NCBI RefSeq assembly: GCF_025628885.1
Contig: NZ_JAOTIF010000009.1
Span: forward strand, 62,001-126,000
Origin: Paraflavisolibacter caeni
GTDB lineage: Bacteria; Bacteroidota; Bacteroidia; Chitinophagales; Chitinophagaceae
Direction of reading: 5' to 3'
DNA length: 64,000 nt
Numbering within the stretch: the stretch's first letter is position 1; every line of letters starts with the position of its first letter. Of this stretch, positions 1-64,000 are shown piece after piece. The translations under genes and the position numbers were made by a program. The notes under the pieces are model-generated. The model searched no databases and had not been told where the DNA came from. It worked only from the letters and a program-made list of their open reading frames with translations.

Positions 1-347
1 AGCATTGAAGCTTATTAACAATAATATCAAAGTGAGTATTCGCATAACGGCACGATTATAAGTAAATAACGTCAAAAACATTGAATTTATGTTTTCAAAA
101 TTATTTTAAAGTGTTGTTTATTTAGCCAGTGTCCTTCCTTGTTACAATTTTACCAAATGAGATCGAAATAAAGGAATGTTGAGGAATTATTTTATATAGA
201 CAGAAAAGGAATGTTTTTATTTAATCAAATTACAGGATATTGAGGATTGAAAGGGTGGAAAAGGTGGAAAGATGACTGGAGAAAGGTGTCAATTCTTAAA
301 AAATAAGTAAAAGGAAGCCCAGGCCATAACAGATATTTTTGTAAGGA
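1..347. other. Left-edge non-coding stretch
   Basis: AT-rich leader upstream of the FUSC gene. I see no convincing reading frame, tRNA or terminator on either strand. Purine-rich, G/A-alternating sequence (about 235-285) resembles other low-complexity spacers in this window, but its period is not clean. The start codon at 348 is preceded by an AAGGA that could serve as a ribosome-binding site. Confidence 0.6.
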
Positions 348-2489
348 ATGAAAAAACAATCAAAGGAAGTCAGGTTATTTTTTTTCAGCCAGCAGTTTGA
401 AGACGGCATCAGAATTACTCTTGCTGTTTTACTGCCGGCTTTGATAGGATCTTTTCTTAACGAATTTGGATTAGGGCTCACATTTTCGTTAGGGGCACTG
501 TGTACTAGTCTTGTGGATGCCCCTGGCCCTATCATTCACCGCAAGAACAGTATGTTTTTCTGCCTGATGGCAGTTTTCCTTGTTACTATTGCGACAGGCT
601 TTGCCCGCCAGAGCAATTTCATCATGGGAATTGAGGTGTTTTTGTTCAGCTTCTTTTTTTCCATGTTTAATGTTTATGGTCAAAGAGCAGCCCTTGTTGG
701 CAGTGCGGCCCTGCTTTCGATGGCGCTGACCATGGATAAACCGGTTGACCCGTGGCAAGTGGTACCACAAAGCTTTATTATTTTTTGCGGTGGTATTTGG
801 TATATGACCATCAGCCTGCTTTCTTACAGAGTGCGTCCATACAGGGCTGCCCAGAGAGCATTGGGTGAATGTATCAGGGAACTAGGCATTTTTTTGAGTA
901 TCAAAGCAAAATTTTATGATGCGGATACTGACCTGGACGAAAACTACAGGCAACTTGTTGCGCAACAAATCGTGGTGAACGAAAAACAGGATGCAGTACG
1001 GGAGCTCATGTTTAAAACAAGGCAAATTGTAAAGGATACAACTCCTGAAGGCAGGAGGCTTGTGCTTGCTTTTACAGATACCGTTGACTTGTTTGAAGAT
1101 ATGACAGCCGCTTACTATGACTACAGCATGCTTCGGGCTCGCTATGGACAAAGCAGCATTTTAAAAGATATTCATGCGCTTGCTATGGAGTTGGCAAATG
1201 AACTGGACAATATAGGCGCAGCCATCTTTTCCAATGATTCTTACCGCATCAAATTGAAAGCAGATGAAACACTTTTGCAACTAAAGAAAAAGATTGATGA
1301 GCAAGCTGCAAATGAGTTAGATAAAAGTAACCTGATCTTAAAAAAGATGCTGGTGAACATTCGTAAGATGATGCAGCGGATAAATGATATTGCCATCTAT
1401 TTTGAAAGTTCTGAGAAAAAATTCAACAAAGAAACCAAAACGGATTATGCCCAATTTGTAGGGCATCAAAGCCTGGATGCTAAAATTTTCCTGAATAACC
1501 TCAATTTTGAATCAGCCGTATTTAAACACTCCTTCCGTGTGGGAGTAGCCTGTATTATAGGCTTTGTGATTGCCAAGTCGTTTGCTTATAGCCAACACAG
1601 CTATTGGATACTGATGACAATTGCCTTCATGTTGAAGCCGGCATTTAGTCTGACCAAACAGCGGAACTATGAGCGTATCATCGGGACGCTCATAGGCGGA
1701 GTTATTGGTGCAACAATTTTGCACTTCATTGATAATAAGGATATACTGTTTGCCCTAATGGTCTTGCTTATGATCGCTACTTACAGTTTTCAACGAGTAA
1801 AATACTTTGTGTCGGTTATTTGCATGACTCCATTTATTCTAATTCTTTTTGCTTTTTTAGGAGTTGGGTTTGTAGAATTGATCAAGGAAAGAGTATTTGA
1901 TACGGTGATTGGCTGTGTTATTGCTTTTCTTAGCGGATATCTACTGTTTCCTATCTGGGAATCGGCCCAACTTCATACCTACTTAAAAAACATGCTGCAG
2001 GCCAATTACAAATACCTGTACAAAGTGGCTGAAGGTTTAGCAGGTAAGGTGGTGAACGTAACAGATTACAAGCTTGCACGTAAAGAAGTATATGTAAATT
2101 CCGCGAATTTGTCTGCGGCATTCCAGCGCATGCTTTCAGAACCTAAGAGTACACAAAAGAATAAGACAGAAATACACCAGTTCGTGGTATTGAATCACAT
2201 CCTGTTTTCTAATATTGCGACGCTTGCATCTACAGTGCTCCATCAAAAAGGGAAAGTGTACCCAGAAGATGTGATACGTTCTGTTCGTAAGGTACTTGGA
2301 ATTTTATGCGACACTTTAAATAAGCTGGAACACAACTTTACTTCCGGAGCGGAACAAATACTGATTGAATATAAACATGAAGGACAGTTGGTGCAAAGTG
2401 CTGATGATGTGTTGTTGAAAGAACAACTGGATTTTGTGTACAGGTTGAGTAAGGATATTGGGAAAGTGACGGAGGCGATAGTGAACTAA
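348..2489 (+). CDS. FUSC-family inner-membrane protein (YccS/YhfK-like)
   Basis: A 713-residue membrane protein with two hydrophobic blocks (about residues 20-165 and 395-540), each followed by a hydrophilic helical stretch. This duplicated arrangement is that of the FUSC/YccS family, relatives of fusaric-acid and aromatic-acid efflux proteins. The second block has the family's glycine-rich, conserved membrane core (residues about 430-470, beginning near TIAFMLKPAF). Family members are thought to export aromatic acids or act in the envelope; the substrate here is unknown. The ATG at 348 has an AAGGA just upstream. The stop codon lies inside a perfect hairpin shared with the convergent aroQ gene. 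Family assignment is firm, function is inference. Confidence 0.85.
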   Translation: MKKQSKEVRLFFFSQQFEDGIRITLAVLLPALIGSFLNEFGLGLTFSLGALCTSLVDAPGPIIHRKNSMFFCLMAVFLVTIATGFARQSNFIMGIEVFLFSFFFSMFNVYGQRAALVGSAALLSMALTMDKPVDPWQVVPQSFIIFCGGIWYMTISLLSYRVRPYRAAQRALGECIRELGIFLSIKAKFYDADTDLDENYRQLVAQQIVVNEKQDAVRELMFKTRQIVKDTTPEGRRLVLAFTDTVDLFEDMTAAYYDYSMLRARYGQSSILKDIHALAMELANELDNIGAAIFSNDSYRIKLKADETLLQLKKKIDEQAANELDKSNLILKKMLVNIRKMMQRINDIAIYFESSEKKFNKETKTDYAQFVGHQSLDAKIFLNNLNFESAVFKHSFRVGVACIIGFVIAKSFAYSQHSYWILMTIAFMLKPAFSLTKQRNYERIIGTLIGGVIGATILHFIDNKDILFALMVLLMIATYSFQRVKYFVSVICMTPFILILFAFLGVGFVELIKERVFDTVIGCVIAFLSGYLLFPIWESAQLHTYLKNMLQANYKYLYKVAEGLAGKVVNVTDYKLARKEVYVNSANLSAAFQRMLSEPKSTQKNKTEIHQFVVLNHILFSNIATLASTVLHQKGKVYPEDVIRSVRKVLGILCDTLNKLEHNFTSGAEQILIEYKHEGQLVQSADDVLLKEQLDFVYRLSKDIGKVTEAIVN

Positions 2490-2531
2490 TCTAAATCCAG
2501 ATTCCAAGTAGTGGAATCTGGATTTAGATTA
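2487..2531. terminator. Perfect 20-bp hairpin between convergent genes
   Basis: Arms 2487-2506 and 2512-2531 are exact reverse complements around a 5-nt loop. The left arm begins with the TAA stop of the FUSC gene and the right arm ends just before the stop of aroQ, so it can end transcription from both sides. It lacks a long U-tract, so it may instead protect both mRNA ends from exonucleases. Confidence 0.75.
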
Positions 2532-2532
2532 A

Positions 2533-2952
2533 TTATTTGCTTAACAGATAGTGAACGGCGAGTTCGTATCCTTTAAGTCCGAGGCCGATGATGCTTCCTG
2601 CGGCTTTTGCTGATACGTGGGAAAGCTTGCGAAATTCTTCTCTTGCATGGACGTTGGAAATGTGTACTTCTACAACGGGCGTTTTGATGGCAGCAATAGC
2701 ATCGCCAATGGCAACTGATGTATGCGTATAACCTCCGGGGTTCATAATGATACCATCATAGTCGAAACCTACGCGCTGTAATTCATTAATGAGTTCTCCT
2801 TCTACATTGCTTTGATAATAGTGAAAGGAGATATCAGGGAATTTTGCCTGCAGCGATTTGAAAAAGTCTTCAAACGACTGGCTGCCATAAATGCCAGGTT
2901 CTCTTTTACCTAATAAATTCAGGTTAGGGCCATTGATGATTGCAATTTTCAT
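2533..2952 (-). CDS. aroQ: Type II 3-dehydroquinate dehydratase
   Basis: 139 residues, the normal size of the small dodecameric type II enzyme that converts 3-dehydroquinate to 3-dehydroshikimate in the shikimate pathway. The N-terminal INGPNLNLLGKREPGIYG carries the lid/active-site residues (Asn, Arg, Tyr). MNPGGYTHTSVAI and VEVHISNVHAREEFR hold the substrate-binding Asn/His and the catalytic His-Arg pair. The terminal TAA abuts a hairpin shared with the convergent FUSC gene. It shares strand with carA but the carA terminator lies between them, so it is probably transcribed on its own. No other shikimate genes are in the window. Confidence 0.97.
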   Translation of the reverse strand: MKIAIINGPNLNLLGKREPGIYGSQSFEDFFKSLQAKFPDISFHYYQSNVEGELINELQRVGFDYDGIIMNPGGYTHTSVAIGDAIAAIKTPVVEVHISNVHAREEFRKLSHVSAKAAGSIIGLGLKGYELAVHYLLSK

Positions 2953-3006
2953 GGCGCGAAGGTAACCACAGATAGCGGGATTTAAGATGGAGGAGAAAGT
3001 GAAATG

Positions 3007-3034
3007 AAAAAGTCCCGCGGGGCGGGACTTTTTG
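3007..3034 (-). terminator. Rho-independent terminator of carA
   Basis: A GC-rich stem of AGTCCCG and CGGGACT flanked by A- and T-tracts sits immediately after the carA stop codon (3035-3037). Read on the minus strand it ends in a run of T. The flanking A/T runs make it usable from both strands. Confidence 0.85.
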
Positions 3035-4132
3035 TTATTTATGATTTTTAACTAGGTTGATGAAGTCGTCAAAGAGGTAACGGCTGTCATTGGGACCTGG
3101 GGTGCTTTCTGGGTGGTATTGAACAGAGAAAGCTGGTTTACCTTTAACACGGATACCTTCAATTGACTGGTCGTTCAGATTGACGTGTGTGATTTCAATG
3201 TGATCAGCCTTTTTAACTGCTTCAGGGTCTACACCAAAACCATGGTTTTGTGTAGTGATCTCACAACGGCCTGTTATCAGGTTTTTAACCGGGTGATTTA
3301 CACCTCTATGACCATGGTGCATTTTGAAAGTTGGAATATCATTGGCAAGGGCCAGCAACTGGTGTCCAAGGCAGATGCCGAATGTTGGCTTTTCTTCTTT
3401 CAAGATGCCCTTGATTGTATCTACAGCATAATCCATTGAAGCAGGATCGCCTGGACCATTTGAAATGAAGTAACCAGCTGGATTGAATTTCTTCACTTCT
3501 TCCAAACAGGTTTTTGCAGGAAATACCTTTACATAAGCACCTCTGCTCACCATGCAGTTCAGGATATTACGTTTGATACCATAATCCATTACTGCTATAC
3601 GAACAGGAGAAGAAGGATCGCCTAACTCATAAGGAACATTAGTGCTAACAAAAGATGCTAATTCCAGACCTGACATATCAGGTACTTCAGACAACTTCTT
3701 CTTAAGCACCTCTGCATCCAGAATTTCTGAAGAAATGATACAGTTCATTGCTCCTTTGCTGCGGATATGTGTTACCAATGCGCGTGTATCAACACCTTCA
3801 ATAGCAACAATGTTTTGACTTTTGAGGTATTCATCCAAGGAACCTTGAGCTTTTTTACGAGAGTAAAGTTCTTCAAGGTTTCTGCCGATCAGGCCTTTAA
3901 TTTTAATGCCATCAGACTCTACATCTTCAATGCTTATTCCGTAGTTGCCAATGTGAACATTGTTCATGATCAACACTTGACCGAAATAAGAAGGATCGGT
4001 AAAAACTTCCTGGTAGCCAGTCATGCCGGTATTGAAACAAATTTCACCGCCGGTTGTGCCTATAGCGCCGAAGGCTTTACCGTAGCAAGTGGTACCATCT
4101 TCTAAAACTAATACTGCAGGTTTATTCTCCAT
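3035..4132 (-). CDS. carA: Carbamoyl-phosphate synthase small (glutaminase) subunit
   Basis: 365 residues, usual length for CarA, which hydrolyses glutamine and channels ammonia to CarB for carbamoyl phosphate (arginine and pyrimidine synthesis). The N-terminal CPSase small domain (1-150) has LEDGTTCYGKAFG and FNTGMTGYQE. The C-terminal class I amidotransferase domain has the nucleophile Cys254 in FGICLGHQ and the His340/Glu342 pair in QYHPES. It lies downstream of rplQ, a recurrent Bacteroidota arrangement, but a strong rplQ terminator separates the two. carB is not in the window. Confidence 0.97.
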   Translation of the reverse strand: MENKPAVLVLEDGTTCYGKAFGAIGTTGGEICFNTGMTGYQEVFTDPSYFGQVLIMNNVHIGNYGISIEDVESDGIKIKGLIGRNLEELYSRKKAQGSLDEYLKSQNIVAIEGVDTRALVTHIRSKGAMNCIISSEILDAEVLKKKLSEVPDMSGLELASFVSTNVPYELGDPSSPVRIAVMDYGIKRNILNCMVSRGAYVKVFPAKTCLEEVKKFNPAGYFISNGPGDPASMDYAVDTIKGILKEEKPTFGICLGHQLLALANDIPTFKMHHGHRGVNHPVKNLITGRCEITTQNHGFGVDPEAVKKADHIEITHVNLNDQSIEGIRVKGKPAFSVQYHPESTPGPNDSRYLFDDFINLVKNHK

Positions 4133-4237
4133 TTTTATTTTGATTACGCAAAGAAACGAATTCAGAACGTTTTACTGTGTTTAAATTTTGAATTTTAGCT
4201 AAACAGTTTGTTAGGAAAAGTAGTGGGTGGGCATAAA

Positions 4238-4265
4238 AAAGGCAAGATTAAAAAATCTTGCCTTT
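4238..4265 (-). terminator. Terminator of the infA-rplQ ribosomal operon
   Basis: Arms 4238-4249 and 4254-4265 (AAAGGCAAGATT and its complement) form a 12-bp stem with a 4-nt loop, 21 nt past the rplQ stop. On the minus strand it is followed by six T. It separates the ribosomal operon from carA. Confidence 0.88.
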
Positions 4266-4286
4266 GGTCTTATTAAACATTTTTCA

Positions 4287-4814
4287 TTAACCTTCCTGAG
4301 TTGGTTCAGTAGATGAAGCTTCAGTCGTAGGTTGATCTGCTGCAGCTTGTGCTTCAGGAGCAGCTTCAGCACCTTCAGCCTTTTTGCGGCTACCACCACG
4401 ACGAGTTCTCTTTGCTGGTTCTTTAGCTTCAGCAGCTTTACCTTTTCCGTAGATTTCGTTGAAATCTACAAGTTCGATCATAGCTAATTCAGCGTTATCA
4501 CCAGGACGGATGCCTAATTTGATGATGCGGGTATAACCACCAGGACGGCCACCAACTTTAGGACCGATTACGTTGAACAATTCAGTTACAGCGTATTTGT
4601 CTTGCAGGTAGCTGAACACGATACGACGTTGGTGAGTTTCGTTCACTTTACTTTTTGTAACCAAAGGTTCTGCGTAAGTACGCAAAGCTTTTGCTTTAGC
4701 CAAAGTAGTTACAATGCGTTTGTGCATAAATAACTGAGAAGCAAGGTTGCTCAGCAACGCATCTCTGTGCGACTTTGTACGACCGAGGTTGTTAATTTTG
4801 TCTCCGTGACGCAT
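4287..4814 (-). CDS. rplQ: 50S ribosomal protein L17
   Basis: 175 residues. The first ~120 are canonical L17 ([20 protein letters not shown], then the conserved R-x-A-E-P-L-V-T segment and [11 protein letters not shown]). A ~50-residue Lys/Arg then Ala/Glu/Pro-rich tail follows, a low-complexity extension often seen in Bacteroidota L17. It is the last gene of the alpha-type operon, 102 nt after rpoA, and is followed by a clear terminator. Confidence 0.98.
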
Positions 4815-4916
4815 GACATTTGTGTTTTATTCAGCTGCACCGTGTCAGGATTTGCAGCCTACGTTATAAATAATGTGCTCATTGGCTAAAACACCAATGA
4901 GCACATTGTGATTGAT

Positions 4917-5918
4917 TTAGAAATCTTCTTTGTCTACTCCGAGTTTGCTCAGGTCCATACCGAAGTGCAGACCTCTTTCATTCAACACTTGTTCGATCTC
5001 TGAAAGAGATTTTTGACCGAAGTTGCGGAACTTCATCAAGTCTTCCTGCTCGTATTGCACCAGTTCGCTCAAGCTATTGATCTTAGCGGCTTTCAAGCAG
5101 TTGAAAGCACGAACGCTCAGGTCTAAGTCTTCCAGAGGCGTTTTCAATACTTTGCGCAGTTGCAATGTTTGCTCGTCGACGATATCTTCTTTCTTTTCTT
5201 CTTTGCTGTCGAAAGTGATGTTTTCATCCGTAATGATCATCAGGTGTTGGATCAAAATACGGCTGGCTTGTTTTACAGCTTCTTCCGGATGAATTGTACC
5301 ATCTGTGGTTACATCCATTACCAGCTTTTCAAAGTCGGTACGTTGTTCCACACGGGTATTTTCGATGCTGTATTTTACATTCTTTATCGGTGTATAAATA
5401 GCATCGATAGGAATATAACCTACAGGAGCATCTTTAGGTTTGTTCTCTTCAGCAGGAACATAACCACGACCTTTACCAATGGTCAATTCGATATCCAGTT
5501 TAACAGAATTGTCCAGAGTGCAGATCAACAGCTCAGGATTCATGATCTGGAAAGAGTGAGTACCATCAGCAAGCATACCGGCAGTAAACTCAGTTTTGTT
5601 TTTGATGCTCAGCATGATGCGTTCATTCTGAACATCGTGGTCTACTACCTTCTTGATACGAACCTGTTTCAGGTTCAGGAGAATTTCAACCACATCTTCA
5701 GAAACACCATGGATTGTAGCAAATTCATGCTCCACGCCTTCAATTTTCACACCTACAATAGCATAGCCTTCCAAAGAGCTAAGCAGAACACGGCGCAGGG
5801 CGTTACCTACGGTAACACCATAACCTGGTTCCAAGGGACGGAATTCAAACTGAGCTTCAAAGTCAGTTACTTTTTGAAGAACGATCTTATCAGGTTTCTG
5901 AAAATTTAAAATAGCCAT
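4917..5918 (-). CDS. rpoA: RNA polymerase alpha subunit
   Basis: 333 residues. The N-terminal dimerisation/assembly domain (about 1-235) includes the GYGVTVGNALRRVLLSSLEG motif. A Glu/Lys-rich linker of about 20 residues follows, then the C-terminal domain (about 255-325) with the two helix-hairpin-helix elements (LSVRAFNCLKAA and FRNFGQKSLSEIE) that bind UP-element DNA and activators. It sits between rpsD and rplQ, the classical alpha-operon order. A TTTACGA heptamer array lies in its 82-nt leader. Confidence 0.98.
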   Translation of the reverse strand: MAILNFQKPDKIVLQKVTDFEAQFEFRPLEPGYGVTVGNALRRVLLSSLEGYAIVGVKIEGVEHEFATIHGVSEDVVEILLNLKQVRIKKVVDHDVQNERIMLSIKNKTEFTAGMLADGTHSFQIMNPELLICTLDNSVKLDIELTIGKGRGYVPAEENKPKDAPVGYIPIDAIYTPIKNVKYSIENTRVEQRTDFEKLVMDVTTDGTIHPEEAVKQASRILIQHLMIITDENITFDSKEEKKEDIVDEQTLQLRKVLKTPLEDLDLSVRAFNCLKAAKINSLSELVQYEQEDLMKFRNFGQKSLSEIEQVLNERGLHFGMDLSKLGVDKEDF

Positions 5919-5930
5919 ATCGGTTTACGA

Positions 5931-5955
5931 TTTACTTTTTTACGATTTACGATTT
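5931..5955. repeat. TTTACGA heptamer array upstream of rpoA
   Basis: The rpsD-rpoA spacer holds several TTTACGA/TTTACTT units in a 7-nt phase, split in two by an extra T-run. Related units recur upstream of rpsK (6713-6744) and rpsM (7789-7811). Confidence 0.7.
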
Positions 5956-6000
5956 GGCCTAAGATATTAAAAGAGGAACTCGATTAAGCTCTTAGTACCA

Positions 6001-6606
6001 TTATTTAGAGTACAACTCGACGATTAGTTGTTCCTTGATATTCTCAGGAACACTTTCCCTTTCTGGGTAGGTAATGAAAGTACCTTGCATTACAGTTTCA
6101 TTCCAGTCAACCCAGTTGAACTTTTGGTTCTTACCGCGGATCTGACTAGTAACAGCAGTGTTGTCTTTGCTCTTGTCTTTTAGAGAAATGATATCACCAG
6201 GCTGTAATTGGAAAGAAGGAATGTTTACGACTTCACCGTTTACTGTTACGTGCTTGTGGCTAACCAACTGACGAGCAGCAGGACGAGAAGGAGCGATACC
6301 CATACGGAAAACTGTGTTATCCAGGCGTGCCTCTAACAACTTGATAAGGTTTTCACCGGTTACACCTTTGCGGCGAGCGGCTTCTTCAAAAGTTTTGCGG
6401 AATTGTTTCTCCAATACCCCGTAAGTGTATTTTGCTTTTTGTTTTTCGCGCAGCTGGAGGGCGTATTCGCCTAAGCTTTTGCGCTTACGGGCAGCACCAT
6501 GCTGACCGGGAGGGTTACTGTTTTTACCCAACCATTTACCATTACCCAGGATGGGCTCACCGAAAATTCTTGAAATTTTGGTCTTAGGACCATTGTAACG
6601 TGCCAT
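6001..6606 (-). CDS. rpsD: 30S ribosomal protein S4
   Basis: 201 residues, full length. The N-terminal domain ([16 protein letters not shown]) contains none of the cysteines that bind zinc in the C+ form of S4, so it is the zinc-free form. The S4 RNA-binding domain spans about 92-155 ([20 protein letters not shown], then [16 protein letters not shown]). In many bacteria S4 is the translational repressor of its operon; whether that holds here cannot be read from sequence. It lies between rpsK (193-nt spacer) and rpoA (82-nt spacer), wide gaps for a ribosomal operon. Confidence 0.98.
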
Positions 6607-6712
6607 ATTATTATTTCATTTCCGCTTTTTAGAAACCGGTGTTTAATCAGTAAAAACGGTAAAAATCAATTAAACACCCTTTATATAAATGAAAGTATCA
6701 GGCTATAAAAAA

Positions 6713-6744
6713 GTTACGATTTACAATTTACGATGTACAATTTA
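6713..6744. repeat. TTTACGA-type heptamer array between rpsK and rpsD
   Basis: Four consecutive units (TTACGAT, TTACAAT, TTACGAT, GTACAAT) keep a 7-nt phase in the rpsK-rpsD spacer. They belong to the same family as the arrays beside rpoA and rpsM. Confidence 0.7.
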
Positions 6745-6799
6745 AGGAAACATTGCCTTTACTTGCCAACCGTAGATATAAAACCGTAACTATGCTATA

Positions 6800-7201
6800 T
6801 TAAACTCTTCTTTTCTTAGGAGGACGGCAACCATTGTGAGGCAATGGAGTTACGTCTTTGATCATTGAGATCTCGATGCCGCTGTTGGAAAGAGCACGGA
6901 TAGCGCTTTCACGACCAGCACCAGGACCTTTTACATAAACATCTACTCTTCTCAAGCCTGCATCAACCGCTACTTTAGCAGCGTCTGAAGCAGCCATTTG
7001 AGCTGCGTATGGGGTGTTCTTTTTAGAACCTTTGAAACCCATTTTACCAGCGCTAGACCAAGAAATTACTTGACCTTGCTTGTTGGTTAAACTAACGATG
7101 ATGTTGTTGAAAGAAGCTGTAACGTGAGCATCGCCATAGGCATCCACCTTTACGACTCTCTTTTTCGCAGCAGCTTTAGCGCTTACTTGTGCTTTTGCCA
7201 T
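6800..7201 (-). CDS. rpsK: 30S ribosomal protein S11
   Basis: 133 residues. An N-terminal Ala/Lys-rich lead is followed by the canonical S11 fold with [28 protein letters not shown] and the C-terminal [18 protein letters not shown]. It binds 16S rRNA at the platform beside S18 and S21. The spacer to rpsM upstream is 193 nt and contains a long hairpin. Confidence 0.98.
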
Positions 7202-7325
7202 TGTTCTTAGGTAATCTTTAAATTGTTTTTGAAATGATCACCCTGTTTAAGCAGGATGATTGAACCAACCCTCCCCGCCGAAGCACCGGATCCGGCATTA
7301 GTTCAAAAGCTTCGTATAAAAAAGT

Positions 7326-7387
7326 TGCGAGCAATCAGTTTCGAGCATCGATACAAGTTGTCCGAAGCTCGAAACTAACCACTCGCA
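7326..7387. repeat. Long imperfect hairpin between rpsM and rpsK
   Basis: Arms 7326-7346 and 7367-7387 pair through two perfect blocks (TGCGAG with CTCGCA, and AGTTTCGAGC with GCTCGAAACT) separated by a symmetric 5-nt internal loop, closed by a ~20-nt apical loop. It lies just downstream of rpsM in the transcribed spacer. There is no U-tract, so it is not an ordinary terminator; an intergenic repeat or an mRNA regulatory or processing element are the alternatives. Confidence 0.65.
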
Positions 7388-7394
7388 GCTAATC

Positions 7395-7775
7395 TTATTT
7401 CTTAGGTGCTTTCTTTTTACCAGCAACTGTCTTACGTTTACCTTTCCGTGTACGGCTGTTGGTTTTAGTACGCTGACCTCTTACCGGGAGACCTTTACGG
7501 TGACGAAGACCACGGTAGCAAGCGATATCCAATAAACGCTTGATACTCATTTGAACTTCAGAACGCAGAGCACCTTCTACCTTCAATTCATCATTGATTG
7601 TAGTACGGATAGCATTCAAGTCTTCATCATTCCACTCGTGTACTTTCTTGTTTCTATCGATATTATTCTTGTCAAGAATGTAACGGGCAGTAGAAGGGCC
7701 TATACCAAAGATGTAGGTAAGACCGATTTCGCCTCTTTTATTTTTGGGTAAGTCAACGCCGGCAATACGAGCCAT
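7395..7775 (-). CDS. rpsM: 30S ribosomal protein S13
   Basis: 126 residues. It starts [20 protein letters not shown], has the helix-two-turn-helix segment [14 protein letters not shown] and ends in the basic tail after [18 protein letters not shown]. It sits in the 30S head and contacts the A- and P-site tRNAs and S19. It follows rpmJ, with a TTTACGA-type heptamer array in the 94-nt spacer. Confidence 0.98.
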
Positions 7776-7788
7776 AATTTATTTGCTA

Positions 7789-7811
7789 TTTACGATTTTA
7801 GATTACGATTT
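7789..7811. repeat. TTTACGA-type heptamer array upstream of rpsM
   Basis: The spacer between rpmJ and rpsM contains TTTACGATTTTAGATTACGA, a short degenerate run of the heptamer family also seen beside rpoA and rpsK. Confidence 0.55.
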
Positions 7812-7869
7812 CTAAGCTTTAAACAGTAAGAGAACATGACAACATGCAAACTCTTTCCTTTTTCAGCTC

Positions 7870-7986
7870 TTATCCTTGTCTTTGTTTGAAGCGAGGGTTC
7901 TTTTTGTTAATAACATACAATACACCCTTGCGACGCACAATTTTGCAATCGGCACTACGCTTCTTAATTGATGCACGAACTTTCAT
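7870..7986 (-). CDS. rpmJ: 50S ribosomal protein L36
   Basis: 38 codons on the minus strand, starting [20 protein letters not shown] and ending NPRFKQRQG. Canonical zinc-binding L36 has Cys11, Cys14, Cys27 and His33. Only Cys14 is kept here (Ser11, Asn27, Phe33), so this is the zinc-independent C- form. Position between infA and rpsM is the conserved one. The S4 in the same operon is also of the zinc-free type. Confidence 0.97.
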
Positions 7987-8041
7987 GACTAATTTATTAC
8001 AGTTTTCTAGTTATAAATTTTACTATTACGACTTCTCCACT

Positions 8042-8092
8042 CTACTTGTAACGGAAAATAATCCTTCCCCTACTCAAATCATAAGGGCTCAT
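8042..8092 (-). pseudogene. Second copy of the infA 3' end (16 codons plus stop)
   Basis: Read on the minus strand this encodes [16 protein letters not shown] then TAG, identical in all 16 residues to the C-terminus of the infA product just upstream. The DNA differs at 13 of 51 positions and every change is synonymous, including TAA to TAG. No stop codon interrupts the reading frame between the infA stop (8147-8149) and this fragment, which lies 105 nt downstream in the same frame. Homology starts abruptly at the Met. The best reading is the leftover end of a second, once functional infA gene; a translated micro-peptide is the alternative. Confidence 0.85.
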
Positions 8093-8146
8093 TTGATGAC
8101 GAATCAATGATTTTTTATTTGCGTCATCGAATTCGCCCAACCCTTA

Positions 8147-8365
8147 TTACTTGTACCTAAATATTATTCTACCTCTACTTAGATCGTATGGGCTCATTTC
8201 CACACCTACTTTGTCGCCTGGCAAAATACGTATGTAGTGCATCCTCATTTTGCCGGAAATAGTAGCCAGGATTTCGTGGCCATTTTCCAACTTCACCCTG
8301 AACATAGCGTTTGACAAGGCTTCTAATATTGTTCCGTCCTGTTTAATTAATGGTTGCTTCGACAT
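8147..8365 (-). CDS. infA: Translation initiation factor IF-1
   Basis: 72 residues, the standard length for this OB-fold protein, which occupies the 30S A site during initiation. Typical features are the N-terminal [17 protein letters not shown], the [23 protein letters not shown] core in two parts, and the C-terminal [10 protein letters not shown]. It is the first gene of the operon here; secY and map, usually just upstream in Bacteroidota, are absent. A -7 element (TATCTTTG) lies 17 nt upstream of the start, giving a very short leader. The last 16 codons are repeated downstream at 8042-8092. Confidence 0.97.
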
Positions 8366-8381
8366 ACAGATTTTGGGAGCG

Positions 8382-8389
8382 CAAAGATA
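8382..8389 (-). promoter_or_regulatory. Bacteroidota -7 box of the infA operon
   Basis: On the minus strand this reads TATCTTTG, an exact match to the Bacteroidota sigma-A -7 consensus TAnnTTTG. A start site about 6 nt downstream would leave a leader of only about 10 nt before the infA ATG. A clear -33 TTTG is not visible at the usual spacing. Confidence 0.7.
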
Positions 8390-8506
8390 TAAGTATTACA
8401 CTGAAAAAAGAAAAACGTAATTAATTATTTAACAGCAAATAAGACATTTTTGCAGCTTTTTTTTAAAAAAAACTGCCTTTTGCCGGTATTTGAGGGGCAA
8501 AAATAA

Positions 8507-8545
8507 GCAAGCTACGGTTTCTGAAGCTCCCTAAACGTAGCCTGC
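8507..8545 (-). terminator. Probable terminator after the 134-residue gene
   Basis: Arms GCAAGCTACG (8507-8516) and CGTAGCCTGC (8536-8545) pair with one G-U. On the minus strand the hairpin is followed by TTATTTTTG. It lies just past the stop of the gene at 8556-8960 and before the infA promoter. Confidence 0.65.
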
Positions 8546-8555
8546 TCAATAAATT

Positions 8556-8960
8556 TTACTGAGTCAAGGGCTTCTCGAGAGGCACCTTGGTCATTTGGAG
8601 GTAATGATTTTGCAATTCGTGCACGTAGAGCGGGTGCTCAAAATGACGCCTGTCTTCCCGGTACCAAACATCCAGCTTGGTATAATTTCCGGGATCGTGC
8701 ACCAGGACACGGAAAGGGCCTCTCATGTATTTGACACCATCTTCGGTGTTCTCACGTTCGAAGCCCAGCATTAGGAGTTCCTTTTCTGTAAGGGGCACAG
8801 GTATGATCTCTTCGGGCGTATACCAGAATTCCTGGACGCCATTAAAGACACAGGCCATGTTATCTTCACGGCTGAGTTCTTCAACGATACCGTCTCTTTC
8901 TATTCCCTCATCTATCACTCTTACGACATCTCCAACTTTAAGGTCAGTGATCTTTACCAT
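8556..8960 (-). CDS. Conserved hypothetical protein, KOW-like N-terminus
   Basis: 134 residues, not assigned to a named function. Residues 5-45 (LKVGDVVRVIDEGIERDGIV) resemble a small SH3/KOW-like beta-barrel opening. The middle has LTEKELLMLGFERE, and the end VHELQNHYLQMTK resembles the VHELQN-Y motif of a widespread Bacteroidota family of small uncharacterised proteins, also found in phages and mobile elements. There is no signal peptide or membrane segment. It lies between hmgA and the infA operon, on the same strand. Family resemblance is from memory and the role is unknown. Confidence 0.8.
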   Translation of the reverse strand: MVKITDLKVGDVVRVIDEGIERDGIVEELSREDNMACVFNGVQEFWYTPEEIIPVPLTEKELLMLGFERENTEDGVKYMRGPFRVLVHDPGNYTKLDVWYREDRRHFEHPLYVHELQNHYLQMTKVPLEKPLTQ

Positions 8961-9076
8961 AGCTTTTTGTTTAAAAGTTACTACGATTTTATTAGAATAA
9001 TGATGACCCTAAAAAAATCTGGCCAAGCGATGAAATGAACGAAAGGTAATAGCCAATGAGTAACAATATTAAGCAC

Positions 9077-9097
9077 TTGGACAATTGGGAAATTGGA
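9077..9097. repeat. Short heptamer run (TTGGACA/ATTGGGA/AATTGGA)
   Basis: Three consecutive 7-nt units in the spacer just downstream of hmgA. The sequence differs from the TTTACGA arrays but the period is the same. Confidence 0.5.
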
Positions 9098-9113
9098 CTA
9101 TATGGGAATTAAA

Positions 9114-10271
9114 TTACTCTGCCCAACTCATCACATAGTTCTCATTTTCAATTTCTAATGCCTGTTTTGTGATCATTAGAGGATGAAAGGTATCCACCAT
9201 GACGGCAAGTTCCTTGGTTTCCTTTGCACCGATGCTTTTTTCTACGGCGCCGGGATGCGGTCCGTGCGGAATGCCGCCCGGGTGAAGGGTAATCATGCCC
9301 CGGGTTACGTTTTTACGGCTCATGAATTCACCATCCACATAATAAATCAACTCATCACTGTCTATATTGCTGTGGTTGTAAGGGGCCGGAATGGATTGGG
9401 GATGGTAATCAAAAAGCCGCGGGACAAAAGAACAAACCACGAAATTATTTCCCTCAAAAGTCTGGTGGACAGGTGGTGGCTGGTGTACCCGACCAGTAAT
9501 AGGCTCGAAATCGTGGATAGAGAAGGCAAATGGATAGCAGAACCCATCCCACCCTACTACATCAAAAGGGTGGGCAGCATAATGGATATTATATAAAATG
9601 CCTCTTTTCTTGGTTTTGATCATGAAATCTCCTCTTTCAGTTTGTGCCTGCAGATTCTGAGGAGGCCTTATGTCTCTTTCACAATAAGGGGAGTGTTCAA
9701 GCAGTTGACCATATTTACTGAGGTACCGTTGAGGAGGACGGATGGGGCTGAATGATTCCACAATAAAAAGCCTGTTGTTTTCATCATTAAAGTGAACCTG
9801 GTAAATCGTTCCCCGTGGAATCACCAGGTAGTCACCATACCCGAAAGGCAGTTCGCCATACATGGTGCGCAAAACCCCACTCCCCTCGTGTACGAAGATC
9901 ATTTCATCGGCGTCGGCATTTTTGTAGAAATAGTCCTTAATACCTTGCTGAGGGGCGGCCAATACAATGTGTACGTCATTATTCACCAGCACAGGAACAC
10001 GGCTTTCGAGAAATTCCTTTGCAGGCTTTACTTTGAAGCCCTCAAAGCTGCGATGCTGCAACATTTTCTCTTCAGCGATGTCGGGCATGAGGTTGACCGG
10101 CTTTTCTGTCTTGATTATTAGAGTAGGCGGGTTAATATGGTACAATAAGGAATAGTTGTTGGAGAACCCTTCCGTAGAAAACAATTGCTCAGAATAGAGT
10201 CCACCATCTGGTTTGCGGAATTGAGTATGGCGCTTATGTGGGATTTCCCCAAGCTTATAATAGTATGGCAT
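9114..10271 (-). CDS. hmgA: Homogentisate 1,2-dioxygenase
   Basis: 385 residues, in the range of the short bacterial enzymes that open the aromatic ring of homogentisate to maleylacetoacetate in tyrosine/phenylalanine breakdown. The start YYYKLGEIPHKRHTQFRKPD is the signature N-terminus of Bacteroidota homologues. The cupin core includes HEGSGVLRTMYGELPFGYGD, then IPRGTIYQVHF, and the iron-ligand region HQTFEGNNFVV. The C-terminal ITLHPGGIPHGPHPG is also typical. Other tyrosine-catabolism genes (hpd, fahA, maiA) are not in the window, so it stands alone here. Confidence 0.94.
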   Translation of the reverse strand: MPYYYKLGEIPHKRHTQFRKPDGGLYSEQLFSTEGFSNNYSLLYHINPPTLIIKTEKPVNLMPDIAEEKMLQHRSFEGFKVKPAKEFLESRVPVLVNNDVHIVLAAPQQGIKDYFYKNADADEMIFVHEGSGVLRTMYGELPFGYGDYLVIPRGTIYQVHFNDENNRLFIVESFSPIRPPQRYLSKYGQLLEHSPYCERDIRPPQNLQAQTERGDFMIKTKKRGILYNIHYAAHPFDVVGWDGFCYPFAFSIHDFEPITGRVHQPPPVHQTFEGNNFVVCSFVPRLFDYHPQSIPAPYNHSNIDSDELIYYVDGEFMSRKNVTRGMITLHPGGIPHGPHPGAVEKSIGAKETKELAVMVDTFHPLMITKQALEIENENYVMSWAE

Positions 10272-10323
10272 AGGATCGTTTGTACCTTAAATTTAATAAA
10301 CTTATCTGTGGATTGACCGAAGG

Positions 10324-10365
10324 AATGAGGAATGGTGAATGGTCAATGGTGAATTGTGAATTGGA
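10324..10365. repeat. Heptamer array AATGGTG x6
   Basis: Six consecutive 7-nt units without a phase break: AATGAGG, AATGGTG, AATGGTC, AATGGTG, AATTGTG, AATTGGA. It lies in the spacer upstream of hmgA. Confidence 0.85.
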
Positions 10366-10512
10366 GGAAAGGTAAAAGGAGGGGTTCAAAACTTGGAAGG
10401 TGGGGGTTGGTTTTGTACCTTTAGGACCAGCTCCATTGACTCCGTTCAGGGCTTGGAAGGCGTTCTGCCAGCAGGTTGTTTTCCCCTTATTTATGAGCAT
10501 TTGCTCCATTCA

Positions 10513-10711
10513 GATCGAAGCATAGTCGAAAGATGGTCGAAGGATAGTCGAAGGATGATCGAAGTAGCATCGGCTAAAGTACCCTTAAAGTATAGCTAAA
10601 GTACGGCTGATGTACGGAGTAGACAGGGAGTTCCTATGGAGTTAGACCGCAGTAAGGTCTCTATAAAGTCTCTATAAGGTCTCTATAATATCTCTATAAA
10701 GTCCTCTATAA
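10513..10711. repeat. Degenerate minisatellite of 11-nt period
   Basis: About 18 successive 11-nt units run in one phase. Three sequence sub-blocks follow each other: NNTCGAAGGAT-type (10513-10567), GTANNNNTAAA-type (10568-10622) and, after a less regular 33 nt, NGTCTCTATAA-type (10656-10711). The sub-blocks share the period rather than the sequence. It is not a CRISPR: there are no conserved long repeats or spacers and no cas genes nearby. Confidence 0.8.
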
Positions 10712-10830
10712 GGTGGGGAGGAAATGTAAAATTAAAAACTAGTGTCTGGGGATTAAATGGAAGATAAGAAATGTTGGGGAGGATGTCAAATAGCAAGCTG
10801 TTAGGCATTACATTGCACTTTTTGAAAGTT

Positions 10831-11346
10831 ATGACAAGGATAGGATTGATTTCGGACACGCATAATTATTTGGATGAAGCTGTTTTCAGGCATTTTGAGC
10901 AATGTGATGAAATCTGGCATGCAGGAGACTTTGGCACATCTGCTATTTCTGACCGGCTAAAAGCTTTTAAACCATTAAAGGGGGTTTATGGCAATATAGA
11001 TGGACTTGATATCCGTAGCCAATTTCCGGAAAAACTCCGTTGGCAATGCGAGGAAGTGGATGTATTTATGACGCATATAGGAGGTTACCCAGGGAAATAT
11101 GCACCCATTGTAAAAGAAGAGTTCAAGATCAAGGCGCCACAACTTTTTATCTGCGGCCATTCACATATTCTGAAGATCATGTATGATGAAAAGTTTAAGT
11201 GCCTGCATATGAATCCGGGAGCTGCCGGTAACCAGGGATGGCATAAAGTGCGGACGCTGGTGCGGTTTTCCATTGATGGCAGGGATATTAAGGATTGCGA
11301 GGTGATTGAGTTGGGGGGGACGAGGAGTTTAGGAGCGATGGGTTAA
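10831..11346 (+). CDS. YfcE/MJ0936-family metallophosphoesterase
   Basis: 171 residues from the ATG at 10831, chosen because the frame upstream has no homologous sequence and MTRIGLISDTHNYLD is the true family start. Metal ligands are visible in order: D-x-H (SDTH), GD (HAGDFG), GN (YGNIDG), H in MTHIGGYPG and GHSH (CGHSHILK). This is the compact calcineurin-like fold of the YfcE phosphodiesterases, cytosolic enzymes acting on bis-p-nitrophenyl phosphate in vitro. The natural substrate is unknown. It is followed by the Uma2 gene, 25 nt after its stop. Confidence 0.92.
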   Translation: MTRIGLISDTHNYLDEAVFRHFEQCDEIWHAGDFGTSAISDRLKAFKPLKGVYGNIDGLDIRSQFPEKLRWQCEEVDVFMTHIGGYPGKYAPIVKEEFKIKAPQLFICGHSHILKIMYDEKFKCLHMNPGAAGNQGWHKVRTLVRFSIDGRDIKDCEVIELGGTRSLGAMG

Positions 11347-11371
11347 ATCCTTTAATAGGTTAAATTTGAGT

Positions 11372-11908
11372 ATGGCAGAAACAATGATAGCACCTCCGAG
11401 AACATTAATGGAAGTTTATCAAATGCTTCCAGAAGGAACTTTAGCCGAACTTATTGACAACAAATTATATATGTCACCATCACCATTTACTAACCACCAA
11501 GAGATCTCAGTTAGCATTTCTTCAGAACTACATTTTTGGTGCAAAAAAAAGAACTTAGGTAAAGTTTATACGGCGCCTTGTGATGTTTATCTTGATGAAA
11601 CCAGCAATGCGGTACAGCCTGATATAATTGTTGTACTAAATGACCAATTAGACATAATCAATACAGAAGGACATATTCATGGCATTCCAGCCATGCTCGT
11701 GGAAATTCTTTCTCCGGGTAATAAAAGCCATGACCTGATTACAAAAAAAGACCTGTATGAAAGATTTGGGGTCAAGGAATACCATATTGTTGATCCGGAG
11801 ACAAAACTGGTCATCACTTTTGAACCTGTTGAGGGTAGGTACCAGAAATCCAAAGAACTAATTGGGAAATTGAGTTCATCTTTACTGGGACAGGAGTTTG
11901 AGTTTTGA
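11372..11908 (+). CDS. Uma2 family (DUF820) putative endonuclease
   Basis: 178 residues starting at the ATG at 11372; a TTG six bases upstream is in frame but less likely. The Uma2 fold is a PD-(D/E)XK nuclease core: Glu in the LAELIDNKLY region, Asp of AVQPDIIVVL, and Glu plus a downstream Lys in AMLVEILSPGNKSHD. The family is very common in cyanobacteria and Chitinophagaceae, and its biological role is unsettled. The final region YEPVEG-like turn and short beta hairpin are as usual. A GC-rich terminator follows 50 nt downstream. Confidence 0.88.
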   Translation: MAETMIAPPRTLMEVYQMLPEGTLAELIDNKLYMSPSPFTNHQEISVSISSELHFWCKKKNLGKVYTAPCDVYLDETSNAVQPDIIVVLNDQLDIINTEGHIHGIPAMLVEILSPGNKSHDLITKKDLYERFGVKEYHIVDPETKLVITFEPVEGRYQKSKELIGKLSSSLLGQEFEF

Positions 11909-11958
11909 ACCAATTAAAGACCAGAGATCATTTTAATTTTAAAAAATGCGAAAAATAG

Positions 11959-11989
11959 AAAACCCCGGAATTGATCGTTCCGGGGTTTT
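11959..11989. terminator. Bidirectional terminator
   Basis: Arms 11959-11970 and 11978-11989 (AAAACCCCGGAA and its exact complement) with a 7-nt loop, flanked by T on one side and A on the other. It serves the Uma2 gene and probably also the convergent membrane-protein gene. Confidence 0.9.
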
Positions 11990-12019
11990 TCAAATAGTTT
12001 TATTGCATCGAAATACAGG

Positions 12020-12493
12020 TTAGAACCAGCCTCTGCCTGCGCCTGCAATACGGAACGGCCAAGGTATAGAAACTAATATGATCAGCAAGGCAAGTATGTA
12101 AAAGCTTACCGTGCGACGATGCTTTATCTTGTCAGGCACGTTTTTCTTGCCCTGTGCTTTACCAATATGAAGCAAAATGATAGCGATCAACATACCGGCA
12201 AAGTGTTCAACAGCGTAAAAGCGGGTAACCGGGTCTTTCATCACTTCTCCTACCCCACCTTTTTCCTGAATGAGTTTTAAGCCCCATGCACCAGCAAACC
12301 ACAGGTAAAGCCCGAGCAGCAACATTATATCAGCAAAAATTGTGAGGAATAATCCTGTTTTGGCATGACCTGCGGTAAATGGCTTGTTACCAGCACCCAG
12401 GCTTTTAAAGATGGCAACTAACAATAATAATAAAACGATCCAACGTCCTACGCTATGCGCCATTACAAGACTGTTGTAAATGCTGCTGTCCAT
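12020..12493 (-). CDS. Four-helix membrane protein, cytochrome-b-like, unknown function
   Basis: 157 residues from the ATG at 12493 (MDSSIYNSLVMAHSVGRW); an upstream in-frame ATG exists, but the segment between is polar and unconserved in character. Four hydrophobic segments (about 17-36, 48-70, 98-116, 134-152) are visible. Histidines at the membrane faces (MAHSVGRW, YAVEHFAGM, LLHIGKAQ) are compatible with haem or metal binding, which is why homologues are often labelled cytochrome B, but this is unproven. Convergent with the Uma2 gene and divergent from the TPR lipoprotein. Confidence 0.8.
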   Translation of the reverse strand: MDSSIYNSLVMAHSVGRWIVLLLLLVAIFKSLGAGNKPFTAGHAKTGLFLTIFADIMLLLGLYLWFAGAWGLKLIQEKGGVGEVMKDPVTRFYAVEHFAGMLIAIILLHIGKAQGKKNVPDKIKHRRTVSFYILALLIILVSIPWPFRIAGAGRGWF

Positions 12494-12585
12494 GATACTG
12501 TTCTTTTTTATTTGCGCCAAAACTACAACAGCTTTTGATATCGTGTAAAAGAAATATCAACCTTAAAGCACTTAGCTTTGAGCTT

Positions 12586-13584
12586 ATGAAATTGAAGGCA
12601 CTTCCTTGTTCTTTAGTAATTTATTCATTGATGATTTTTTATTTTGTTGGTTGTTCCAGCAATGACGATGATGCTTCTATTCTGACACAAGCCCCTTACA
12701 AGACGCTCACTGATAGCATCAATGACTATCCCAACCGGGCAGAACTGTATCACCGCCGCGGTACCCTCTTAGCACAGTCTGAAGAACTGGATTTAGCAAA
12801 AACAGACTATTTAAAAGCATGGAGCCTGCAAGGCAGCGAAGAAAATGCGATCAGTATTGCTAGTGTATTGATGAAGCAAAACACTGACTCTGCGATCCTA
12901 TTTATTGAACAAGCGCTGAAAAAGTTGCCACAAAGCATTGTGCTGCAAGTAAGCCTGGCCCGCGGCTACCAACAAAAGAAGGATTATAATAAAGCATTGA
13001 CTGTATGCAACAATATAATCGTTCAATTTCCCAACCAGATCGATGCATTATTGTTGAAAGCAGAACTGCTGCAAACCATGAACAGGGGTGCAGAAGCATT
13101 GCAAACATTAGAACAAGCTTATAAGTATGCCCCCTTTGATGCGGAACTGGCTTATAACCTTGCGTTTGAATATGCACAGGCAAAGAACCCCAAGGCATTA
13201 GCAGTTGCCGATTCGCTGATTAAAATGGATTCATCAAAAAGTCATGCTGAACCGTATTATATTAAAGGTGTGTATTATGCCAATAATGGCAACACTACAG
13301 AGGCCCTTAATTTTTACAACCAGGCTATCCAGCATGATTATTATTTTATAGATGCTTATATGGATAAGGGCTCACTGCTTTATGACAGTAAAGATTATCC
13401 ACAAGCGCTGAAGACTTTTCAATTGGCGGCAAAGGTCACTCCAACGTTTGCCGATGCCTATTACTGGCAGGGCAAGACAGAGGAGGCGATGGGCAAAAAA
13501 CAAGAAGCGAAACAGAATTACCAGCGTGCCTACAGTCTTGATAAAAGCCTGGTTGAGGCAAAAACTGCAGCGGAGAAATTATAA
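12586..13584 (+). CDS. TPR-repeat lipoprotein
   Basis: 332 residues from the ATG at 12586, which places a signal peptide (MKLKALPCSLVIYSLMIFYF) directly at the start, followed by a lipobox VGC-S. The upstream in-frame ATG would bury the signal peptide. The rest is a run of about eight tetratricopeptide repeats (for example AELYHRRGTLLAQSEELDLA and ADAYYWQGKTEEAMGKKQEA). Probably an envelope-anchored scaffold; the partner is unknown. The promoter lies in a short 92-nt gap shared with the divergent membrane-protein gene. Confidence 0.88.
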   Translation: MKLKALPCSLVIYSLMIFYFVGCSSNDDDASILTQAPYKTLTDSINDYPNRAELYHRRGTLLAQSEELDLAKTDYLKAWSLQGSEENAISIASVLMKQNTDSAILFIEQALKKLPQSIVLQVSLARGYQQKKDYNKALTVCNNIIVQFPNQIDALLLKAELLQTMNRGAEALQTLEQAYKYAPFDAELAYNLAFEYAQAKNPKALAVADSLIKMDSSKSHAEPYYIKGVYYANNGNTTEALNFYNQAIQHDYYFIDAYMDKGSLLYDSKDYPQALKTFQLAAKVTPTFADAYYWQGKTEEAMGKKQEAKQNYQRAYSLDKSLVEAKTAAEKL

Positions 13585-13708
13585 GATGACTGCATTTGTC
13601 ATGGTTCAAAACATGTGATCGGTTGTCTTTATTTATACGGTTTGGATTTGAAGTTTGATATTTGCGGCCTGAAACTGGAAATCAAAAACAATAAATCGTT
13701 AATATCTT

Positions 13709-14359
13709 ATGCCTTTAGTTGCCCCTTCCCTGCTGGCTTCGAACTTTCTGCGTTTAGAAGATGAGTGCAAAATGCTGAATGAAAGTGAAGCCGACTGGCT
13801 GCACCTGGACGTGATGGACGGACGTTTTGTTCCTAATATTTCTTTTGGCCTGCCGGTTATTGAACATATCCGTACAGCTACAAAAAAAGTTTGTGACGTG
13901 CACCTGATGATTGTTGAGCCTGAAAAATATATTGAAGATTTCAAAAAGGCAGGTGCGGATGTTTTGACCATTCATTATGAAGCCAGTAACCATTTGCACA
14001 GGATTGTACAGCAAATCAAATCGCTGGGCATGCAGGCAGGGATTTCGCTGAACCCCCACACTCCCGTCGCTCTACTGGAAGATATACTGGAAGATGTGGA
14101 CATGATCCTGATTATGAGCGTAAACCCCGGCTTTGGAGGCCAGAAGTTCATTCCGCAGTCATTCAAAAGAATTCGCCAGTTGAGGCAAATGATCGATGAA
14201 AGGGGACTTAATGTAAAGATTGAGGTTGACGGTGGCGTTACGGTTGAGAATGCAGGACCACTTGTCCAGGCTGGTGTTGATGTTTTAGTAGCAGGGAATA
14301 CAGTGTTTAAATCTAAAGACCCTAAGGCTACCATTGCAGCGTTGAAGAGAGCAGGGTGA
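13709..14359 (+). CDS. rpe: Ribulose-phosphate 3-epimerase
   Basis: 216 residues, the standard TIM-barrel size. It interconverts ribulose 5-phosphate and xylulose 5-phosphate in the pentose phosphate pathway. Conserved landmarks: APSLLASNF at the N-terminus, LHLDVMDGRFVPNISFG with metal-binding His and catalytic Asp, VHLMIVEPEKY, MSVNPGFGGQKFIP, and VDGGVTVENAG with the second catalytic Asp. A stand-alone gene with no clear operon partner. It would also serve entry of pentoses from the arabinose-releasing locus at 38-62 kb, although it is not linked to it. Confidence 0.97.
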   Translation: MPLVAPSLLASNFLRLEDECKMLNESEADWLHLDVMDGRFVPNISFGLPVIEHIRTATKKVCDVHLMIVEPEKYIEDFKKAGADVLTIHYEASNHLHRIVQQIKSLGMQAGISLNPHTPVALLEDILEDVDMILIMSVNPGFGGQKFIPQSFKRIRQLRQMIDERGLNVKIEVDGGVTVENAGPLVQAGVDVLVAGNTVFKSKDPKATIAALKRAG

Positions 14360-14450
14360 TTGGATACCCCCCAGTCCGCCTGAGGCGGAGAGCATCCGCG
14401 CACATAATCCTAGTTAGGGATGGATTTAGAGATGGGAGGAAAGGAAGGAG

Positions 14451-14471
14451 ATATTAGATATTGGATATTGC
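14451..14471. repeat. Heptamer run ATATTAG/ATATTGG/ATATTGC
   Basis: Three in-phase 7-nt units in the spacer between rpe and the methyltransferase. A 15-nt palindrome centred near 14382 (TCCGCCTGAGGCGGA) lies in the same spacer. Confidence 0.55.
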
Positions 14472-14534
14472 TGGTTTTAGGATTTGAGAGGGAAAGAGAT
14501 TGGCTTTAATTTTAGGAAGTAATTGACGTCAATT

Positions 14535-15281
14535 ATGAAAGATCTGTTTTCTGAGCAGGCGGCGGAATATGCCAGGTACAGGCCTTCATACCCGGCAGAA
14601 CTTTTCGAATACATTTATTCTTTTATTACAGAGCATAAAGCTGCCTGGGACTGTGCCACGGGAAACGGCCAGGCAGCTCTTCATCTTGCCCAACACTTTG
14701 ACCAGGTTATTGCATCAGACATCAGCACTGCACAATTGGCTTTGGCTCCGTCTGCTCCTAATATACAATATGTAAACTGCCCTGCTGAAAACACGCCTTT
14801 CCCTTTACATCACTTTGACCTGATCACAGTAGCACAAGCTTATCACTGGTTTAACTGGGAGGCATTCCGCAAAGAAGTTGCACGCGTAGGCAAACCCGAT
14901 GCAGTCATTGCGGTCTGGACTTATGATCTTATTATTTCTGATGACCGGAAGCTGAACGATCTTATTCTCCACTTTTACCGCAACATTGTAGGACAGTATT
15001 GGGATGCGGAGCGCAAATGGGTTGAAGAACATTATCAAACCATTCCATTTCCTTACAAGCCGTTGCCTTCCAAAGAATTTTCCATCCTTCAGCAATTTAG
15101 CCGTGAGGACTTGATTGGATTTTTTACCAGTTGGTCGGCTTCACAAAAATATCTTCGTGCGAATGGCCAGGCAGCGACCGGTATGATTCAAAAGCACCTT
15201 GAAAGCATTTGGCCAAAGAATGAAGAGCGTACTTTCAGGTACCCGGTTTATTTGAAAGTGGGAAGAGTTTCCGAACCTTGA
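14535..15281 (+). CDS. Class I SAM-dependent methyltransferase
   Basis: 248 residues from the ATG at 14535 (MKDLFSEQAAEYARYRPSYP); a TTG at 14523 is in frame but unnecessary. Motif I is WDCATGNGQAALHLA (about residues 38-52), the acidic end of strand 2 is IASDIS, and motif IV is FDLITVAQAYHWF, the usual form in the UbiE/Methyltransf_11-like group. The substrate cannot be told from sequence. Homologues are often annotated only as methyltransferase domain proteins. Confidence 0.88.
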   Translation: MKDLFSEQAAEYARYRPSYPAELFEYIYSFITEHKAAWDCATGNGQAALHLAQHFDQVIASDISTAQLALAPSAPNIQYVNCPAENTPFPLHHFDLITVAQAYHWFNWEAFRKEVARVGKPDAVIAVWTYDLIISDDRKLNDLILHFYRNIVGQYWDAERKWVEEHYQTIPFPYKPLPSKEFSILQQFSREDLIGFFTSWSASQKYLRANGQAATGMIQKHLESIWPKNEERTFRYPVYLKVGRVSEP

Positions 15282-15446
15282 TTTGGGAGGACATAATGGA
15301 TTAGAAGGAGGTTGGATTTTTGAATAGTACATTTGTTCAACGTGTAAATTTTTACTTGCAGAGAGAAGAGTGTTTCAGTGTATTGCGACTGAAAGCAGAA
15401 TTATTTCTTCTAATCATTTACTTTTAAGCTTTATAAACAACGGCTT

Positions 15447-17930
15447 GTGAATTTACGTTCCCTTATCGTCTACTTATTATTTACCTCTATATCTATTTGC
15501 CTTCATGCTCAAAAAAAAACAGCGGTAGTTAGTGGTAAAGTTGTGAATGAAAATGAAGAGCCATTATCTGCAGTATCTGTGACGATTTTAGGGCAGCAAA
15601 CCGGTATTGCCACCAATGATTCAGGGTTATTCAGATTGAAAGTACCGGCAGACAAGGCCTTTGCACTCGTATTTTCCTATTCAGGCTACCGGCAGGTTCA
15701 ACAAAATTTTATTCTGAATGAAGGAGAAGAAGAATATGTAACCATTCACCTTCAATTAAGCTCGGAGACATTAAAAGAAGTAATTGTTTCCGATCAGCGC
15801 GACCGGACGGAGATCGGACTGATCCGCCCGAACCCTAAATCTGTACTCCAACTCCCAACGCCCGTTACAGGGGTAGAGAGTATGATCAAAGTTTTTGTGG
15901 GCTCTAATAACGAGCTTACTTCCCAATACAATGTACGAGGCGGCAGTTATGATGAAAACCTGATTTATGTAAACGACTTTGAAATATTCCGTCCCTACCT
16001 GGTACGTAGCGGACAGCAGGAAGGGTTAAGCTTTATCAACCCCGAGATGGTGCACAATGTTTCCTTCTACAATGGTGGTTTCCAATCAAAGTACGGGGAT
16101 AAGATGAGTTCGGTGCTCGATATTCAATACAACAAGCCCCGTGCCTTCGGAGGTTCTGCCTATGTGAGTATCCTGGAGCAAGGGCTACATTTTGAAGGTC
16201 TTGGGGCAAAGAACAAACTTTCATACATCATCGGCGCGCGCAACCGCAGCAACAAGAAATTATTAAGCAGCCAGGAAACAGAAGGGAATTATGTGCCCTC
16301 TTCAGCAGATCTGCAGGCATTGCTCACTTACCAGTTTTCTTCAAAATGGAGCGCAGAAATGTTGGGTAATATTTCTCAAACCAAGTTTTCCCTGGTACCT
16401 GAATTCAGCCAATTGACGTCTTCGGTGTTTACTCCTTATTACACCGCCAACCTTGGTGTTGATATCTATTTTGAAGGCCAGGAGAAAGACGCTTATTCCA
16501 CGAAAATGCTTGGTTTCGCTACCACTTTCCGGCCCTATAGAAATTTAAAGCTAAAATGGATGGCATCACGGTTCCAGGATATTGAAGAAGAAAACATAGA
16601 CATTGCCGGTGCGTATCTCTTTGGTGACCGTGATTTCGATAAATCCAACTCAACTTTTGGGACCATCGTCAATCCCCTGGGAGCAGGTGTTTACCAGAAC
16701 TATGCCCGGAATGATCTCAATATTGTAGACTACAACTTTTCTCATAATGGAAGCCTGAATAAAGGCAAACATCTATTTCTTTGGGGCGTTGGATACAATA
16801 AGACCTCGATCAAAGACGAGCTAAATGAATGGGAACTGCAGGATTCGGCTGGCTATACTTTGCCTTACAATCCCAATCTTTTAGAGTTGAACAGTGTGTT
16901 GCAATCAGCGGCGGATCTGAACATCAATAAGTTTCAAGGTTATGTGCAAGATAATATGCGCTTTGGCGACTCTTCGAACGCCTTTACATTACAGGCAGGC
17001 CTGCGCTTTAATTATAACGACCTCAATAAAGAATTTCTGTTGTCTCCCCGGCTCAGTGCCTCCTGGAAACCGGACTGGGAGCGAGACATCATTTTCAGAG
17101 CAGCGGTGGGAGCTTACCATCAGCCGCCTTTTTATCGTGAACTCAGGCGGTATGACGGTTCGGTAAACACGCAGGTGAAAGCACAGAAAAGCTGGCAAAC
17201 CGTTGCAGGTTTAGACTATAACTTCAAAGGCTGGAACCGGTTGTTGCGCTTTACGGCTGAAGCATATTATAAGCACATGACCGATGTGAACCCTTACGAT
17301 ATCGATAATGTGCGCATCCGCTATTTTGGGGAGAACAGCGCTAAAGCCTATGCAGCCGGATTGGAAATGCGCTTGTTTGGAGAGATCGTAAAGGATGCCG
17401 AAAGCTGGATCAGCCTGGGCTTTATGAGGACGCGGGAAGACCTGGAGAATGACTATTATAAGGTTTATACTGTTGACTCGTTGAACAAGCCAGTAGACAG
17501 TTCCATCACACAAAACGGATGGTTGCGCCGTCCCACTGACCGTCTGATCACTTTCGGCATGTTTTTCCAGGATTACCTGGCAACCAACAAGAATTTCAAA
17601 GTTTACCTGAACACGCTCTACGGAAGCAACCTGCCATACAATATCCCTGGCAGTGTACAATACAGGAATGCATTGACTATTGATCCCTATATACGTGTGG
17701 ATATTGGCTTTAGTGCCTTGTTACTGGATACAGATAAACAAAACAGGCGCAGTCATAGTCCTTTCAGGAACTTCAATAACATTTGGGCGAGCCTGGAGGT
17801 GTTTAACCTTCTGGATCATCCCAACACTATTTCCTACTTGCTGATCAAAGATTTTGCTAATAACACCTATGCTATGCCTAACAGGCTGACGCCGAGGCTG
17901 GTGAATTTGAAGTTAGTGGCGAGATGGTAG
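15447..17930 (+). CDS. TonB-dependent receptor with carboxypeptidase-like N-terminal domain
   Basis: 827 residues, GTG start. A signal peptide (about 1-21, ending CLHAQ) precedes a CarboxypepD_reg-like beta-sandwich (about 27-110: VSGKVVNENEEPLSAVSVTI), then a plug domain (about 130-225) with YNVRGGSYDENLIYVND, then the 22-strand barrel ending in LKLVARW, with the terminal aromatic residue typical of BAM substrates. No SusD partner or TonB box regulator sits nearby, so it is a stand-alone receptor, not a SusC of a utilisation locus. The ligand is unknown. It converges on the hemerythrin gene with a 1-nt gap. Confidence 0.9.
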   Translation: MNLRSLIVYLLFTSISICLHAQKKTAVVSGKVVNENEEPLSAVSVTILGQQTGIATNDSGLFRLKVPADKAFALVFSYSGYRQVQQNFILNEGEEEYVTIHLQLSSETLKEVIVSDQRDRTEIGLIRPNPKSVLQLPTPVTGVESMIKVFVGSNNELTSQYNVRGGSYDENLIYVNDFEIFRPYLVRSGQQEGLSFINPEMVHNVSFYNGGFQSKYGDKMSSVLDIQYNKPRAFGGSAYVSILEQGLHFEGLGAKNKLSYIIGARNRSNKKLLSSQETEGNYVPSSADLQALLTYQFSSKWSAEMLGNISQTKFSLVPEFSQLTSSVFTPYYTANLGVDIYFEGQEKDAYSTKMLGFATTFRPYRNLKLKWMASRFQDIEEENIDIAGAYLFGDRDFDKSNSTFGTIVNPLGAGVYQNYARNDLNIVDYNFSHNGSLNKGKHLFLWGVGYNKTSIKDELNEWELQDSAGYTLPYNPNLLELNSVLQSAADLNINKFQGYVQDNMRFGDSSNAFTLQAGLRFNYNDLNKEFLLSPRLSASWKPDWERDIIFRAAVGAYHQPPFYRELRRYDGSVNTQVKAQKSWQTVAGLDYNFKGWNRLLRFTAEAYYKHMTDVNPYDIDNVRIRYFGENSAKAYAAGLEMRLFGEIVKDAESWISLGFMRTREDLENDYYKVYTVDSLNKPVDSSITQNGWLRRPTDRLITFGMFFQDYLATNKNFKVYLNTLYGSNLPYNIPGSVQYRNALTIDPYIRVDIGFSALLLDTDKQNRRSHSPFRNFNNIWASLEVFNLLDHPNTISYLLIKDFANNTYAMPNRLTPRLVNLKLVARW

Positions 17931-17931
17931 T

Positions 17932-18417
17932 TTATTTTTCGAGCCAAAATTCATCATGATAGATTTCATTTGCATTTCCTTTTTCATCTTGCAAATGAGC
18001 CCCGATGGCTTCCAGCTGGCTGGCAGATGCGATGGTTTCTATGAATGGGAACAGCACGCGTTCTTCGAAGCGGATATGGAGATCTAAGATCCGTACCAGC
18101 CTTTCCAATCCCTCATATTCAGGGCGTTTTTGGATCAGTTCTATTTTAAATTGGATACCCTCGTGCTCTTCAAGCATTTTTTCCATCATGGGATGGTGGG
18201 CGGATACTATTTGCAGCAGTTCGTCTTCTTCTTTTTTGAAATGGCTTGCGAAGTGGTTTGTCCAGGCCCAAAGGCAAAAGTTAGCCATGCGACGTGGTGT
18301 CACCTCCTTTTTGATGCCTTGCCTGATTTTCCAGCAAAACAGGAGTCCATCATGGTGCTCACGGGAAAGGGGCCTTAGTGATGCGCTACGTTTGATTGGT
18401 TTCAATGTATTTGCCAT
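17932..18417 (-). CDS. Hemerythrin-like domain protein
   Basis: 161 residues. The four-helix hemerythrin HHE pattern is visible: LSREHHDGLLF (helix 1 His), NHFASHFKKEEDEL (helix 2 His and Glu), LEEHEGIQF (helix 3 His) and LDLHIRFEERVLFPFIE (helix 4 His and Glu). Such proteins bind a di-iron centre and are linked to oxygen, nitric oxide or iron-sulfur repair responses. A TAnnTTTG box just 5 bases upstream of the start (18422-18429) would give a leaderless transcript. Confidence 0.88.
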   Translation of the reverse strand: MANTLKPIKRSASLRPLSREHHDGLLFCWKIRQGIKKEVTPRRMANFCLWAWTNHFASHFKKEEDELLQIVSAHHPMMEKMLEEHEGIQFKIELIQKRPEYEGLERLVRILDLHIRFEERVLFPFIETIASASQLEAIGAHLQDEKGNANEIYHDEFWLEK

Positions 18418-18421
18418 GGTA

Positions 18422-18429
18422 CAAAGTTA
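18422..18429 (-). promoter_or_regulatory. -7 box TAACTTTG directly at the hemerythrin start
   Basis: Read on the minus strand, TAACTTTG matches TAnnTTTG and ends 5 nt before the ATG, so transcription should begin at or within a base or two of the start codon. A second box (TAACTTTG, 18457-18464) lies 35 bases upstream and would give a normal leader. Confidence 0.55.
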
Positions 18430-18565
18430 TTTTGCCGTGGCGCGAAAGAATATGACCAAAGTTAGTGTTAAAATGAATATTCGTCATCATGAGGCCTCAC
18501 CTCCAGTTAACCTCTTTGAAGCTGAAGCCTCATTGGGAACAAATTTCTCTGTCGATCTACCTGGG

Positions 18566-18847
18566 CTAATTTTCATTAGCATACTCAAAGGAAGCATAAT
18601 ACTTCCAGGGATAAGGATATAAGTGTAAAAGTTCGCCTGCAAGGGCTTCATCTTTTACAACCAGGTCGACATAAGTCCTTTTTCCTGGAGAGAGTGGTTC
18701 TGTAGTTTGTTCGCTAAATCTCCGGGTAAGAATTACATTACCGGGCACCTCCAATTTTTGTTCATCTCCCATTTCGGGTTGATAAGAACCCTGCACCCAG
18801 CCACTTGGAGTCAGGTGGAAATCCCACCACTCTTTAGTAAAAATCAT
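18566..18847 (-). CDS. Small conserved-type hypothetical protein
   Basis: 93 residues, not recognised. It is rich in Trp and Tyr (KEWWDFHLTPSGWVQGSYQP; HLYPYPWKYYASFEY), has no signal peptide or membrane segment, and reads like a compact beta-rich soluble protein. Composition and codon use resemble neighbouring genes, which supports a real gene. It stands between the hemerythrin gene and another small hypothetical gene, all on the minus strand but with wide gaps. Confidence 0.65.
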   Translation of the reverse strand: MIFTKEWWDFHLTPSGWVQGSYQPEMGDEQKLEVPGNVILTRRFSEQTTEPLSPGKRTYVDLVVKDEALAGELLHLYPYPWKYYASFEYANEN

Positions 18848-19138
18848 AAGCTTAGGTTTTTGTGTTTATAAATATCTATTAAGATAATAAAAGGAGACGA
18901 TTCTAAACAAGGAAGAAAGAAACTTTTTTAGTGTATTTTTCTATATATAAAAAGAGCTTTCAATCCTTTATAGATTAAACCAGGATGTTATAAGAAAAGC
19001 TAAGGTCTAAGGTTGCCTCTCGATGGAATGTAAAAAGCTTACCTAAAGTTGATGTATAACCGAAATATTTCTATGAATACAAGAATTAATGTATCATTCT
19101 TAAAAAAGAGGAACACTACTGATGCTAAAGGACAGCAA

Positions 19139-19405
19139 TCAAAGCAATGAATAGATAGAATTGATATCGACCTGGTCTAAATATAAATCCAGCTTCTTAT
19201 AATTACTAAAAGCCTTGACCTTATGTATCTTGTTTGATTTTTTATGAAACCACACTTCACAATAAAAGTCCCATAGTTTAAACAAGCCTACTTTACATCC
19301 TTCTGAGCGACGGTAAACATCGAGATAAACACCATGATCGTCGATAAGGATTATTTTCTCTTCTTCGCACAAGGTATCGAATTGATGTAGGGTTAAGGTT
19401 CGCAT
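19139..19405 (-). CDS. Small hypothetical protein
   Basis: 88 residues starting MRTLTLHQFDTLCEEEKIIL, then IDDHGVYLDVYRRSEGCKVG and an aromatic-rich end. Not recognised as a named family, though the start and composition look like a short soluble Bacteroidota protein seen in several Chitinophagaceae (from memory, weak). It lies downstream of the tRNA pair on the same strand, beyond their terminator. No motif suggests a function. Confidence 0.65.
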   Translation of the reverse strand: MRTLTLHQFDTLCEEEKIILIDDHGVYLDVYRRSEGCKVGLFKLWDFYCEVWFHKKSNKIHKVKAFSNYKKLDLYLDQVDINSIYSLL

Positions 19406-19531
19406 ATCAGTGGTTTGGTTATGTATTAAATTAATAAATTGTTAGAATAATAACAAATACCGTGCTTCGAATGAGGGAAATAAAAGAAATGAAAATAAAG
19501 AGATAGGAGCAAATGAAATGAAAGAAAACAA

Positions 19532-19572
19532 AAAAGCCGTAAGCAATTGTATTACAATTTTTTACGGCTTTT
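19532..19572 (-). terminator. Terminator after tRNA-Leu(UAA)
   Basis: Arms AAAAGCCGTAA (19532-19542) and TTACGGCTTTT (19562-19572) with a further inner stem (AATTGT/ACAATT). It lies 6 nt past the 3' end of the tRNA-Leu gene on the minus strand and ends in a T-run. Confidence 0.85.
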
Positions 19573-19578
19573 GATCTG

Positions 19579-19664
19579 TGCCCCAGGCGGGAGTTGAACC
19601 CGCACGGGCGTTGCGGCCCACAGGATTTTAAGTCCTGCGTGTCTACCAGTTCCACCACCAGGGC
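19579..19664 (-). tRNA. tRNA-Leu (anticodon UAA)
   Basis: 86-nt class II tRNA with a long variable arm. The acceptor stem GCCCTGG pairs with CTGGGGC through two G-U pairs. The T-arm is GCGGG-TTCAACT-CCCGC. The anticodon loop CTTAAAA gives anticodon TAA. The 3' CCA is not encoded. It is downstream of tRNA-Gly on the same strand, with a terminator-like hairpin between them. Confidence 0.96.
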
Positions 19665-19667
19665 TCC

Positions 19668-19697
19668 AAAAAAAATCCTCCCGAAAATTTGGGAGGA
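19668..19697 (-). terminator. Terminator between tRNA-Gly and tRNA-Leu
   Basis: TCCTCCC and GGGAGGA (19676-19682 and 19691-19697) form a hairpin with a run of eight T on the minus strand at 19668-19675. It would end part of the transcription from tRNA-Gly, so the two tRNAs may be uncoupled. Confidence 0.75.
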
Positions 19698-19704
19698 CAA
19701 TCTG

Positions 19705-19777
19705 AGCGGAAGACGAGGCTCGAACCCGCGACCTCAACCTTGGCAAGGTTGCGCTCTACCAACTGAGCTACTTCCGC
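19705..19777 (-). tRNA. tRNA-Gly (anticodon GCC)
   Basis: 73 nt, canonical cloverleaf: acceptor GCGGAAG with CTTCCGC, D-arm with AGCTCAGTTGGTAGAGC, anticodon loop TTGCCAA (anticodon GCC), T-arm CGCGGGTTCGAGCC. Discriminator T; the CCA is not encoded. Confidence 0.97.
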
Positions 19778-19851
19778 ATTTTAAGAACTTATTGTTTGGG
19801 GTTGCAAAAATAGGGTTTTTGTAATTCCTGCCAAACTTTTTTTTACTTTTT

Positions 19852-20076
19852 TTACTTGTATTTCGGAGTGTACAAAGTGCTCTCCTGAACCTTTGGTTCG
19901 AACTTATTTTTATTATAACGCTCGGTATACAAACGTGCACATGTGCCAAATGTAAAAGCAACAAAACAAAATACAGACAAGTAAAACACAAAAGCAGAAG
20001 ATGACACCCAGTTGTGAGTAAAATCCCTGTCCTGTACTTTTTGCAACTCTTCTCTATACTCTTGCTGTAAATCCAT
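19852..20076 (-). CDS. Small single-pass membrane protein, hypothetical
   Basis: 74 residues from the second in-frame ATG (MDLQQEYREELQKVQDRD). A polar N-terminal helix is followed by one membrane segment (about 26-46, ending FTFGTCARLY) and a basic tail. The first in-frame Met lies only 7 residues upstream. No named family is recognised. It sits between the tRNA-Gly gene and the glycosyltransferase, with a divergence gap of about 60 nt, and could share a transcript with either. Confidence 0.6.
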   Translation of the reverse strand: MDLQQEYREELQKVQDRDFTHNWVSSSAFVFYLSVFCFVAFTFGTCARLYTERYNKNKFEPKVQESTLYTPKYK

Positions 20077-20139
20077 ACATGCGTTTTGAGGTTGCAAAAA
20101 TAATGGTACGATTTGAATATTTCAAAACTCTTTTTAAAC

Positions 20140-21174
20140 TTAGTTATCCACATTAATTATTTCTGAAAAGCGTGTTTTCTTCTTTACAAAATGCTCCCAT
20201 ATAATAATGCCTTGACAGATACCATGCAAGCTTTTTATTGGAGCCAGTGGATACGTTCTCTTTGTTCTTTTATGAAAGATGCACCAGCGGCAAAATGCAA
20301 GGTGCGCTTTTATGATAGCAATGAAGTATCCGCCATCACCGGAAAGCAAACCCTTTAGTGCTGAAACCTGGTCGAGTGCCATGCGAAAAGGAATCTTCCA
20401 CCACTTCTCGGGCCAAGGCAGGTTTTTAGCCAGCATGATCTGGTTGTTGCGGAAATTAAGAAATGTCTTCTTCGAATTACCTCTTGGCAATGTGCCTCCA
20501 CCTACATGATATACTATAGATTGAGGGCAGCAAAACAGTTTAAAGCCTGATAGCTGCAGACGCCAGCACAAATCAATTTCTTCCTGGTGTGCGAAAAAAT
20601 ATTCATCAAAACCATTCAATTGTCTGAATACATTGCTCCTGATCAACAATGCAGCACCGCTTGCCCAAAACACCTGTTGCGTTGTATCGTACTGTCCGTG
20701 GTCTTCTTCGCAAACATCGAAAATGCGACCGCGGGCGAAAGGATAGCCATAAGCATCCAACCAACCACCAGCGGCACCGGCATATTCAAACAATCTTTTG
20801 TTTTTATAAGCTAAAATCTTGGGTTGGCAGGCTGCATTCCTGTCATTGCTTTCTAATAATTCCACCATTGGCTGCAGCCATCCGGGCGTGATTTCAACAT
20901 CAGAATTCAGCAGCATGAAATAATCAGCCTCTACCCTTTTTAATGCCTCATTATATCCCCTTGCAAAACCAAAGTTCTGGTGCAGCACGACAACCTCTAC
21001 CTTAGGAAAGTTTGACCTTACAAAATCTACAGAACCATCTGTTGAAGCATTGTCAGCGACAACTACTTTATAGTTACCGTAATTAGTAGACAATACTGAA
21101 GGAAGAAACTGCTCCAAGTGATGTTTGCCGTTCCAATTCAAAATAACGATAGCAACAGAGGGTGAATAAACCAA
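20140..21174 (-). CDS. Family 2 glycosyltransferase (rhamnosyltransferase-like)
   Basis: 344 residues, TTG start (upstream frame is closed by a stop two codons before, and no ATG precedes the domain). GT-A fold landmarks: VAIVILNWNGKHHLEQFLPS, VVVADNASTDGSVDFV, metal-binding LLNSDVEITPG, WASGAALLIRS, and the acceptor-site segment DEYFFAHQEEIDLCWRLQ. This matches the WcaA/RfbF-type cytosolic enzymes that add sugars to lipid-linked glycans. No other polysaccharide genes flank it. The protein ends with a hydrophobic/basic helix that may touch the membrane. Confidence 0.9.
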   Translation of the reverse strand: MVYSPSVAIVILNWNGKHHLEQFLPSVLSTNYGNYKVVVADNASTDGSVDFVRSNFPKVEVVVLHQNFGFARGYNEALKRVEADYFMLLNSDVEITPGWLQPMVELLESNDRNAACQPKILAYKNKRLFEYAGAAGGWLDAYGYPFARGRIFDVCEEDHGQYDTTQQVFWASGAALLIRSNVFRQLNGFDEYFFAHQEEIDLCWRLQLSGFKLFCCPQSIVYHVGGGTLPRGNSKKTFLNFRNNQIMLAKNLPWPEKWWKIPFRMALDQVSALKGLLSGDGGYFIAIIKAHLAFCRWCIFHKRTKRTYPLAPIKSLHGICQGIIIWEHFVKKKTRFSEIINVDN

Positions 21175-21265
21175 TTTTCAACAGATTAAGTTTCAAAAAT
21201 AAGTGAAGAGGAAATAACTGGTACCTCTAACTTCGTGAGTACTATTTATTTTTCACAATTTTAGC

Positions 21266-22414
21266 ATGCTACGACAATTATTAGACTGGCGGGTTTTACT
21301 GGCGGTGATCGCCATCCTGATCGTGAGCGGCACTATCTGGTACTCGTCTTATCTGGCAGAAAAGATAGAGAAAGAAGAGCGCCAAAAAGTGGAGGAATGG
21401 GTTGAAGCCAGTGCATCACTGCTGAACCCATTAAATACGGATACCCGTTTGCCTTTTAAGATCTTCCAGGACAATGACGATATTCCAATTATTGCTACAA
21501 ACGAAAAAGACAGTATTACCGGATATCAAAACCTGGACTCGGCCATTGCTGAAAAGCGTCCTGATTTCCTCCAACAGAAATTAAAGCAGTTTAAATCGGA
21601 AAACCCGCCGATCACCTGGACAGATCCATTGGACTCCAGTAAAGTAAACCGCTATTATTATGGCCACAGCAGATTGATAAAAGAGATCCAGTATTATCCC
21701 TTGGTACAGTTATTCATTGTTGGCTTGTTCATCACCTTTACGCTATTGCTCTTACGCAGCAGCTACCGTTCAACACAAAACCAGGTATGGGCCGGGATGG
21801 CCAAGGAGACGGCACACCAATTAGGGACGCCTGTTTCGTCGCTGGAAGGTTGGCTGGAAATATTGAGGGAAGTGCCTGATAACGAAAAAGTGGTTACGGA
21901 ACTTGAAAAAGACATTTCACGGCTACGGCTTGTCTCCGATCGTTTCGGGAAAATCGGGAGCACACCAAAGTTGGAAGAACACAATGTAGTGGACCTGGTA
22001 GAAGACATGGTAGAATATATCAGGAAGAGGGCTTCCGGAAAAGTTATGTTTGCCATCAATACCCACCAGAAAACTTATATTCCGGCCCGCTTATCGGCGC
22101 CTTTGTTTGACTGGGTAATTGAGAATCTTCTTAAAAATGCATTGGATGCCATGGAAGGCAAAGGATCTATTACGATCAATATTATTGAGGGAGAAAAGAA
22201 CGTGATCATTGATGTTACAGACACCGGAAAAGGCATCAGCAAGCAAAATATTTCAAAAGTTTTCAAGCCAGGATTTACAACCAAGAAGCGTGGATGGGGC
22301 CTTGGACTTACACTTTCAAAGAGGATTATCGATCAATATCATAAAGGAAGTTTGACTGTAAAAAATTCTGAACCAGGAAAAGGAACAACTTTTCGCATTG
22401 TTTTGAAAAAATAG
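21266..22414 (+). CDS. Membrane sensor histidine kinase
   Basis: 382 residues. TM1 about 9-29, periplasmic sensor about 30-140, TM2 about 144-164. The phospho-acceptor is His184 in AKETAHQLGTPVSSLEGW, an H-box with the Gln-Leu-Gly variant common in Bacteroidota HisKA_7TM-like kinases. The ATPase domain has ENLLKNALDAMEG (N box), DTGKGIS (G1) and GWGLGLTLSK (G2). No response regulator is adjacent; the LuxR-type regulator at 31.3 kb is about 9 kb away with no visible link. The stop codon overlaps the promoter region of the downstream tRNA-Leu. Confidence 0.94.
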   Translation: MLRQLLDWRVLLAVIAILIVSGTIWYSSYLAEKIEKEERQKVEEWVEASASLLNPLNTDTRLPFKIFQDNDDIPIIATNEKDSITGYQNLDSAIAEKRPDFLQQKLKQFKSENPPITWTDPLDSSKVNRYYYGHSRLIKEIQYYPLVQLFIVGLFITFTLLLLRSSYRSTQNQVWAGMAKETAHQLGTPVSSLEGWLEILREVPDNEKVVTELEKDISRLRLVSDRFGKIGSTPKLEEHNVVDLVEDMVEYIRKRASGKVMFAINTHQKTYIPARLSAPLFDWVIENLLKNALDAMEGKGSITINIIEGEKNVIIDVTDTGKGISKQNISKVFKPGFTTKKRGWGLGLTLSKRIIDQYHKGSLTVKNSEPGKGTTFRIVLKK

Positions 22415-22423
22415 ATACATTTG
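22398..22423 (+). promoter_or_regulatory. Promoter of tRNA-Leu(GAG)
   Basis: A -7 box TACATTTG (22416-22423) follows a TTG (22398-22400) at 15 nt spacing, slightly short of the usual 19. It begins within the last codons of the histidine kinase gene. The tRNA starts 18 nt after the box. Confidence 0.6.
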
Positions 22424-22441
22424 CAACCCGCTGATTCAACT

Positions 22442-22525
22442 GCCCAGGTGTTGAAATTGGTAGACAAGCCACTTTGAGGTGGTGGTGCTCGAAAGGGCGT
22501 GCTGGTTCGAATCCAGTCCTGGGCA
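22442..22525 (+). tRNA. tRNA-Leu (anticodon GAG)
   Basis: 84-nt class II tRNA. Acceptor GCCCAGG/CCTGGGC with discriminator A; anticodon stem CCACT/GGTGG (one U-G); loop TTGAGGT gives anticodon GAG; a long variable arm is present; T-arm CTGGTTCGAATCCAG. The CCA is not encoded. Confidence 0.96.
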
Positions 22526-22534
22526 CTTACGAAC

Positions 22535-22577
22535 ACGACTTTGTAAATCAACTTTTACAAAGTCGTTTCTTTTTTTC
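22535..22577 (+). terminator. Terminator of tRNA-Leu(GAG)
   Basis: Arms 22535-22547 and 22554-22566 (ACGACTTTGTAAA and its exact complement) with a 6-nt loop, followed by a T-rich run. Confidence 0.92.
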
Positions 22578-22848
22578 GGATATCCTTAATGGCTGATTCG
22601 TTTTCTATTCTTCTCATCGCCAGGATTGAGTATTCGCTATTCAACTCATTGGTTGTGCTTCTGGAAACTTCCATTTGCCATCCAGAATTTCCTTTGCCAA
22701 TTCTGTACTTTACATTCGAGGCATATTTATCCTCATCAAACATCATAAGCAACATAAACCGCTTACCTGCATCAATATCGAACACGCCAGAAGCGCTTAT
22801 TCCGCCAAAGAACAATAATTCCGAAAAAAGTATATTGATAATCTGCAT
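22555..22848 (-). CDS. Possible small hypothetical protein
   Basis: 97 residues, not recognised. The composition (FGGISASGVFDIDAGKRF, MLLMMFDEDKYASNVKYRIG) reads more like a real protein than the opposite strand does, with a likely beta-rich core. Its 3' end overlaps the hairpin of the tRNA-Leu terminator on the other strand, which lowers confidence. No domain, signal peptide or neighbour hints at function. Confidence 0.45.
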   Translation of the reverse strand: MQIINILFSELLFFGGISASGVFDIDAGKRFMLLMMFDEDKYASNVKYRIGKGNSGWQMEVSRSTTNELNSEYSILAMRRIENESAIKDIRKKETTL

Positions 22849-23018
22849 AGAACAGGAAAAGCTGGTTTCAAAATTTAAGCTTACCCAAAACTGGCTCTAC
22901 ATGCAATGCTTTAATACACAGTTGCTCATAAGTTGTTACTAATTATGATGTAGCCACACTTAATTGCATGTATAAAAATATTGGAATGATATTTTTTATA
23001 TGTTTCAAAAACTACACT

Positions 23019-23672
23019 ATGAAACAATTACGGAATAATGGTCTCTCTCTGGTTTTTTTATTATTATTCCTGTTTTCAATTATAGGACAGGCCTTAACAG
23101 GATTAAAAGAACACAACCAGGAGATGGAAGAAGAAGGTGGCAAGGAGATCAACATGTCACATTATCTTACATCAGGCCATTTTTTACAGGCAACGTTTGA
23201 GAACTGGGAAAGCGAGTTCTTTCAAATGGCATTATTTGTTATATTAACCATGCTTCTATATCAAAAAGGATCCTCCGAATCAAAGGACCCTGATAAAAAA
23301 GAGGAGGTAGATAAAGAACCAGACCCGGGAAAAAAGGATGCGCCATGGCCGGTAAAAACAGGTGGTATTGTGCTTGCTATCTATAAGAATTCACTGTGCT
23401 ACGCACTCTTTTTGTTGTTTCTTCTCAGCTTTCTTGCACACTGGTATGGCAGTTTAAAAGATTACAATGAAGTGGCCTTGCTGAAAGGAATGCCGACAGA
23501 AACGGCCATCCAGTACCTGGGTAATTCACGTTTATGGTTTGAATCTTTTCAAAATTGGCAAAGCGAGTTCTTATCCGTGTTGGCCATTGTGGCACTTAGT
23601 ATTTTCCTGCGTCAAAAAGGATCGCCCCAATCTAAACCAGTAGATGCGCCGGATAGGGAAACCGGAGGTTAA
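23019..23672 (+). CDS. DUF6766 family membrane protein, internally duplicated
   Basis: 217 residues from the ATG at 23019; the longer upstream frame adds a non-homologous lead. Four membrane segments are arranged as two similar halves. Each half ends in a matching block: NWESEFFQMALFVILTMLLY then QKGSSESK in the first, NWQSEFLSVLAIVALSIFLR then QKGSPQSK in the second. A charged Lys/Asp/Glu linker (about 100-125) separates them. This is the DUF6766 pattern. Function unknown; homologues are small integral inner-membrane proteins. Confidence 0.82.
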   Translation: MKQLRNNGLSLVFLLLFLFSIIGQALTGLKEHNQEMEEEGGKEINMSHYLTSGHFLQATFENWESEFFQMALFVILTMLLYQKGSSESKDPDKKEEVDKEPDPGKKDAPWPVKTGGIVLAIYKNSLCYALFLLFLLSFLAHWYGSLKDYNEVALLKGMPTETAIQYLGNSRLWFESFQNWQSEFLSVLAIVALSIFLRQKGSPQSKPVDAPDRETGG

Positions 23673-23674
23673 CC

Positions 23675-24397
23675 TTATTTGCGACGTAATGCCAATGCTA
23701 GTCCAAGAGTAAGATTGCTCATTCCAAGGGACACTTTATCTGAAGAACCAACCTTCGTAAAATCTTCCACTTTGGCTGGTGGAGCGAGGGTGGTTTGAAT
23801 AAAAAATTCTACCCCAAACAGTCTTTTTTCTCTTCCCAGAGGCAGCCGGGCATTGCCTACCAGAGCGGGCACTAAAGAATTTTGCTTATTGATACTGCTA
23901 TCTGCATTCGTTGCTTTGGAATTCAATAAGAGCAGTGATGGACCGAACCCTAACTTTATACGGGCATTTGGAAAAGCATATTGGTAGCCGCCAGCTATTT
24001 GCCATATCTTATAATCCACCGATATATAACGTCCATAAGAGCCTCCAAGTATCAGCAAATATGCCTCTCCCTCCTTTTTGAAGCCTTTTACAGTAGCATT
24101 ATCTGCCAAACCTGCTGTAAAGTAAATACTCTTGTACTCTTTCAACTTTTTTCCTGCAGTCAGCATCAAAGGCAAGCCTGGGTTTTTTCTGGGATAATTT
24201 GTTGACCAGTTAAAACCAAGTACCATATCTTCATCCATGTCATTCCATCCTGACTTTCTCATTTGATTCTTTATGCCATTGGCAGGTCCGCCAAAACTGT
24301 AGCCACTTCCGACAGTGACAAACCATTTAGAGGTTTGCGAAAAAGAGATGAAGCTGAGCAACAAGAACAAGCAGCTAAGGGTAATATTTTTTTTCAT
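23675..24397 (-). CDS. Secreted/outer-membrane beta-barrel-like protein, unknown
   Basis: 240 residues with a signal peptide (about 1-20, MKKNITLSCLFLLLSFISFS, then QTSKW). The mature part alternates hydrophobic and polar residues with many Gly and Tyr (GSYGRYISVDYKIWQIAGGY, LGMSNLTLGLALALRRK), as in small outer-membrane barrels. No family is recognised. It converges on the DUF6766 gene with a 2-nt gap. Confidence 0.78.
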   Translation of the reverse strand: MKKNITLSCLFLLLSFISFSQTSKWFVTVGSGYSFGGPANGIKNQMRKSGWNDMDEDMVLGFNWSTNYPRKNPGLPLMLTAGKKLKEYKSIYFTAGLADNATVKGFKKEGEAYLLILGGSYGRYISVDYKIWQIAGGYQYAFPNARIKLGFGPSLLLLNSKATNADSSINKQNSLVPALVGNARLPLGREKRLFGVEFFIQTTLAPPAKVEDFTKVGSSDKVSLGMSNLTLGLALALRRK

Positions 24398-24705
24398 ACT
24401 TCAAAGTTTAAACAAGGAATAAGCTAAACTACTAACCTCTACAGCTAACGTCAAATTGAAAAATGATGAGGTTTTTTAGAGAAGTGGTAATAGTTGCAAA
24501 AAAAATGGCGACGATTACAATTGCTCAGTGATAATTGCCATAATTTCCAATGACTCAAAACATTGTTGCACTTTTTACTAAAAAATTTCTCATCAGTTGC
24601 AATTTTTACTAAAAGAATGCCTCCTCCCAAATACATTTCAACTATTCTTTACCGGGCATTTCTTCCCTGGCAGGTAAAATGCATCATGTTTGATAGGAGT
24701 ATCGA
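24398..24705. other. AT-rich spacer with a two-copy direct repeat
   Basis: No gene is supported. A 19-nt direct repeat (GTTGCACTTTTTACTAAAA at 24565, GTTGCAATTTTTACTAAAA at 24596) occurs twice with 31-nt spacing, and GTTGCAAAAAA occurs nearby. It lies between divergent genes and may be a regulatory site. Confidence 0.55.
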
Positions 24706-26262
24706 ATGGAAGCACCAAACGATATAGATAATATATACAGTAGAGCCCCTCTTGAGCCCAGTACTGCTCCAACGTACTGGCTCACTCGCTTTATGATTCT
24801 TCGCCTGCTGGGCGTCATCTATGCCATTGCTTTTCTTGTGGCCATTAACCAAATCATTCCTTTGATCGGCTCTGATGGACTGCTTCCTGTTGGGCCTTAT
24901 CTTAAACTATGGAGCAAGGCATTAGGCTCGGATACAGCAGGCTTTATGCGCCTGCCTTCCATTTTCTGGTTCGACCATTCTAATACAGCACTTTTAACAA
25001 CTGCCTGGATTGGATTCATACTTTCCTGTTTGGTTGTGACAGGTTATGCCAATGCACTCCTGCTTGCAGTGCTCTGGTTTCTCTACATGTCTTTTGTGCA
25101 TGTTGGTCAGGAATGGTATGGATATGGTTGGGAGATCCAACTTACAGAGACCGGCTTCCTCGCCATCTTTCTTTGTCCACTACTTGACATGCGTCCATTT
25201 CCCCGCTATGCTCCACCCTATCCTATTATCGTTTTATTCCGGTGGCTCATCTTCCGCATCATGTTGGGGGCAGGCCTGATTAAAATTCGAGGGGATGAAG
25301 TATGGCGTAATGGGACCGCACTCTTTTACCATTTTGAAACACAGCCTATTCCCGGCCCCTTGAGCCGCTTTTTCCATTTTCTACCGCACACAGCACTCAA
25401 AATCGGAGTCTGGTTCAATCACCTGGCTGAATTGGTAGCACCCTGGTTCGTTTTCTGGCCACGGCTGGCACGCCATATTGCTGGCGTTGTTATCGTGTTG
25501 TTCCAATTTAACATATTCCTCAGTGGTAATCTCTCGTTTTTGAACTGGCTTACGATCATTCCTGCCCTGGCTTGTTTTGACGATGGCTTCTGGTCGAAGA
25601 TCCTTCCAAGCAGGCTCGTTCGTAAGGCGGAAGCTGCTGCAGAGCGAGCTGAAGAATCCAGGCCTATGATGACTACGGCATGGATCGTAACTGCTGTTAT
25701 TGGCATCCTCAGCATCAGGCCGGCAGTCAATATGCTGTCATCAAGGCAAATCATGAACACTTCATTCGATCCCCTGGATCTTGTGAATACCTATGGTGCC
25801 TTTGGAACTGTAGGTAAGGAACGCTTTAATGTTATTTTCGAAGGAACTATGGCCGCAGACACCAGCGACAAAGCTGTTTGGAAACCCTATGTCTATAGAG
25901 GCTTGCCTGTAGCTCTCGAAAAGCGCTCCCCGCAAATAGCTCCTTACCAGCTGCGCTTAGACTGGCAAATGTGGTTCGCGGCAATGTCGACACCCGATGA
26001 ATACCCATGGACACTCCATCTTATCTGGAAACTCCTTCACAATGATCCTAAAGCAGTGGGTTTATTTGCCAGCAACCCATTCCCCAACAAGCCGCCCCGC
26101 TACATCAGGGCTGTTCTATACCGGTACAGCTTTGCACCACCAAGAAACGCCCGGCACCATTATTGGAACCGCGAGCGGATCAGCCTCTGGCTCCCTCCCA
26201 TGTCCGTTAACGATCAACGCCTGCTGGATTTTTTAAAAAGCTATAGATGGATTTCACCTTGA
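24706..26262 (+). CDS. Lipase maturation factor (LMF)-like membrane protein
   Basis: 518 residues. Several membrane segments in the first ~340 residues carry the family hallmarks: LTRFMILRLLGVIYAIAFLV, HVGQEWYGYGWEIQLTETGF, LGAGLIKIRGDEVWR and NHLAELVAPWFVF. A soluble C-terminal domain (about 365-518) follows. LMF1 helps lipoprotein lipases fold in the vertebrate ER; bacterial homologues have unknown roles, and a link to secreted lipase folding is only inference. It converges on the oxidoreductase gene with a 1-nt gap. No lipase gene is close. Confidence 0.88.
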   Translation: MEAPNDIDNIYSRAPLEPSTAPTYWLTRFMILRLLGVIYAIAFLVAINQIIPLIGSDGLLPVGPYLKLWSKALGSDTAGFMRLPSIFWFDHSNTALLTTAWIGFILSCLVVTGYANALLLAVLWFLYMSFVHVGQEWYGYGWEIQLTETGFLAIFLCPLLDMRPFPRYAPPYPIIVLFRWLIFRIMLGAGLIKIRGDEVWRNGTALFYHFETQPIPGPLSRFFHFLPHTALKIGVWFNHLAELVAPWFVFWPRLARHIAGVVIVLFQFNIFLSGNLSFLNWLTIIPALACFDDGFWSKILPSRLVRKAEAAAERAEESRPMMTTAWIVTAVIGILSIRPAVNMLSSRQIMNTSFDPLDLVNTYGAFGTVGKERFNVIFEGTMAADTSDKAVWKPYVYRGLPVALEKRSPQIAPYQLRLDWQMWFAAMSTPDEYPWTLHLIWKLLHNDPKAVGLFASNPFPNKPPRYIRAVLYRYSFAPPRNARHHYWNRERISLWLPPMSVNDQRLLDFLKSYRWISP

Positions 26263-26263
26263 T

Positions 26264-27709
26264 TTAATCTATTGATAGTGCTTCGAGCTTAAAGATGTCC
26301 TTCAATGCCTTTTTAGCAGCATAGTAACCGCACATGCCATGAACCCCTCCGCCAGGAGGTGTTGAAGCAGAGCATATGTAAATGCCTTTTGCCGAAGTGG
26401 TGTAAGGAGAAAGTCGCAATACAGGCCTGGTAAACAATTGCCGAACATCGATTACTCCACCATTAATGTCGCCACCAATATAGTTTGGATTATACGCTTC
26501 CATTTGAGCTGTATTCATCGTATGTCTTCCCAATATCAATTCTCTAAAACCAGGTGCAAACCTTTCTACCTGCCTTTCAATGCTGTCAATCATATTTATT
26601 TCTGATCCATTGGGAACATGGCAATAGGCCCAAGCAGTATGCTTGCCTTCAGGCGCCCGGGAAGGATCAAATAAGCTTTGCTGTGCCAATAAAACAAAAG
26701 GCCTGTCAGGATGTTTCCCATCCCATGTTAACTGCTCTGATGCTGCAATTTCTTCCCAAGTATTGCCAAGATGAACCGTTCCGGCCTTTCTGCATTCAGT
26801 TGCCGTAAAAGGTATGGGACCATCCAATGCCCAATCTATTTTAAACACGCCCATGCCATAGCGATAGTGTTTCAACTGCCATTGATAAAAGGAAGAAAAC
26901 TGATGTCCTGCTATCTGAAGCATTTGTTTAGGCGTCAGATCGAATAAGACAGCATGAGCAGAAGGCAATTGCTCCAGGGAATGCACAAAAAAGTTTGTTT
27001 CGATCTTTCCTCCTATTGACTCGAAATAAGAAGCTAAGGCGTTGCCGATCTCTTTTGACCCGCCCTTTGGTAATGGCCAGCCATTCAGGTGCCCTACCAC
27101 CATTAATACAAGGCCAATCGCAGAAGTCGCCACATTGGACAAAGGTTGAATAGAATGTGCAGCCATTCCTGCCCAAAGTCCACGTAGCTCTTTAGTATCA
27201 AAACGTTTTACCAGGTAGGCGGCAGATGTCAATCCTTTTATTCCGAAAAATGCCATATCAACCGGGCGCTTTGGAAAATGCAAAGGCCTCAATAGATCGG
27301 CGGCAATACCCGGCCATTTCTCTACCAAGGGCATGATCAACTTTGTATAAGCCTGGCCATCATTTCTTAATGATTGAGCTGTTTGTCTTATGGATTGGTA
27401 CAAAGCTGCAGCCGTTCCATCCTCGAAGGGATGTGCTGCGGCGATTTCGGGATAAATCCATTGTAACCCATGTTGATCAAGTGGCAGCGTCTTGAAAAAC
27501 GGAGATAAGGCAGCCAATGGATGAATCGCAGAACAGATGTCGTGAATAAAGCCCGGTAAAGTCAATTCCGCAGAGCGCATTCCTCCTCCAGGCAGCTCTT
27601 TAGCCTCAACTAACAAAACAGAAAGCCCTGCACGCTGCATGGTAATCGCGGCAGCCAGACCATTTGGTCCCGATCCCACCACTACGGCATCATAATCTCT
27701 TTTAGTCAC
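26264..27709 (-). CDS. FAD-dependent phytoene-desaturase-like oxidoreductase
   Basis: 481 residues. The N-terminal dinucleotide-binding motif VVVGSGPNGLAAAITMQRAG is followed by the acidic ribose-binding end of strand 2 (LLVEAKELPGGGMRS) and the CrtI-family residues LPGFIHDICSAIHPL. The C-terminal GIYICSASTPPGGGVHGMCG closes the FAD site. This belongs to the PYROXD2/CrtI superfamily. No phytoene synthase or carotenoid cluster accompanies it, so a carotenoid role is not supported here; oxidation of another lipid-like substrate is possible. Confidence 0.88.
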   Translation of the reverse strand: MTKRDYDAVVVGSGPNGLAAAITMQRAGLSVLLVEAKELPGGGMRSAELTLPGFIHDICSAIHPLAALSPFFKTLPLDQHGLQWIYPEIAAAHPFEDGTAAALYQSIRQTAQSLRNDGQAYTKLIMPLVEKWPGIAADLLRPLHFPKRPVDMAFFGIKGLTSAAYLVKRFDTKELRGLWAGMAAHSIQPLSNVATSAIGLVLMVVGHLNGWPLPKGGSKEIGNALASYFESIGGKIETNFFVHSLEQLPSAHAVLFDLTPKQMLQIAGHQFSSFYQWQLKHYRYGMGVFKIDWALDGPIPFTATECRKAGTVHLGNTWEEIAASEQLTWDGKHPDRPFVLLAQQSLFDPSRAPEGKHTAWAYCHVPNGSEINMIDSIERQVERFAPGFRELILGRHTMNTAQMEAYNPNYIGGDINGGVIDVRQLFTRPVLRLSPYTTSAKGIYICSASTPPGGGVHGMCGYYAAKKALKDIFKLEALSID

Positions 27710-27814
27710 GCCTCATTATTTTAAAGCCAAAGCAGAAGTTAACTGATTATTGTAACAAATAATTTTTATGCCTGAAAAGTGATTTTATGCTCCTTGGCTT
27801 AACTTCAACCTCTT

Positions 27815-28582
27815 ATGATTATAGTGCTACAGATCTTATTCGCTTTATTACTCATACTCCTGATCATTCTGTTCGTTTTCCGACCCAAGCGTATAGAAGC
27901 TGTTGCATGGCCGCAAGATTACCAGGTTATATTGCAGGATTATGTTCGATTTTATGCAAACCTGGATGAAGAAGGTAAGAAGGTTTTTGAAGATAAATTT
28001 CAAAAGTTTTTATTGGCTGTAAAGATCACCGGAGCCAATGCACAAGTGGAAGATTTGGATATTGTGCTCGTAGGTGCTGCGGCTGTGATTCCCGTTTATT
28101 ACATCCGTGATTGGGAATATATCAACCTGAAAGAGGTGCTATTATATCCAGGCAACTTCAATTTTGATTTTGAGCAACAGGGTTATGACCGTACAGTTTC
28201 GGGGATGGTAGGGTCAGGAGCCTTGCAAAACGTCTTGATTATTTCCAAATGGGAGTTACGACAAGGGTTTATCAATAGCATGAGTAACAATAATACAGCC
28301 ATCCATGAATTTGTTCATCTCATCGATAAAATGGATGGCACCCTGGATGGGGTTCCGGAAATATTACTGGAGCGGAAATATGTTCCAAAATGGCAGCAGT
28401 TGCTTCAATTGACAATGGATCGCATCAGGCGCGGCGAATCGGATATTAATCCATACGGTGCTACAAGTGCTGTTGAATGCTTTGCTGTTATATCAGAATA
28501 CTTTTTTGAAAACCCGGACTTGTTTGGATACAATCATCCGGAATTAAATGAAATGATGAAGCGGATTTTTATCAGAATTTAA
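27815..28582 (+). CDS. mtfA: MtfA-like zinc-dependent peptidase (M90)
   Basis: 255 residues. An N-terminal membrane anchor (about 2-22) is followed by the gluzincin domain. The zinc motif HEFVH is at residues 164-168 within TAIHEFVHLIDKMDGTLDG, and the third ligand region is SAVECFAVISEYFFENP (Glu221/Glu228 candidates). MtfA of E. coli is an aminopeptidase that binds the repressor Mlc of the glucose PTS. No Mlc or PTS gene is nearby, so the regulatory part of that story need not apply. Homologues with this anchored form are common in Bacteroidota. Confidence 0.88.
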   Translation: MIIVLQILFALLLILLIILFVFRPKRIEAVAWPQDYQVILQDYVRFYANLDEEGKKVFEDKFQKFLLAVKITGANAQVEDLDIVLVGAAAVIPVYYIRDWEYINLKEVLLYPGNFNFDFEQQGYDRTVSGMVGSGALQNVLIISKWELRQGFINSMSNNNTAIHEFVHLIDKMDGTLDGVPEILLERKYVPKWQQLLQLTMDRIRRGESDINPYGATSAVECFAVISEYFFENPDLFGYNHPELNEMMKRIFIRI

Positions 28583-28875
28583 TCAATGCTTCTGTAGCAG
28601 TATTTATTCAGGCGAACCGATAAAATTAAAAAACACCCTTAAATAAGGCTTTTTTGTAATTTTAGACTCTAACAATTAGAGTTGCCCGCCTAATTCTTTT
28701 GCATCGTTGTAATGTATTTGTAACATGGGAGCAAATGGGAGTAAGAAAGCATGGCTGGTTGTTTTCTGTACAGCAATTTGACTCACTCGTCTTTACACCT
28801 AGTCACATCTTCTTTACAATTGTTATCAAATTGCTTACATTTAATGTAGGGTTATACGCTTCTAAAGCATTGGAT

Positions 28876-29268
28876 ATGGCATATGATATTGAGATAATTT
28901 TGAACCGACAGCTAGCCGATTGCCTTTCCATTCCGGTCTTTATTACCGACACAAACGGAAACCTTATTTTTTACAATGAACCCGCTGAAGACATTTTAGG
29001 TAAACGCTATAAAGACACTGGTGAAATGCCGGTGGAAGTATGGGGTACTGTATTTAACTACAAAGATGATGATGGGAATGCCTTAGCAACTGAGGAGCTT
29101 CCTTTGGTAAAAACACTAAAGAATCGTTTGCCTTACCATAAGACTTTTTGGATCCAGAACCTGAAAGGAATTGCAGAGAGGATATCAGTAACTTCTTATC
29201 CTATTATTGGCAGAGCCGGAAAGTTTGTGGGAGCCGTTGCCATTTTTTGGAGACCATCAGAAGAATGA
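28876..29268 (+). CDS. Stand-alone PAS-domain protein
   Basis: 130 residues from the ATG at 28876; the frame upstream lacks homology-like sequence. A single PAS fold spans nearly the whole protein: SIPVFITDTNGNLIFYNEPAEDILG, then the WGTVFNYKDDDGNALATEE core and FVGAVAIFWR. No output domain is attached. The stop codon overlaps the next start (ATGA at 29265-29268), so it is translationally coupled to the MBL-fold hydrolase. It may be the sensor for that enzyme. Confidence 0.85.
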   Translation: MAYDIEIILNRQLADCLSIPVFITDTNGNLIFYNEPAEDILGKRYKDTGEMPVEVWGTVFNYKDDDGNALATEELPLVKTLKNRLPYHKTFWIQNLKGIAERISVTSYPIIGRAGKFVGAVAIFWRPSEE

Positions 29269-30095
29269 ATATAACTATATGGGGCGTACGTGGTTCCATA
29301 CCCACAATAGGCCCTGATACTAATGAGTATGGAGGTAATACTTCCTGCATCGAAGTAGAGGCAAATGGCTGGTTGCTTGTATTGGATGCAGGAAGCGGTA
29401 TCCAATATGTAAATCACAGCCAAAATTTGAAGCGTGGCCGGGTTGATATTCTATTAACCCATTTGCATATGGATCATATTCAAGGGCTTGGTTTTTTCAG
29501 ACCTCTTTTCGACCCTTCCATGGAAGTTCATATCTGGGGGCCGGCCAGCAATGATAGCTTACGGTATAGACTTGGGCGTTATTTTTCTCCACCTCTTTTC
29601 CCCGTTCATTTTCGTGATCTGCCCTGTAAACTTACGCTCCATGAAATAGATAACAGTTCTTTCCAAATCGGCCCTTTCGAAATACAGTCCCGCTATGTCA
29701 CGCATCCCGGTCCCACAATAGGTTTTCGAATCAAAAATGAGCATAGTGTATTTGCATACATACCCGATCATGAACCTGCCCTTGGGCCCACCGGCATGCC
29801 CCATGATGTTAAATGGCTTTCGGGCAGCGACCTGGCATTAGGAGCAGACTTGTTGTTGCATGACGGACAATATACAGTAGACGAATATAAACACAGAATT
29901 GGCTGGGGGCATAGCAGCATCGAGGATGCTGTTGAGTTTGCTGCTTTAACAGGAGTCAAACGACTGATCTTATCTCATCATGATCCCATGCATACTGATA
30001 AAAAGCTGCATGAAATCTTCAACCATCTTAAAGAAAAAAACACCTATCCTTTTCCATTTGAACTGGCCATAGAAGGATTACAGGTGAAGCTCTGA
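29265..30095 (+). CDS. MBL-fold metallo-hydrolase
   Basis: 276 residues from the ATG at 29265; the longer frame reaching back into the PAS gene is not homologous. The opening MNITIWGVRGSIPTIGPDTN is that of the RNase-Z-like/phosphodiesterase group. Metal-binding THLHMDHIQG (H-x-H-x-D-H) is present, followed by YVTHPGPTIGF (His), DLLLHDGQ (Asp) and LSHHDPMHTD (His). The substrate is unknown; related enzymes hydrolyse cyclic nucleotides or lactones. It overlaps the PAS gene by 4 bases. Confidence 0.88.
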   Translation: MNITIWGVRGSIPTIGPDTNEYGGNTSCIEVEANGWLLVLDAGSGIQYVNHSQNLKRGRVDILLTHLHMDHIQGLGFFRPLFDPSMEVHIWGPASNDSLRYRLGRYFSPPLFPVHFRDLPCKLTLHEIDNSSFQIGPFEIQSRYVTHPGPTIGFRIKNEHSVFAYIPDHEPALGPTGMPHDVKWLSGSDLALGADLLLHDGQYTVDEYKHRIGWGHSSIEDAVEFAALTGVKRLILSHHDPMHTDKKLHEIFNHLKEKNTYPFPFELAIEGLQVKL

Positions 30096-30364
30096 GTTTA
30101 CATTGGTTTCGAACCTTTCGATTAATGGCGCGACTTTGAAGCCATTGATTAATGCTGGCCACTTTGATTACCTTAGGTATCCTTCTATCTACGTACTTCT
30201 ACTGAGTTTTATAATTACGTTTTTCTACAGAAAAATCACTTTAATCTTCTTTTCATTTTTGCACTGCTAAAGCACAAAACAGCTGCTGAAGCAAAAATTG
30301 TTCGAACAGTTTTCATTTTTTCTCATCGAAACCAAATTTTAAAATCATCAACAACAAACATTTC

Positions 30365-31138
30365 ATGAAAAAGCAACTCTTATTTGTATTTTGCGCTGCC
30401 CTGATTGCAATTACCGGATGTAAAAAAGATAATGAAGATAACGACACCTCTGGAACTGTAACTTCTAAACTGGTGAAACGCATCATTGAAACAGAAAATG
30501 GAGTAAGCACCACTTACAATATTACCTACAATGGCGACAGGAGGATCACATCCTACAAAAGCACAGATAATTCTGAAATTACCAACTTTACTTATGATGC
30601 TAACGGCAATGTTACTAAAGTAGAAAACCTGGAAGATGGAACTAAAAACATTTTTGAGTTCTCCTACAACAATGGTCGCCCTGTTACAGGTGAATTAAAA
30701 AGCTACGAAATGGTGGGCAGTCAGCAAGGCGATCTCATCGCCACATTAAGACTTGAGTATACAGTAAGCAATGACCTTGTTACTGAAATAAAAGCTCATA
30801 TAGAAGGTGAAGAAGATGAAGATGATATGGAAATTACTTACGTACTTACTTATCAGAATGGGAATCTTACTAAAGTGCAATCACAAGGCTTAGGAGCTTC
30901 CACCACAACTTATACTTATGGGAATAAAAAACCTATATTTCCAGCAACGTTTAAATACATCCTGGACCCTTCAGGCTTTTCTACCCAGTTCTTTGCTAAG
31001 AATGATATTTTAACTACTACTTACGATTTCCCTGGCAGTACCATGGATGCTACAATCACCAACACCTACACCTACGATTCCAATGGTTATGTGCTGACAT
31101 CAAATGATGGTGAAAAACAAGTGAAGTTTGAATATTAA
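30365..31138 (+). CDS. Lipoprotein with YD-repeat-like segments
   Basis: 257 residues. The signal peptide and lipobox (MKKQLLFVFCAALIAITG then C) are followed by a Lys/Asp/Glu-rich spacer. The body repeats short beta-hairpin units such as NFTYDANGNVTKVEN, TYTYDSNGYVLTSN and TYVLTYQNGNLTKV, reminiscent of the YD/RHS repeats that form barrels. Similar Bacteroidota lipoproteins carry labels such as DUF4595. Surface exposure is likely because of the Asp/Glu-rich start after Cys. Function unknown. Confidence 0.8.
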   Translation: MKKQLLFVFCAALIAITGCKKDNEDNDTSGTVTSKLVKRIIETENGVSTTYNITYNGDRRITSYKSTDNSEITNFTYDANGNVTKVENLEDGTKNIFEFSYNNGRPVTGELKSYEMVGSQQGDLIATLRLEYTVSNDLVTEIKAHIEGEEDEDDMEITYVLTYQNGNLTKVQSQGLGASTTTYTYGNKKPIFPATFKYILDPSGFSTQFFAKNDILTTTYDFPGSTMDATITNTYTYDSNGYVLTSNDGEKQVKFEY

Positions 31139-31234
31139 TCCTCAAGCAAATCCTATACTATTGAAGTACCCTAAAAACCAAGCTTAAATAATTAGTTATT
31201 TGAAGTAAACACCCTTAGGCCAGTTTCGATTGAG

Positions 31235-31265
31235 AAAGCCTTCCTGGAAACGGGAGGGCTTTTTC
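31235..31265 (+). terminator. Terminator after the YD-repeat lipoprotein
   Basis: AAAGCCTTCCTG (31235-31246) pairs with CGGGAGGGCTTT (31251-31262) using two G-U pairs and a 4-nt loop, followed by T-rich sequence. It lies about 100 nt past the stop. Confidence 0.75.
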
Positions 31266-31341
31266 ATTTGATGCAGGTGAGGATTATCATAAGTGCATAC
31301 CTATCAGAGTGACAACAACGGTGCTTTATAGACAGGGAGCA

Positions 31342-31983
31342 TTATTCTATCAGTCCGCGTTTGATGGCCTCTTTCACTAATCCTGCTGCATTTTTCACGC
31401 CTAGTTTTTGAGTAAGATTCAGCCTGTGTGTTTCTACTGTTCTGAGACTAATAAACAATGCATCGGCAATCTGCTGATTTGAGTATTCATTAGCAATCAA
31501 TTTCAATATCTCTTTTTCCCTCTTGGTTAGTGGTATTTCGTAAATAGACCGCCTTTGTCCTGTAATGCTTTCGTTCAGCATCAGTTTTTTGATGGTTTCA
31601 TCCAGGTACTCCTCTCCTTCTACTACTGCTTTAATGGCCTCAAGTAATGTTTTTTGAGCGGCATTCTTCAAAAGGTATCCGGAAGCACCGTTGCGTATGA
31701 TCTGGCGAACATAGTGGGTCTCATCAAAACTGCTAAAGGCAATGATCCGTATATTGGGATTCAGTTTATGTACATGTCTGGTCAGCTCAATACCATCCAT
31801 TCCTTCCATTTGAATGTCCATCAGCAAAACATCCGGTTGGACTGTTTGTAATTGTTGTAGTAATTGTTCACCATTATGTGCAGTAAGGATCACGTTGATT
31901 TCCTGGTGGACAGAAAGCATTGCTTTTAGACCATTGATCACGACTTCATGGTCGTCTATAATTCCCAAATTAATTGTTTGCAT
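31342..31983 (-). CDS. NarL/FixJ-family (LuxR-type) response regulator
   Basis: 213 residues. The receiver domain (1-125) has the acidic pair in LGIIDDHEVV, the phospho-acceptor Asp56 in DVLLMDIQMEG, and Lys in GYLLKNAA. The C-terminal LuxR HTH (about 148-213) contains LTKREKEILKLIANEYSNQQ, then the recognition-helix region SLRTVETHRLNLTQKLGV. No histidine kinase is adjacent, so it is an orphan. Target genes are unknown. Confidence 0.95.
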   Translation of the reverse strand: MQTINLGIIDDHEVVINGLKAMLSVHQEINVILTAHNGEQLLQQLQTVQPDVLLMDIQMEGMDGIELTRHVHKLNPNIRIIAFSSFDETHYVRQIIRNGASGYLLKNAAQKTLLEAIKAVVEGEEYLDETIKKLMLNESITGQRRSIYEIPLTKREKEILKLIANEYSNQQIADALFISLRTVETHRLNLTQKLGVKNAAGLVKEAIKRGLIE

Positions 31984-32095
31984 ATTCAGGTTCTTTTTCC
32001 AATAATGCAGTCAGTAAGCATTTATTTGCTTCCATCAATAAGCGCATGTTGGTTCCAGTTAAATTGTTAAGACGCCAACAAAAATAATATTATAT

Positions 32096-34699
32096 CTACT
32101 CGTTTGAATACAATATCCTTTCTGCACGGAACAGGCCATCTGCAGCTTGCAATATCTTTTCCCGCAGTTTTGGATGATAACCAGGATGCTCTTCCAGGAA
32201 GGCCCTCACAATATTGGCTGCTTCGCGAGATTGGTACCCTCCAAGGATTGACTGGAGCCAGGATTGAGGGAAAAAGATGTCTCCTGTGCGCTGAATCTCC
32301 TCCAGCAAATCAAGGCTTTCTTTCAGGTATTTCTGGGAAGTTGCGACGCGAAGGGGGTGGTGCAGGTATTGCAAAGACGTCGTTACCCAAGTCTCCTTTT
32401 CCCTGTTCTTTTCTTCTTTCAACGAAAGAAAGAAGCTATCCCGCTGTTGAACATCCCGAGATAGAGCAGGTAGCATGAAGGCTAAACGTTGTTTACGGTC
32501 CGGGTTCTTGATCCGTTTTAATTGTTCCTCTAATATCGTTTGATCAGGTTGATCCCTTACGGCCAATGCGAGTGCCAGTGAAGTATAGTCATCTTCTGTC
32601 AGTTTTACATCCAAAGGTGGTTTTTGTTCCTTCCATACCTTGTATAAAGAATCAACGGCATTTTTACTTAAGGCAATGCTTTGGAAGGCTGTAAACAATA
32701 TTTTTTTCTTATTGGGCGCTGACACCTTTTGCATGGCCGTCCACAAGTCTTTTTCCAATACCGTTGCTAGGCGCGCTCTTTCAGAGGGTAATATAAAGCG
32801 CCAAAAGGTATTACCCAATTGTGATGTCATTAGCCTAAGGTTCAACTCCTCAGGTTCTGCAAGCAACTTTGTACGGTACCCATCTATCAACTGCAGAGGT
32901 GTATAATAGCGCCTGCTCAACATATTTTCATAAAGGTTGATGTAAGCCGAAGCCCGCATCACAGGATCATTCATATTAACTACCTGAGCAATCAGCGGTC
33001 CATCTATAGGGAAAAGCCCATACCCCTTTCCTGTCGCATTAAAGAAAATGAAAGATGGAACTCCCTTCCCTTCTGCTTCCGTAACTATGACATCCTGTTC
33101 ACTCATATTTACAGCGACTTGCTCCATGTGGTCCGGATAGACCAGTGATATTTCAAAAAACTGAGGCCATTTACGGGACGAACCATCTTCACCTCTTTGT
33201 GAGATCTTTAGCTGCGTGATTTTATCCCTGTCTTTAGATAAACTATAATCGAATATTGGCCGCCCGGTTTCTTCTACCCATATCTTATTCCATGTCTGCA
33301 GGTCAACAGGTGTTCTTTCATCTAAAATCCGGATCAGATCCAGCCAGGAGGCATTGCTATTGGCATAAATTTTCAAATATTCGCGTAAGCCTTCCCTCAG
33401 GGAATCCTGCCCCAGGATCAATTCCAACTGGCGCATCACTATAGGAGCTTTATGGTAGATAATGTTGCCATACAATGTACCTGCATCCTTTAGATTCTGC
33501 AGGGGCTGACGTATTGGGTTGGCGCCTGCTGTCCGGTCCACACTATAAGCCGCAGGATAATGATCCAATAAGAACTTGAGATTATAATTGGTACCGGTCA
33601 GGACTGTACCTGTAATCTTATCAGCCATAAAGTTGGCAAACACCTCTTTCATCCACACATCGTCGAACCAGCGCATGGTGACCAGGTCGCCAAACCACAT
33701 ATGAGCAGTTTCATGCGCCAAAACACTGGCTCTGTCCTGCTCCTGGTCTTTGGTAGCACCTTCATCCAGGAATAGTGCGGAAGCCTTGTATTGAATGGCA
33801 CCCACATGCTCCATGCCACCGAATTGGAAATCGGGAATCGCAGCAAAGTCGAATTTTTTGAATGGATATGGAATGGAGGTGTAGTCTTGCATGAACTTCA
33901 GTGAATTTTGATGTATGCGAAAAATAGGATCCAGGCTCAGGCGGATCTTTGAAGTATCGGTCTCCCTGTGGTAAAAGTTCATAACCCTCCCTCCCATTTC
34001 CTTTTGCACCTTATTGAATTTACCTGCAACAAATGAAAATAAATAGGTACTTATGGTATCTGAGGGTTCAAAACGGTATGTTTTCATGGCCCCGACTAGT
34101 GAAGAATCTTTCAATGGCGCATTGCTCACTGCGCTCCAAACCAGAGGGACAGATAATGTCAACTGAAAACTTGCCTTCAGGTCCGGCTGGTCAAAGCAAG
34201 GAAAAACAGTGCGGGCTCTGTCGGGCACCAGCAAGGTATACAGGTAATCATCATTTCGGTTCAACGACAGGTTACCAGCGATAAACTGTATCGCCACTTT
34301 ATTTTTACCATTTCTTAAAAACCTGGGCTCAATTTGTATATGTTCTTTTTCAAATGCAACAGGAATTTGCTTCCCATTAACTCTTACATTTTTTATATGA
34401 TCTTTTCCCTCTTTAAAATCGATTAGTAAAGGATGCTGATTCTTTTTCCATGAAAAGGATATGACTTCATCAGCCGCAATACGCTCTTCCTTCTTTTCGG
34501 GAATGTCTAGGGTTAGCTTATATCCAATATGCTGCAATACCTGTTTACGGTAAACAGCTAATGTATAAGGAACACCTGTTTCAACGGAAATTTCACTTGC
34601 AGGGATATTTTTAGGACTGCAGGAAAGAAGTAATGAGCAGATGATGAATAAAAAGCTACTAATTAGAATTGTAGTATTTATTTTTTTCTCTAAATCCAT
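32096..34699 (-). CDS. M1-family aminopeptidase, lipoprotein
   Basis: 867 residues. A lipobox LLLSC (Cys27) follows the N-terminal hydrophobic segment, so it is an envelope-anchored enzyme. The N-terminal saddle domain precedes the substrate motif GGMEH (294-298; GAMEN in the classical enzymes, the last residue is changed). The zinc site is HETAH (329-333) with Glu352 in the HExxH-18-E layout within MRWFDDVWMKE. A helical C-terminal domain follows. It lies 49 nt downstream of the CphA-like gene on the same strand, so the two are probably co-transcribed. Confidence 0.92.
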   Translation of the reverse strand: MDLEKKINTTILISSFLFIICSLLLSCSPKNIPASEISVETGVPYTLAVYRKQVLQHIGYKLTLDIPEKKEERIAADEVISFSWKKNQHPLLIDFKEGKDHIKNVRVNGKQIPVAFEKEHIQIEPRFLRNGKNKVAIQFIAGNLSLNRNDDYLYTLLVPDRARTVFPCFDQPDLKASFQLTLSVPLVWSAVSNAPLKDSSLVGAMKTYRFEPSDTISTYLFSFVAGKFNKVQKEMGGRVMNFYHRETDTSKIRLSLDPIFRIHQNSLKFMQDYTSIPYPFKKFDFAAIPDFQFGGMEHVGAIQYKASALFLDEGATKDQEQDRASVLAHETAHMWFGDLVTMRWFDDVWMKEVFANFMADKITGTVLTGTNYNLKFLLDHYPAAYSVDRTAGANPIRQPLQNLKDAGTLYGNIIYHKAPIVMRQLELILGQDSLREGLREYLKIYANSNASWLDLIRILDERTPVDLQTWNKIWVEETGRPIFDYSLSKDRDKITQLKISQRGEDGSSRKWPQFFEISLVYPDHMEQVAVNMSEQDVIVTEAEGKGVPSFIFFNATGKGYGLFPIDGPLIAQVVNMNDPVMRASAYINLYENMLSRRYYTPLQLIDGYRTKLLAEPEELNLRLMTSQLGNTFWRFILPSERARLATVLEKDLWTAMQKVSAPNKKKILFTAFQSIALSKNAVDSLYKVWKEQKPPLDVKLTEDDYTSLALALAVRDQPDQTILEEQLKRIKNPDRKQRLAFMLPALSRDVQQRDSFFLSLKEEKNREKETWVTTSLQYLHHPLRVATSQKYLKESLDLLEEIQRTGDIFFPQSWLQSILGGYQSREAANIVRAFLEEHPGYHPKLREKILQAADGLFRAERILYSNE

Positions 34700-34748
34700 A
34701 ATTTAATCAATCAAAAATCCCGGTCAAATTATGGATTTAACGTGAAAT

Positions 34749-36152
34749 TCACTCTGCCCGAGTTGTTTGAATAGATGGAACGAATGTTCTTAAGGTCTGG
34801 CTGATTGTATTCAAATTGATTTTGTTGACATAAGCAGCCAAAATTGCTGCCAAGACGTAATATATTTTGGAAGTTGCCGAGCCGCCTAAGGTTATAGGAA
34901 TATTTCGTATCTCTTCAACAGGAATAATATCCATTCCTCTTCTGATCAGGATATCACCATCATCAACAAATGCAGCTAAGCCTCCACCTGCACAATGTTG
35001 TTCGATCCGAGCACAATCCGGAAATAATGAGCATAAGCCCACCTCACATTTTACATTGTCTTTCATGGCATATACAAGGTCATCATCGGCATTCAAGATG
35101 GCATACCCTCCTTCCCTGACTGTTTCCGGAACAACTGATTTTACTTTTGCCAGCTGTTCAATAGTATGAGTACTATCCAAACCCAGACCATCCCCGCCAA
35201 GATTAGTCACTACCGCACACTCACATGCATCGAAAGCCAATCCTGACCTAAGCAGACCTCCACGGGCACACGCTAATACAGCGAATTCAACAGCAGTATC
35301 TTTTAATATCAGCTGAGCAGAATAAGGACCAGCAGCATCCCCTTCATTTATTAATACATTATTTACATAAACACCATCTGCAGTCGTATACCCGGTATTG
35401 AAACCCGCATGCTGCACCATTTGAGCTAAAAGCCTTGTTGTTATCGTTTTCCCATGAGTTCCTGTAATGGCCACAATTGGAATTCGCCCATCGCTACCGG
35501 GAAACAGCCTATCAACAATTTTCTTTGCTTCATAGCCATCCCGATCTAATGTAGCGTCAATTAACTTTTGCCGAGCTCCATACCCCAATTGAATAGCATC
35601 AGAACTGTCGAGCCGGGTAACAGGGATTTGCCGCTTGTACGCCTCAGTTACTAAGTCGTTGATATCCGGCCTCAACCGCTCCTTGTACCAAAGTCTTTTG
35701 ATTTCTTCTATATCCTTTTTAATGTCATATTGAGTGCCTTTTACAAGGGCGTCAGCTATTCGAACCGCTGCTTTCGCAGTATATATTCCTTCCTGCTCTT
35801 CACAGTAAGAAAAGACCACGTGATAAACGCCTTCCCTACCAGCTCCCCTGGTACGGCCAAAACCCAGGTCCATACCTGCAAGTGACTGCAATTCAATCGC
35901 AATATGCTCAACAACGTGCCCCATCCAGGTTCCATCCTTTACCCTTTCGAAAAAGCCACCGGGAGCATTTTCACTACAGTAATGATTGTAAAGGGATGGA
36001 ATTATTTGCTGTATCCTTTCATAAAAGCCCGGAATTTGATTCGTTGGTTTCATTTCCAGGTCTTCCAGATCTAAAAGCATTTGTATCAATTTCTGATTTT
36101 TTATGGACCAAATATTAGGTCCACACATAACCTTAATATCCAGGATATTCAT
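34749..36152 (-). CDS. Cyanophycin-synthetase-like protein without ATP-grasp domain
   Basis: 467 residues, about half of CphA (near 875). Residues 1-160 match the CphA N-domain, including the HVVEH motif (79-83 in MGHVVEHIAIELQSLAG) that binds zinc in some CphA1 enzymes. A short piece of the ATP-grasp start follows (VTRLDSSDAIQLGYGARQKL, about 178-197), then the sequence jumps straight into the Mur-ligase ATP-binding domain (P-loop AITGTHGKTITTR, 228-240; usual CphA has Asn where this has His). The ~270-residue ATP-grasp core and the Mur C-terminal domain are missing; the protein ends ~25 residues after the region of the last conserved Mur helix. The frame is clean, so this looks like a stable shortened protein, not a pseudogene. 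Confidence 0.8.
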   Translation of the reverse strand: MNILDIKVMCGPNIWSIKNQKLIQMLLDLEDLEMKPTNQIPGFYERIQQIIPSLYNHYCSENAPGGFFERVKDGTWMGHVVEHIAIELQSLAGMDLGFGRTRGAGREGVYHVVFSYCEEQEGIYTAKAAVRIADALVKGTQYDIKKDIEEIKRLWYKERLRPDINDLVTEAYKRQIPVTRLDSSDAIQLGYGARQKLIDATLDRDGYEAKKIVDRLFPGSDGRIPIVAITGTHGKTITTRLLAQMVQHAGFNTGYTTADGVYVNNVLINEGDAAGPYSAQLILKDTAVEFAVLACARGGLLRSGLAFDACECAVVTNLGGDGLGLDSTHTIEQLAKVKSVVPETVREGGYAILNADDDLVYAMKDNVKCEVGLCSLFPDCARIEQHCAGGGLAAFVDDGDILIRRGMDIIPVEEIRNIPITLGGSATSKIYYVLAAILAAYVNKINLNTISQTLRTFVPSIQTTRAE

Positions 36153-36348
36153 TAAACAGGTGTTTGATGCACGATGAGGGCTAAAATATTATACCAAAAC
36201 GCCTGCCTTAAATGATGTTTAAGTTAACAAAAGCTGTTATGTACTCTCCAACGCTTAATACTTTTGTTTGCAAAGTGTCAAGCATTACTTGCTTGTTATA
36301 AAATGTTAAAATCCCAACCAAAATTTATTTAGAATTCGAAACAAAACC

Positions 36349-36370
36349 TATCTTTGCTAACACTGTTAGG
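36349..36370 (+). promoter_or_regulatory. TetR-gene promoter with overlapping operator
   Basis: TATCTTTG (36349-36356) is a perfect -7 box. It is followed at once by the palindrome CTAACACTGTTAG (36357-36369) where the start site should lie. The same palindrome recurs before the nitroreductase gene, so repressor binding here would autoregulate the TetR gene. Confidence 0.82.
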
Positions 36371-36388
36371 AAACAGAACACTACCTAA

Positions 36389-36991
36389 ATGGGAATAGCA
36401 GAAAGAAAAATACGGCAAAAAGAAGAGGTGCGTTGTTCCATCCTCAGGGCTGCATGGCAGCTGGTGACGGAGGAAGGCTGGCAGGCATTATCTATCCGCA
36501 AAATTGCAGATGCTATTGAATATAGTGTTCCTGTGATTTATGATCATTTTGCCAATAAAGAAGCTATTCTGCTGGAATTGACCAAGCAAGGTTTCCAGAT
36601 CCTGAATGCAGATTTAGGCAAGGCCAAAAAACGTTCCGCGAACCCGGAAAAGCAAATTGAATACATGGCCTATTCCTATTGGGAATTTGCCTTTGAGCAT
36701 AAAGCTTATTACCAGGTGATGTACGGATTAGGAATGCCTTCCTGCGAAACGGTTAAGGAGATCCCGGAATTGAGCTCATTTACTGAACTAATATTGGAAC
36801 CGGTTAAACACCTGATCCATAGCAGCAAACATCCGGAAACTGATCCTTATTTAAAACTGCACACATTCTGGTCCATGCTTCATGGCTTGATTTCCATCAA
36901 CATGATGGGTAGCAGTTCAAATAAAGAAGAACTGAACCAAATGGTTTTACAGGATTTTATAACCAGTTTTATTTCTGGAATCAAGGGTTAA
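36389..36991 (+). CDS. TetR-family repressor of the nitroreductase/DsbA module
   Basis: 200 residues. The N-terminal HTH (about 12-60) has IRKIADAIEYSVPVIYDHFA, the standard TetR recognition region. The C-terminal ligand domain is helical and ends in LINMMGSSS-like and FISGIKG segments. It lies immediately upstream of the nitroreductase gene in the same direction. Two copies of the palindrome CTAACACTGTTAG, one at its own promoter and one after its stop, are the likely operators. The inducer is unknown but an electrophile or quinone would fit its targets. Confidence 0.93.
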   Translation: MGIAERKIRQKEEVRCSILRAAWQLVTEEGWQALSIRKIADAIEYSVPVIYDHFANKEAILLELTKQGFQILNADLGKAKKRSANPEKQIEYMAYSYWEFAFEHKAYYQVMYGLGMPSCETVKEIPELSSFTELILEPVKHLIHSSKHPETDPYLKLHTFWSMLHGLISINMMGSSSNKEELNQMVLQDFITSFISGIKG

Positions 36992-37010
36992 CCTTTTTTT
37001 TAACCATAAG

Positions 37011-37025
37011 CCTAACACTGTTAGG
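37011..37025 (+). promoter_or_regulatory. Second TetR operator, before the nitroreductase gene
   Basis: CCTAACACTGTTAGG is a 15-nt palindrome (6-bp arms, 3-nt centre) with 13 nt identical to the operator at 36357-36369. It lies 32 nt upstream of the nitroreductase start. Confidence 0.82.
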
Positions 37026-37056
37026 AAAAATAATAACGATATAAAAACAAAGTAAA

Positions 37057-37689
37057 ATGAAGTTAATTGATGCTTTAAACTGGCGCTATGCAGCCAAAAG
37101 AATGAATGGCGAAAAAGTGCCACAAGAGAAAATCGATAATATTCTGGAAGCTACACGCCTTTCAGCTTCTTCAATGGGTTTACAGCCCTATACTATACTG
37201 GTTATTGAAAATGAAGAAGTAAAAAAGAAGTTGCAACCCGCAGCCTATAACCAGCCACAAATTACAGAAAGTTCCCACTTACTGGTTTTTGCAGCCTGGG
37301 AAAATGTTACTGAAGAGCATGTGGACGAATACATCAATAGCATAGCCAAAGTAAGAAACGTAGCCCTGGAAAGCCTGGCCCCTTTTAGAGCGTCCTTGAT
37401 GAACATTGTGAATGGACGTACCCAAGAACAAAAATATGAATGGGCGGCAAGGCAGGCATACATTGCATTCGGTACAGCAATAACAGCGGCTGCTGTAGAA
37501 GAAATAGACGCAACACCAATGGAAGGTTTCCAACCTGCTGCTGTTGACGAGATTCTTGGATTAAAAGAAAAAGGCTTGCGCAGTGTCACCATCCTGGCCC
37601 TGGGTTACCGCGACGCTGAAAAAGACTTTTTAGTGAATGCCAAAAAGGTACGCAGGGAGGCAGACAAGCTGATTTTGAAAGTGGCATAA
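37057..37689 (+). CDS. NAD(P)H-dependent nitroreductase (FMN)
   Basis: 210 residues of the NfsB/FMN-reductase fold. The start MKLIDALNWRYAAKRMNGEK holds the FMN-phosphate Arg/Lys site, then RLSASSMGLQPYTILVI, and C-terminal ILALGYRDAEKDF close the FMN pocket. Such enzymes reduce nitroaromatics and quinones. It is 66 nt downstream of the TetR gene and 32 nt upstream of the DsbA-like gene, a likely two-gene operon under the TetR operator at 37011-37025. Confidence 0.93.
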   Translation: MKLIDALNWRYAAKRMNGEKVPQEKIDNILEATRLSASSMGLQPYTILVIENEEVKKKLQPAAYNQPQITESSHLLVFAAWENVTEEHVDEYINSIAKVRNVALESLAPFRASLMNIVNGRTQEQKYEWAARQAYIAFGTAITAAAVEEIDATPMEGFQPAAVDEILGLKEKGLRSVTILALGYRDAEKDFLVNAKKVRREADKLILKVA

Positions 37690-37721
37690 CCTCACCTTAA
37701 TTATAATAGAAAACGCACAAT

Positions 37722-38426
37722 ATGAAAGTAGAAATATGGTCTGATATCATGTGCCCGTTTTGCTATATAGGCAAACGCAAATTTGAAGAGGCTTTGGAGC
37801 AATTTGCTCATAAAGATGATCTTCAGGTTGAATGGAAAAGTTTCCAGTTGAACCCGGATTTAAAAACACAGACCGATAAAAATATTTATGAGTATTTAGC
37901 AGAACAAAAAGGATGGACTCTGGAATATTCGCGCAATGTGCATGCACAGATGACTACAAAAGCAAAAGAATCTGGCCTGGAATATAATTTCGATTCAGTG
38001 ATCCCCGCCAATAGCTTCAATGCACACAGGCTGTCACACTTAGCGTCAAAATACAACCTGCAAGATGCTGCAGAAGAACGGCTTTTTAAAGCCTACTTTA
38101 CAGAAGGGAAAAACATTGATGATATCCATACATTGGTTCAATTAGGCATTGAGATTGGTTTAAAGGAAGAAGAGGTTCTTAGTATGCTGCAAAGTGATTT
38201 ATACGCACAACAGGTGTATCTTGATATGTATGAGGCGCAACAGATTGGTGTAAAAGGCGTTCCTTTCTTTGTGATGGATAGGAAATATGCAGTCTCAGGA
38301 GCTCAGCCAGATTCTGTATTTCTGGGAGCCTTGCAAAAAGCATATCAGGAGTTTGAGAAGGATCAATTGGCAACTGCAACAAGCAATGCAGATGGAGCTG
38401 CATGTTCGATTGACGGGAACTGCTAA
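37722..38426 (+). CDS. DsbA-family oxidoreductase (FrnE-like)
   Basis: 234 residues, cytosolic (no signal peptide). The active site is CPFC (Cys11, Cys14) in MCPFCYIGKRKF. The inserted helical domain spans about 60-160, and the cis-Pro loop is GVKGVPFFV. The C-terminus has two extra cysteines (GAACSIDGNC). FrnE-like proteins are thiol-disulfide oxidoreductases linked to polyketide or stress metabolism. It follows the nitroreductase by 32 nt. Confidence 0.92.
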   Translation: MKVEIWSDIMCPFCYIGKRKFEEALEQFAHKDDLQVEWKSFQLNPDLKTQTDKNIYEYLAEQKGWTLEYSRNVHAQMTTKAKESGLEYNFDSVIPANSFNAHRLSHLASKYNLQDAAEERLFKAYFTEGKNIDDIHTLVQLGIEIGLKEEEVLSMLQSDLYAQQVYLDMYEAQQIGVKGVPFFVMDRKYAVSGAQPDSVFLGALQKAYQEFEKDQLATATSNADGAACSIDGNC

Positions 38427-38451
38427 TCAAGGATCAGAAATAAAAATGCAT

Positions 38452-38514
38452 AATGAGTGACCAGTGATGAGTGAGTAAACTTGTTTACGCATTACTCATC
38501 ACTGATCACTCATT
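38452..38514. terminator. Long imperfect hairpin with heptamer phase
   Basis: Arms about 38452-38480 and 38483-38514 pair over about 20 bp with one mismatch plus a 6-bp apical stem. Both arms are built from AGTGANN/ACTNATC heptamers in 7-nt phase. It separates the DsbA gene from the convergent transporter gene and can act as a bidirectional terminator. Confidence 0.65.
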
Positions 38515-38594
38515 TAGTTTTATTTCCTGGTTTGCGGAATGGAACAATATGTTTATTCTACAGCAAAACTTTGAAACATATTATCATTCGTTAA

Positions 38595-39968
38595 TTAATG
38601 GACCCTCATCGTCTGTTCCAACTCCTCCAATGTCTGCCCCTTGGTTTCTTTTACCCTGGCCTTTACAAATAGAAAACCTGCCAGGCAAATACCTGCATAC
38701 AAGTAAAAAGGCCCATAAGTACCAAGCCTTTCTGCCAGTATAGGAAATGTAAATACCAAAATAAAATAGGCAATCCATAAAGACACAATAGCAACGGAGG
38801 AAGCCACGCCACGTATTTTATTAGGAAAGATTTCAGAAATCAGTACCCAGGTCACAGGTGCAAGTGATGTTGCATAAGTTGCAATGGCTAGGAGCACGAA
38901 CAAAGAAACCCAACCTGCACTTGCATGGATCTGTAATGAAAAGGACAGTACAATGTATAAAACTGATAGACCTAAAGAACCAAACAACATTAAAGGGCGT
39001 CGGCCAAGCTTATCCACCTGCCACATAGCAACAAAGGTAAAAACAAGATTAACGATGCCAATAGAAACGGTTTCTAAAAGTTGCCTGTCCAGGTTAGCAC
39101 CTACAGATTCGAAGATGGTTGACGTGTAATTAAATACAACATTGATACCGCACAATTGCTGAAACACAGCCAGTGTAATACCCACCAAAACTGCAGGACG
39201 CACACTTTTTTGAAATACATCAGCAAAGGATTGCTTTTTTACGCCTTGTAAAGAAGTTTCAATATCCGACAAAGTGCTTTTTACAAATCCTGTACTGCCT
39301 ATTTTGCTTAATACCTTTTGTGCCTGTTCATCCCTACCAGCCTTTACCAACCAGCGCGGACTTTCAGGCAGCCAGATAACACCTACCAGGAAAAGCAAAG
39401 CAGGTATCGTACCCATGCCAAACATCCAGCGCCATGCTTCAGGCCCATTGTCAGATAATGTATAGTTGACCAGGTTCGTGATCAAAATACCGATCACGAT
39501 GGTCAATTGATTGATAGCTACATTACGACCCCTGATGCTTGCAGGGGAAATTTCAGCTATGTACATTGGACTCAACATGGATGCCATGCCTACACCAATA
39601 CCTGCCGCAAAACGCGTGATAACGAACATGGATAAGCTGGTTGAAAATGCCATACCCAGGGAAGAAAGAGCGAAAATAGCAGCAGCCAGCATCAGTCCTG
39701 GCCTGCGTCCATAACGGTCAGCCAATGTTCCTGCAATGAGGCAACCAGCAATACAGCCTAAAGCCAGGGATCCGGTCAAAAAACCTTCCCACCAGGCATT
39801 TAAAGCAAACTCTGCTCTCAAAAAAGGAAGCGCCCCGGAAATAACGGCAAAGTCAAATCCGAAAAGATAGCCCCCTAAAGCAGAGATAAAGGAAATGCCA
39901 ATAATATAGGCGTTATTGTAGCGAACTGATTGTTCTTTTATTAAAAGAGTATTGTTCATATGTGACAT
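38595..39968 (-). CDS. Sugar-porter family MFS transporter
   Basis: 457 residues, 12 membrane segments. Signature sequences of sugar porters are all visible: RYGRRPG between TM2 and TM3, PESPRWLVKAGRDEQA after TM6, DKLGRRPLMLFG between TM8 and TM9, and the final PETKG-like VKETKGQTLEELE. Substrate is a hexose or pentose, likely arabinose, galactose or xylose released by the linked glycosidases (inference). It is 38 nt downstream of the DUF5107-TPR gene and probably shares its transcript. Confidence 0.93.
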   Translation of the reverse strand: MSHMNNTLLIKEQSVRYNNAYIIGISFISALGGYLFGFDFAVISGALPFLRAEFALNAWWEGFLTGSLALGCIAGCLIAGTLADRYGRRPGLMLAAAIFALSSLGMAFSTSLSMFVITRFAAGIGVGMASMLSPMYIAEISPASIRGRNVAINQLTIVIGILITNLVNYTLSDNGPEAWRWMFGMGTIPALLFLVGVIWLPESPRWLVKAGRDEQAQKVLSKIGSTGFVKSTLSDIETSLQGVKKQSFADVFQKSVRPAVLVGITLAVFQQLCGINVVFNYTSTIFESVGANLDRQLLETVSIGIVNLVFTFVAMWQVDKLGRRPLMLFGSLGLSVLYIVLSFSLQIHASAGWVSLFVLLAIATYATSLAPVTWVLISEIFPNKIRGVASSVAIVSLWIAYFILVFTFPILAERLGTYGPFYLYAGICLAGFLFVKARVKETKGQTLEELEQTMRVH

Positions 39969-40006
39969 TTATACTGATTGTATCAATCAGCTGACAAGCA
40001 AAATTT

Positions 40007-43000
40007 TTATTGTTCAATAAGTGAAGTAAAATCTATCATCCTTTTATGGATACCTGCACCCTGGTGATTGACATCCAGGCCCAATACTTCATTTAAACAA
40101 GCCTCGGCACTTTCTGTATGATAATTACCCAAACCTAAATTTCCAAGTCCCATTAAATATAAACAATGAATCCTGTTACGAAGGTTCAGATCTGCATCAA
40201 ATACTAATAAGTCAGGCAGTGAAACGGCGAAATAATCTATGCTGATGTTATCATCGATATGATCCAGCCCAAAACTGATCAACTTTTTGAAAATAGCCGA
40301 TGCTTTTTCATTTTCGCCCAATTTCATCCAGGCAAGTCCCTGGTAAAAAATCTTATCTGGTTGCGGATCATTATAGAATATAGCCTGCACCGGCTCACTG
40401 ATCCCTTCAGTAGCTTTTTGGAAATATTCCTCAGCCCTCTTTTGAACATTCAATTGTTCAAAAGCCAATCCCTTTAAATAATGGATATCATTTTCCTGGG
40501 TTCCATACAACTTTCCTTCACCCAAGTTTACCGGGTAAATTTCTGCTTGTTCTAACAATTGTAGAGCCTCTTTAGCATCACCAGCTTTAAGTGCCAGTTT
40601 TGCCAACTCGATATGACAAATCAAATATTGTCCTACCACTTTTCCTTCACCTCCTTCCCATGGATGGAATGTAAAAGCTGCAATTAAGTCTTTCGCTTTC
40701 TGGTAGTCACCCAGTTGGTTATACAAGGTAACTCTCTCCAGATACAGATCATCACGCGACTCAACTAACTGCTGGTAGGCTTCCAAAATTTCTAAACGCT
40801 GTTGATGTGGCGTATTCAGCTTCTTATATAATTGATCCAACTCCATCAGCACCCTTGCATCAGTCGCATCTAAAGAAAAAGCCTTTTCTAAAGAAGCAAG
40901 TGCTTTTTTAGCATCTTTCAACTTATTGAAATAAGCCAGTGAAAGATTACGGTGCACAGTTGGGAAATTGTCATCGATCTGCACAGAGAGTTTCCAACAT
41001 CCAATAGCTTCTTTGTATTGTCGTTTGTCGTACCAGAAATTACCTAAATAGTAAGGAGCTTTAGCATCATCGGCGTTGAACGCAATGGCTGCCTGCAAAA
41101 CCGGAACATCTTCAATTCGGTTGGGAAAACAAAAATCAGATTTCAGACCAGCGGCCTGTTTAAAATAGGTCATTGCCCTTTCTGTTTGCCCTTGCTGGTA
41201 AGCAAACCAACCCAAATAATAAGGTACCATTGGATATTGCTCTGCACAATTTCTGAAGTGCACCTGCAACAACGATGAAGCTTCTTCAAATAAACCTGCA
41301 TGTGCATAATCAAATGCATATTCAATAAAATTATGCACCCAGTTGCGGCTAACTTCCAACAGTTGATTCAAAGCATTATCTGCCTCGGAGGTTTGACCAT
41401 TTGCTGAAAAAATTAGATAGTTTTCAAACAAACACCCAAAATTGAAAGGGTCTATGGCTAATGATTCCTGGATCAATGCACTGGCTTCTTCTACTCTTCC
41501 CTGCTTTCTCAATATGAATGACTTTGCATGTCTTGCCGTATGACTATGATAGTTCCTGATCAATGATCGTTCAATCAATTCAAGAGCCTCTTCAAAATCA
41601 TTTTTAGCACATGCAATCCTTGCTAAATTCAAAAAGCCAGCATGTTGCCATGCATCGTTCCAAACACTTTTATAAAAAACATCAAATGCCTCATCGTTTT
41701 TACCCTGCATTTTCAAAGCCCAGCCTAAATTGTAATAAGGCTCGCCATCGTATGGATTAGGATTGCGCTGTGTCAATGTTGCAATGGCCTTTCTGAAATA
41801 AGGTTCTGACTTTGCAAATTGCCCTCTGCGTAGATACCACAAACCCATTGCGTTATTGCACCTTACATCTTTATCATCCCTGCGGAGTGCCTCTTTGTAA
41901 TAGTCTGTTGCTATATAGGTTGCATGCCTGTATTGCTCAATATGCAGCCCTGTCAGGTATAATTGCTCATTATTTTCAACATCCTGTGGCCTCTTTGCGG
42001 CTTGGGCAGGTGAAGGAATTTCCTGCTCCACGGCCTTTTCCTGTTGATAACTCACCAAAACCTTATTGTTTTCCAGGTTAGTGACAACCAATTTGATTTC
42101 TTCTGGCGCTATCGCCTGACCAAGTGTCACCGTTTTTATATAAGGTTGCTCAGGAGAGCTGCTGATCACTTCACTATACAATTCTTGTTGCTGGTGTAGC
42201 AACGCAATCTTCACTTTGTCATAAGGTGAGGTGAGATAGAGTTTGATCGCTATTTCATTTTGATTGATCTCAATTCCGGCAACAGCTTCCTTTGTCGCAT
42301 TATTTACCATGCCCACTTCTCTATAAGGCATAAAGTATTGAACAAAGGTTTTTTCTTCATATGGCTGCAGCCAAGAAAAGTCGGGCTGGTTATCAGTAAA
42401 TACACCGGTCATCAATTCAATGTAAGGACCGTCTTCATCAGTAAGGTTCCTGTCCCATGCCTGTCCAAATTCGCCATGCCCCCATGTCCACTGTTTCTTA
42501 CCCGGTGAAATGTGATGGTTCGCCACATGTAATAAACCTCCTTGCGTATCGTGCTCATAACCACCAATGAAATTATACTTTGAGGTTATGGCCATGTATG
42601 ATGTTGGCACCGGGATGTTCTTATAACGGGAAATATCGGTACCTGGCGCATAATCCACCTTATAATAGGTACCCTTTGCAATAGGGAAAGAGGAAACATC
42701 CCTCTTGCCATGGTCAAAGACTGCATATACATCAGGCGGGAAAACAGACTGATAATGATCATTTACTTTCACTGCAGGATTCGCCCACCATAAAAAGGTC
42801 TGTGGAAATGGCGTCCTGTTGTACAATTTGCCTTTAATCTCGATATAAGCTTTATCAGGATAAAGAGTAAAACCAGCCATCCCTTTCGTACGGAACATGC
42901 GCTCCACTTCATTCACCCATACCGTTTTGCTGCCATCCTTGTTTTCTTCGATGGTGTAATCCACTGGTTCAAAAGTGCTGGGACGGTGGTGTTGCGGCCA

Positions 43001-43357
43001 GTTGAATTCGATGCCACCAGAGATCCAGGGGCCTGTTAACCCTACGAGAGCTGGCTTGATCACCTGGTTGTAATATATAAAATGGCGCTGCTTTACTTTA
43101 TCATACGCCATTTGTATCCTGCCCCCCAATTCGGGAAGCACCATGATTTTTATGTATGCATTCTCCAGGAATACAGCTTTGTATGCCTTATCAATTTTCT
43201 CATCGAAAATTTTCTCAACGACTGCATGTGGATAAACAACACCGCTGCTTCCCTGATAAACCCTTTTCTCCAAAAACATCGGATTCTTCTCCGGTTTCCC
43301 AATAGGATAGGTTGGAATCACAAAGTCTTCCACCCAGACTTTTACCTGATCACTCAT
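40007..43357 (-). CDS. DUF5107 domain protein with long TPR array
   Basis: 1116 residues from the ATG at 43357 (MSDQVKVWVEDFVIPTYPIG), chosen because the upstream in-frame codons are unrelated. Residues about 1-350 form a DUF5107/galactose-mutarotase-like beta-sandwich (YIKIMVLPELGGRIQMAYDK; GGIEFNWPQHHRPSTFEPVD; WGHGEFGQAWDRNLTDEDGP). The remainder, from about 520, is about 14 TPR repeats. There is no signal peptide, so it is cytosolic. The pairing with a sugar-porter gene and its place at the end of the utilisation locus suggest a role in sugar handling. Whether it binds, isomerises or cleaves a sugar is unknown. Confidence 0.85.
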   Translation of the reverse strand: MSDQVKVWVEDFVIPTYPIGKPEKNPMFLEKRVYQGSSGVVYPHAVVEKIFDEKIDKAYKAVFLENAYIKIMVLPELGGRIQMAYDKVKQRHFIYYNQVIKPALVGLTGPWISGGIEFNWPQHHRPSTFEPVDYTIEENKDGSKTVWVNEVERMFRTKGMAGFTLYPDKAYIEIKGKLYNRTPFPQTFLWWANPAVKVNDHYQSVFPPDVYAVFDHGKRDVSSFPIAKGTYYKVDYAPGTDISRYKNIPVPTSYMAITSKYNFIGGYEHDTQGGLLHVANHHISPGKKQWTWGHGEFGQAWDRNLTDEDGPYIELMTGVFTDNQPDFSWLQPYEEKTFVQYFMPYREVGMVNNATKEAVAGIEINQNEIAIKLYLTSPYDKVKIALLHQQQELYSEVISSSPEQPYIKTVTLGQAIAPEEIKLVVTNLENNKVLVSYQQEKAVEQEIPSPAQAAKRPQDVENNEQLYLTGLHIEQYRHATYIATDYYKEALRRDDKDVRCNNAMGLWYLRRGQFAKSEPYFRKAIATLTQRNPNPYDGEPYYNLGWALKMQGKNDEAFDVFYKSVWNDAWQHAGFLNLARIACAKNDFEEALELIERSLIRNYHSHTARHAKSFILRKQGRVEEASALIQESLAIDPFNFGCLFENYLIFSANGQTSEADNALNQLLEVSRNWVHNFIEYAFDYAHAGLFEEASSLLQVHFRNCAEQYPMVPYYLGWFAYQQGQTERAMTYFKQAAGLKSDFCFPNRIEDVPVLQAAIAFNADDAKAPYYLGNFWYDKRQYKEAIGCWKLSVQIDDNFPTVHRNLSLAYFNKLKDAKKALASLEKAFSLDATDARVLMELDQLYKKLNTPHQQRLEILEAYQQLVESRDDLYLERVTLYNQLGDYQKAKDLIAAFTFHPWEGGEGKVVGQYLICHIELAKLALKAGDAKEALQLLEQAEIYPVNLGEGKLYGTQENDIHYLKGLAFEQLNVQKRAEEYFQKATEGISEPVQAIFYNDPQPDKIFYQGLAWMKLGENEKASAIFKKLISFGLDHIDDNISIDYFAVSLPDLLVFDADLNLRNRIHCLYLMGLGNLGLGNYHTESAEACLNEVLGLDVNHQGAGIHKRMIDFTSLIEQ

Positions 43358-43842
43358 ATAACAAGTTGTTAGTGAATTATTATTAAATATGCCCAAAGTA
43401 AGCACACATCCGGCATTTTAAAAATGGAGTAATCTCCGTTTTTGATGGACTTTTTTATGGTTCTGACTGATATTATTCATTTACTTTTATGATATTCAAA
43501 ATATTTGAATATTTACGGCCATCTAAAGAAAAAGAGAAGGATTTCCAAGGTCAAAAGCCATTGTAATACCTAGGAAGATTTTATCCAACCGGTGCGAAGC
43601 CCCACGGAACCGAACAATATATTTTAACTTACTGCCGTGATGGAAAGAGGGAAGCTACTATTTTAAAAACAGGTAGGAAATTGAATCAGGTGATTATATT
43701 TTCATTCCGATAAAACAGCCCAATCTTATGTAGCAGATGAAAAAATCCATGGACTATCTATTGGATCCATTTTAAAGGAAGCAGTCCGGATTCAATGATA
43801 CTTTGATCCAGAAAAAGATGAAGGGAAGGTTTTCCCTTCCCT
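43358..43842. other. Spacer of 485 bases with possible decayed coding remnant
   Basis: No intact gene. On the plus strand a 44-codon segment beginning near 43570 (YLGRFYPTGAKPHGTEQY, then ILTYCRDGKREATILK) reads like protein but has stops on both sides, and an adjacent piece (LRPSKEKEKDFQGQKPL) is in another position of the same spacer. It may be a gene relic; I cannot name a family. Confidence 0.4.
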
Positions 43843-43843
43843 T
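43821..43843 (-). terminator. Terminator of the GH127 gene
   Basis: AAGGGAAGG (43821-43829) and CCTTCCCTT (43835-43843) form a 9-bp stem with a 5-nt loop, and the stem touches the stop codon. On the minus strand it is followed by CATCTTTTTC. Confidence 0.8.
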
Positions 43844-46233
43844 TATTTCAACAAACGTACATAATAAATACCACCAGCCACAGATCCTGAATGCGCTACA
43901 AATTTCACAGTCATGGTTTCACCTGTCAGACTATTCAGGATATCGGAAGGAAGCTCATAATCCACATCGTAGAACCCATCGCCACGGTTAGCATCCATGT
44001 TTACGGTTTTAAACAGCTTGTCATTGACATAAATATCAAAGCTCCGGTTTCTGTCCCTCCCGGAATAAGTAATACGTAGTACATGCCCTTCCTTATTCCT
44101 GTTCTTAAGATCATAGCTAAACCAACCCGAAGCATGTCGCCAGTGGCGGTCCAGGAATACACCTGATTCTGTTTTTTCCCCCTGAAAGTTATGGTCCGAT
44201 TCAGGCTGCTGCTCACCGGGAGCTACCTGGTCCACAGTACGGGCTTCAAGTGCCAGCCGGGCTTCTTCAGCTTCACGAATAGTCTGCTTCCTCTTTTCCA
44301 ACCCTTCCGGGTTAGTGATAGGCCAGTAAATAATATAACGGGCATCATGTACTGTAAAGAATGGCACCAGTTGCAAGTTTTTAAACTGGGCAGGGTAAAT
44401 AAGACTGGATGCTGTAAACGTCAACGGCTTTCCTGGAACTTGTTGGAGCGCAGAGGCAACATCCTTTTGGGAAGAAACCAGCAGAGGAGCAGTTTCAATA
44501 GGATATAGCGGACCATTGGCTATATGCCCCATCCGGCTGTCATCAGCTCTTAAACCAACAAGGTTGGTAGTATCCGTAGCTGCAGCCAATACGATAGGAC
44601 CACGAACAAAAGATACCCAGTCAGAACCATCAGGGAGGCGCTCAACTTTTGTCTCCATAGGTAAAGAAAGTGTCACCACGTCTCCCGATTTCCACAAACG
44701 GTTGATCGCAACATAGGAAGCGGTGTCTTTGGTAAGCTTTACTTCTTTGCCATTCACCAGCACCTTCATTCTTCCATTCTTTACCCAGGAAGGATAACGG
44801 ACATGAAGGGCAAATTGCATAGGCTTTTGAAGCTTTAATTGAATAGTCGACTTCTCTTCAAAAGGAAACTTTGTTTTTTGAGTGATGCTGATTCCACGCT
44901 CCTTCCAGGCAAGTGTTGAAGGAATAAACAGGTTCACAAAAACATCTTTATCATTGTGGGCATAGATCAACTCTCCATACTTACCATGATTTTCCATTCC
45001 GGAACCCACACAACACCAAAAACCTTTGTCCGGTTGCGAATAAACCCTGTAGTGCCTGGGGCGCATCGGTGTAAAATACACGAAGCCACCGTGCGGATGC
45101 TGGGAAGATAATATATGGTTGTACAAGCTTCTTTCATAGTAATCCATATAGCTTGCAGAAGGATGGTATAAGAACAGGTGTTTCGACAGCTTCAGCATGT
45201 TATACGTATTGCAGGTCTCAGGGCCTTCTTTATCCTCCACCATGGAAGTGAAATTATTGGCAGGATGGAAATGTTCCCGCACACTGTTGCCACCAATGGA
45301 AACAGTCCTGTGAGCCACTACAGTTTGCCAGAAGAAATCTGCAGCATCTTCCCAACTCTGGTCCCCTCCTACTTCTGCTATGCGGGCATAACCAATCACT
45401 TTGGGAATTTGTGTGTTGGCATGCAAACCTGTCAGGGAATCTTTATGTTGCAATAGAGGATTTAAGATAAAGCGGTGAGAAAACCTCTTGGCCAGCTCCA
45501 GGTATTTTTGATCGCCAGTAATCGCAGCAACATCTGCAAACACTTCATTCATGCCTCCATGCTCACTACGCATCATCTGTTGCATTTGCTGGTCAGAAAG
45601 ATGAGACGTCAATTCCAGGCACCAATCAGAGAGCTTGATCAAAATATCTTTTGCCTTCGTATTACCAGTAAGCACATAAGCATCTACCAACCCCGCATAC
45701 AGCTTATGAATATTGTACCAGGGCACCCACTTACCGTTCAGGGAAAAGCCGCCAGCATCGATTTTTCCATTGGCGACGTCTTTCCACATGGCTTTGCCAC
45801 CTGGAATTCCTCCGACGTAGCCATCTCCCGATTGTTGCTGGCACTTTTCAATCCAGTCGATCATATAATTGAGGCGGCGTTGCACTTCCTGGTTGCCGGT
45901 TGCAGCATACATATTGGAAAGAGCTGAAAGGTAATGTCCGCCGATGTGACCGTCCAAACCGGTACCTTCCCAATTACCATAGCCTTTTGCCTTGGGCTCA
46001 ATGCCGGCTTCCCTGAGAAAAGGAGCCAGCAGGCGGTCGGGATCCAATGCTAACATGTATTTCAAATCCGTCTCCTGGGCTTGTTGAAAAGGGCTTTCTA
46101 ATAAGTGCACAGAAGAGAGCGGAAAGTTTTGTAACCTGGAAGTGTGCGAAAAACTTTGTAGCCTGTTGGTTTGGCTGAAAGCAATCACCGGCATCAACGC
46201 AAGGATGAATAAACGGGAATAAAGCGATTTCAT
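43843..46233 (-). CDS. GH127 family beta-L-arabinofuranosidase
   Basis: 796 residues with a signal peptide (about 1-20, ending AFSQ). The GH127 (alpha/alpha)6 barrel covers about residues 30-450. The zinc/nucleophile region has EGPETCNTYNMLKL and the CC pair in KGFWCCVGSGMENHGKYGE, corresponding to the Glu and the three Cys of the HypBA1-type active site. C-terminal beta-sandwich domains follow (GEHVLRITYSGRDRNRSFDI-like part included). It removes beta-L-arabinofuranose, found in extensin/arabinogalactan-type glycans. It lies 81 nt downstream of the GH51 gene. Confidence 0.9.
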   Translation of the reverse strand: MKSLYSRLFILALMPVIAFSQTNRLQSFSHTSRLQNFPLSSVHLLESPFQQAQETDLKYMLALDPDRLLAPFLREAGIEPKAKGYGNWEGTGLDGHIGGHYLSALSNMYAATGNQEVQRRLNYMIDWIEKCQQQSGDGYVGGIPGGKAMWKDVANGKIDAGGFSLNGKWVPWYNIHKLYAGLVDAYVLTGNTKAKDILIKLSDWCLELTSHLSDQQMQQMMRSEHGGMNEVFADVAAITGDQKYLELAKRFSHRFILNPLLQHKDSLTGLHANTQIPKVIGYARIAEVGGDQSWEDAADFFWQTVVAHRTVSIGGNSVREHFHPANNFTSMVEDKEGPETCNTYNMLKLSKHLFLYHPSASYMDYYERSLYNHILSSQHPHGGFVYFTPMRPRHYRVYSQPDKGFWCCVGSGMENHGKYGELIYAHNDKDVFVNLFIPSTLAWKERGISITQKTKFPFEEKSTIQLKLQKPMQFALHVRYPSWVKNGRMKVLVNGKEVKLTKDTASYVAINRLWKSGDVVTLSLPMETKVERLPDGSDWVSFVRGPIVLAAATDTTNLVGLRADDSRMGHIANGPLYPIETAPLLVSSQKDVASALQQVPGKPLTFTASSLIYPAQFKNLQLVPFFTVHDARYIIYWPITNPEGLEKRKQTIREAEEARLALEARTVDQVAPGEQQPESDHNFQGEKTESGVFLDRHWRHASGWFSYDLKNRNKEGHVLRITYSGRDRNRSFDIYVNDKLFKTVNMDANRGDGFYDVDYELPSDILNSLTGETMTVKFVAHSGSVAGGIYYVRLLK

Positions 46234-46314
46234 TTTATAAGGCTCGATTGAATGAAATAATGAATCTAATAGTAGATGTTTACCCCTGGCAGGGAGTAAA
46301 CAATTCTTATGTTA

Positions 46315-48921
46315 TTATTTTGTTTGAATCCTGATAATGGTAAAAGAGTATGGCGGCAACTCTGAACTGAAATTTTCAGAAACAGTGCAATCCGAAATAA
46401 CCGGCTTCAGGTTCTTATCATCAGGCTTACCCTGCAATACTGTTTTTACTCCTTTTGTGTTAGCCAAGGTAATATCTTTTAAGACCACAGATGCATTCAC
46501 AGTTACCGGTAACAGGTTGACCATTTTAACGATCACATCTTTACTCTTCGAATCACGAACCACAGAAAATGCAATGCGCTTTTTTACAACTTCTGTATTG
46601 TTGGAAACATTGATGCTTGCAGTCAGGTATTCATTACCCGAATTGTGCCCATAGAGCTTCTGCACCTCGTAACCGACAGTAGGCTTCACCTCTGTATTAT
46701 TAAAGTAGATCATGTCAGGATTCCACTGCGTATGCCCTTCTTTGGCCAGCAATGGTGCATAGGAGGTCATACTCACCACATCGCCATTGCGTTCGATAGC
46801 AGTCAGGTACAAGGCTTCAGCTAAAGCTGTTTCCAGGTTATTGGCTCTTCCGGGTACATGGGCAGCATACTCACCCAAATACACCTTTGGTTTAGAGCGG
46901 TCATATCGGTCATAAAAATCCTGGTTATTGATGAACCAACCTGGAGAAACATAGTAATGCTCATCTACCATCGGCACCTTTAACTTTGAGGCGATCTCCC
47001 ATCCTTCTTCATAATCCGTTCCTTCATAGAAGGGTCCTACCGTTCCAATAACAGTGATTTCAGGATGCTTCTCTTTCAACGCATGATAGATCATCGTGAA
47101 CCGCTCTTCAAAAACATCCGTGATCAGATCCTCATTGCCTATACCAATGTATTTCAGGTTGAAAGGCTTGGGGTGACCTGCCGCTGCCCTCAGCTTACCC
47201 CACTTGGTAGTCGCATCTCCATTAGCCCACTCTACCAGGTCCAGGATATCCTGGATGTATTCATCCATCTGGTCCATAGGAATGCCTCCTTGCTGACCTC
47301 CTCCATGAGGTCCATTACCTGAATTCTGGCAAGGCACGCCGGCCGCAATCACGGGCAAAGGCTGCGCACCTATATCTTCACAAAACTGGAAGTATTCAAA
47401 ATAACCCAATCCTGCTGTCTGGTGATAGCCCCATAAATTGCGCTGTGGTTTACGAGCCTGCAGGGGACCTATGGTATTTTTCCATTGATAGATATTGTGG
47501 AGACCATCTCCATGGGCTACACACCCCCCAGGAAAACGCACAAAGCGGGGATGAATATCTGCGATCACCTGTGCCAGGTCAGCCCGCATTCCATTGATTC
47601 TGCCTTTGAAAGTGTTTTGCGGAAACAAGGAGATCACATCAACAGCCAGGCGACCTGCAGCCAGTGGTTGTAATTCAAGAGTCGCATCCGTAGCATCTGC
47701 ATTGGGAACAAGTACAGCCCTGGATGTTTTCCACGTACCAGAAGATGCCTGCACATTGGCCTGGGCCAACACCTCGCCATTTTTTGCAACCAGGCGCACC
47801 AGCAGCTTTCCACCTTTTCCTTCAAGTTGTTTGACAAAAAGTGAAAAGTTATATTGCTCCCCTTTCCTGACTGCAATGCCATCAAAACCACTGTTCACCA
47901 ACGAAGCACCAGGCGTCGTAGTTTGCAGTACTGCATAGTGTGGATTATTCGCATGTATAGGTGCTGCGCTATCCATCGTAAAGGCAGTTTGCTCACCCTT
48001 TAAAGTCCAGGCGTAAGTGGAATTCCATTTTTGATCACGACCCTCCTTATCGCTCAATGCGTATTCGAAATCACGGTTCTGCACCAACTCTGCATACAAT
48101 CCGCCATCTGCCGCATAGTTTATGTCTTCGAAAAAGATCCCCAGCAGTAGATCACTGATCGGCTTTGCATTTGCTCCCTGTACGGAGATAGCTGCGTTGA
48201 CAGGCTTAAGGCCTGCAAAGCGCTGGGCATCATCTTTTGCAAATTCATTGTACAAGCTGTTTTTATACTGCTTACGTTCATAGTTATTAATGAGTTGATC
48301 CACTGTGGACCAGGGCACCCTATACATTTGCCCGGTGGCACTACCTTCAGGCAAAGTGATGGTCTGACTGGGATTTTTGTATTGGGCCTGGGACACTTCC
48401 GTTGCAGGGCTGTAGGACTTAAAATCTTTTGTTATTACCCGGAAGTACTTCCCTGCAGCATCAGTATAGGTAATTTGGTAAATGCCGGATTGCTGATCAT
48501 ACTGCACTACCGGGCGAAGAATATTGGATCCGGCATTCATCTCAGGGTAACTTTGCCGGCCCCAGTCCACCAGGTCTTTTGATGCCGCATGGGCAAAAAG
48601 ACGTTCCCTTTCATTAAGGCTCCACACACATTGCCAGGTGCCTCCTGGTCCCAGGAACAGAAAAGGAGTGATCATTCGTTTTTCACTCCCCCAGCGTCCA
48701 TAATCGCTCCTCAGGAATGAGAATTCATTGCCAATAGAAAACCAGTGTTCCCTGTCGCGGCTCCAGGCAAAATGCAAGCCATTATGATTATTGTTCTTGA
48801 CCGTTGCATAGGAAAAAAGATAAACAGAGTCAGGCTCATTATTCGATTTATTGTTGGCCGCAAAAACTGTTTGCACCTGGACCATTGCAAGCAGAAAGAT
48901 GAAGATTGAAGTTCTTTTCAT
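46315..48921 (-). CDS. GH51 alpha-L-arabinofuranosidase with N-terminal propeller-like half
   Basis: 868 residues. After a signal peptide (about 1-21, ending VFAA), residues 30-235 look like part of a five-bladed GH43/GH32-type propeller (LHFAWSRDREHWFSIGNEF; FAHAASKDLVDWGRQSYPE). This is followed by a complete GH51 barrel from about 240. Its acid/base Glu is in KYIGIGNEDL and its nucleophile Glu in KVYLGEYAAHVPG. The end (about 680-868) is the alpha-L-AF C-terminal beta-domain. The whole is a single frame, so fusion, not frameshift. It cleaves alpha-L-arabinofuranosyl side chains. It lies between the GH31 gene (265-nt spacer) and the GH127 gene. Confidence 0.88.
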   Translation of the reverse strand: MKRTSIFIFLLAMVQVQTVFAANNKSNNEPDSVYLFSYATVKNNNHNGLHFAWSRDREHWFSIGNEFSFLRSDYGRWGSEKRMITPFLFLGPGGTWQCVWSLNERERLFAHAASKDLVDWGRQSYPEMNAGSNILRPVVQYDQQSGIYQITYTDAAGKYFRVITKDFKSYSPATEVSQAQYKNPSQTITLPEGSATGQMYRVPWSTVDQLINNYERKQYKNSLYNEFAKDDAQRFAGLKPVNAAISVQGANAKPISDLLLGIFFEDINYAADGGLYAELVQNRDFEYALSDKEGRDQKWNSTYAWTLKGEQTAFTMDSAAPIHANNPHYAVLQTTTPGASLVNSGFDGIAVRKGEQYNFSLFVKQLEGKGGKLLVRLVAKNGEVLAQANVQASSGTWKTSRAVLVPNADATDATLELQPLAAGRLAVDVISLFPQNTFKGRINGMRADLAQVIADIHPRFVRFPGGCVAHGDGLHNIYQWKNTIGPLQARKPQRNLWGYHQTAGLGYFEYFQFCEDIGAQPLPVIAAGVPCQNSGNGPHGGGQQGGIPMDQMDEYIQDILDLVEWANGDATTKWGKLRAAAGHPKPFNLKYIGIGNEDLITDVFEERFTMIYHALKEKHPEITVIGTVGPFYEGTDYEEGWEIASKLKVPMVDEHYYVSPGWFINNQDFYDRYDRSKPKVYLGEYAAHVPGRANNLETALAEALYLTAIERNGDVVSMTSYAPLLAKEGHTQWNPDMIYFNNTEVKPTVGYEVQKLYGHNSGNEYLTASINVSNNTEVVKKRIAFSVVRDSKSKDVIVKMVNLLPVTVNASVVLKDITLANTKGVKTVLQGKPDDKNLKPVISDCTVSENFSSELPPYSFTIIRIQTK

Positions 48922-49095
48922 TTTGATGTTCTTGATCAGGTAGGATACCCTTTTATTTTTCTCGTTAGTATTGAATGTTTAAAATGTGCATTTAAGGCTT
49001 GATCGCATATCATATTTTTCAACAATAACTGGCTGGTATGAAGTATGACAAGCATTAAATGTAATTCAGACAAATATAAATAAGAACACCCAATA

Positions 49096-49137
49096 TTGAT
49101 CATGCTGCGAACAAGAAATCGCCCGCAACATGATCAA
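49096..49137. repeat. 14-bp inverted repeat between GH31 and GH51 genes
   Basis: TTGATCATGCTGCG (49096-49109) pairs with CGCAACATGATCAA (49124-49137) with one G-U, 14-nt loop. It is not followed by a U-tract. An attenuator, a processing site or an operator in this 265-nt spacer are possible. Nothing else in the spacer looks like a gene. Confidence 0.6.
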
Positions 49138-49186
49138 CATCATTTATATGACATTCATGATAACCCGGATTATTTTATTCATGATC

Positions 49187-51511
49187 TTACAATTTGACTG
49201 TAACCTCTTTGCCTTTGTAGGTTATTGTATTATTGAATTTTGAAGAATTACCTGCTCCGGTCCCATTTTGATGGTTCACCAATACAATATCAAATTTTCT
49301 CGTAGCGAGCATACCAGGAAAACTGCCTTTACGATCTTTGATGGTTAATGTACTTGCGTGATCATTCCAGTAAAATGTTATTTCAGTGTACTTACCTTGC
49401 TCGTAATTGTAATTATTGTTTTCATCTTCATACAAGGTGAACTCAGCATCAGCACCAGGATAAATACGCAATTCCAGGTTATCCCACTTCTTTTCTTCCG
49501 CAAACTGAACTTTCGGTCCCCAGGGTATAATAGAGCCGCCCTTCACATATAAAGGAATGATGTCAATTGGTGTTTCTTTATTAACAGCTTTGCCGCCTTC
49601 AGTACGTTCTCCTGTCCAGAAATCGTACCATACAGCACCTGCCGGTAGGTATACAGATTGAGTGGCAGCGCCTTTATCCGTTACAGGGGATACTAAAAAT
49701 GATTTTCCGAATAGATACTCATTTTCGATATCATACACCTTTTTGTCATTGACAAAATCCATATACAATGCACGCATAATAGAACCGGAATGACTAGTTA
49801 CATTCCATGCAGTGGCGTATAGATATGGCAAAAGATGATAGCGCAAATTGATGAATTTCTCCTGTACGTCAAATGGCCATTCGCCACGATTACCAAACTG
49901 GTAGATTTCCCGGGGAATATCTGTTCCATGAGAACGCATCATTGGAGTAAAAGTTGCAAACTGCATCCAGCGGGTATAGAGTTCCTGAAACTCAGGATTC
50001 TTCGCACCTCCACCTTTCACAAAAGCTCCTGCAAAAAAGCCTCCAATATCAGTGTTCCAGTATGGAATACCGCACAAAGAAAAGTTCAAACCTGCAGGAA
50101 TCTGTTTGCGGAATGTCTGCCAGTTGGAACCCACATCACCGCTCCAGGTGTTGGCACCATAACGCTGCTGGCCGGCAAAGGCCGAGCGGGTAAGGATCAT
50201 TACCCTTTTATCAGAAGTCGTCTGCCGCTGATGATCGTACACCCCACCTACGTGTTGCAAAGGAAAAGCATTGCGCACACTGCGAAAAGTACCGAGGTAA
50301 GTAGGCAGGTCAAAGTCCTTTTCTTTCAGATTTACATGATCAGGTTCAGAAGAATCTAACCACCAGGCATCGCTGTTCAAAGAGAACACACCTTTGTTCA
50401 GGTAACTCCAGTAGATATCGCGTGCCACAGGGTTGTAGACATCATAAGGTGTAGTTCCACTTCTGGGAGGCCATGTCTCGAAGTCAATGAGCATTTTTTT
50501 ATTCTTGAACTCTGCATATTGCTTCGTCTGAGGCCCAAAACCTGGCCATGCAACAATAAAAATATGAGCATTCAACTGGTGTACACTATCCACCATTGAC
50601 TTTGGATCAGGAAAGGTAGAACGATCAAAACCCATAGCGTTCCAGTTACTGTCTTTACCCCAGTACTGCCAGTCCTGTATAATGCCATCCAACGGCACTT
50701 TCAGGCTACGGTATTTCTTTACCACATCCACGAGTTCGAATTGTGTTTTATAGCGCTCCCTGGATTGGTTGAAGCCATACACCCAAAGTGGCATCAGGGG
50801 CGCCTGTCCTGTTAAATCACGCAATTGAGTAATCACGCCATCAGCACTGCTGCCATACAGGAAATAATAGTCCGAGCAGTCCCCTACTTCCGAATCAAAA
50901 GAAGTTTCTTGGGGGTTATCTAAAAAGGTGGTAGGTGCATAGTTGTCCCAGAAAACGCCGTAACCTTTCACCGATTGAAAGAAGGGAATGCACACCTTCA
51001 TGTTATCCTGGCGCAGGAACACCTTTTGGCCACGCTGGCTTATTTTACCATTTTGCTGTTGACCAAGACCATAGATAACCTCGTCTTTGTCCAACCGGAA
51101 AGCCTGCCGAACACTGTAGGTATTCTTATTGACATCTTTGATGGCAGTGAACTGTGTGCCGTAGTCTTTTTCAGTAAAGAGTTGACCGCCATTTAAGTTA
51201 CTGAAAGCCACTTTACCTGTCATCAGATTAAGTTCTACTTGCAAGGCTTCACTCTTAAGCAGAACGGCATTTCCTTGCTGCTGTATATCCAGTTTAATGG
51301 ATTCCGGCTTTTTAATCACCGAAAGACTCTCCTTTTTATAAGAGGTACCTTCCGGAGCTTTGACAACTCTGACAATTTTGGGACTATTAAACTGTATTTC
51401 CACAATCAGGCCGTCAACCGTAGATTGAATACCATAGGTTGTTTTTGTAAAGCTTTGACCAAATGCTACATTGGAAAAAAACAGAAAGAGTATATAGGAA
51501 ATTTTCTTCAT
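49187..51511 (-). CDS. GH31 alpha-xylosidase/alpha-glucosidase family enzyme
   Basis: 774 residues from the ATG at 51511 (MKKISYILFLFFSNVAFGQS), chosen so that the signal peptide leads; a TTG 15 bases upstream is in frame. The (beta/alpha)8 barrel spans about 230-600. The catalytic nucleophile Asp is in WWLDSSEPDHVN, the acid/base Asp in TWSGDVGSNWQTF, and GIPYWNTDIGGF is the conserved GH31 strand. C-terminal beta-domains follow (DUF5110 near the end). Substrate could be alpha-xylose or alpha-glucose linkages; xylosidase is favoured only by the locus context. Confidence 0.9.
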   Translation of the reverse strand: MKKISYILFLFFSNVAFGQSFTKTTYGIQSTVDGLIVEIQFNSPKIVRVVKAPEGTSYKKESLSVIKKPESIKLDIQQQGNAVLLKSEALQVELNLMTGKVAFSNLNGGQLFTEKDYGTQFTAIKDVNKNTYSVRQAFRLDKDEVIYGLGQQQNGKISQRGQKVFLRQDNMKVCIPFFQSVKGYGVFWDNYAPTTFLDNPQETSFDSEVGDCSDYYFLYGSSADGVITQLRDLTGQAPLMPLWVYGFNQSRERYKTQFELVDVVKKYRSLKVPLDGIIQDWQYWGKDSNWNAMGFDRSTFPDPKSMVDSVHQLNAHIFIVAWPGFGPQTKQYAEFKNKKMLIDFETWPPRSGTTPYDVYNPVARDIYWSYLNKGVFSLNSDAWWLDSSEPDHVNLKEKDFDLPTYLGTFRSVRNAFPLQHVGGVYDHQRQTTSDKRVMILTRSAFAGQQRYGANTWSGDVGSNWQTFRKQIPAGLNFSLCGIPYWNTDIGGFFAGAFVKGGGAKNPEFQELYTRWMQFATFTPMMRSHGTDIPREIYQFGNRGEWPFDVQEKFINLRYHLLPYLYATAWNVTSHSGSIMRALYMDFVNDKKVYDIENEYLFGKSFLVSPVTDKGAATQSVYLPAGAVWYDFWTGERTEGGKAVNKETPIDIIPLYVKGGSIIPWGPKVQFAEEKKWDNLELRIYPGADAEFTLYEDENNNYNYEQGKYTEITFYWNDHASTLTIKDRKGSFPGMLATRKFDIVLVNHQNGTGAGNSSKFNNTITYKGKEVTVKL

Positions 51512-51605
51512 TATGTAAGAATTCAAACTTTAATCAGGGATAAGCACTTCCCACATTGCAGGCAATTCAATACCTGCAATATGGGAATATAGAATTGAAG
51601 TAATC

Positions 51606-53243
51606 TTAGTTGTATCCTGGATTTTGTTTCAAATTTGAGTTTTTAGCAATCTCTGTTCTGGGTATGGGGTAAAGCGACCTGTAGTCACCATTGGGAGAAT
51701 GGGACAACCATGACTTCTTCGTAAATACACCAAACCGGATCAGATCAGTTCTTCTGCGGGCTTCCTGGTTAAACTCCCAGGCCAGTTCATCTAAAAAGCG
51801 GCCATATTGGATATCAGCACCTCCTTCAGTAGTTGTTACTAAATGGTTTCGAAGTCCATAATCATAACTGCTTCCTTTTAACAGATCCGCTCCAGTCACC
51901 ACAGCTCTTGCAGGATTCAATTTGAAAGCTCTTTTGCGGACTTCTGTTACGATTGCGGCTGCTCCGTCAGCATCTCCGCTCCGCATTAAAGATTCAGCTT
52001 TCATCATCAATATATCGGCATACCTGAACAGTGGCCAGTCATTGCTCAGGCGATTGGTAGAGCCCGCGGCAATTTCAAACTTGCCCAACCTCAATCCATC
52101 TACTTCCTCTGAAACATCAACACCAGGAACATAATTACGATACGACAACGGCTTGCCTACATAGGCGCCCATAGTACCGTATATGCTATCACCGGTTGAC
52201 GTATACTGCTGCCCCATAATGAAATTATCCAGCAAGCGACTATCCTCAGGATCAAATGTGCTGATGAATTGCGGAATGGCACAGACTCCACCCCAGGGAG
52301 AGAATTGTAGATTATAAGTTTTTTGGTTCTCAGGTTGCAGCGTTTGCATATGCACATCAAACGAATTCCAATCATTGACATACTTGGAATCAAATGGCAA
52401 TGCAAAAATGATCTCCTTGGAATTTTCATTGTTCGTTACAAACACATTCTTCTGGTTGGGTTCCAATATGAACAGCTTGGAATCTATGATTTCATCACAA
52501 ACTTCCTTGCACTTTTCCCATTGTGGAGTACCGGTATAAACACCTGCATTCAGGTACATTTTTGCCAATAAGGCAAGTCCTGCCCATTTATTGAACTTAC
52601 CATAGGTTGTCTTATTATTTTCTGTGCTCACTTTCGGAATATTGGTCACCAGGTCATTGACAATAAAATCATATACTTCTTTCCTGGTATTTTGTTTGGG
52701 TAAATACCCTGCTGGCACATCAAACCTGTCTACGATCGGAACGTTTCCATAAATGTCACACAATATCCAATAATAGGACGCTCTCAACAGCTTCATTTCA
52801 GCAATCAATGTGGTGGTATCCTTGGGGTCAACAGGAATGGCTCCTGACTGAACCTGGTAAATGATACGGTTACTATTGGTAATGCCTTGGTAAGCCCTTG
52901 TCCATATATTGATCACGATATCATCTTCGGTTGTCCATTTATGCTCGTGTATCCGGCGATATACACCGCCATCTACCCATCCATTAGGACGGGCTGGCGT
53001 AAGCATTTGGTCAGCAGAAACTTCCTGGGCTCTGTAAACAGTATTCCATTGCAACAATAGGCCACGCCAGTCCACGTAGGCAGCACCTGCTAATGCAGCA
53101 AGATCAGTACTGTCTGGTGTAAATTCCCGTGCAATAATGGTATTATAAGAGGTGTCCTTCAACTTGGTACAGGCTGAAAATAGAAACGGAAGTAAAACAA
53201 GGATAGCTGCTCCTGAATATATATAACGGTTAATCTTTTTCAT
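51606..53243 (-). CDS. SusD/RagB-family glycan-binding lipoprotein
   Basis: 545 residues. The signal peptide and lipobox (MKKINRYIYSGAAILVLLPF, then LFSAC-T) anchor it to the outer membrane. The TPR-based SusD core is recognisable by its start KLKDTSYNTIIAREFTPDST and by AEMKLLRASYYWILCDIYGN and RYADILMMKAESLMRSGDAD. The C-terminal ends with the usual PIPRTEIAKNSNLKQNPGY. It caps the SusC channel and binds the oligosaccharide. It follows SusC by 18 nt. Confidence 0.97.
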   Translation of the reverse strand: MKKINRYIYSGAAILVLLPFLFSACTKLKDTSYNTIIAREFTPDSTDLAALAGAAYVDWRGLLLQWNTVYRAQEVSADQMLTPARPNGWVDGGVYRRIHEHKWTTEDDIVINIWTRAYQGITNSNRIIYQVQSGAIPVDPKDTTTLIAEMKLLRASYYWILCDIYGNVPIVDRFDVPAGYLPKQNTRKEVYDFIVNDLVTNIPKVSTENNKTTYGKFNKWAGLALLAKMYLNAGVYTGTPQWEKCKEVCDEIIDSKLFILEPNQKNVFVTNNENSKEIIFALPFDSKYVNDWNSFDVHMQTLQPENQKTYNLQFSPWGGVCAIPQFISTFDPEDSRLLDNFIMGQQYTSTGDSIYGTMGAYVGKPLSYRNYVPGVDVSEEVDGLRLGKFEIAAGSTNRLSNDWPLFRYADILMMKAESLMRSGDADGAAAIVTEVRKRAFKLNPARAVVTGADLLKGSSYDYGLRNHLVTTTEGGADIQYGRFLDELAWEFNQEARRRTDLIRFGVFTKKSWLSHSPNGDYRSLYPIPRTEIAKNSNLKQNPGYN

Positions 53244-53261
53244 GGCTGAATCAATTAAAAA

Positions 53262-56200
53262 TTAAAAGGTTACATTAAGACCAACACTAAATGTTCGTGT
53301 AGTTGGATATTTATAGGGTGAATCCATGCCGGGATCAAGACCTGAAGTAGGTACTTGTACTACTCCAGACTGTGCTGCAGATTGCGCATTGCGCAAACTA
53401 ACCTCTGGATCAATCCCCTTGTAACCAGTAATGATCAATGTATTAAGTGATGCTACGTAAACCCTTGCGGACTGAAATAAATTAGTACCTGTTTTCCTGA
53501 AATTATACCCGAGGGTGATATTGTCTATTTTCCAGAAATCCCCATCTTCAATGTAATAACTATTAAACTCAACTGGCGATTTTAATTGAGTGGTTCCGAA
53601 TACCGGGTCATATGCATTTTTCATCAGGTTATACTGTGCTTGCGTAGGATTCTCAAACATCATACGTTGCAAATTGGCCACCTGGAAATTGAAGGCACCT
53701 CTTTGCGTAATGGTTAAATCCCAGTTATTCAGCCTGAAGCTATTGTTCCAGGCCAGGTAATGCCTGGGAAGACCATTACCCAGCACTTTCTTGTCTTCAA
53801 AAGCATGGGCAAAATCTTTGTAATTGACCGGCTTTCCATCACGGCCTTCATATATCCATTGACCATAGTTGGCCACATCTGAAGGATCACCGCCTACACC
53901 AATTACTTTATAACCATAGAAATCACCAACTTCTCCGCCAACCCTTAAAAGGTGGGAAAAAGTTTGAATAGGAGGAAAAATAGCGCCTACTCGGATATAA
54001 TCAGTTGAAGTTTTATAAAGGTCATTAGAGAGACTGATTAATTTGTTAGAGTTAGTAGAATAGTTGACCGTTGAATTCCATTCAAAGTTGTTTTTACGGA
54101 CAGGCACAAAGTTGACCTGTACTTCTATCCCTTTGTTTTGCATGGTTCCAACATTGGCCATGGTCCGGTTGTAAAGATTTGGAGGACTTGGCACTTCAAA
54201 CAAATAAAGCAGGTTATGTATTTTCCGGTTATACAAATCAATACTACCGCCAATCCGGTTATCCAACATGCTGAAGTCAAGGCCTATATTGGTCTCCCTT
54301 TTTTCTTCCCATTGAAGATTTGGATTAGCATTTTGCGACGGCACAAGCGTTTGCACCCACTCTCCATTAGATAACACAAAGCCACCATAACTGAGTGTTG
54401 CCAATCCTAGAAATGGCTGGTTGGGTTGCGATCCGGTAACTCCATAACCAGCCCGAAGCTTCAGGTCATTAAAAAGCTTTTGGTTATCCATAAATGATTC
54501 CCTGGTAATTCTCCAGCCTGCAGAAACAGCAGGAAAAGTTCCCCATGGATCGTTAGTGCCCCAAAGTTGGCTAGCTTCTTCACTACGGACGCTGGCCATC
54601 AAAAGGTACTTCTGATCATAGTTATAGGTGAGCCTGCCGAAAAATCCTATTAAGTTGGTGGTTGCTCTATAACTACCGATCAAACCTGTGTAATCTCCAC
54701 TGCTAATGGCACGCCCTAAGCCGATATTATGCCAGCTAAACTGATCGGTTGGGAAATCCCAGTTGTTCGTAAAGTCACTATTGTAATCATTCTCCTGGTA
54801 ACTATATCCACCCAAAAGGGTAAAGTTGTTCCTGTTGAAAGATTTTGAATATTCAGCGGTCAATTCAGCCAGCCGGTCTATAGATGAATTCCCCGAAACA
54901 CTGGCATAGCCGTTTCTATTATCACGCAATGTGGATGCATGTTGCTTGGTCTCAGCATACCCCGCTTCTAACATTCTTTTGGTATAAGAAAATATACCGG
55001 AAAGTCTTAATCCTGTAATGGGTGTAAAAACAACTGAACCCTTATACCTTGAATTGCTTTCACTTGATTTACCATCACTTTCCATTAAATCAGATACTGG
55101 GCTCTGGTAATCAAATTTGGTCAATTCCTGGAACCAGGTACCATCAGGATTCTTTACAGGCGCTGTGGGATTCTGCATCGTCGCCTGCCTGTAAATGTTT
55201 GAATTGAAACCATTGAACTTACGGGAAGCACTAAAATAGTTTAGATTGATCTTCAGCTTATTGTTAAACATGCTATGGTTAAAATCCATACGCCCAGAAA
55301 ATTGTTGGTTGTAGGATTTTAAGAACAAACCTTGCAGATCATTATAGTTCACACTTGCGAGGTAGTTGGTGGTTGCATTACCTCCACGGAATGTTAAGTT
55401 ATGGTCCTGAGATACTGGAGTCCTGGTAATTTCTTTCAACCAGTCTGTACTGGCACCATGATCCAGCATGGGGTAAGAAGTATCTCCTGTAGGTGTAATC
55501 ACAATGCGATCACCTGAAGCGATCTGGGCCCTGAAATCTTCTGCTGTCGACATATCCAGTTTTCTGGCTATAGTCTGTATACTAACATAACCGCCGTATT
55601 CAACTGTCGTCTTGTTATTAGCACCTGCCCTTTTAGTAGTAATCAAAATGACCCCGTTAGTCCCACGGGTACCATAAATAGCGGCTGCAGAACCGTCTTT
55701 GAGCACGTCAATAGATTCTATATCCTGGGGGGCTACCATCTTCAGATCTCCAGGCACACCATCAATCAACACCAAAGGATTTTGGTTCACCCCCATGAGT
55801 GTTGACTGGCCACGCAAGATAACCTGGGAGGTAGCAGTAGGATCTCCATTGGGAGAAATAATGGTTAATCCGGCTACTTTACCCTGGATCAACTGCCCGG
55901 CATCCTTTACTGTACCTTTTATAAAATTCTCTGCTTTCACAGTTGCTACCGAACTGGTCACTTCAGCTTTACGCTGCGTACCATAACCGATAACAACCAC
56001 TTCATTTAAAGCAGTTCCTATGCCTGCAAGGATCACTGAAATATTGGATGAAGTGCCTACAGTGATTTCAGTTTTTTCAAAGCCTACTGAAGTGATCACC
56101 AATACATCACCTTCATTGGCATCGATTCTGAAGCTACCATTCCCATCAGTTGCGGTTCCTTTTGAAGTACCCTTAACGGACACGGTAGCGCCGGCAACAG

Positions 56201-56642
56201 GTGCCCCATTCTTATCAACAACCTTACCTGTAACATTCTTAGCATTTGATGAACTCACTGAGTTCAGGGAAATAGTATGAGTCTTTGGAGGAATCACAGT
56301 GATCACATTCTTTGACAATTCAAAGGAAGTGCCTGTCTGCTGGCTGATCTCTAACAGCAATTGTTTTAAGATAAGCACATCTTTCTTGATGGAGATGGAC
56401 TTATTAATGTCTACTTCACTGGCATCATAAGCAAACCGTAAAGGAGTTTGTTGCTCCACCAGGCTAAAAAGTGCACCTAGCTTTTCTGATTTTTTAGAAA
56501 TCTTAATATTGGCATCAAGAGGATCACCCTTGGTTTGCCCATAGTCAAATGCCATTGCTCCATACGTGCATAATATCAAAGCAAATGGCATGAGGAAATG
56601 CAATACTTTCCCCTGTAGCAATCGAAAGTTCAAGTTGCTCAT
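53262..56642 (-). CDS. SusC/RagA-family TonB-dependent transporter with STN domain
   Basis: 1126 residues. An N-terminal signal is followed by an STN domain (about 45-110: LGALFSLVEQQTPLRFAYD, SISIKKDVLILKQLLLEI), which contacts FecR for signalling. A CarboxypepD_reg-like domain (about 138-220) follows, then the plug, with LNEVVVIGYGTQRKAEVTSS, GKVAGLTIISPNGDPTATSQ and DVLKDGSAAAIYGTRGTNGV. The barrel ends in RTFSVGLNVTF with the terminal aromatic. It is downstream of FecR (28-nt gap) and upstream of SusD. The STN domain makes this a sensor of its own substrate. Confidence 0.97.
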   Translation of the reverse strand: MSNLNFRLLQGKVLHFLMPFALILCTYGAMAFDYGQTKGDPLDANIKISKKSEKLGALFSLVEQQTPLRFAYDASEVDINKSISIKKDVLILKQLLLEISQQTGTSFELSKNVITVIPPKTHTISLNSVSSSNAKNVTGKVVDKNGAPVAGATVSVKGTSKGTATDGNGSFRIDANEGDVLVITSVGFEKTEITVGTSSNISVILAGIGTALNEVVVIGYGTQRKAEVTSSVATVKAENFIKGTVKDAGQLIQGKVAGLTIISPNGDPTATSQVILRGQSTLMGVNQNPLVLIDGVPGDLKMVAPQDIESIDVLKDGSAAAIYGTRGTNGVILITTKRAGANNKTTVEYGGYVSIQTIARKLDMSTAEDFRAQIASGDRIVITPTGDTSYPMLDHGASTDWLKEITRTPVSQDHNLTFRGGNATTNYLASVNYNDLQGLFLKSYNQQFSGRMDFNHSMFNNKLKINLNYFSASRKFNGFNSNIYRQATMQNPTAPVKNPDGTWFQELTKFDYQSPVSDLMESDGKSSESNSRYKGSVVFTPITGLRLSGIFSYTKRMLEAGYAETKQHASTLRDNRNGYASVSGNSSIDRLAELTAEYSKSFNRNNFTLLGGYSYQENDYNSDFTNNWDFPTDQFSWHNIGLGRAISSGDYTGLIGSYRATTNLIGFFGRLTYNYDQKYLLMASVRSEEASQLWGTNDPWGTFPAVSAGWRITRESFMDNQKLFNDLKLRAGYGVTGSQPNQPFLGLATLSYGGFVLSNGEWVQTLVPSQNANPNLQWEEKRETNIGLDFSMLDNRIGGSIDLYNRKIHNLLYLFEVPSPPNLYNRTMANVGTMQNKGIEVQVNFVPVRKNNFEWNSTVNYSTNSNKLISLSNDLYKTSTDYIRVGAIFPPIQTFSHLLRVGGEVGDFYGYKVIGVGGDPSDVANYGQWIYEGRDGKPVNYKDFAHAFEDKKVLGNGLPRHYLAWNNSFRLNNWDLTITQRGAFNFQVANLQRMMFENPTQAQYNLMKNAYDPVFGTTQLKSPVEFNSYYIEDGDFWKIDNITLGYNFRKTGTNLFQSARVYVASLNTLIITGYKGIDPEVSLRNAQSAAQSGVVQVPTSGLDPGMDSPYKYPTTRTFSVGLNVTF

Positions 56643-56670
56643 ACAGTTTGATTTTCGTTTTGAAATGATG

Positions 56671-57783
56671 TTATTTGATTACAATCGTATCCCCATTGGT
56701 AGTATAGGTTAACTTTTTAGAGAGACATATGCTTTCCACGATTTCCACAGCTGATGCGTTACTGAAACTACCAGTAAAACTCCACTGCTTCTTATGGCTT
56801 CTGTTCACAAGGTGGATATTAAAAGTCCTTTGAAAACGATCGGCTATTTCCTTAAAATCTGCATTCTTAAAGACAATAATACCTCGCTCCCATCCTAATT
56901 CTTCGTCAGGATTATATTTCTTTTTTTGAAGTGCTAAACTGCGCTTGCTGAATAAACCCATTTCTGAAGGATTCAGAAACATCGTTTCGCCAATTACTTT
57001 CTTACTTGTTGAATCGGCAATCCTGTCAAGCTTTACTTTCCCGGTAACCAGAGCTACCTTTATCTGCTGATCACCCTGGTAACATTTAACATTGAAGGAA
57101 GTCCCTAAAACAGTAGTCATCAGGTTCCCGGAAATGATATGGAATGGATGTAACGTATCCCTTTTTACATGAAAGAAAGCTTCTCCTGTCAAAGTCACTT
57201 CCCGCTGTCCTCCTGTAAACTTTGAAGGATAAACCAAACGGCTATCTGCATTTAAATGGACCTCGCTGCCGTCAGGCAGGAGAATACGGGCCTGCTCCCC
57301 CTTGGGTACGTATTTCTCCACCATAACTATATTTTCAGTTGCAGTGGATACTTTAGACACCTTGCTGTTGCGAAAAAATGAAAAATAAACACCTCCCAGC
57401 AGAACGACAGCCATGCTAAAAATAATGGCTTTACGCACCATCCTTTGTAACGGGCTTACTGAAATGATCTCGGTCTCCTCTAAATAATCATGGTCATTGA
57501 CTACTTCTGTTTGCTGGAACAGATTAGTATTTCCATGTTCGGAAAGATTTTTTAAGGCGCCAGCAAAGCGCTGTTGTTCCTTTTGAAACTCAGCATCAGA
57601 AAGCCTGATAGAAAATGCTTCTATATAATTATTAGCCGAAATAATTACATCCAGCTTTTCAGGATGCCGGCTGATCCAATCAGTCCAGAACTGGATATCG
57701 GCTTCATTTTCCTTGAAATAATATCTTAGGTACGACTCATCTGTAACAAAGTCCTCCACCAAATATGCTAAGTAATCCTTCAT
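56671..57783 (-). CDS. FecR-family anti-sigma factor
   Basis: 370 residues. The cytosolic N-terminal part (about 1-115) binds the sigma factor; a single TM segment (about 117-137: RKAIIFSMAVVLLGGVYFSF) follows. Periplasmic FecR domain: YVPKGEQARILLPDGSEVHL, NADSRLVYPSKFTGGQREVT and TVLGTSFNVKCYQGDQ. A C-terminal DUF4974 domain contacts the STN domain of SusC (FKNADFKEIADRFQRTFNIH). It lies 67 nt after the sigma gene and 28 nt before SusC. Confidence 0.97.
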   Translation of the reverse strand: MKDYLAYLVEDFVTDESYLRYYFKENEADIQFWTDWISRHPEKLDVIISANNYIEAFSIRLSDAEFQKEQQRFAGALKNLSEHGNTNLFQQTEVVNDHDYLEETEIISVSPLQRMVRKAIIFSMAVVLLGGVYFSFFRNSKVSKVSTATENIVMVEKYVPKGEQARILLPDGSEVHLNADSRLVYPSKFTGGQREVTLTGEAFFHVKRDTLHPFHIISGNLMTTVLGTSFNVKCYQGDQQIKVALVTGKVKLDRIADSTSKKVIGETMFLNPSEMGLFSKRSLALQKKKYNPDEELGWERGIIVFKNADFKEIADRFQRTFNIHLVNRSHKKQWSFTGSFSNASAVEIVESICLSKKLTYTTNGDTIVIK

Positions 57784-57849
57784 TCAACCCGATTCTAAAG
57801 AAAAGACTGCAGGAAGTCATTTTTTTACCAGAAATTTTTCAACTTTTTT

Positions 57850-58416
57850 TTACGAAGAATAAGTAGAGGAAAGAAAATAGCGGAGTTGCTTCATAGCCTC
57901 ATACATATGATTATAGATCGTGCGGGGCTCACTGTTCAGCAGTAGGGCAATTTCCTCAAAGCTTTTGTTTTCGAAAAACCGCAACCTGATGACTTCTTTT
58001 TGTTTTTTAGTAAGCTGAGCCAGAGCCTTATCAAGCTTGAGTCTGGTCTCATGCTCTGTTTGAAAAGCAATGATCACCTCTTCATAAGAAAATTGCATCT
58101 CATAATCTTCACTGGAGATATTTTGCTCTAAAAACTGTTCTTTTTTCAGAACATCAATAATTTTTCTACGAATGCAGGTGCACAGGTAAGCGCCAACAGA
58201 AGATACTGCTGGAATTTTCTCACGTTTTGCCCAGATACTAAGAAACAGGTCATGAATACTATCCTTTGTCAATTCCCTGTCAAGGCAAAGACTAAAACCA
58301 GCTCCAAAAAGGTATTGGTAATAAATATTGTACAGCTCTTGCAATGCAGAAGAATCTCCGGACCTCATTCGATCCCATAATAGAGTTGCATTTATCTCGT
58401 TTTCTTTCAATGCCAA
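57850..58416 (-). CDS. FecI-like ECF RNA polymerase sigma factor
   Basis: 188 residues. Region 2 includes ALQELYNIYYQYLFGAGFSL and IHDLFLSIWAKREKIP; region 4 has KALAQLTKKQKEVIRLRFFE and the recognition helix SFEEIALLLNSEPRTIYNHM. No domain beyond the two is present, as in ECF factors. It pairs with the FecR anti-sigma gene just downstream and with the STN-type SusC, the classical trans-envelope signalling relay that turns on the locus. Confidence 0.96.
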   Translation of the reverse strand: MALKENEINATLLWDRMRSGDSSALQELYNIYYQYLFGAGFSLCLDRELTKDSIHDLFLSIWAKREKIPAVSSVGAYLCTCIRRKIIDVLKKEQFLEQNISSEDYEMQFSYEEVIIAFQTEHETRLKLDKALAQLTKKQKEVIRLRFFENKSFEEIALLLNSEPRTIYNHMYEAMKQLRYFLSSTYSS

Positions 58417-58441
58417 GGCAAGCGGTTATGTATATAAAGTT

Positions 58442-58478
58442 AACGAGTATAATTGTAAAAAAAACAATTATACTCGTT
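58442..58478. other. Perfect 15-bp inverted repeat before the fecI-like gene
   Basis: AACGAGTATAATTGT (58442-58456) and its exact complement (58464-58478) around a 7-A loop. On the plus strand it continues into a run of T. On the minus strand it lies between the GH42 stop (58518) and the sigma gene start (58416), so it can end GH42 transcription or be a binding site in front of the sigma gene. Confidence 0.7.
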
Positions 58479-58517
58479 TTTTTTCTCTGTACCTGGATAG
58501 ACCTTGATGTTTCCCCT

Positions 58518-60608
58518 TTACTGCTCTTCAATTATTTTTATACCCCATGGTTCTAACTGCATCTCCTTCCCTTTTACCATTGTCTCATTTGAAAGCAATT
58601 CTTTACCATCACGGTAAGGGTATTGAACAGAATGGGGAACTGCTGAATAATTGAAATAATAATGAATAGCCTTGCCCCTTTGGTTGATGCCTGATTTTGT
58701 GATTAAGGGAAAGGAAATTTGTTGATCCACACCCCATAACCCTGCTTTCTTTACAGCATCTGCCAATATCTTCTCCAGCACGGCATCCGTAGTCATACAC
58801 CCAATATAAGTAGCGACACCTTTCCCATAGTTGTTTTGCGTAATGGCTGCATACTTCTTCCATACAGGATGATCATAATAGGCTAAAACCTTGGCCGTTG
58901 TGGGAGTAATCAGTTCCATCCATTTCCGGACTTTGTTTTGCTCAGTTCCGCCATTGAAAAGATCTCCTTTTAATTCAACATCATTTTGGGGATCGGTAAA
59001 CTGACTGTAATAAATGCCACACGCTTCACTGATAATACCTGGCTGTCGAACAGATCGCACTTTCACGTGCTCATTAGAAAAACCGGATTTAAACGTGTAA
59101 ACTACATGACCACCATTTTTGATGTATTGATTCAGCCGTTTGAGCAGGCTATCTGGAGCTGCATAAAGTGCAGGAACTACGATCAATTTGTATTGCTCTA
59201 AATTGGTGCTGGATGGATCAATAAGATCAACACCAACATTCATACGATACAATACATCGTACATAGGACGGAATAATGTATTATAATTCTCCCCGCTTAT
59301 AGGAAAAGAATTAAAGGCAGTGAGCGCTTCATTACTGAATAAGAGGGCTACATTGTTTCTTTTTTGAAGATGGATAAGATGAGCACTCAATTTTTGAAAA
59401 TCAGCCCCGATCGTCTTGGCCTCATCATACGTAGGATTAGGCTCAAAGTCATGGCTCAGCAGTCCTTTCCAGTACGTCTCTATAGCATTGTGAATAGAAT
59501 GCCAATGCCAGTAGGAAACCATATCAGCCCCGGAAGCCAGGTGACTGAAGGCCTGCAGTCGTAATTGTCCCGGGAAGGGTACCCATTGAGGAAAACCCTG
59601 CGCTTCTGTTTCGATTACCAAATAGTTCTGTCCCCCTTTCATTGACCTCGTCAAATCACCACCCAAGGAAATTTCAGCTCCGGTTAGTTGGTTTTGTGAG
59701 GGATGATAAATGTCAATCCCTGCAATGTCTAAGGCTTTAGCTGCAGCAAAATGATCGACGTCAGGCTGTATACCATAGGAATGGCCGCGCCACCCGAGAT
59801 CAAAGTTTTGCGTGATAAACTGGTGAGGCTTTTTGTATTCCCTGACAATTTTTGCCTGCCATGCTAAATAGTTGGTTACAAGTGATCTTTGAAACTTTGC
59901 AAACTCCGAACTTAAGCTGGCATTAATACTGCCATTCACAGAGGGAAAATCATCCCAGCTATTGATGCGATTACTCCAGTAATCCAGGCCAAATGCTTTA
60001 TTAAGACTATCCAGCGAAGGAAATTTTGCCTTCATATATTGAACGAATTGCTTTTGCACGTTTGGCCCACTGGTCTCGTACGACTTTGTTTCATTGTCTA
60101 TTTGATAACCAATAACAGCAGGATGGTCCTTCACATGTTCCAGCAATTTGCGGATGACCTTTTCTGCATGTTCCAAAAAATGTGGATTGGTAATGTCCAT
60201 ATTCTGGCGCGCACCATATTGATTTTGCCCCCTGGGTGTAATGGCAAGAATATCCGGATACTTTTTAACCAGCCAGGTGGGCACAGCATAAGTGGGTGTG
60301 CCAATCATTACTTTGATGCCTGCCTTGTGCATCGCATTTAAAACCCTGTCTATATGAGAAAAATCAAAAACTCCTTCCTGCGTTTCAAGTGTGCTCCAGG
60401 TAGATTCTGCAATGCGGACAACATTGATCCCGGCCTCTTTCATCATTTGAACATCCTTATCCAATCGCTCATAAGGCATGTATTCATCATAATAAGCAAC
60501 ACCATATAAAAGTTGATTAGGCTGAAATTGTGCAGCTGATGGCTGTATGAGCACAATGGAGAGTATGACTTGTAACCCGATGAAGAAGACGAAGGAATAC
60601 CTTTTCAT
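58518..60608 (-). CDS. GH42 family beta-galactosidase
   Basis: 696 residues from the ATG at 60608 (MKRYSFVFFIGLQVILSIVL), which puts the signal peptide first; six upstream residues are unneeded. The GH42 barrel starts at LLYGVAYYDEYMPYERLDKD; the acid/base Glu is in GYQIDNETKSYE and the nucleophile Glu in YLVIETEAQGFPQW. A middle trimerisation domain (about 390-600: LIHLQKRNNVALLFS) and a C-terminal beta domain follow. The signal peptide indicates a periplasmic enzyme, releasing galactose from side chains. It is the first gene before the sigma factor, on the same strand. Confidence 0.92.
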   Translation of the reverse strand: MKRYSFVFFIGLQVILSIVLIQPSAAQFQPNQLLYGVAYYDEYMPYERLDKDVQMMKEAGINVVRIAESTWSTLETQEGVFDFSHIDRVLNAMHKAGIKVMIGTPTYAVPTWLVKKYPDILAITPRGQNQYGARQNMDITNPHFLEHAEKVIRKLLEHVKDHPAVIGYQIDNETKSYETSGPNVQKQFVQYMKAKFPSLDSLNKAFGLDYWSNRINSWDDFPSVNGSINASLSSEFAKFQRSLVTNYLAWQAKIVREYKKPHQFITQNFDLGWRGHSYGIQPDVDHFAAAKALDIAGIDIYHPSQNQLTGAEISLGGDLTRSMKGGQNYLVIETEAQGFPQWVPFPGQLRLQAFSHLASGADMVSYWHWHSIHNAIETYWKGLLSHDFEPNPTYDEAKTIGADFQKLSAHLIHLQKRNNVALLFSNEALTAFNSFPISGENYNTLFRPMYDVLYRMNVGVDLIDPSSTNLEQYKLIVVPALYAAPDSLLKRLNQYIKNGGHVVYTFKSGFSNEHVKVRSVRQPGIISEACGIYYSQFTDPQNDVELKGDLFNGGTEQNKVRKWMELITPTTAKVLAYYDHPVWKKYAAITQNNYGKGVATYIGCMTTDAVLEKILADAVKKAGLWGVDQQISFPLITKSGINQRGKAIHYYFNYSAVPHSVQYPYRDGKELLSNETMVKGKEMQLEPWGIKIIEEQ

Positions 60609-60757
60609 ATTTTTATTTTCAAGCAACCATGTTAAGCAGATAAAATTAAATACTATAAATGTAAAAAAAACGATTATTATTCAAATTTTCTTCTTGCTGA
60701 CTACTGAGTAATGGAGTTTCAGGATACAGCAGGATGGCATAGGCCCTACACCACCCT

Positions 60758-60765
60758 ACATTTGT
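60758..60765 (+). promoter_or_regulatory. Possible -7 box (TACATTTG) of the acetylesterase gene
   Basis: TACATTTG matches TAnnTTTG and lies 18 nt before the ATG. The second TATATTTG-like run (60770-60777) is also close. No -33 element at the expected spacing is obvious. Confidence 0.45.
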
Positions 60766-60783
60766 TGTTTATATTTGTTTGCA

Positions 60784-62313
60784 ATGAAAAATAGAATCAA
60801 GTTTTTAACCGTCCTGGTCACAACATTCCTTTCCTCCCTCCTCCACGCCCAAATCAAACTGCCTGCCATCATCAGCGATCACATGATCCTGCAGCAAAAT
60901 GCAAAGGTGGCAATCTGGGGTTGGGCAAGTCCTGGAGAAACAATTACTATTACCAATAGTTGGAACCCAAAAACGGCAAAAGCAACTGCAGATGCTGCAG
61001 GTAAATGGCTTTCCTATATCAACACCACGAAAGCAGGTGGACCTTATACGCTGAAATTTACCGGCAAGAACACGATTGAAGTAAAAGATATTTTATTGGG
61101 AGAAGTATGGCTCGCCTCCGGGCAGTCGAATATGGAATTCTTCATTGGCAAAACGCCCAATCCCTCATACACAGGTGTTTCCAATTATGAAGAATTGATG
61201 AAAGATGCAGAGCATCCTGATATTCGCACTATTGACGTTCCGAATAAAGTGGCCGATGAACCACAACCTGATTTCAAAGGTGATTGGAAACTGTGTACAG
61301 CGAAAACTATTGACACCTTCTCTGCCGTAGCCTATTTTTTTGCTAGGGAGATCAACAAGGCAACAGGTTATCCTGTAGGCATCATCAATGCCACCTGGGG
61401 CGGCACGCCGGCAGAAGCTTGGACTAAAAAAGAAGTCCTGCAAGGAAATACGAATTTCGTCCCCATCCTGGAACGGTATAAAAAGGCTTTAGAGGTTTTC
61501 CCGGCAGAAAATGAAAACTACAGGCAAGCTGTTGCGAAGTGGAAAGCAGATACCAGTACAACAAAAGGCGCTGCGCCCCGTGCCCCTATGGGACCAACAC
61601 ACAACCACTCTCCTTCTAAATTATACAATGGCATGATTGCCCCGGTTGTACCGTATACTTTAAAAGGAGCGATTTGGTACCAGGGTGAAAGCAATGCAGA
61701 AAGGGCCTATCAATATCGCAAGTTATTCCCTGCCTTGATCAACAACTGGAGAGACGACTGGAAAGCACCCAAGATGCCTTTTTACTTCGTTCAGATCTCT
61801 CCGCACCGCAGCCAGAATCCCGAGATCAGGGACGCACAGCTGTTTGCTTACAGGACCACACCCAACACCGGCATTGCAGTAACAACAGACAACGGTGATT
61901 CTCTCGACATTCACCCGCGCAACAAAGAACTCGTAGGAAAGCGCCTTTCTTTGTGGGCGCTGCATAATGAATATGGCAGGAAAAACATGGTTACCTCAGG
62001 TCCATTATATAAGTCTATGAAAATTGAAGGCGATAAGATCCGCATTAGTTTCGACTTTGACAAAGGCCTTACAGCAAAAGGAGGCAACTTAACCGAATTC
62101 ACCATTGCCGGTGAAGACCAGGCCTTCGTTCCTGCACAAGCGAAAATCGAAGGCAATACTTTAGTAGTTTGGAGCGATGCAATCAAGAACCCTCAGGCTG
62201 TTCGCTTTTCTTGGCGAAACATCCCCAAACCAAACCTCTACAACGCCGCAGGTCTCCCTGCATCCCCCTTCCGCACGGATAATTGGCAGTTAACAACCCA
62301 GGGAAAAAATTAA
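60784..62313 (+). CDS. Sialate O-acetylesterase-type SGNH carbohydrate esterase
   Basis: 509 residues from the ATG at 60784, with a signal peptide (MKNRIKFLTVLVTTFLSSLL, then HAQ). An N-terminal jelly-roll precedes the SGNH domain. Block I contains the nucleophile Ser in LASGQSNMEFFIGK; block III is WYQGESNAERAYQYRKLFP; the catalytic His is in LDIHPRNKELVGKRLSLWAL. Family members deacetylate sialic acids or, more often in plant-glycan loci, acetylated pectin or xylan. It faces away from the GH42 gene, and a terminator follows. Confidence 0.92.
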   Translation: MKNRIKFLTVLVTTFLSSLLHAQIKLPAIISDHMILQQNAKVAIWGWASPGETITITNSWNPKTAKATADAAGKWLSYINTTKAGGPYTLKFTGKNTIEVKDILLGEVWLASGQSNMEFFIGKTPNPSYTGVSNYEELMKDAEHPDIRTIDVPNKVADEPQPDFKGDWKLCTAKTIDTFSAVAYFFAREINKATGYPVGIINATWGGTPAEAWTKKEVLQGNTNFVPILERYKKALEVFPAENENYRQAVAKWKADTSTTKGAAPRAPMGPTHNHSPSKLYNGMIAPVVPYTLKGAIWYQGESNAERAYQYRKLFPALINNWRDDWKAPKMPFYFVQISPHRSQNPEIRDAQLFAYRTTPNTGIAVTTDNGDSLDIHPRNKELVGKRLSLWALHNEYGRKNMVTSGPLYKSMKIEGDKIRISFDFDKGLTAKGGNLTEFTIAGEDQAFVPAQAKIEGNTLVVWSDAIKNPQAVRFSWRNIPKPNLYNAAGLPASPFRTDNWQLTTQGKN

Positions 62314-62724
62314 TTAACAACTCAAAACTGCACTGACGATGTATCTATTGATATGTTGTCAGTGCAGTTTGTTTTTTATATAACCTGTTGTTGGCAACAG
62401 CACAGCAGTAAAGCCAATACAACACACCCTGAATCTTCCACATCAAATGATTCAGGCCCGGCTCTGGTCCCATTTCAGTATTCCCTCCCTTCTCAACACC
62501 TCGATAGCTCAAGCTCGGGTCAAAACTGTTTTTAAATAAATAGACTGAGGAATTAAATTCTTTGGAAAGCTTATTGCTGTGAATTTTTGATCAAACCATC
62601 CTTATAACCGGCCAACACTATACTGCCTGATCCTACCTGTTGAAAATAGTGAGCGATGCTTATACTTGATTCCTGCCCTTTCAGACTTCTATTGACTGTT
62701 TAAACAATTCTAAAAAGAACATTT
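62314..62724. other. Gene-free spacer before the second SusC gene
   Basis: Contains the terminator of the acetylesterase (62325-62377) and about 340 further bases in which I see no convincing gene, tRNA or repeat. A 60-codon frame at 62353 has an unprotein-like composition. The promoter of the SusC gene must lie here; I cannot pick a single -7 box. Confidence 0.55.
62325..62377 (+). terminator. Terminator of the acetylesterase gene
   Basis: AAACTGCACTGAC (62325-62337) and its exact complement GTCAGTGCAGTTT (62358-62370) with a 20-nt loop, followed by GTTTTTTA. Confidence 0.88.
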
Positions 62725-64000
62725 ATGAAAATCACGGCTACTAAAATTCCTCCAAAAGTAATGGATGACATTGCCCTGCTTTTGGAAAACGCAAAAGCGA
62801 TTGGATTGCTTTTTTTAATGACCGTTTTGTGGGTACTTCCTTCTATGGCACAAACCGTTACCGTAAAAGGACGAATTGCTGATGAAAAGAACCAACCGGT
62901 AGTTGGCGCATCAGTTTCGGTAAAAGGAACAACGATAGGTGCCACTACCGACAACAACGGAGAGTTTCAAATAACCGCTCCAGCGAATGGTAGTCTGGTG
63001 GTTTCTTCTGTTGGCTTTACCGCAAAAGAAATTCCCGTGAACAACCAGGCTAACCAAAACATAACATTGACTGCCGCTACCCAAAGCCTTGAGAATGTAG
63101 TGGTGGTAGGATATGGCACCCAAAAGAAAAAAGATGTAACAGGCGCAGTAGCCAGTGTAAATATGGATGCCTTACGAGATGTTCCCAATACGAGCCTGGG
63201 TCAATATCTTCAGGGTACAGTGCCGGGGTTGAATGTCGGCGTGTCGACTGTTGCTGGGGGAACGCCTCCGATTGCCATACGCGGGCAGGTTTCACTGAGC
63301 GGTAACCAGAATGTTTTGATCATTCTGGATGGTATTCAGTATTCCGGCTCACTCTCCTCCATCAATCCGGATGACATTGCTTCTATTGATGTGCTCAAAG
63401 ATCCAAGCTCCACTGCCGTCTATGGAGCACAGGCCGCCAACGGTGTAATCCTCATTACATCAAGAAGAGGTCGTGTCAACCAAAAACCACGAATATCCTT
63501 CTCGACTTCATACGGAACACAGAAGCCTACTGTTGGAGATCTCAAACCAAAGAACCGGGAAGAATACCTGGCCGGTCTAACAGAGGCTTTTTATGAAAGA
63601 TCTTATCTGGCTCCTGACTTTACACAGCCTAATCCCAACTTTAATGTTGCTACTGTGGTGGATGCTTCCATGAAAGATGCGAATGGTAATATACTGCCCA
63701 ATGATTATGACTGGTGGGGCGAAGGAACAAAAACAGGTACGATCTGGGACAACACCCTAAGCATCTCCGGTGGTGGCGATAAAGTGAGTTATCTTCTTTC
63801 GGGTGGCTTATTAGATCAGAAAGGGTATATTATCAACGACATTTTTAAAAGAAAATCCATTCGGGCAAATTTGGAAACCAGGCCTTTAAACTGGTTGAAA
63901 GTTGGCCTGCTTTCGTCAGCCGCATTTGTCAACCAGGACGGCGCCGAACCAGCTTTGGCCTCCCTGCAGCACATATCCCCTTTATTGGTACCTTATGACT
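62725..64000 (+). CDS. SusC/RagA-family TonB-dependent transporter (partial, no STN domain)
   Basis: Runs off the right edge after 425 codons. A long N-terminal lead (MKITATKIPPKVMDDIALLL) is followed by the signal core and WVLPSMAQ. The CarboxypepD_reg-like domain (VTVKGRIADEKNQPVVGASV) follows directly. Plug motifs LENVVVVGYGTQKKKDVTGA, GTVPGLNVGVSTVAGGTPPI, and DVLKDPSSTAVYGAQAANGV are as usual. Unlike the SusC at 53.3 kb it has no STN domain, so it cannot take part in the FecI/FecR relay. It presumably starts another SusCD pair, to the right of the window. Confidence 0.94.
   Translation, partial: MKITATKIPPKVMDDIALLLENAKAIGLLFLMTVLWVLPSMAQTVTVKGRIADEKNQPVVGASVSVKGTTIGATTDNNGEFQITAPANGSLVVSSVGFTAKEIPVNNQANQNITLTAATQSLENVVVVGYGTQKKKDVTGAVASVNMDALRDVPNTSLGQYLQGTVPGLNVGVSTVAGGTPPIAIRGQVSLSGNQNVLIILDGIQYSGSLSSINPDDIASIDVLKDPSSTAVYGAQAANGVILITSRRGRVNQKPRISFSTSYGTQKPTVGDLKPKNREEYLAGLTEAFYERSYLAPDFTQPNPNFNVATVVDASMKDANGNILPNDYDWWGEGTKTGTIWDNTLSISGGGDKVSYLLSGGLLDQKGYIINDIFKRKSIRANLETRPLNWLKVGLLSSAAFVNQDGAEPALASLQHISPLLVPYD

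Follow-up and report, generated by a model that had tools for sequence, protein, structure and literature searches.

A candidate recombination scar at the 3' end of infA in the ribosomal-protein operon of Paraflavisolibacter caeni

Homology-facilitated illegitimate recombination, as set out in the accessible portion of PMC3240628, has one homologous end and one illegitimate end, where the microhomology mostly spans 3-10 bp; in the 14 clones sequenced there, single crossovers had given rise to partial gene duplications of 109-950 bp. Replacement within a ribosomal operon is described, in the corresponding portion of PMC1570145, for rpl36 in haptophyte and cryptophyte plastids, and the accessible text of PMC12884075 reports that islands in many cases reconstitute the genes that they have entered. 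Judged from titles and the beginnings of abstracts, and for PMC6123621 from passages of the text, the open-access entries on infA in connection with attB or integrative elements, on infA gene replacement, and on duplicated infA in Bacteroidetes looked irrelevant.

When a short piece of an essential and highly conserved gene is transferred, the event as a rule escapes notice, since the protein is unchanged and no scar is left behind. At the locus described in this work, the old gene end seems to have been preserved beside the new one by a joint that was misplaced, such that the replaced part, the kind of source, the joint and a rough age become readable. We consider it likely, at a probability of about 70%, that a recent recombination event made infA chimeric and left its native end behind as a scar, a reading drawn from sequence comparison. 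It also serves as a warning that even genes of the ribosomal operon can be mosaics.

The repeated infA end and its divergence

In the window, i.e., the whole 64,000-nt stretch of DNA that was analysed, infA is followed on the minus strand by rpmJ, rpsM and rpsK (Table 1). Between infA and rpmJ lies a 51-nt copy of the gene's own end, which encodes 16 residues identical to the C-terminus of IF-1 plus a stop, in the same frame as infA and at a stop-to-stop distance of 105 nt; the spacer separating it from the infA stop, counted from a second TAA, measures 54 nt (8146-8093). The infA-rpmJ gap of 160 nt is the longest among 302 unique gaps, whose median is 39.5 nt and whose next longest member is 138 nt. 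The copy was recovered by a protein search of its own genome at E 5e-4, and its score was reached by none of 300 shuffles of the gap. As the initial annotation had reported, the working tail and the copy differ at 13 of 51 nucleotides, all of the differences being silent, with TAA as the stop of the former and TAG as that of the latter.

Table 1. Features of the infA-rpmJ junction, in window positions
Feature	Position	Strand	Basis or reading
Gene of 134 aa immediately before infA at the genus loci inspected	8556-8960	minus	without Pfam match
infA (IF-1, 72 aa)	8365..8147	minus	PF01176, E 3.5e-27; probably chimeric, codons 1-56 native and 3' end foreign
Working infA 3' end (codons 57-72 + stop)	8197..8147	minus	putatively foreign
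infA stop TAA	8149-8147	minus	
Second in-frame TAA, adjoining the infA stop	8146-8144	minus	
Putative donor infA-rpmJ intergenic region, 49 nt, opening with the second TAA	8146..8098	minus	gap alignments
ATCAAA, putative leftover of donor rpmJ start ATGAAA and site of the illegitimate joint	8097..8092	minus	register of four alignments
Relic, putative native last 16 infA codons + stop	8092..8042	minus	repeat; G011 nearest within genus, 44/51 nt
Inferred native infA-rpmJ intergenic region (55 nt)	8041..7987	minus	
rpmJ (L36), next operon gene	7986..7870	minus	PF00444, E 5.6e-22; G011 nearest within genus, 0.33

When 13 random substitutions were placed in the 51-nt tail, none of 200,000 simulations came out wholly silent, and hence both tails must have diverged while coding for IF-1. 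A simple tandem duplication, which would have left near-identical copies or a copy decaying with amino-acid changes, does not fit the 13 of 51 differences, which are silent throughout, and the same pattern supports the earlier view that the fragment is the terminal part of an infA with an evolution of its own. At the level of codons, 11 of 17 differ between the working tail and the relic, as compared with an average of 8.3 of 17 for pairs of species of the genus. The relic offers 39.3 nonsynonymous sites, none of which has changed, and the neutral divergence since truncation thus amounts to at most about 0.08 per site. Since no change is seen at these roughly 39 sites, the truncation would be recent, and recency can by itself explain the intactness of the relic peptide.

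This bears on the idea of a fragment that is translated and kept by selection, whether it is reached through readthrough or yields a 16-aa peptide started at its own ATG. Its 16 codons do lack any amino-acid change and an ATG is present. Against this, the infA stop is directly followed by a second in-frame TAA, contrary to the initial annotation, which had the frame right but saw no intervening stop, and an open frame leading to the copy can start no earlier than a TTG at 8140, the other start being the ATG at 8092. Readthrough, already regarded there as the less likely possibility, becomes less likely still on account of the two consecutive stops. Further, recency alone can account for the intact peptide, and no intact counterpart was found among the family and order genomes and the infA-rpmJ gaps searched. 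A translated, selected fragment is accordingly the most improbable of the readings weighed here.

As a separate observation on this region, the stretch 7986-8160 (minus strand) folds better than its shuffles (z -3.18), with arms that partly span the inferred joint. A search for RNA elements gave a single Rfam match at E 0.07, far under the gathering score.

Provenance of the two gene ends and of the spacer

Silent codon choice was compared with that of 14 species of the genus at rpsM, rpmJ, rpsK, infA codons 1-56 and both tails. By rpsM (0.28) and by rpmJ the nearest relative within the genus is the genome G011, while rpsK is nearest to G017 (0.38), with G011 following at 0.43. The relic, too, is nearest to G011 within the genus, at a silent distance of 0.38, as against 0.88 for the working tail. 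Over the 14 species the distances of the relic track those of rpsM and rpmJ combined (rho 0.57, p 0.03). The agreement is weak for codons 1-56 (rho 0.44, p 0.12) and absent for the working tail (rho -0.22). A codon-swap test of closeness to G011, carried through all 2048 ways, returned an exact one-sided p of 0.004, with G011 having been picked as the nearest relative by rpsM and rpmJ; two such tests against the whole genus gave p of about 0.10 and 0.11. On the basis of G011 being nearest for relic, rpsM and rpmJ alike, together with the codon-swap test, the relic looks like the displaced native end of infA, and the working tail would be the foreign one. The mean distance of the working tail to the genus, 0.741, is the largest of 15 (the others range from 0.41 to 0.67), and that of codons 1-56, 0.509, is ordinary (others 0.43-0.60).

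DNA searches over 394 family genomes add to this comparison. The working tail with its spacer gave 35 matches outside its own genome at E<=1e-6, with none in the eight genus genomes and none extending past the first 5 nt of the spacer; the best match to the working tail stands at 87%, and no donor was found among the 394. The relic gave 70 matches, including four of the eight genus genomes. For infA codons 1-56 the genus supplies four of the five best matches, and for the 134-aa gene upstream, over 57 loci, the 13 best matches all come from the genus; both of these segments look native.

Taken by themselves, the 51-nt tails are suggestive and their statistics are weak, and several observations keep them from being decisive. 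The codon likelihood score contrasting family with genus use does not single out the working tail, standing at 9.2 there and at 9.1 in G004, a genome without a relic. The mean distance of the relic to the genus is 0.606, the tail being farther in only one of the 14 species, and the relic is slightly nearer to the rest of the family; the mean distance of the genome's own rpmJ likewise exceeds that of 13 of the 14 species. The top DNA matches of the relic lie outside the genus, in two genomes that agree with it at 90% over 50 nt, and protein identity of S13 and S11 fails to set the genus apart from other genera. Additionally, the working tail and the relic have in common AGT and AAG, codons that are rare in the genus.

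The key evidence comes from the spacer. Among the 302 unique infA-rpmJ gaps its best partners score 22 (L261, genome G302), 19 (L327, G176), 16 (L249, G112) and 15 (L318, G100), where 100 shuffles of the spacer reach 19 at most and 17 next, and the reversed spacer reaches 13. The third and fourth partners hence fall within the shuffle range and the top match is a moderate one, at 22 versus 19. All four partners align to the spacer in a single register, which runs through TCGTCATGAAA, the start of their rpmJ, and the bases standing here at that position are TCGTCATCAAA, followed by TGAGC. An rpmJ start of ATGAAA is found in 230 of the 302 unique gaps, and TTCGTC before rpmJ in four of them. This likeness to the gaps of other genera, the register at the rpmJ start and the rarity of TTCGTC suggest that the spacer represents a donor's 49-nt infA-rpmJ intergenic region together with the start of its rpmJ, in which one base has changed. 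IF-1 ends differently in three of the four partner genomes, which are hence not the actual donor. The 55-nt stretch at 8041-7987 showed no similarity above shuffles to other infA-rpmJ gaps.

Another reading is that a whole second infA was imported or duplicated beside the native gene, that both copies functioned for long, and that deletion afterwards reduced one of them to its final 17 codons. The wholly silent differences are those expected between two working genes, and a likelihood search within infA for the left breakpoint, where the import would begin, gave no usable position, though the crossover may lie in codons 46-56, which are somewhat unusual (rank 14 of 15). However, the gene upstream has a native look, as have codons 1-56, none of the genus genomes sampled carries a pair of infA genes at this position, and the spacer resembles intergenic DNA running into rpmJ, unlike the truncated 5' part of an infA. 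A whole second gene is thus unlikely as the source. The earlier proposal of a replacement scar retains its core, in that the relic looks like a displaced native end, and loses the import of a complete gene: since codons 1-56 and the gene upstream look native, probably only the 3' end of infA and the adjoining intergenic DNA were imported.

The same flanking evidence weighs on the prospect of an artefact, in which the assembly or a mixture of strains fused two species. The assembly is indeed a draft of 89 contigs with a contamination estimate of 2.33. Nevertheless, the flanking genes on both sides fit the genus and the joint is internal to a long contig, of which the window covers positions 62001-126000, and such a fusion appears very improbable.

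Occurrence in other genomes

The genus sample comprised 18 genomes, 15 of them with an infA match, and in none of the 14 other than the genome under study was an extra tail present after infA. A second full infA in relatives, for which the initial annotation had suggested looking, occurs among the 18 only in G011, a draft of 720 contigs and 78% completeness. There, the contig with the second gene (L017, contig 350; cf. L012) repeats the whole block of the 134-aa gene, infA, rpmJ, rpsM and rpsK; a repeat of the entire block in an incomplete draft is best read as contamination. In the family sample, infA was matched in 277 of 294 genomes and nine, including the genome itself, gave two matches, with no second tail in the other eight. 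Seven of these were set aside as low-identity matches (25-37%). The eighth, G274 (L069, L070), carries a divergent infA at 68% identity, with another contig matching only the first 35 residues, at 97%. In the order sample, which overlaps that of the family, the 25-residue infA end was matched in 377 of 396 genomes, and two matches were obtained only in the genome itself and in G523, whose second match is partial (72%, residues 3-20 of 25) and lies on another contig. Of the genomes with a match, 277 in the family and 377 in the order, this one alone accordingly shows an intact second tail, the partial match of G523 aside.

These distributions also speak to a further explanation, namely that an integrative element targeting the 3' end of infA restored it with a synonymous tail and was afterwards lost but for 105 bp. 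The layout fits an attL/attR pair with a 10-bp identical core, AAATGAGCCC, and this origin deserves consideration because, according to the accessible text of PMC12884075, islands often rebuild the gene that they enter. Yet only 54 nt and no integrase lie between the copies, with rpmJ and rpsM coming next, and infA ends occupied in this way were not found in the 276 other family and 376 other order genomes with a match, apart from the partial case of G523. No match to the locus was found in plasmid or phage records, and the spacer as a mobile repeat gave nothing better than E 0.014 among the matches listed for the 18 genus genomes, its own included. Together with the resemblance of the spacer to infA-rpmJ intergenic DNA, and with an open-access literature on infA and attB that looked irrelevant by title, this leaves an element scar with little likelihood. 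As a side observation, the IMG/VR contigs L158, L159 and L160 (328, 139 and 109 kb) encode IF-1-like proteins of 50-59% identity, that of L158 matching PF01176.

Relics of the same kind were sought in the 266 unique infA-rpmJ gaps of at least 15 nt. A relic score above the maximum of 1064 shuffles (15.0) was obtained only for the window (37.5) and for G103 (18.0), a genome of another genus (L056/L185/L236); L062 and L096, both scoring 14.0, were dropped as lying within chance. In G103 the 27 nt GGATAAAAAATATTCAGGTACCAATAA end 39 nt past the infA stop. A profile search gave them 1.7 bits, under the best shuffled scores, and their protein-level score was reached by nine of 300 shuffles, and the case therefore turns on direct DNA comparison. 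The 27 nt agree at 21 positions with the tails of the relatives G231, G484 and G486 and at 19 with the tail of G103 itself; the closest agreement of all, at 23 of 27, is with a tail that occurs in other genera, and 216 tails have a median of 18. Among 11 relatives, G484 and G231 are nearest to G103 by infA codons 1-56 and G468 by rpsM, while its own working tail is nearest to those of G486 and G537.

These comparisons are suggestive of an older, decayed relic of an infA tail in G103. That replacement of the infA tail recurs in the family, with G103 showing a working tail unlike those of its nearest relatives by codons 1-56 and a decayed relic that resembles theirs, is a tentative proposition that we regard as doubtful. 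Were it true, foreign DNA from ribosomal operons would have come in repeatedly at the infA-rpmJ junction, with readable scars that record both direction and age.

The proposed event and its relation to known systems

In the recombination favored here, the incoming piece would have consisted of the infA end of a relative, the intergenic region behind it and the first bases of rpmJ. It might have entered by transformation or conjugation and been incorporated through a single crossover or through homology-facilitated illegitimate recombination, a process marked by RecA dependence and uptake of linear DNA. On the left side, donor DNA would have been joined to the native infA by a crossover inside the coding sequence. 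On the right side, the donor rpmJ start ATGAAA would have been joined illegitimately to the native infA at codon 56/57 (GAA ATG AGC), over a microhomology of 3-4 bases that would read AAA or GAAA, if the sequence of native codon 56 is as assumed and one base has changed since. The resulting order would be the native upstream gene and the 5' part of infA, then the donor infA end, intergenic region and rpmJ start, and finally the native infA end, intergenic region and rpmJ. Its outcome would be a single working, chimeric infA in an unbroken operon, with the relic 105 nt downstream and presumably untranslated.

Such an event is unusual in its place and its legibility but known in kind. As proposed, it would resemble the homology-facilitated illegitimate recombination presented in the accessible portion of PMC3240628 in its one-sided homology, its microhomology at the opposite end and the partial duplication of the target gene. 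The events of that portion were obtained in the laboratory with selectable inserts, whereas the present one would be natural, is read from sequence, concerns an essential operon and would have brought in some 105 bp or more. With the plastid rpl36 case, as given in the corresponding part of PMC1570145, it would share replacement within a ribosomal operon, flanking genes without sign of change and a joint with little identity. In the plastids, however, a whole gene, the counterpart of rpmJ, came from a distant paralog, while here the end of a gene would have come from a member of the family and the relic is still visible. The gene-restoring integrative elements of PMC12884075, within the accessible text, offer a comparable outcome, namely a gene made hybrid by its new 3' end, downstream of which the displaced end persists. 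Unlike those elements, the present locus shows this arrangement without an integrase, without an element and without an intact second infA tail in the other genomes sampled.
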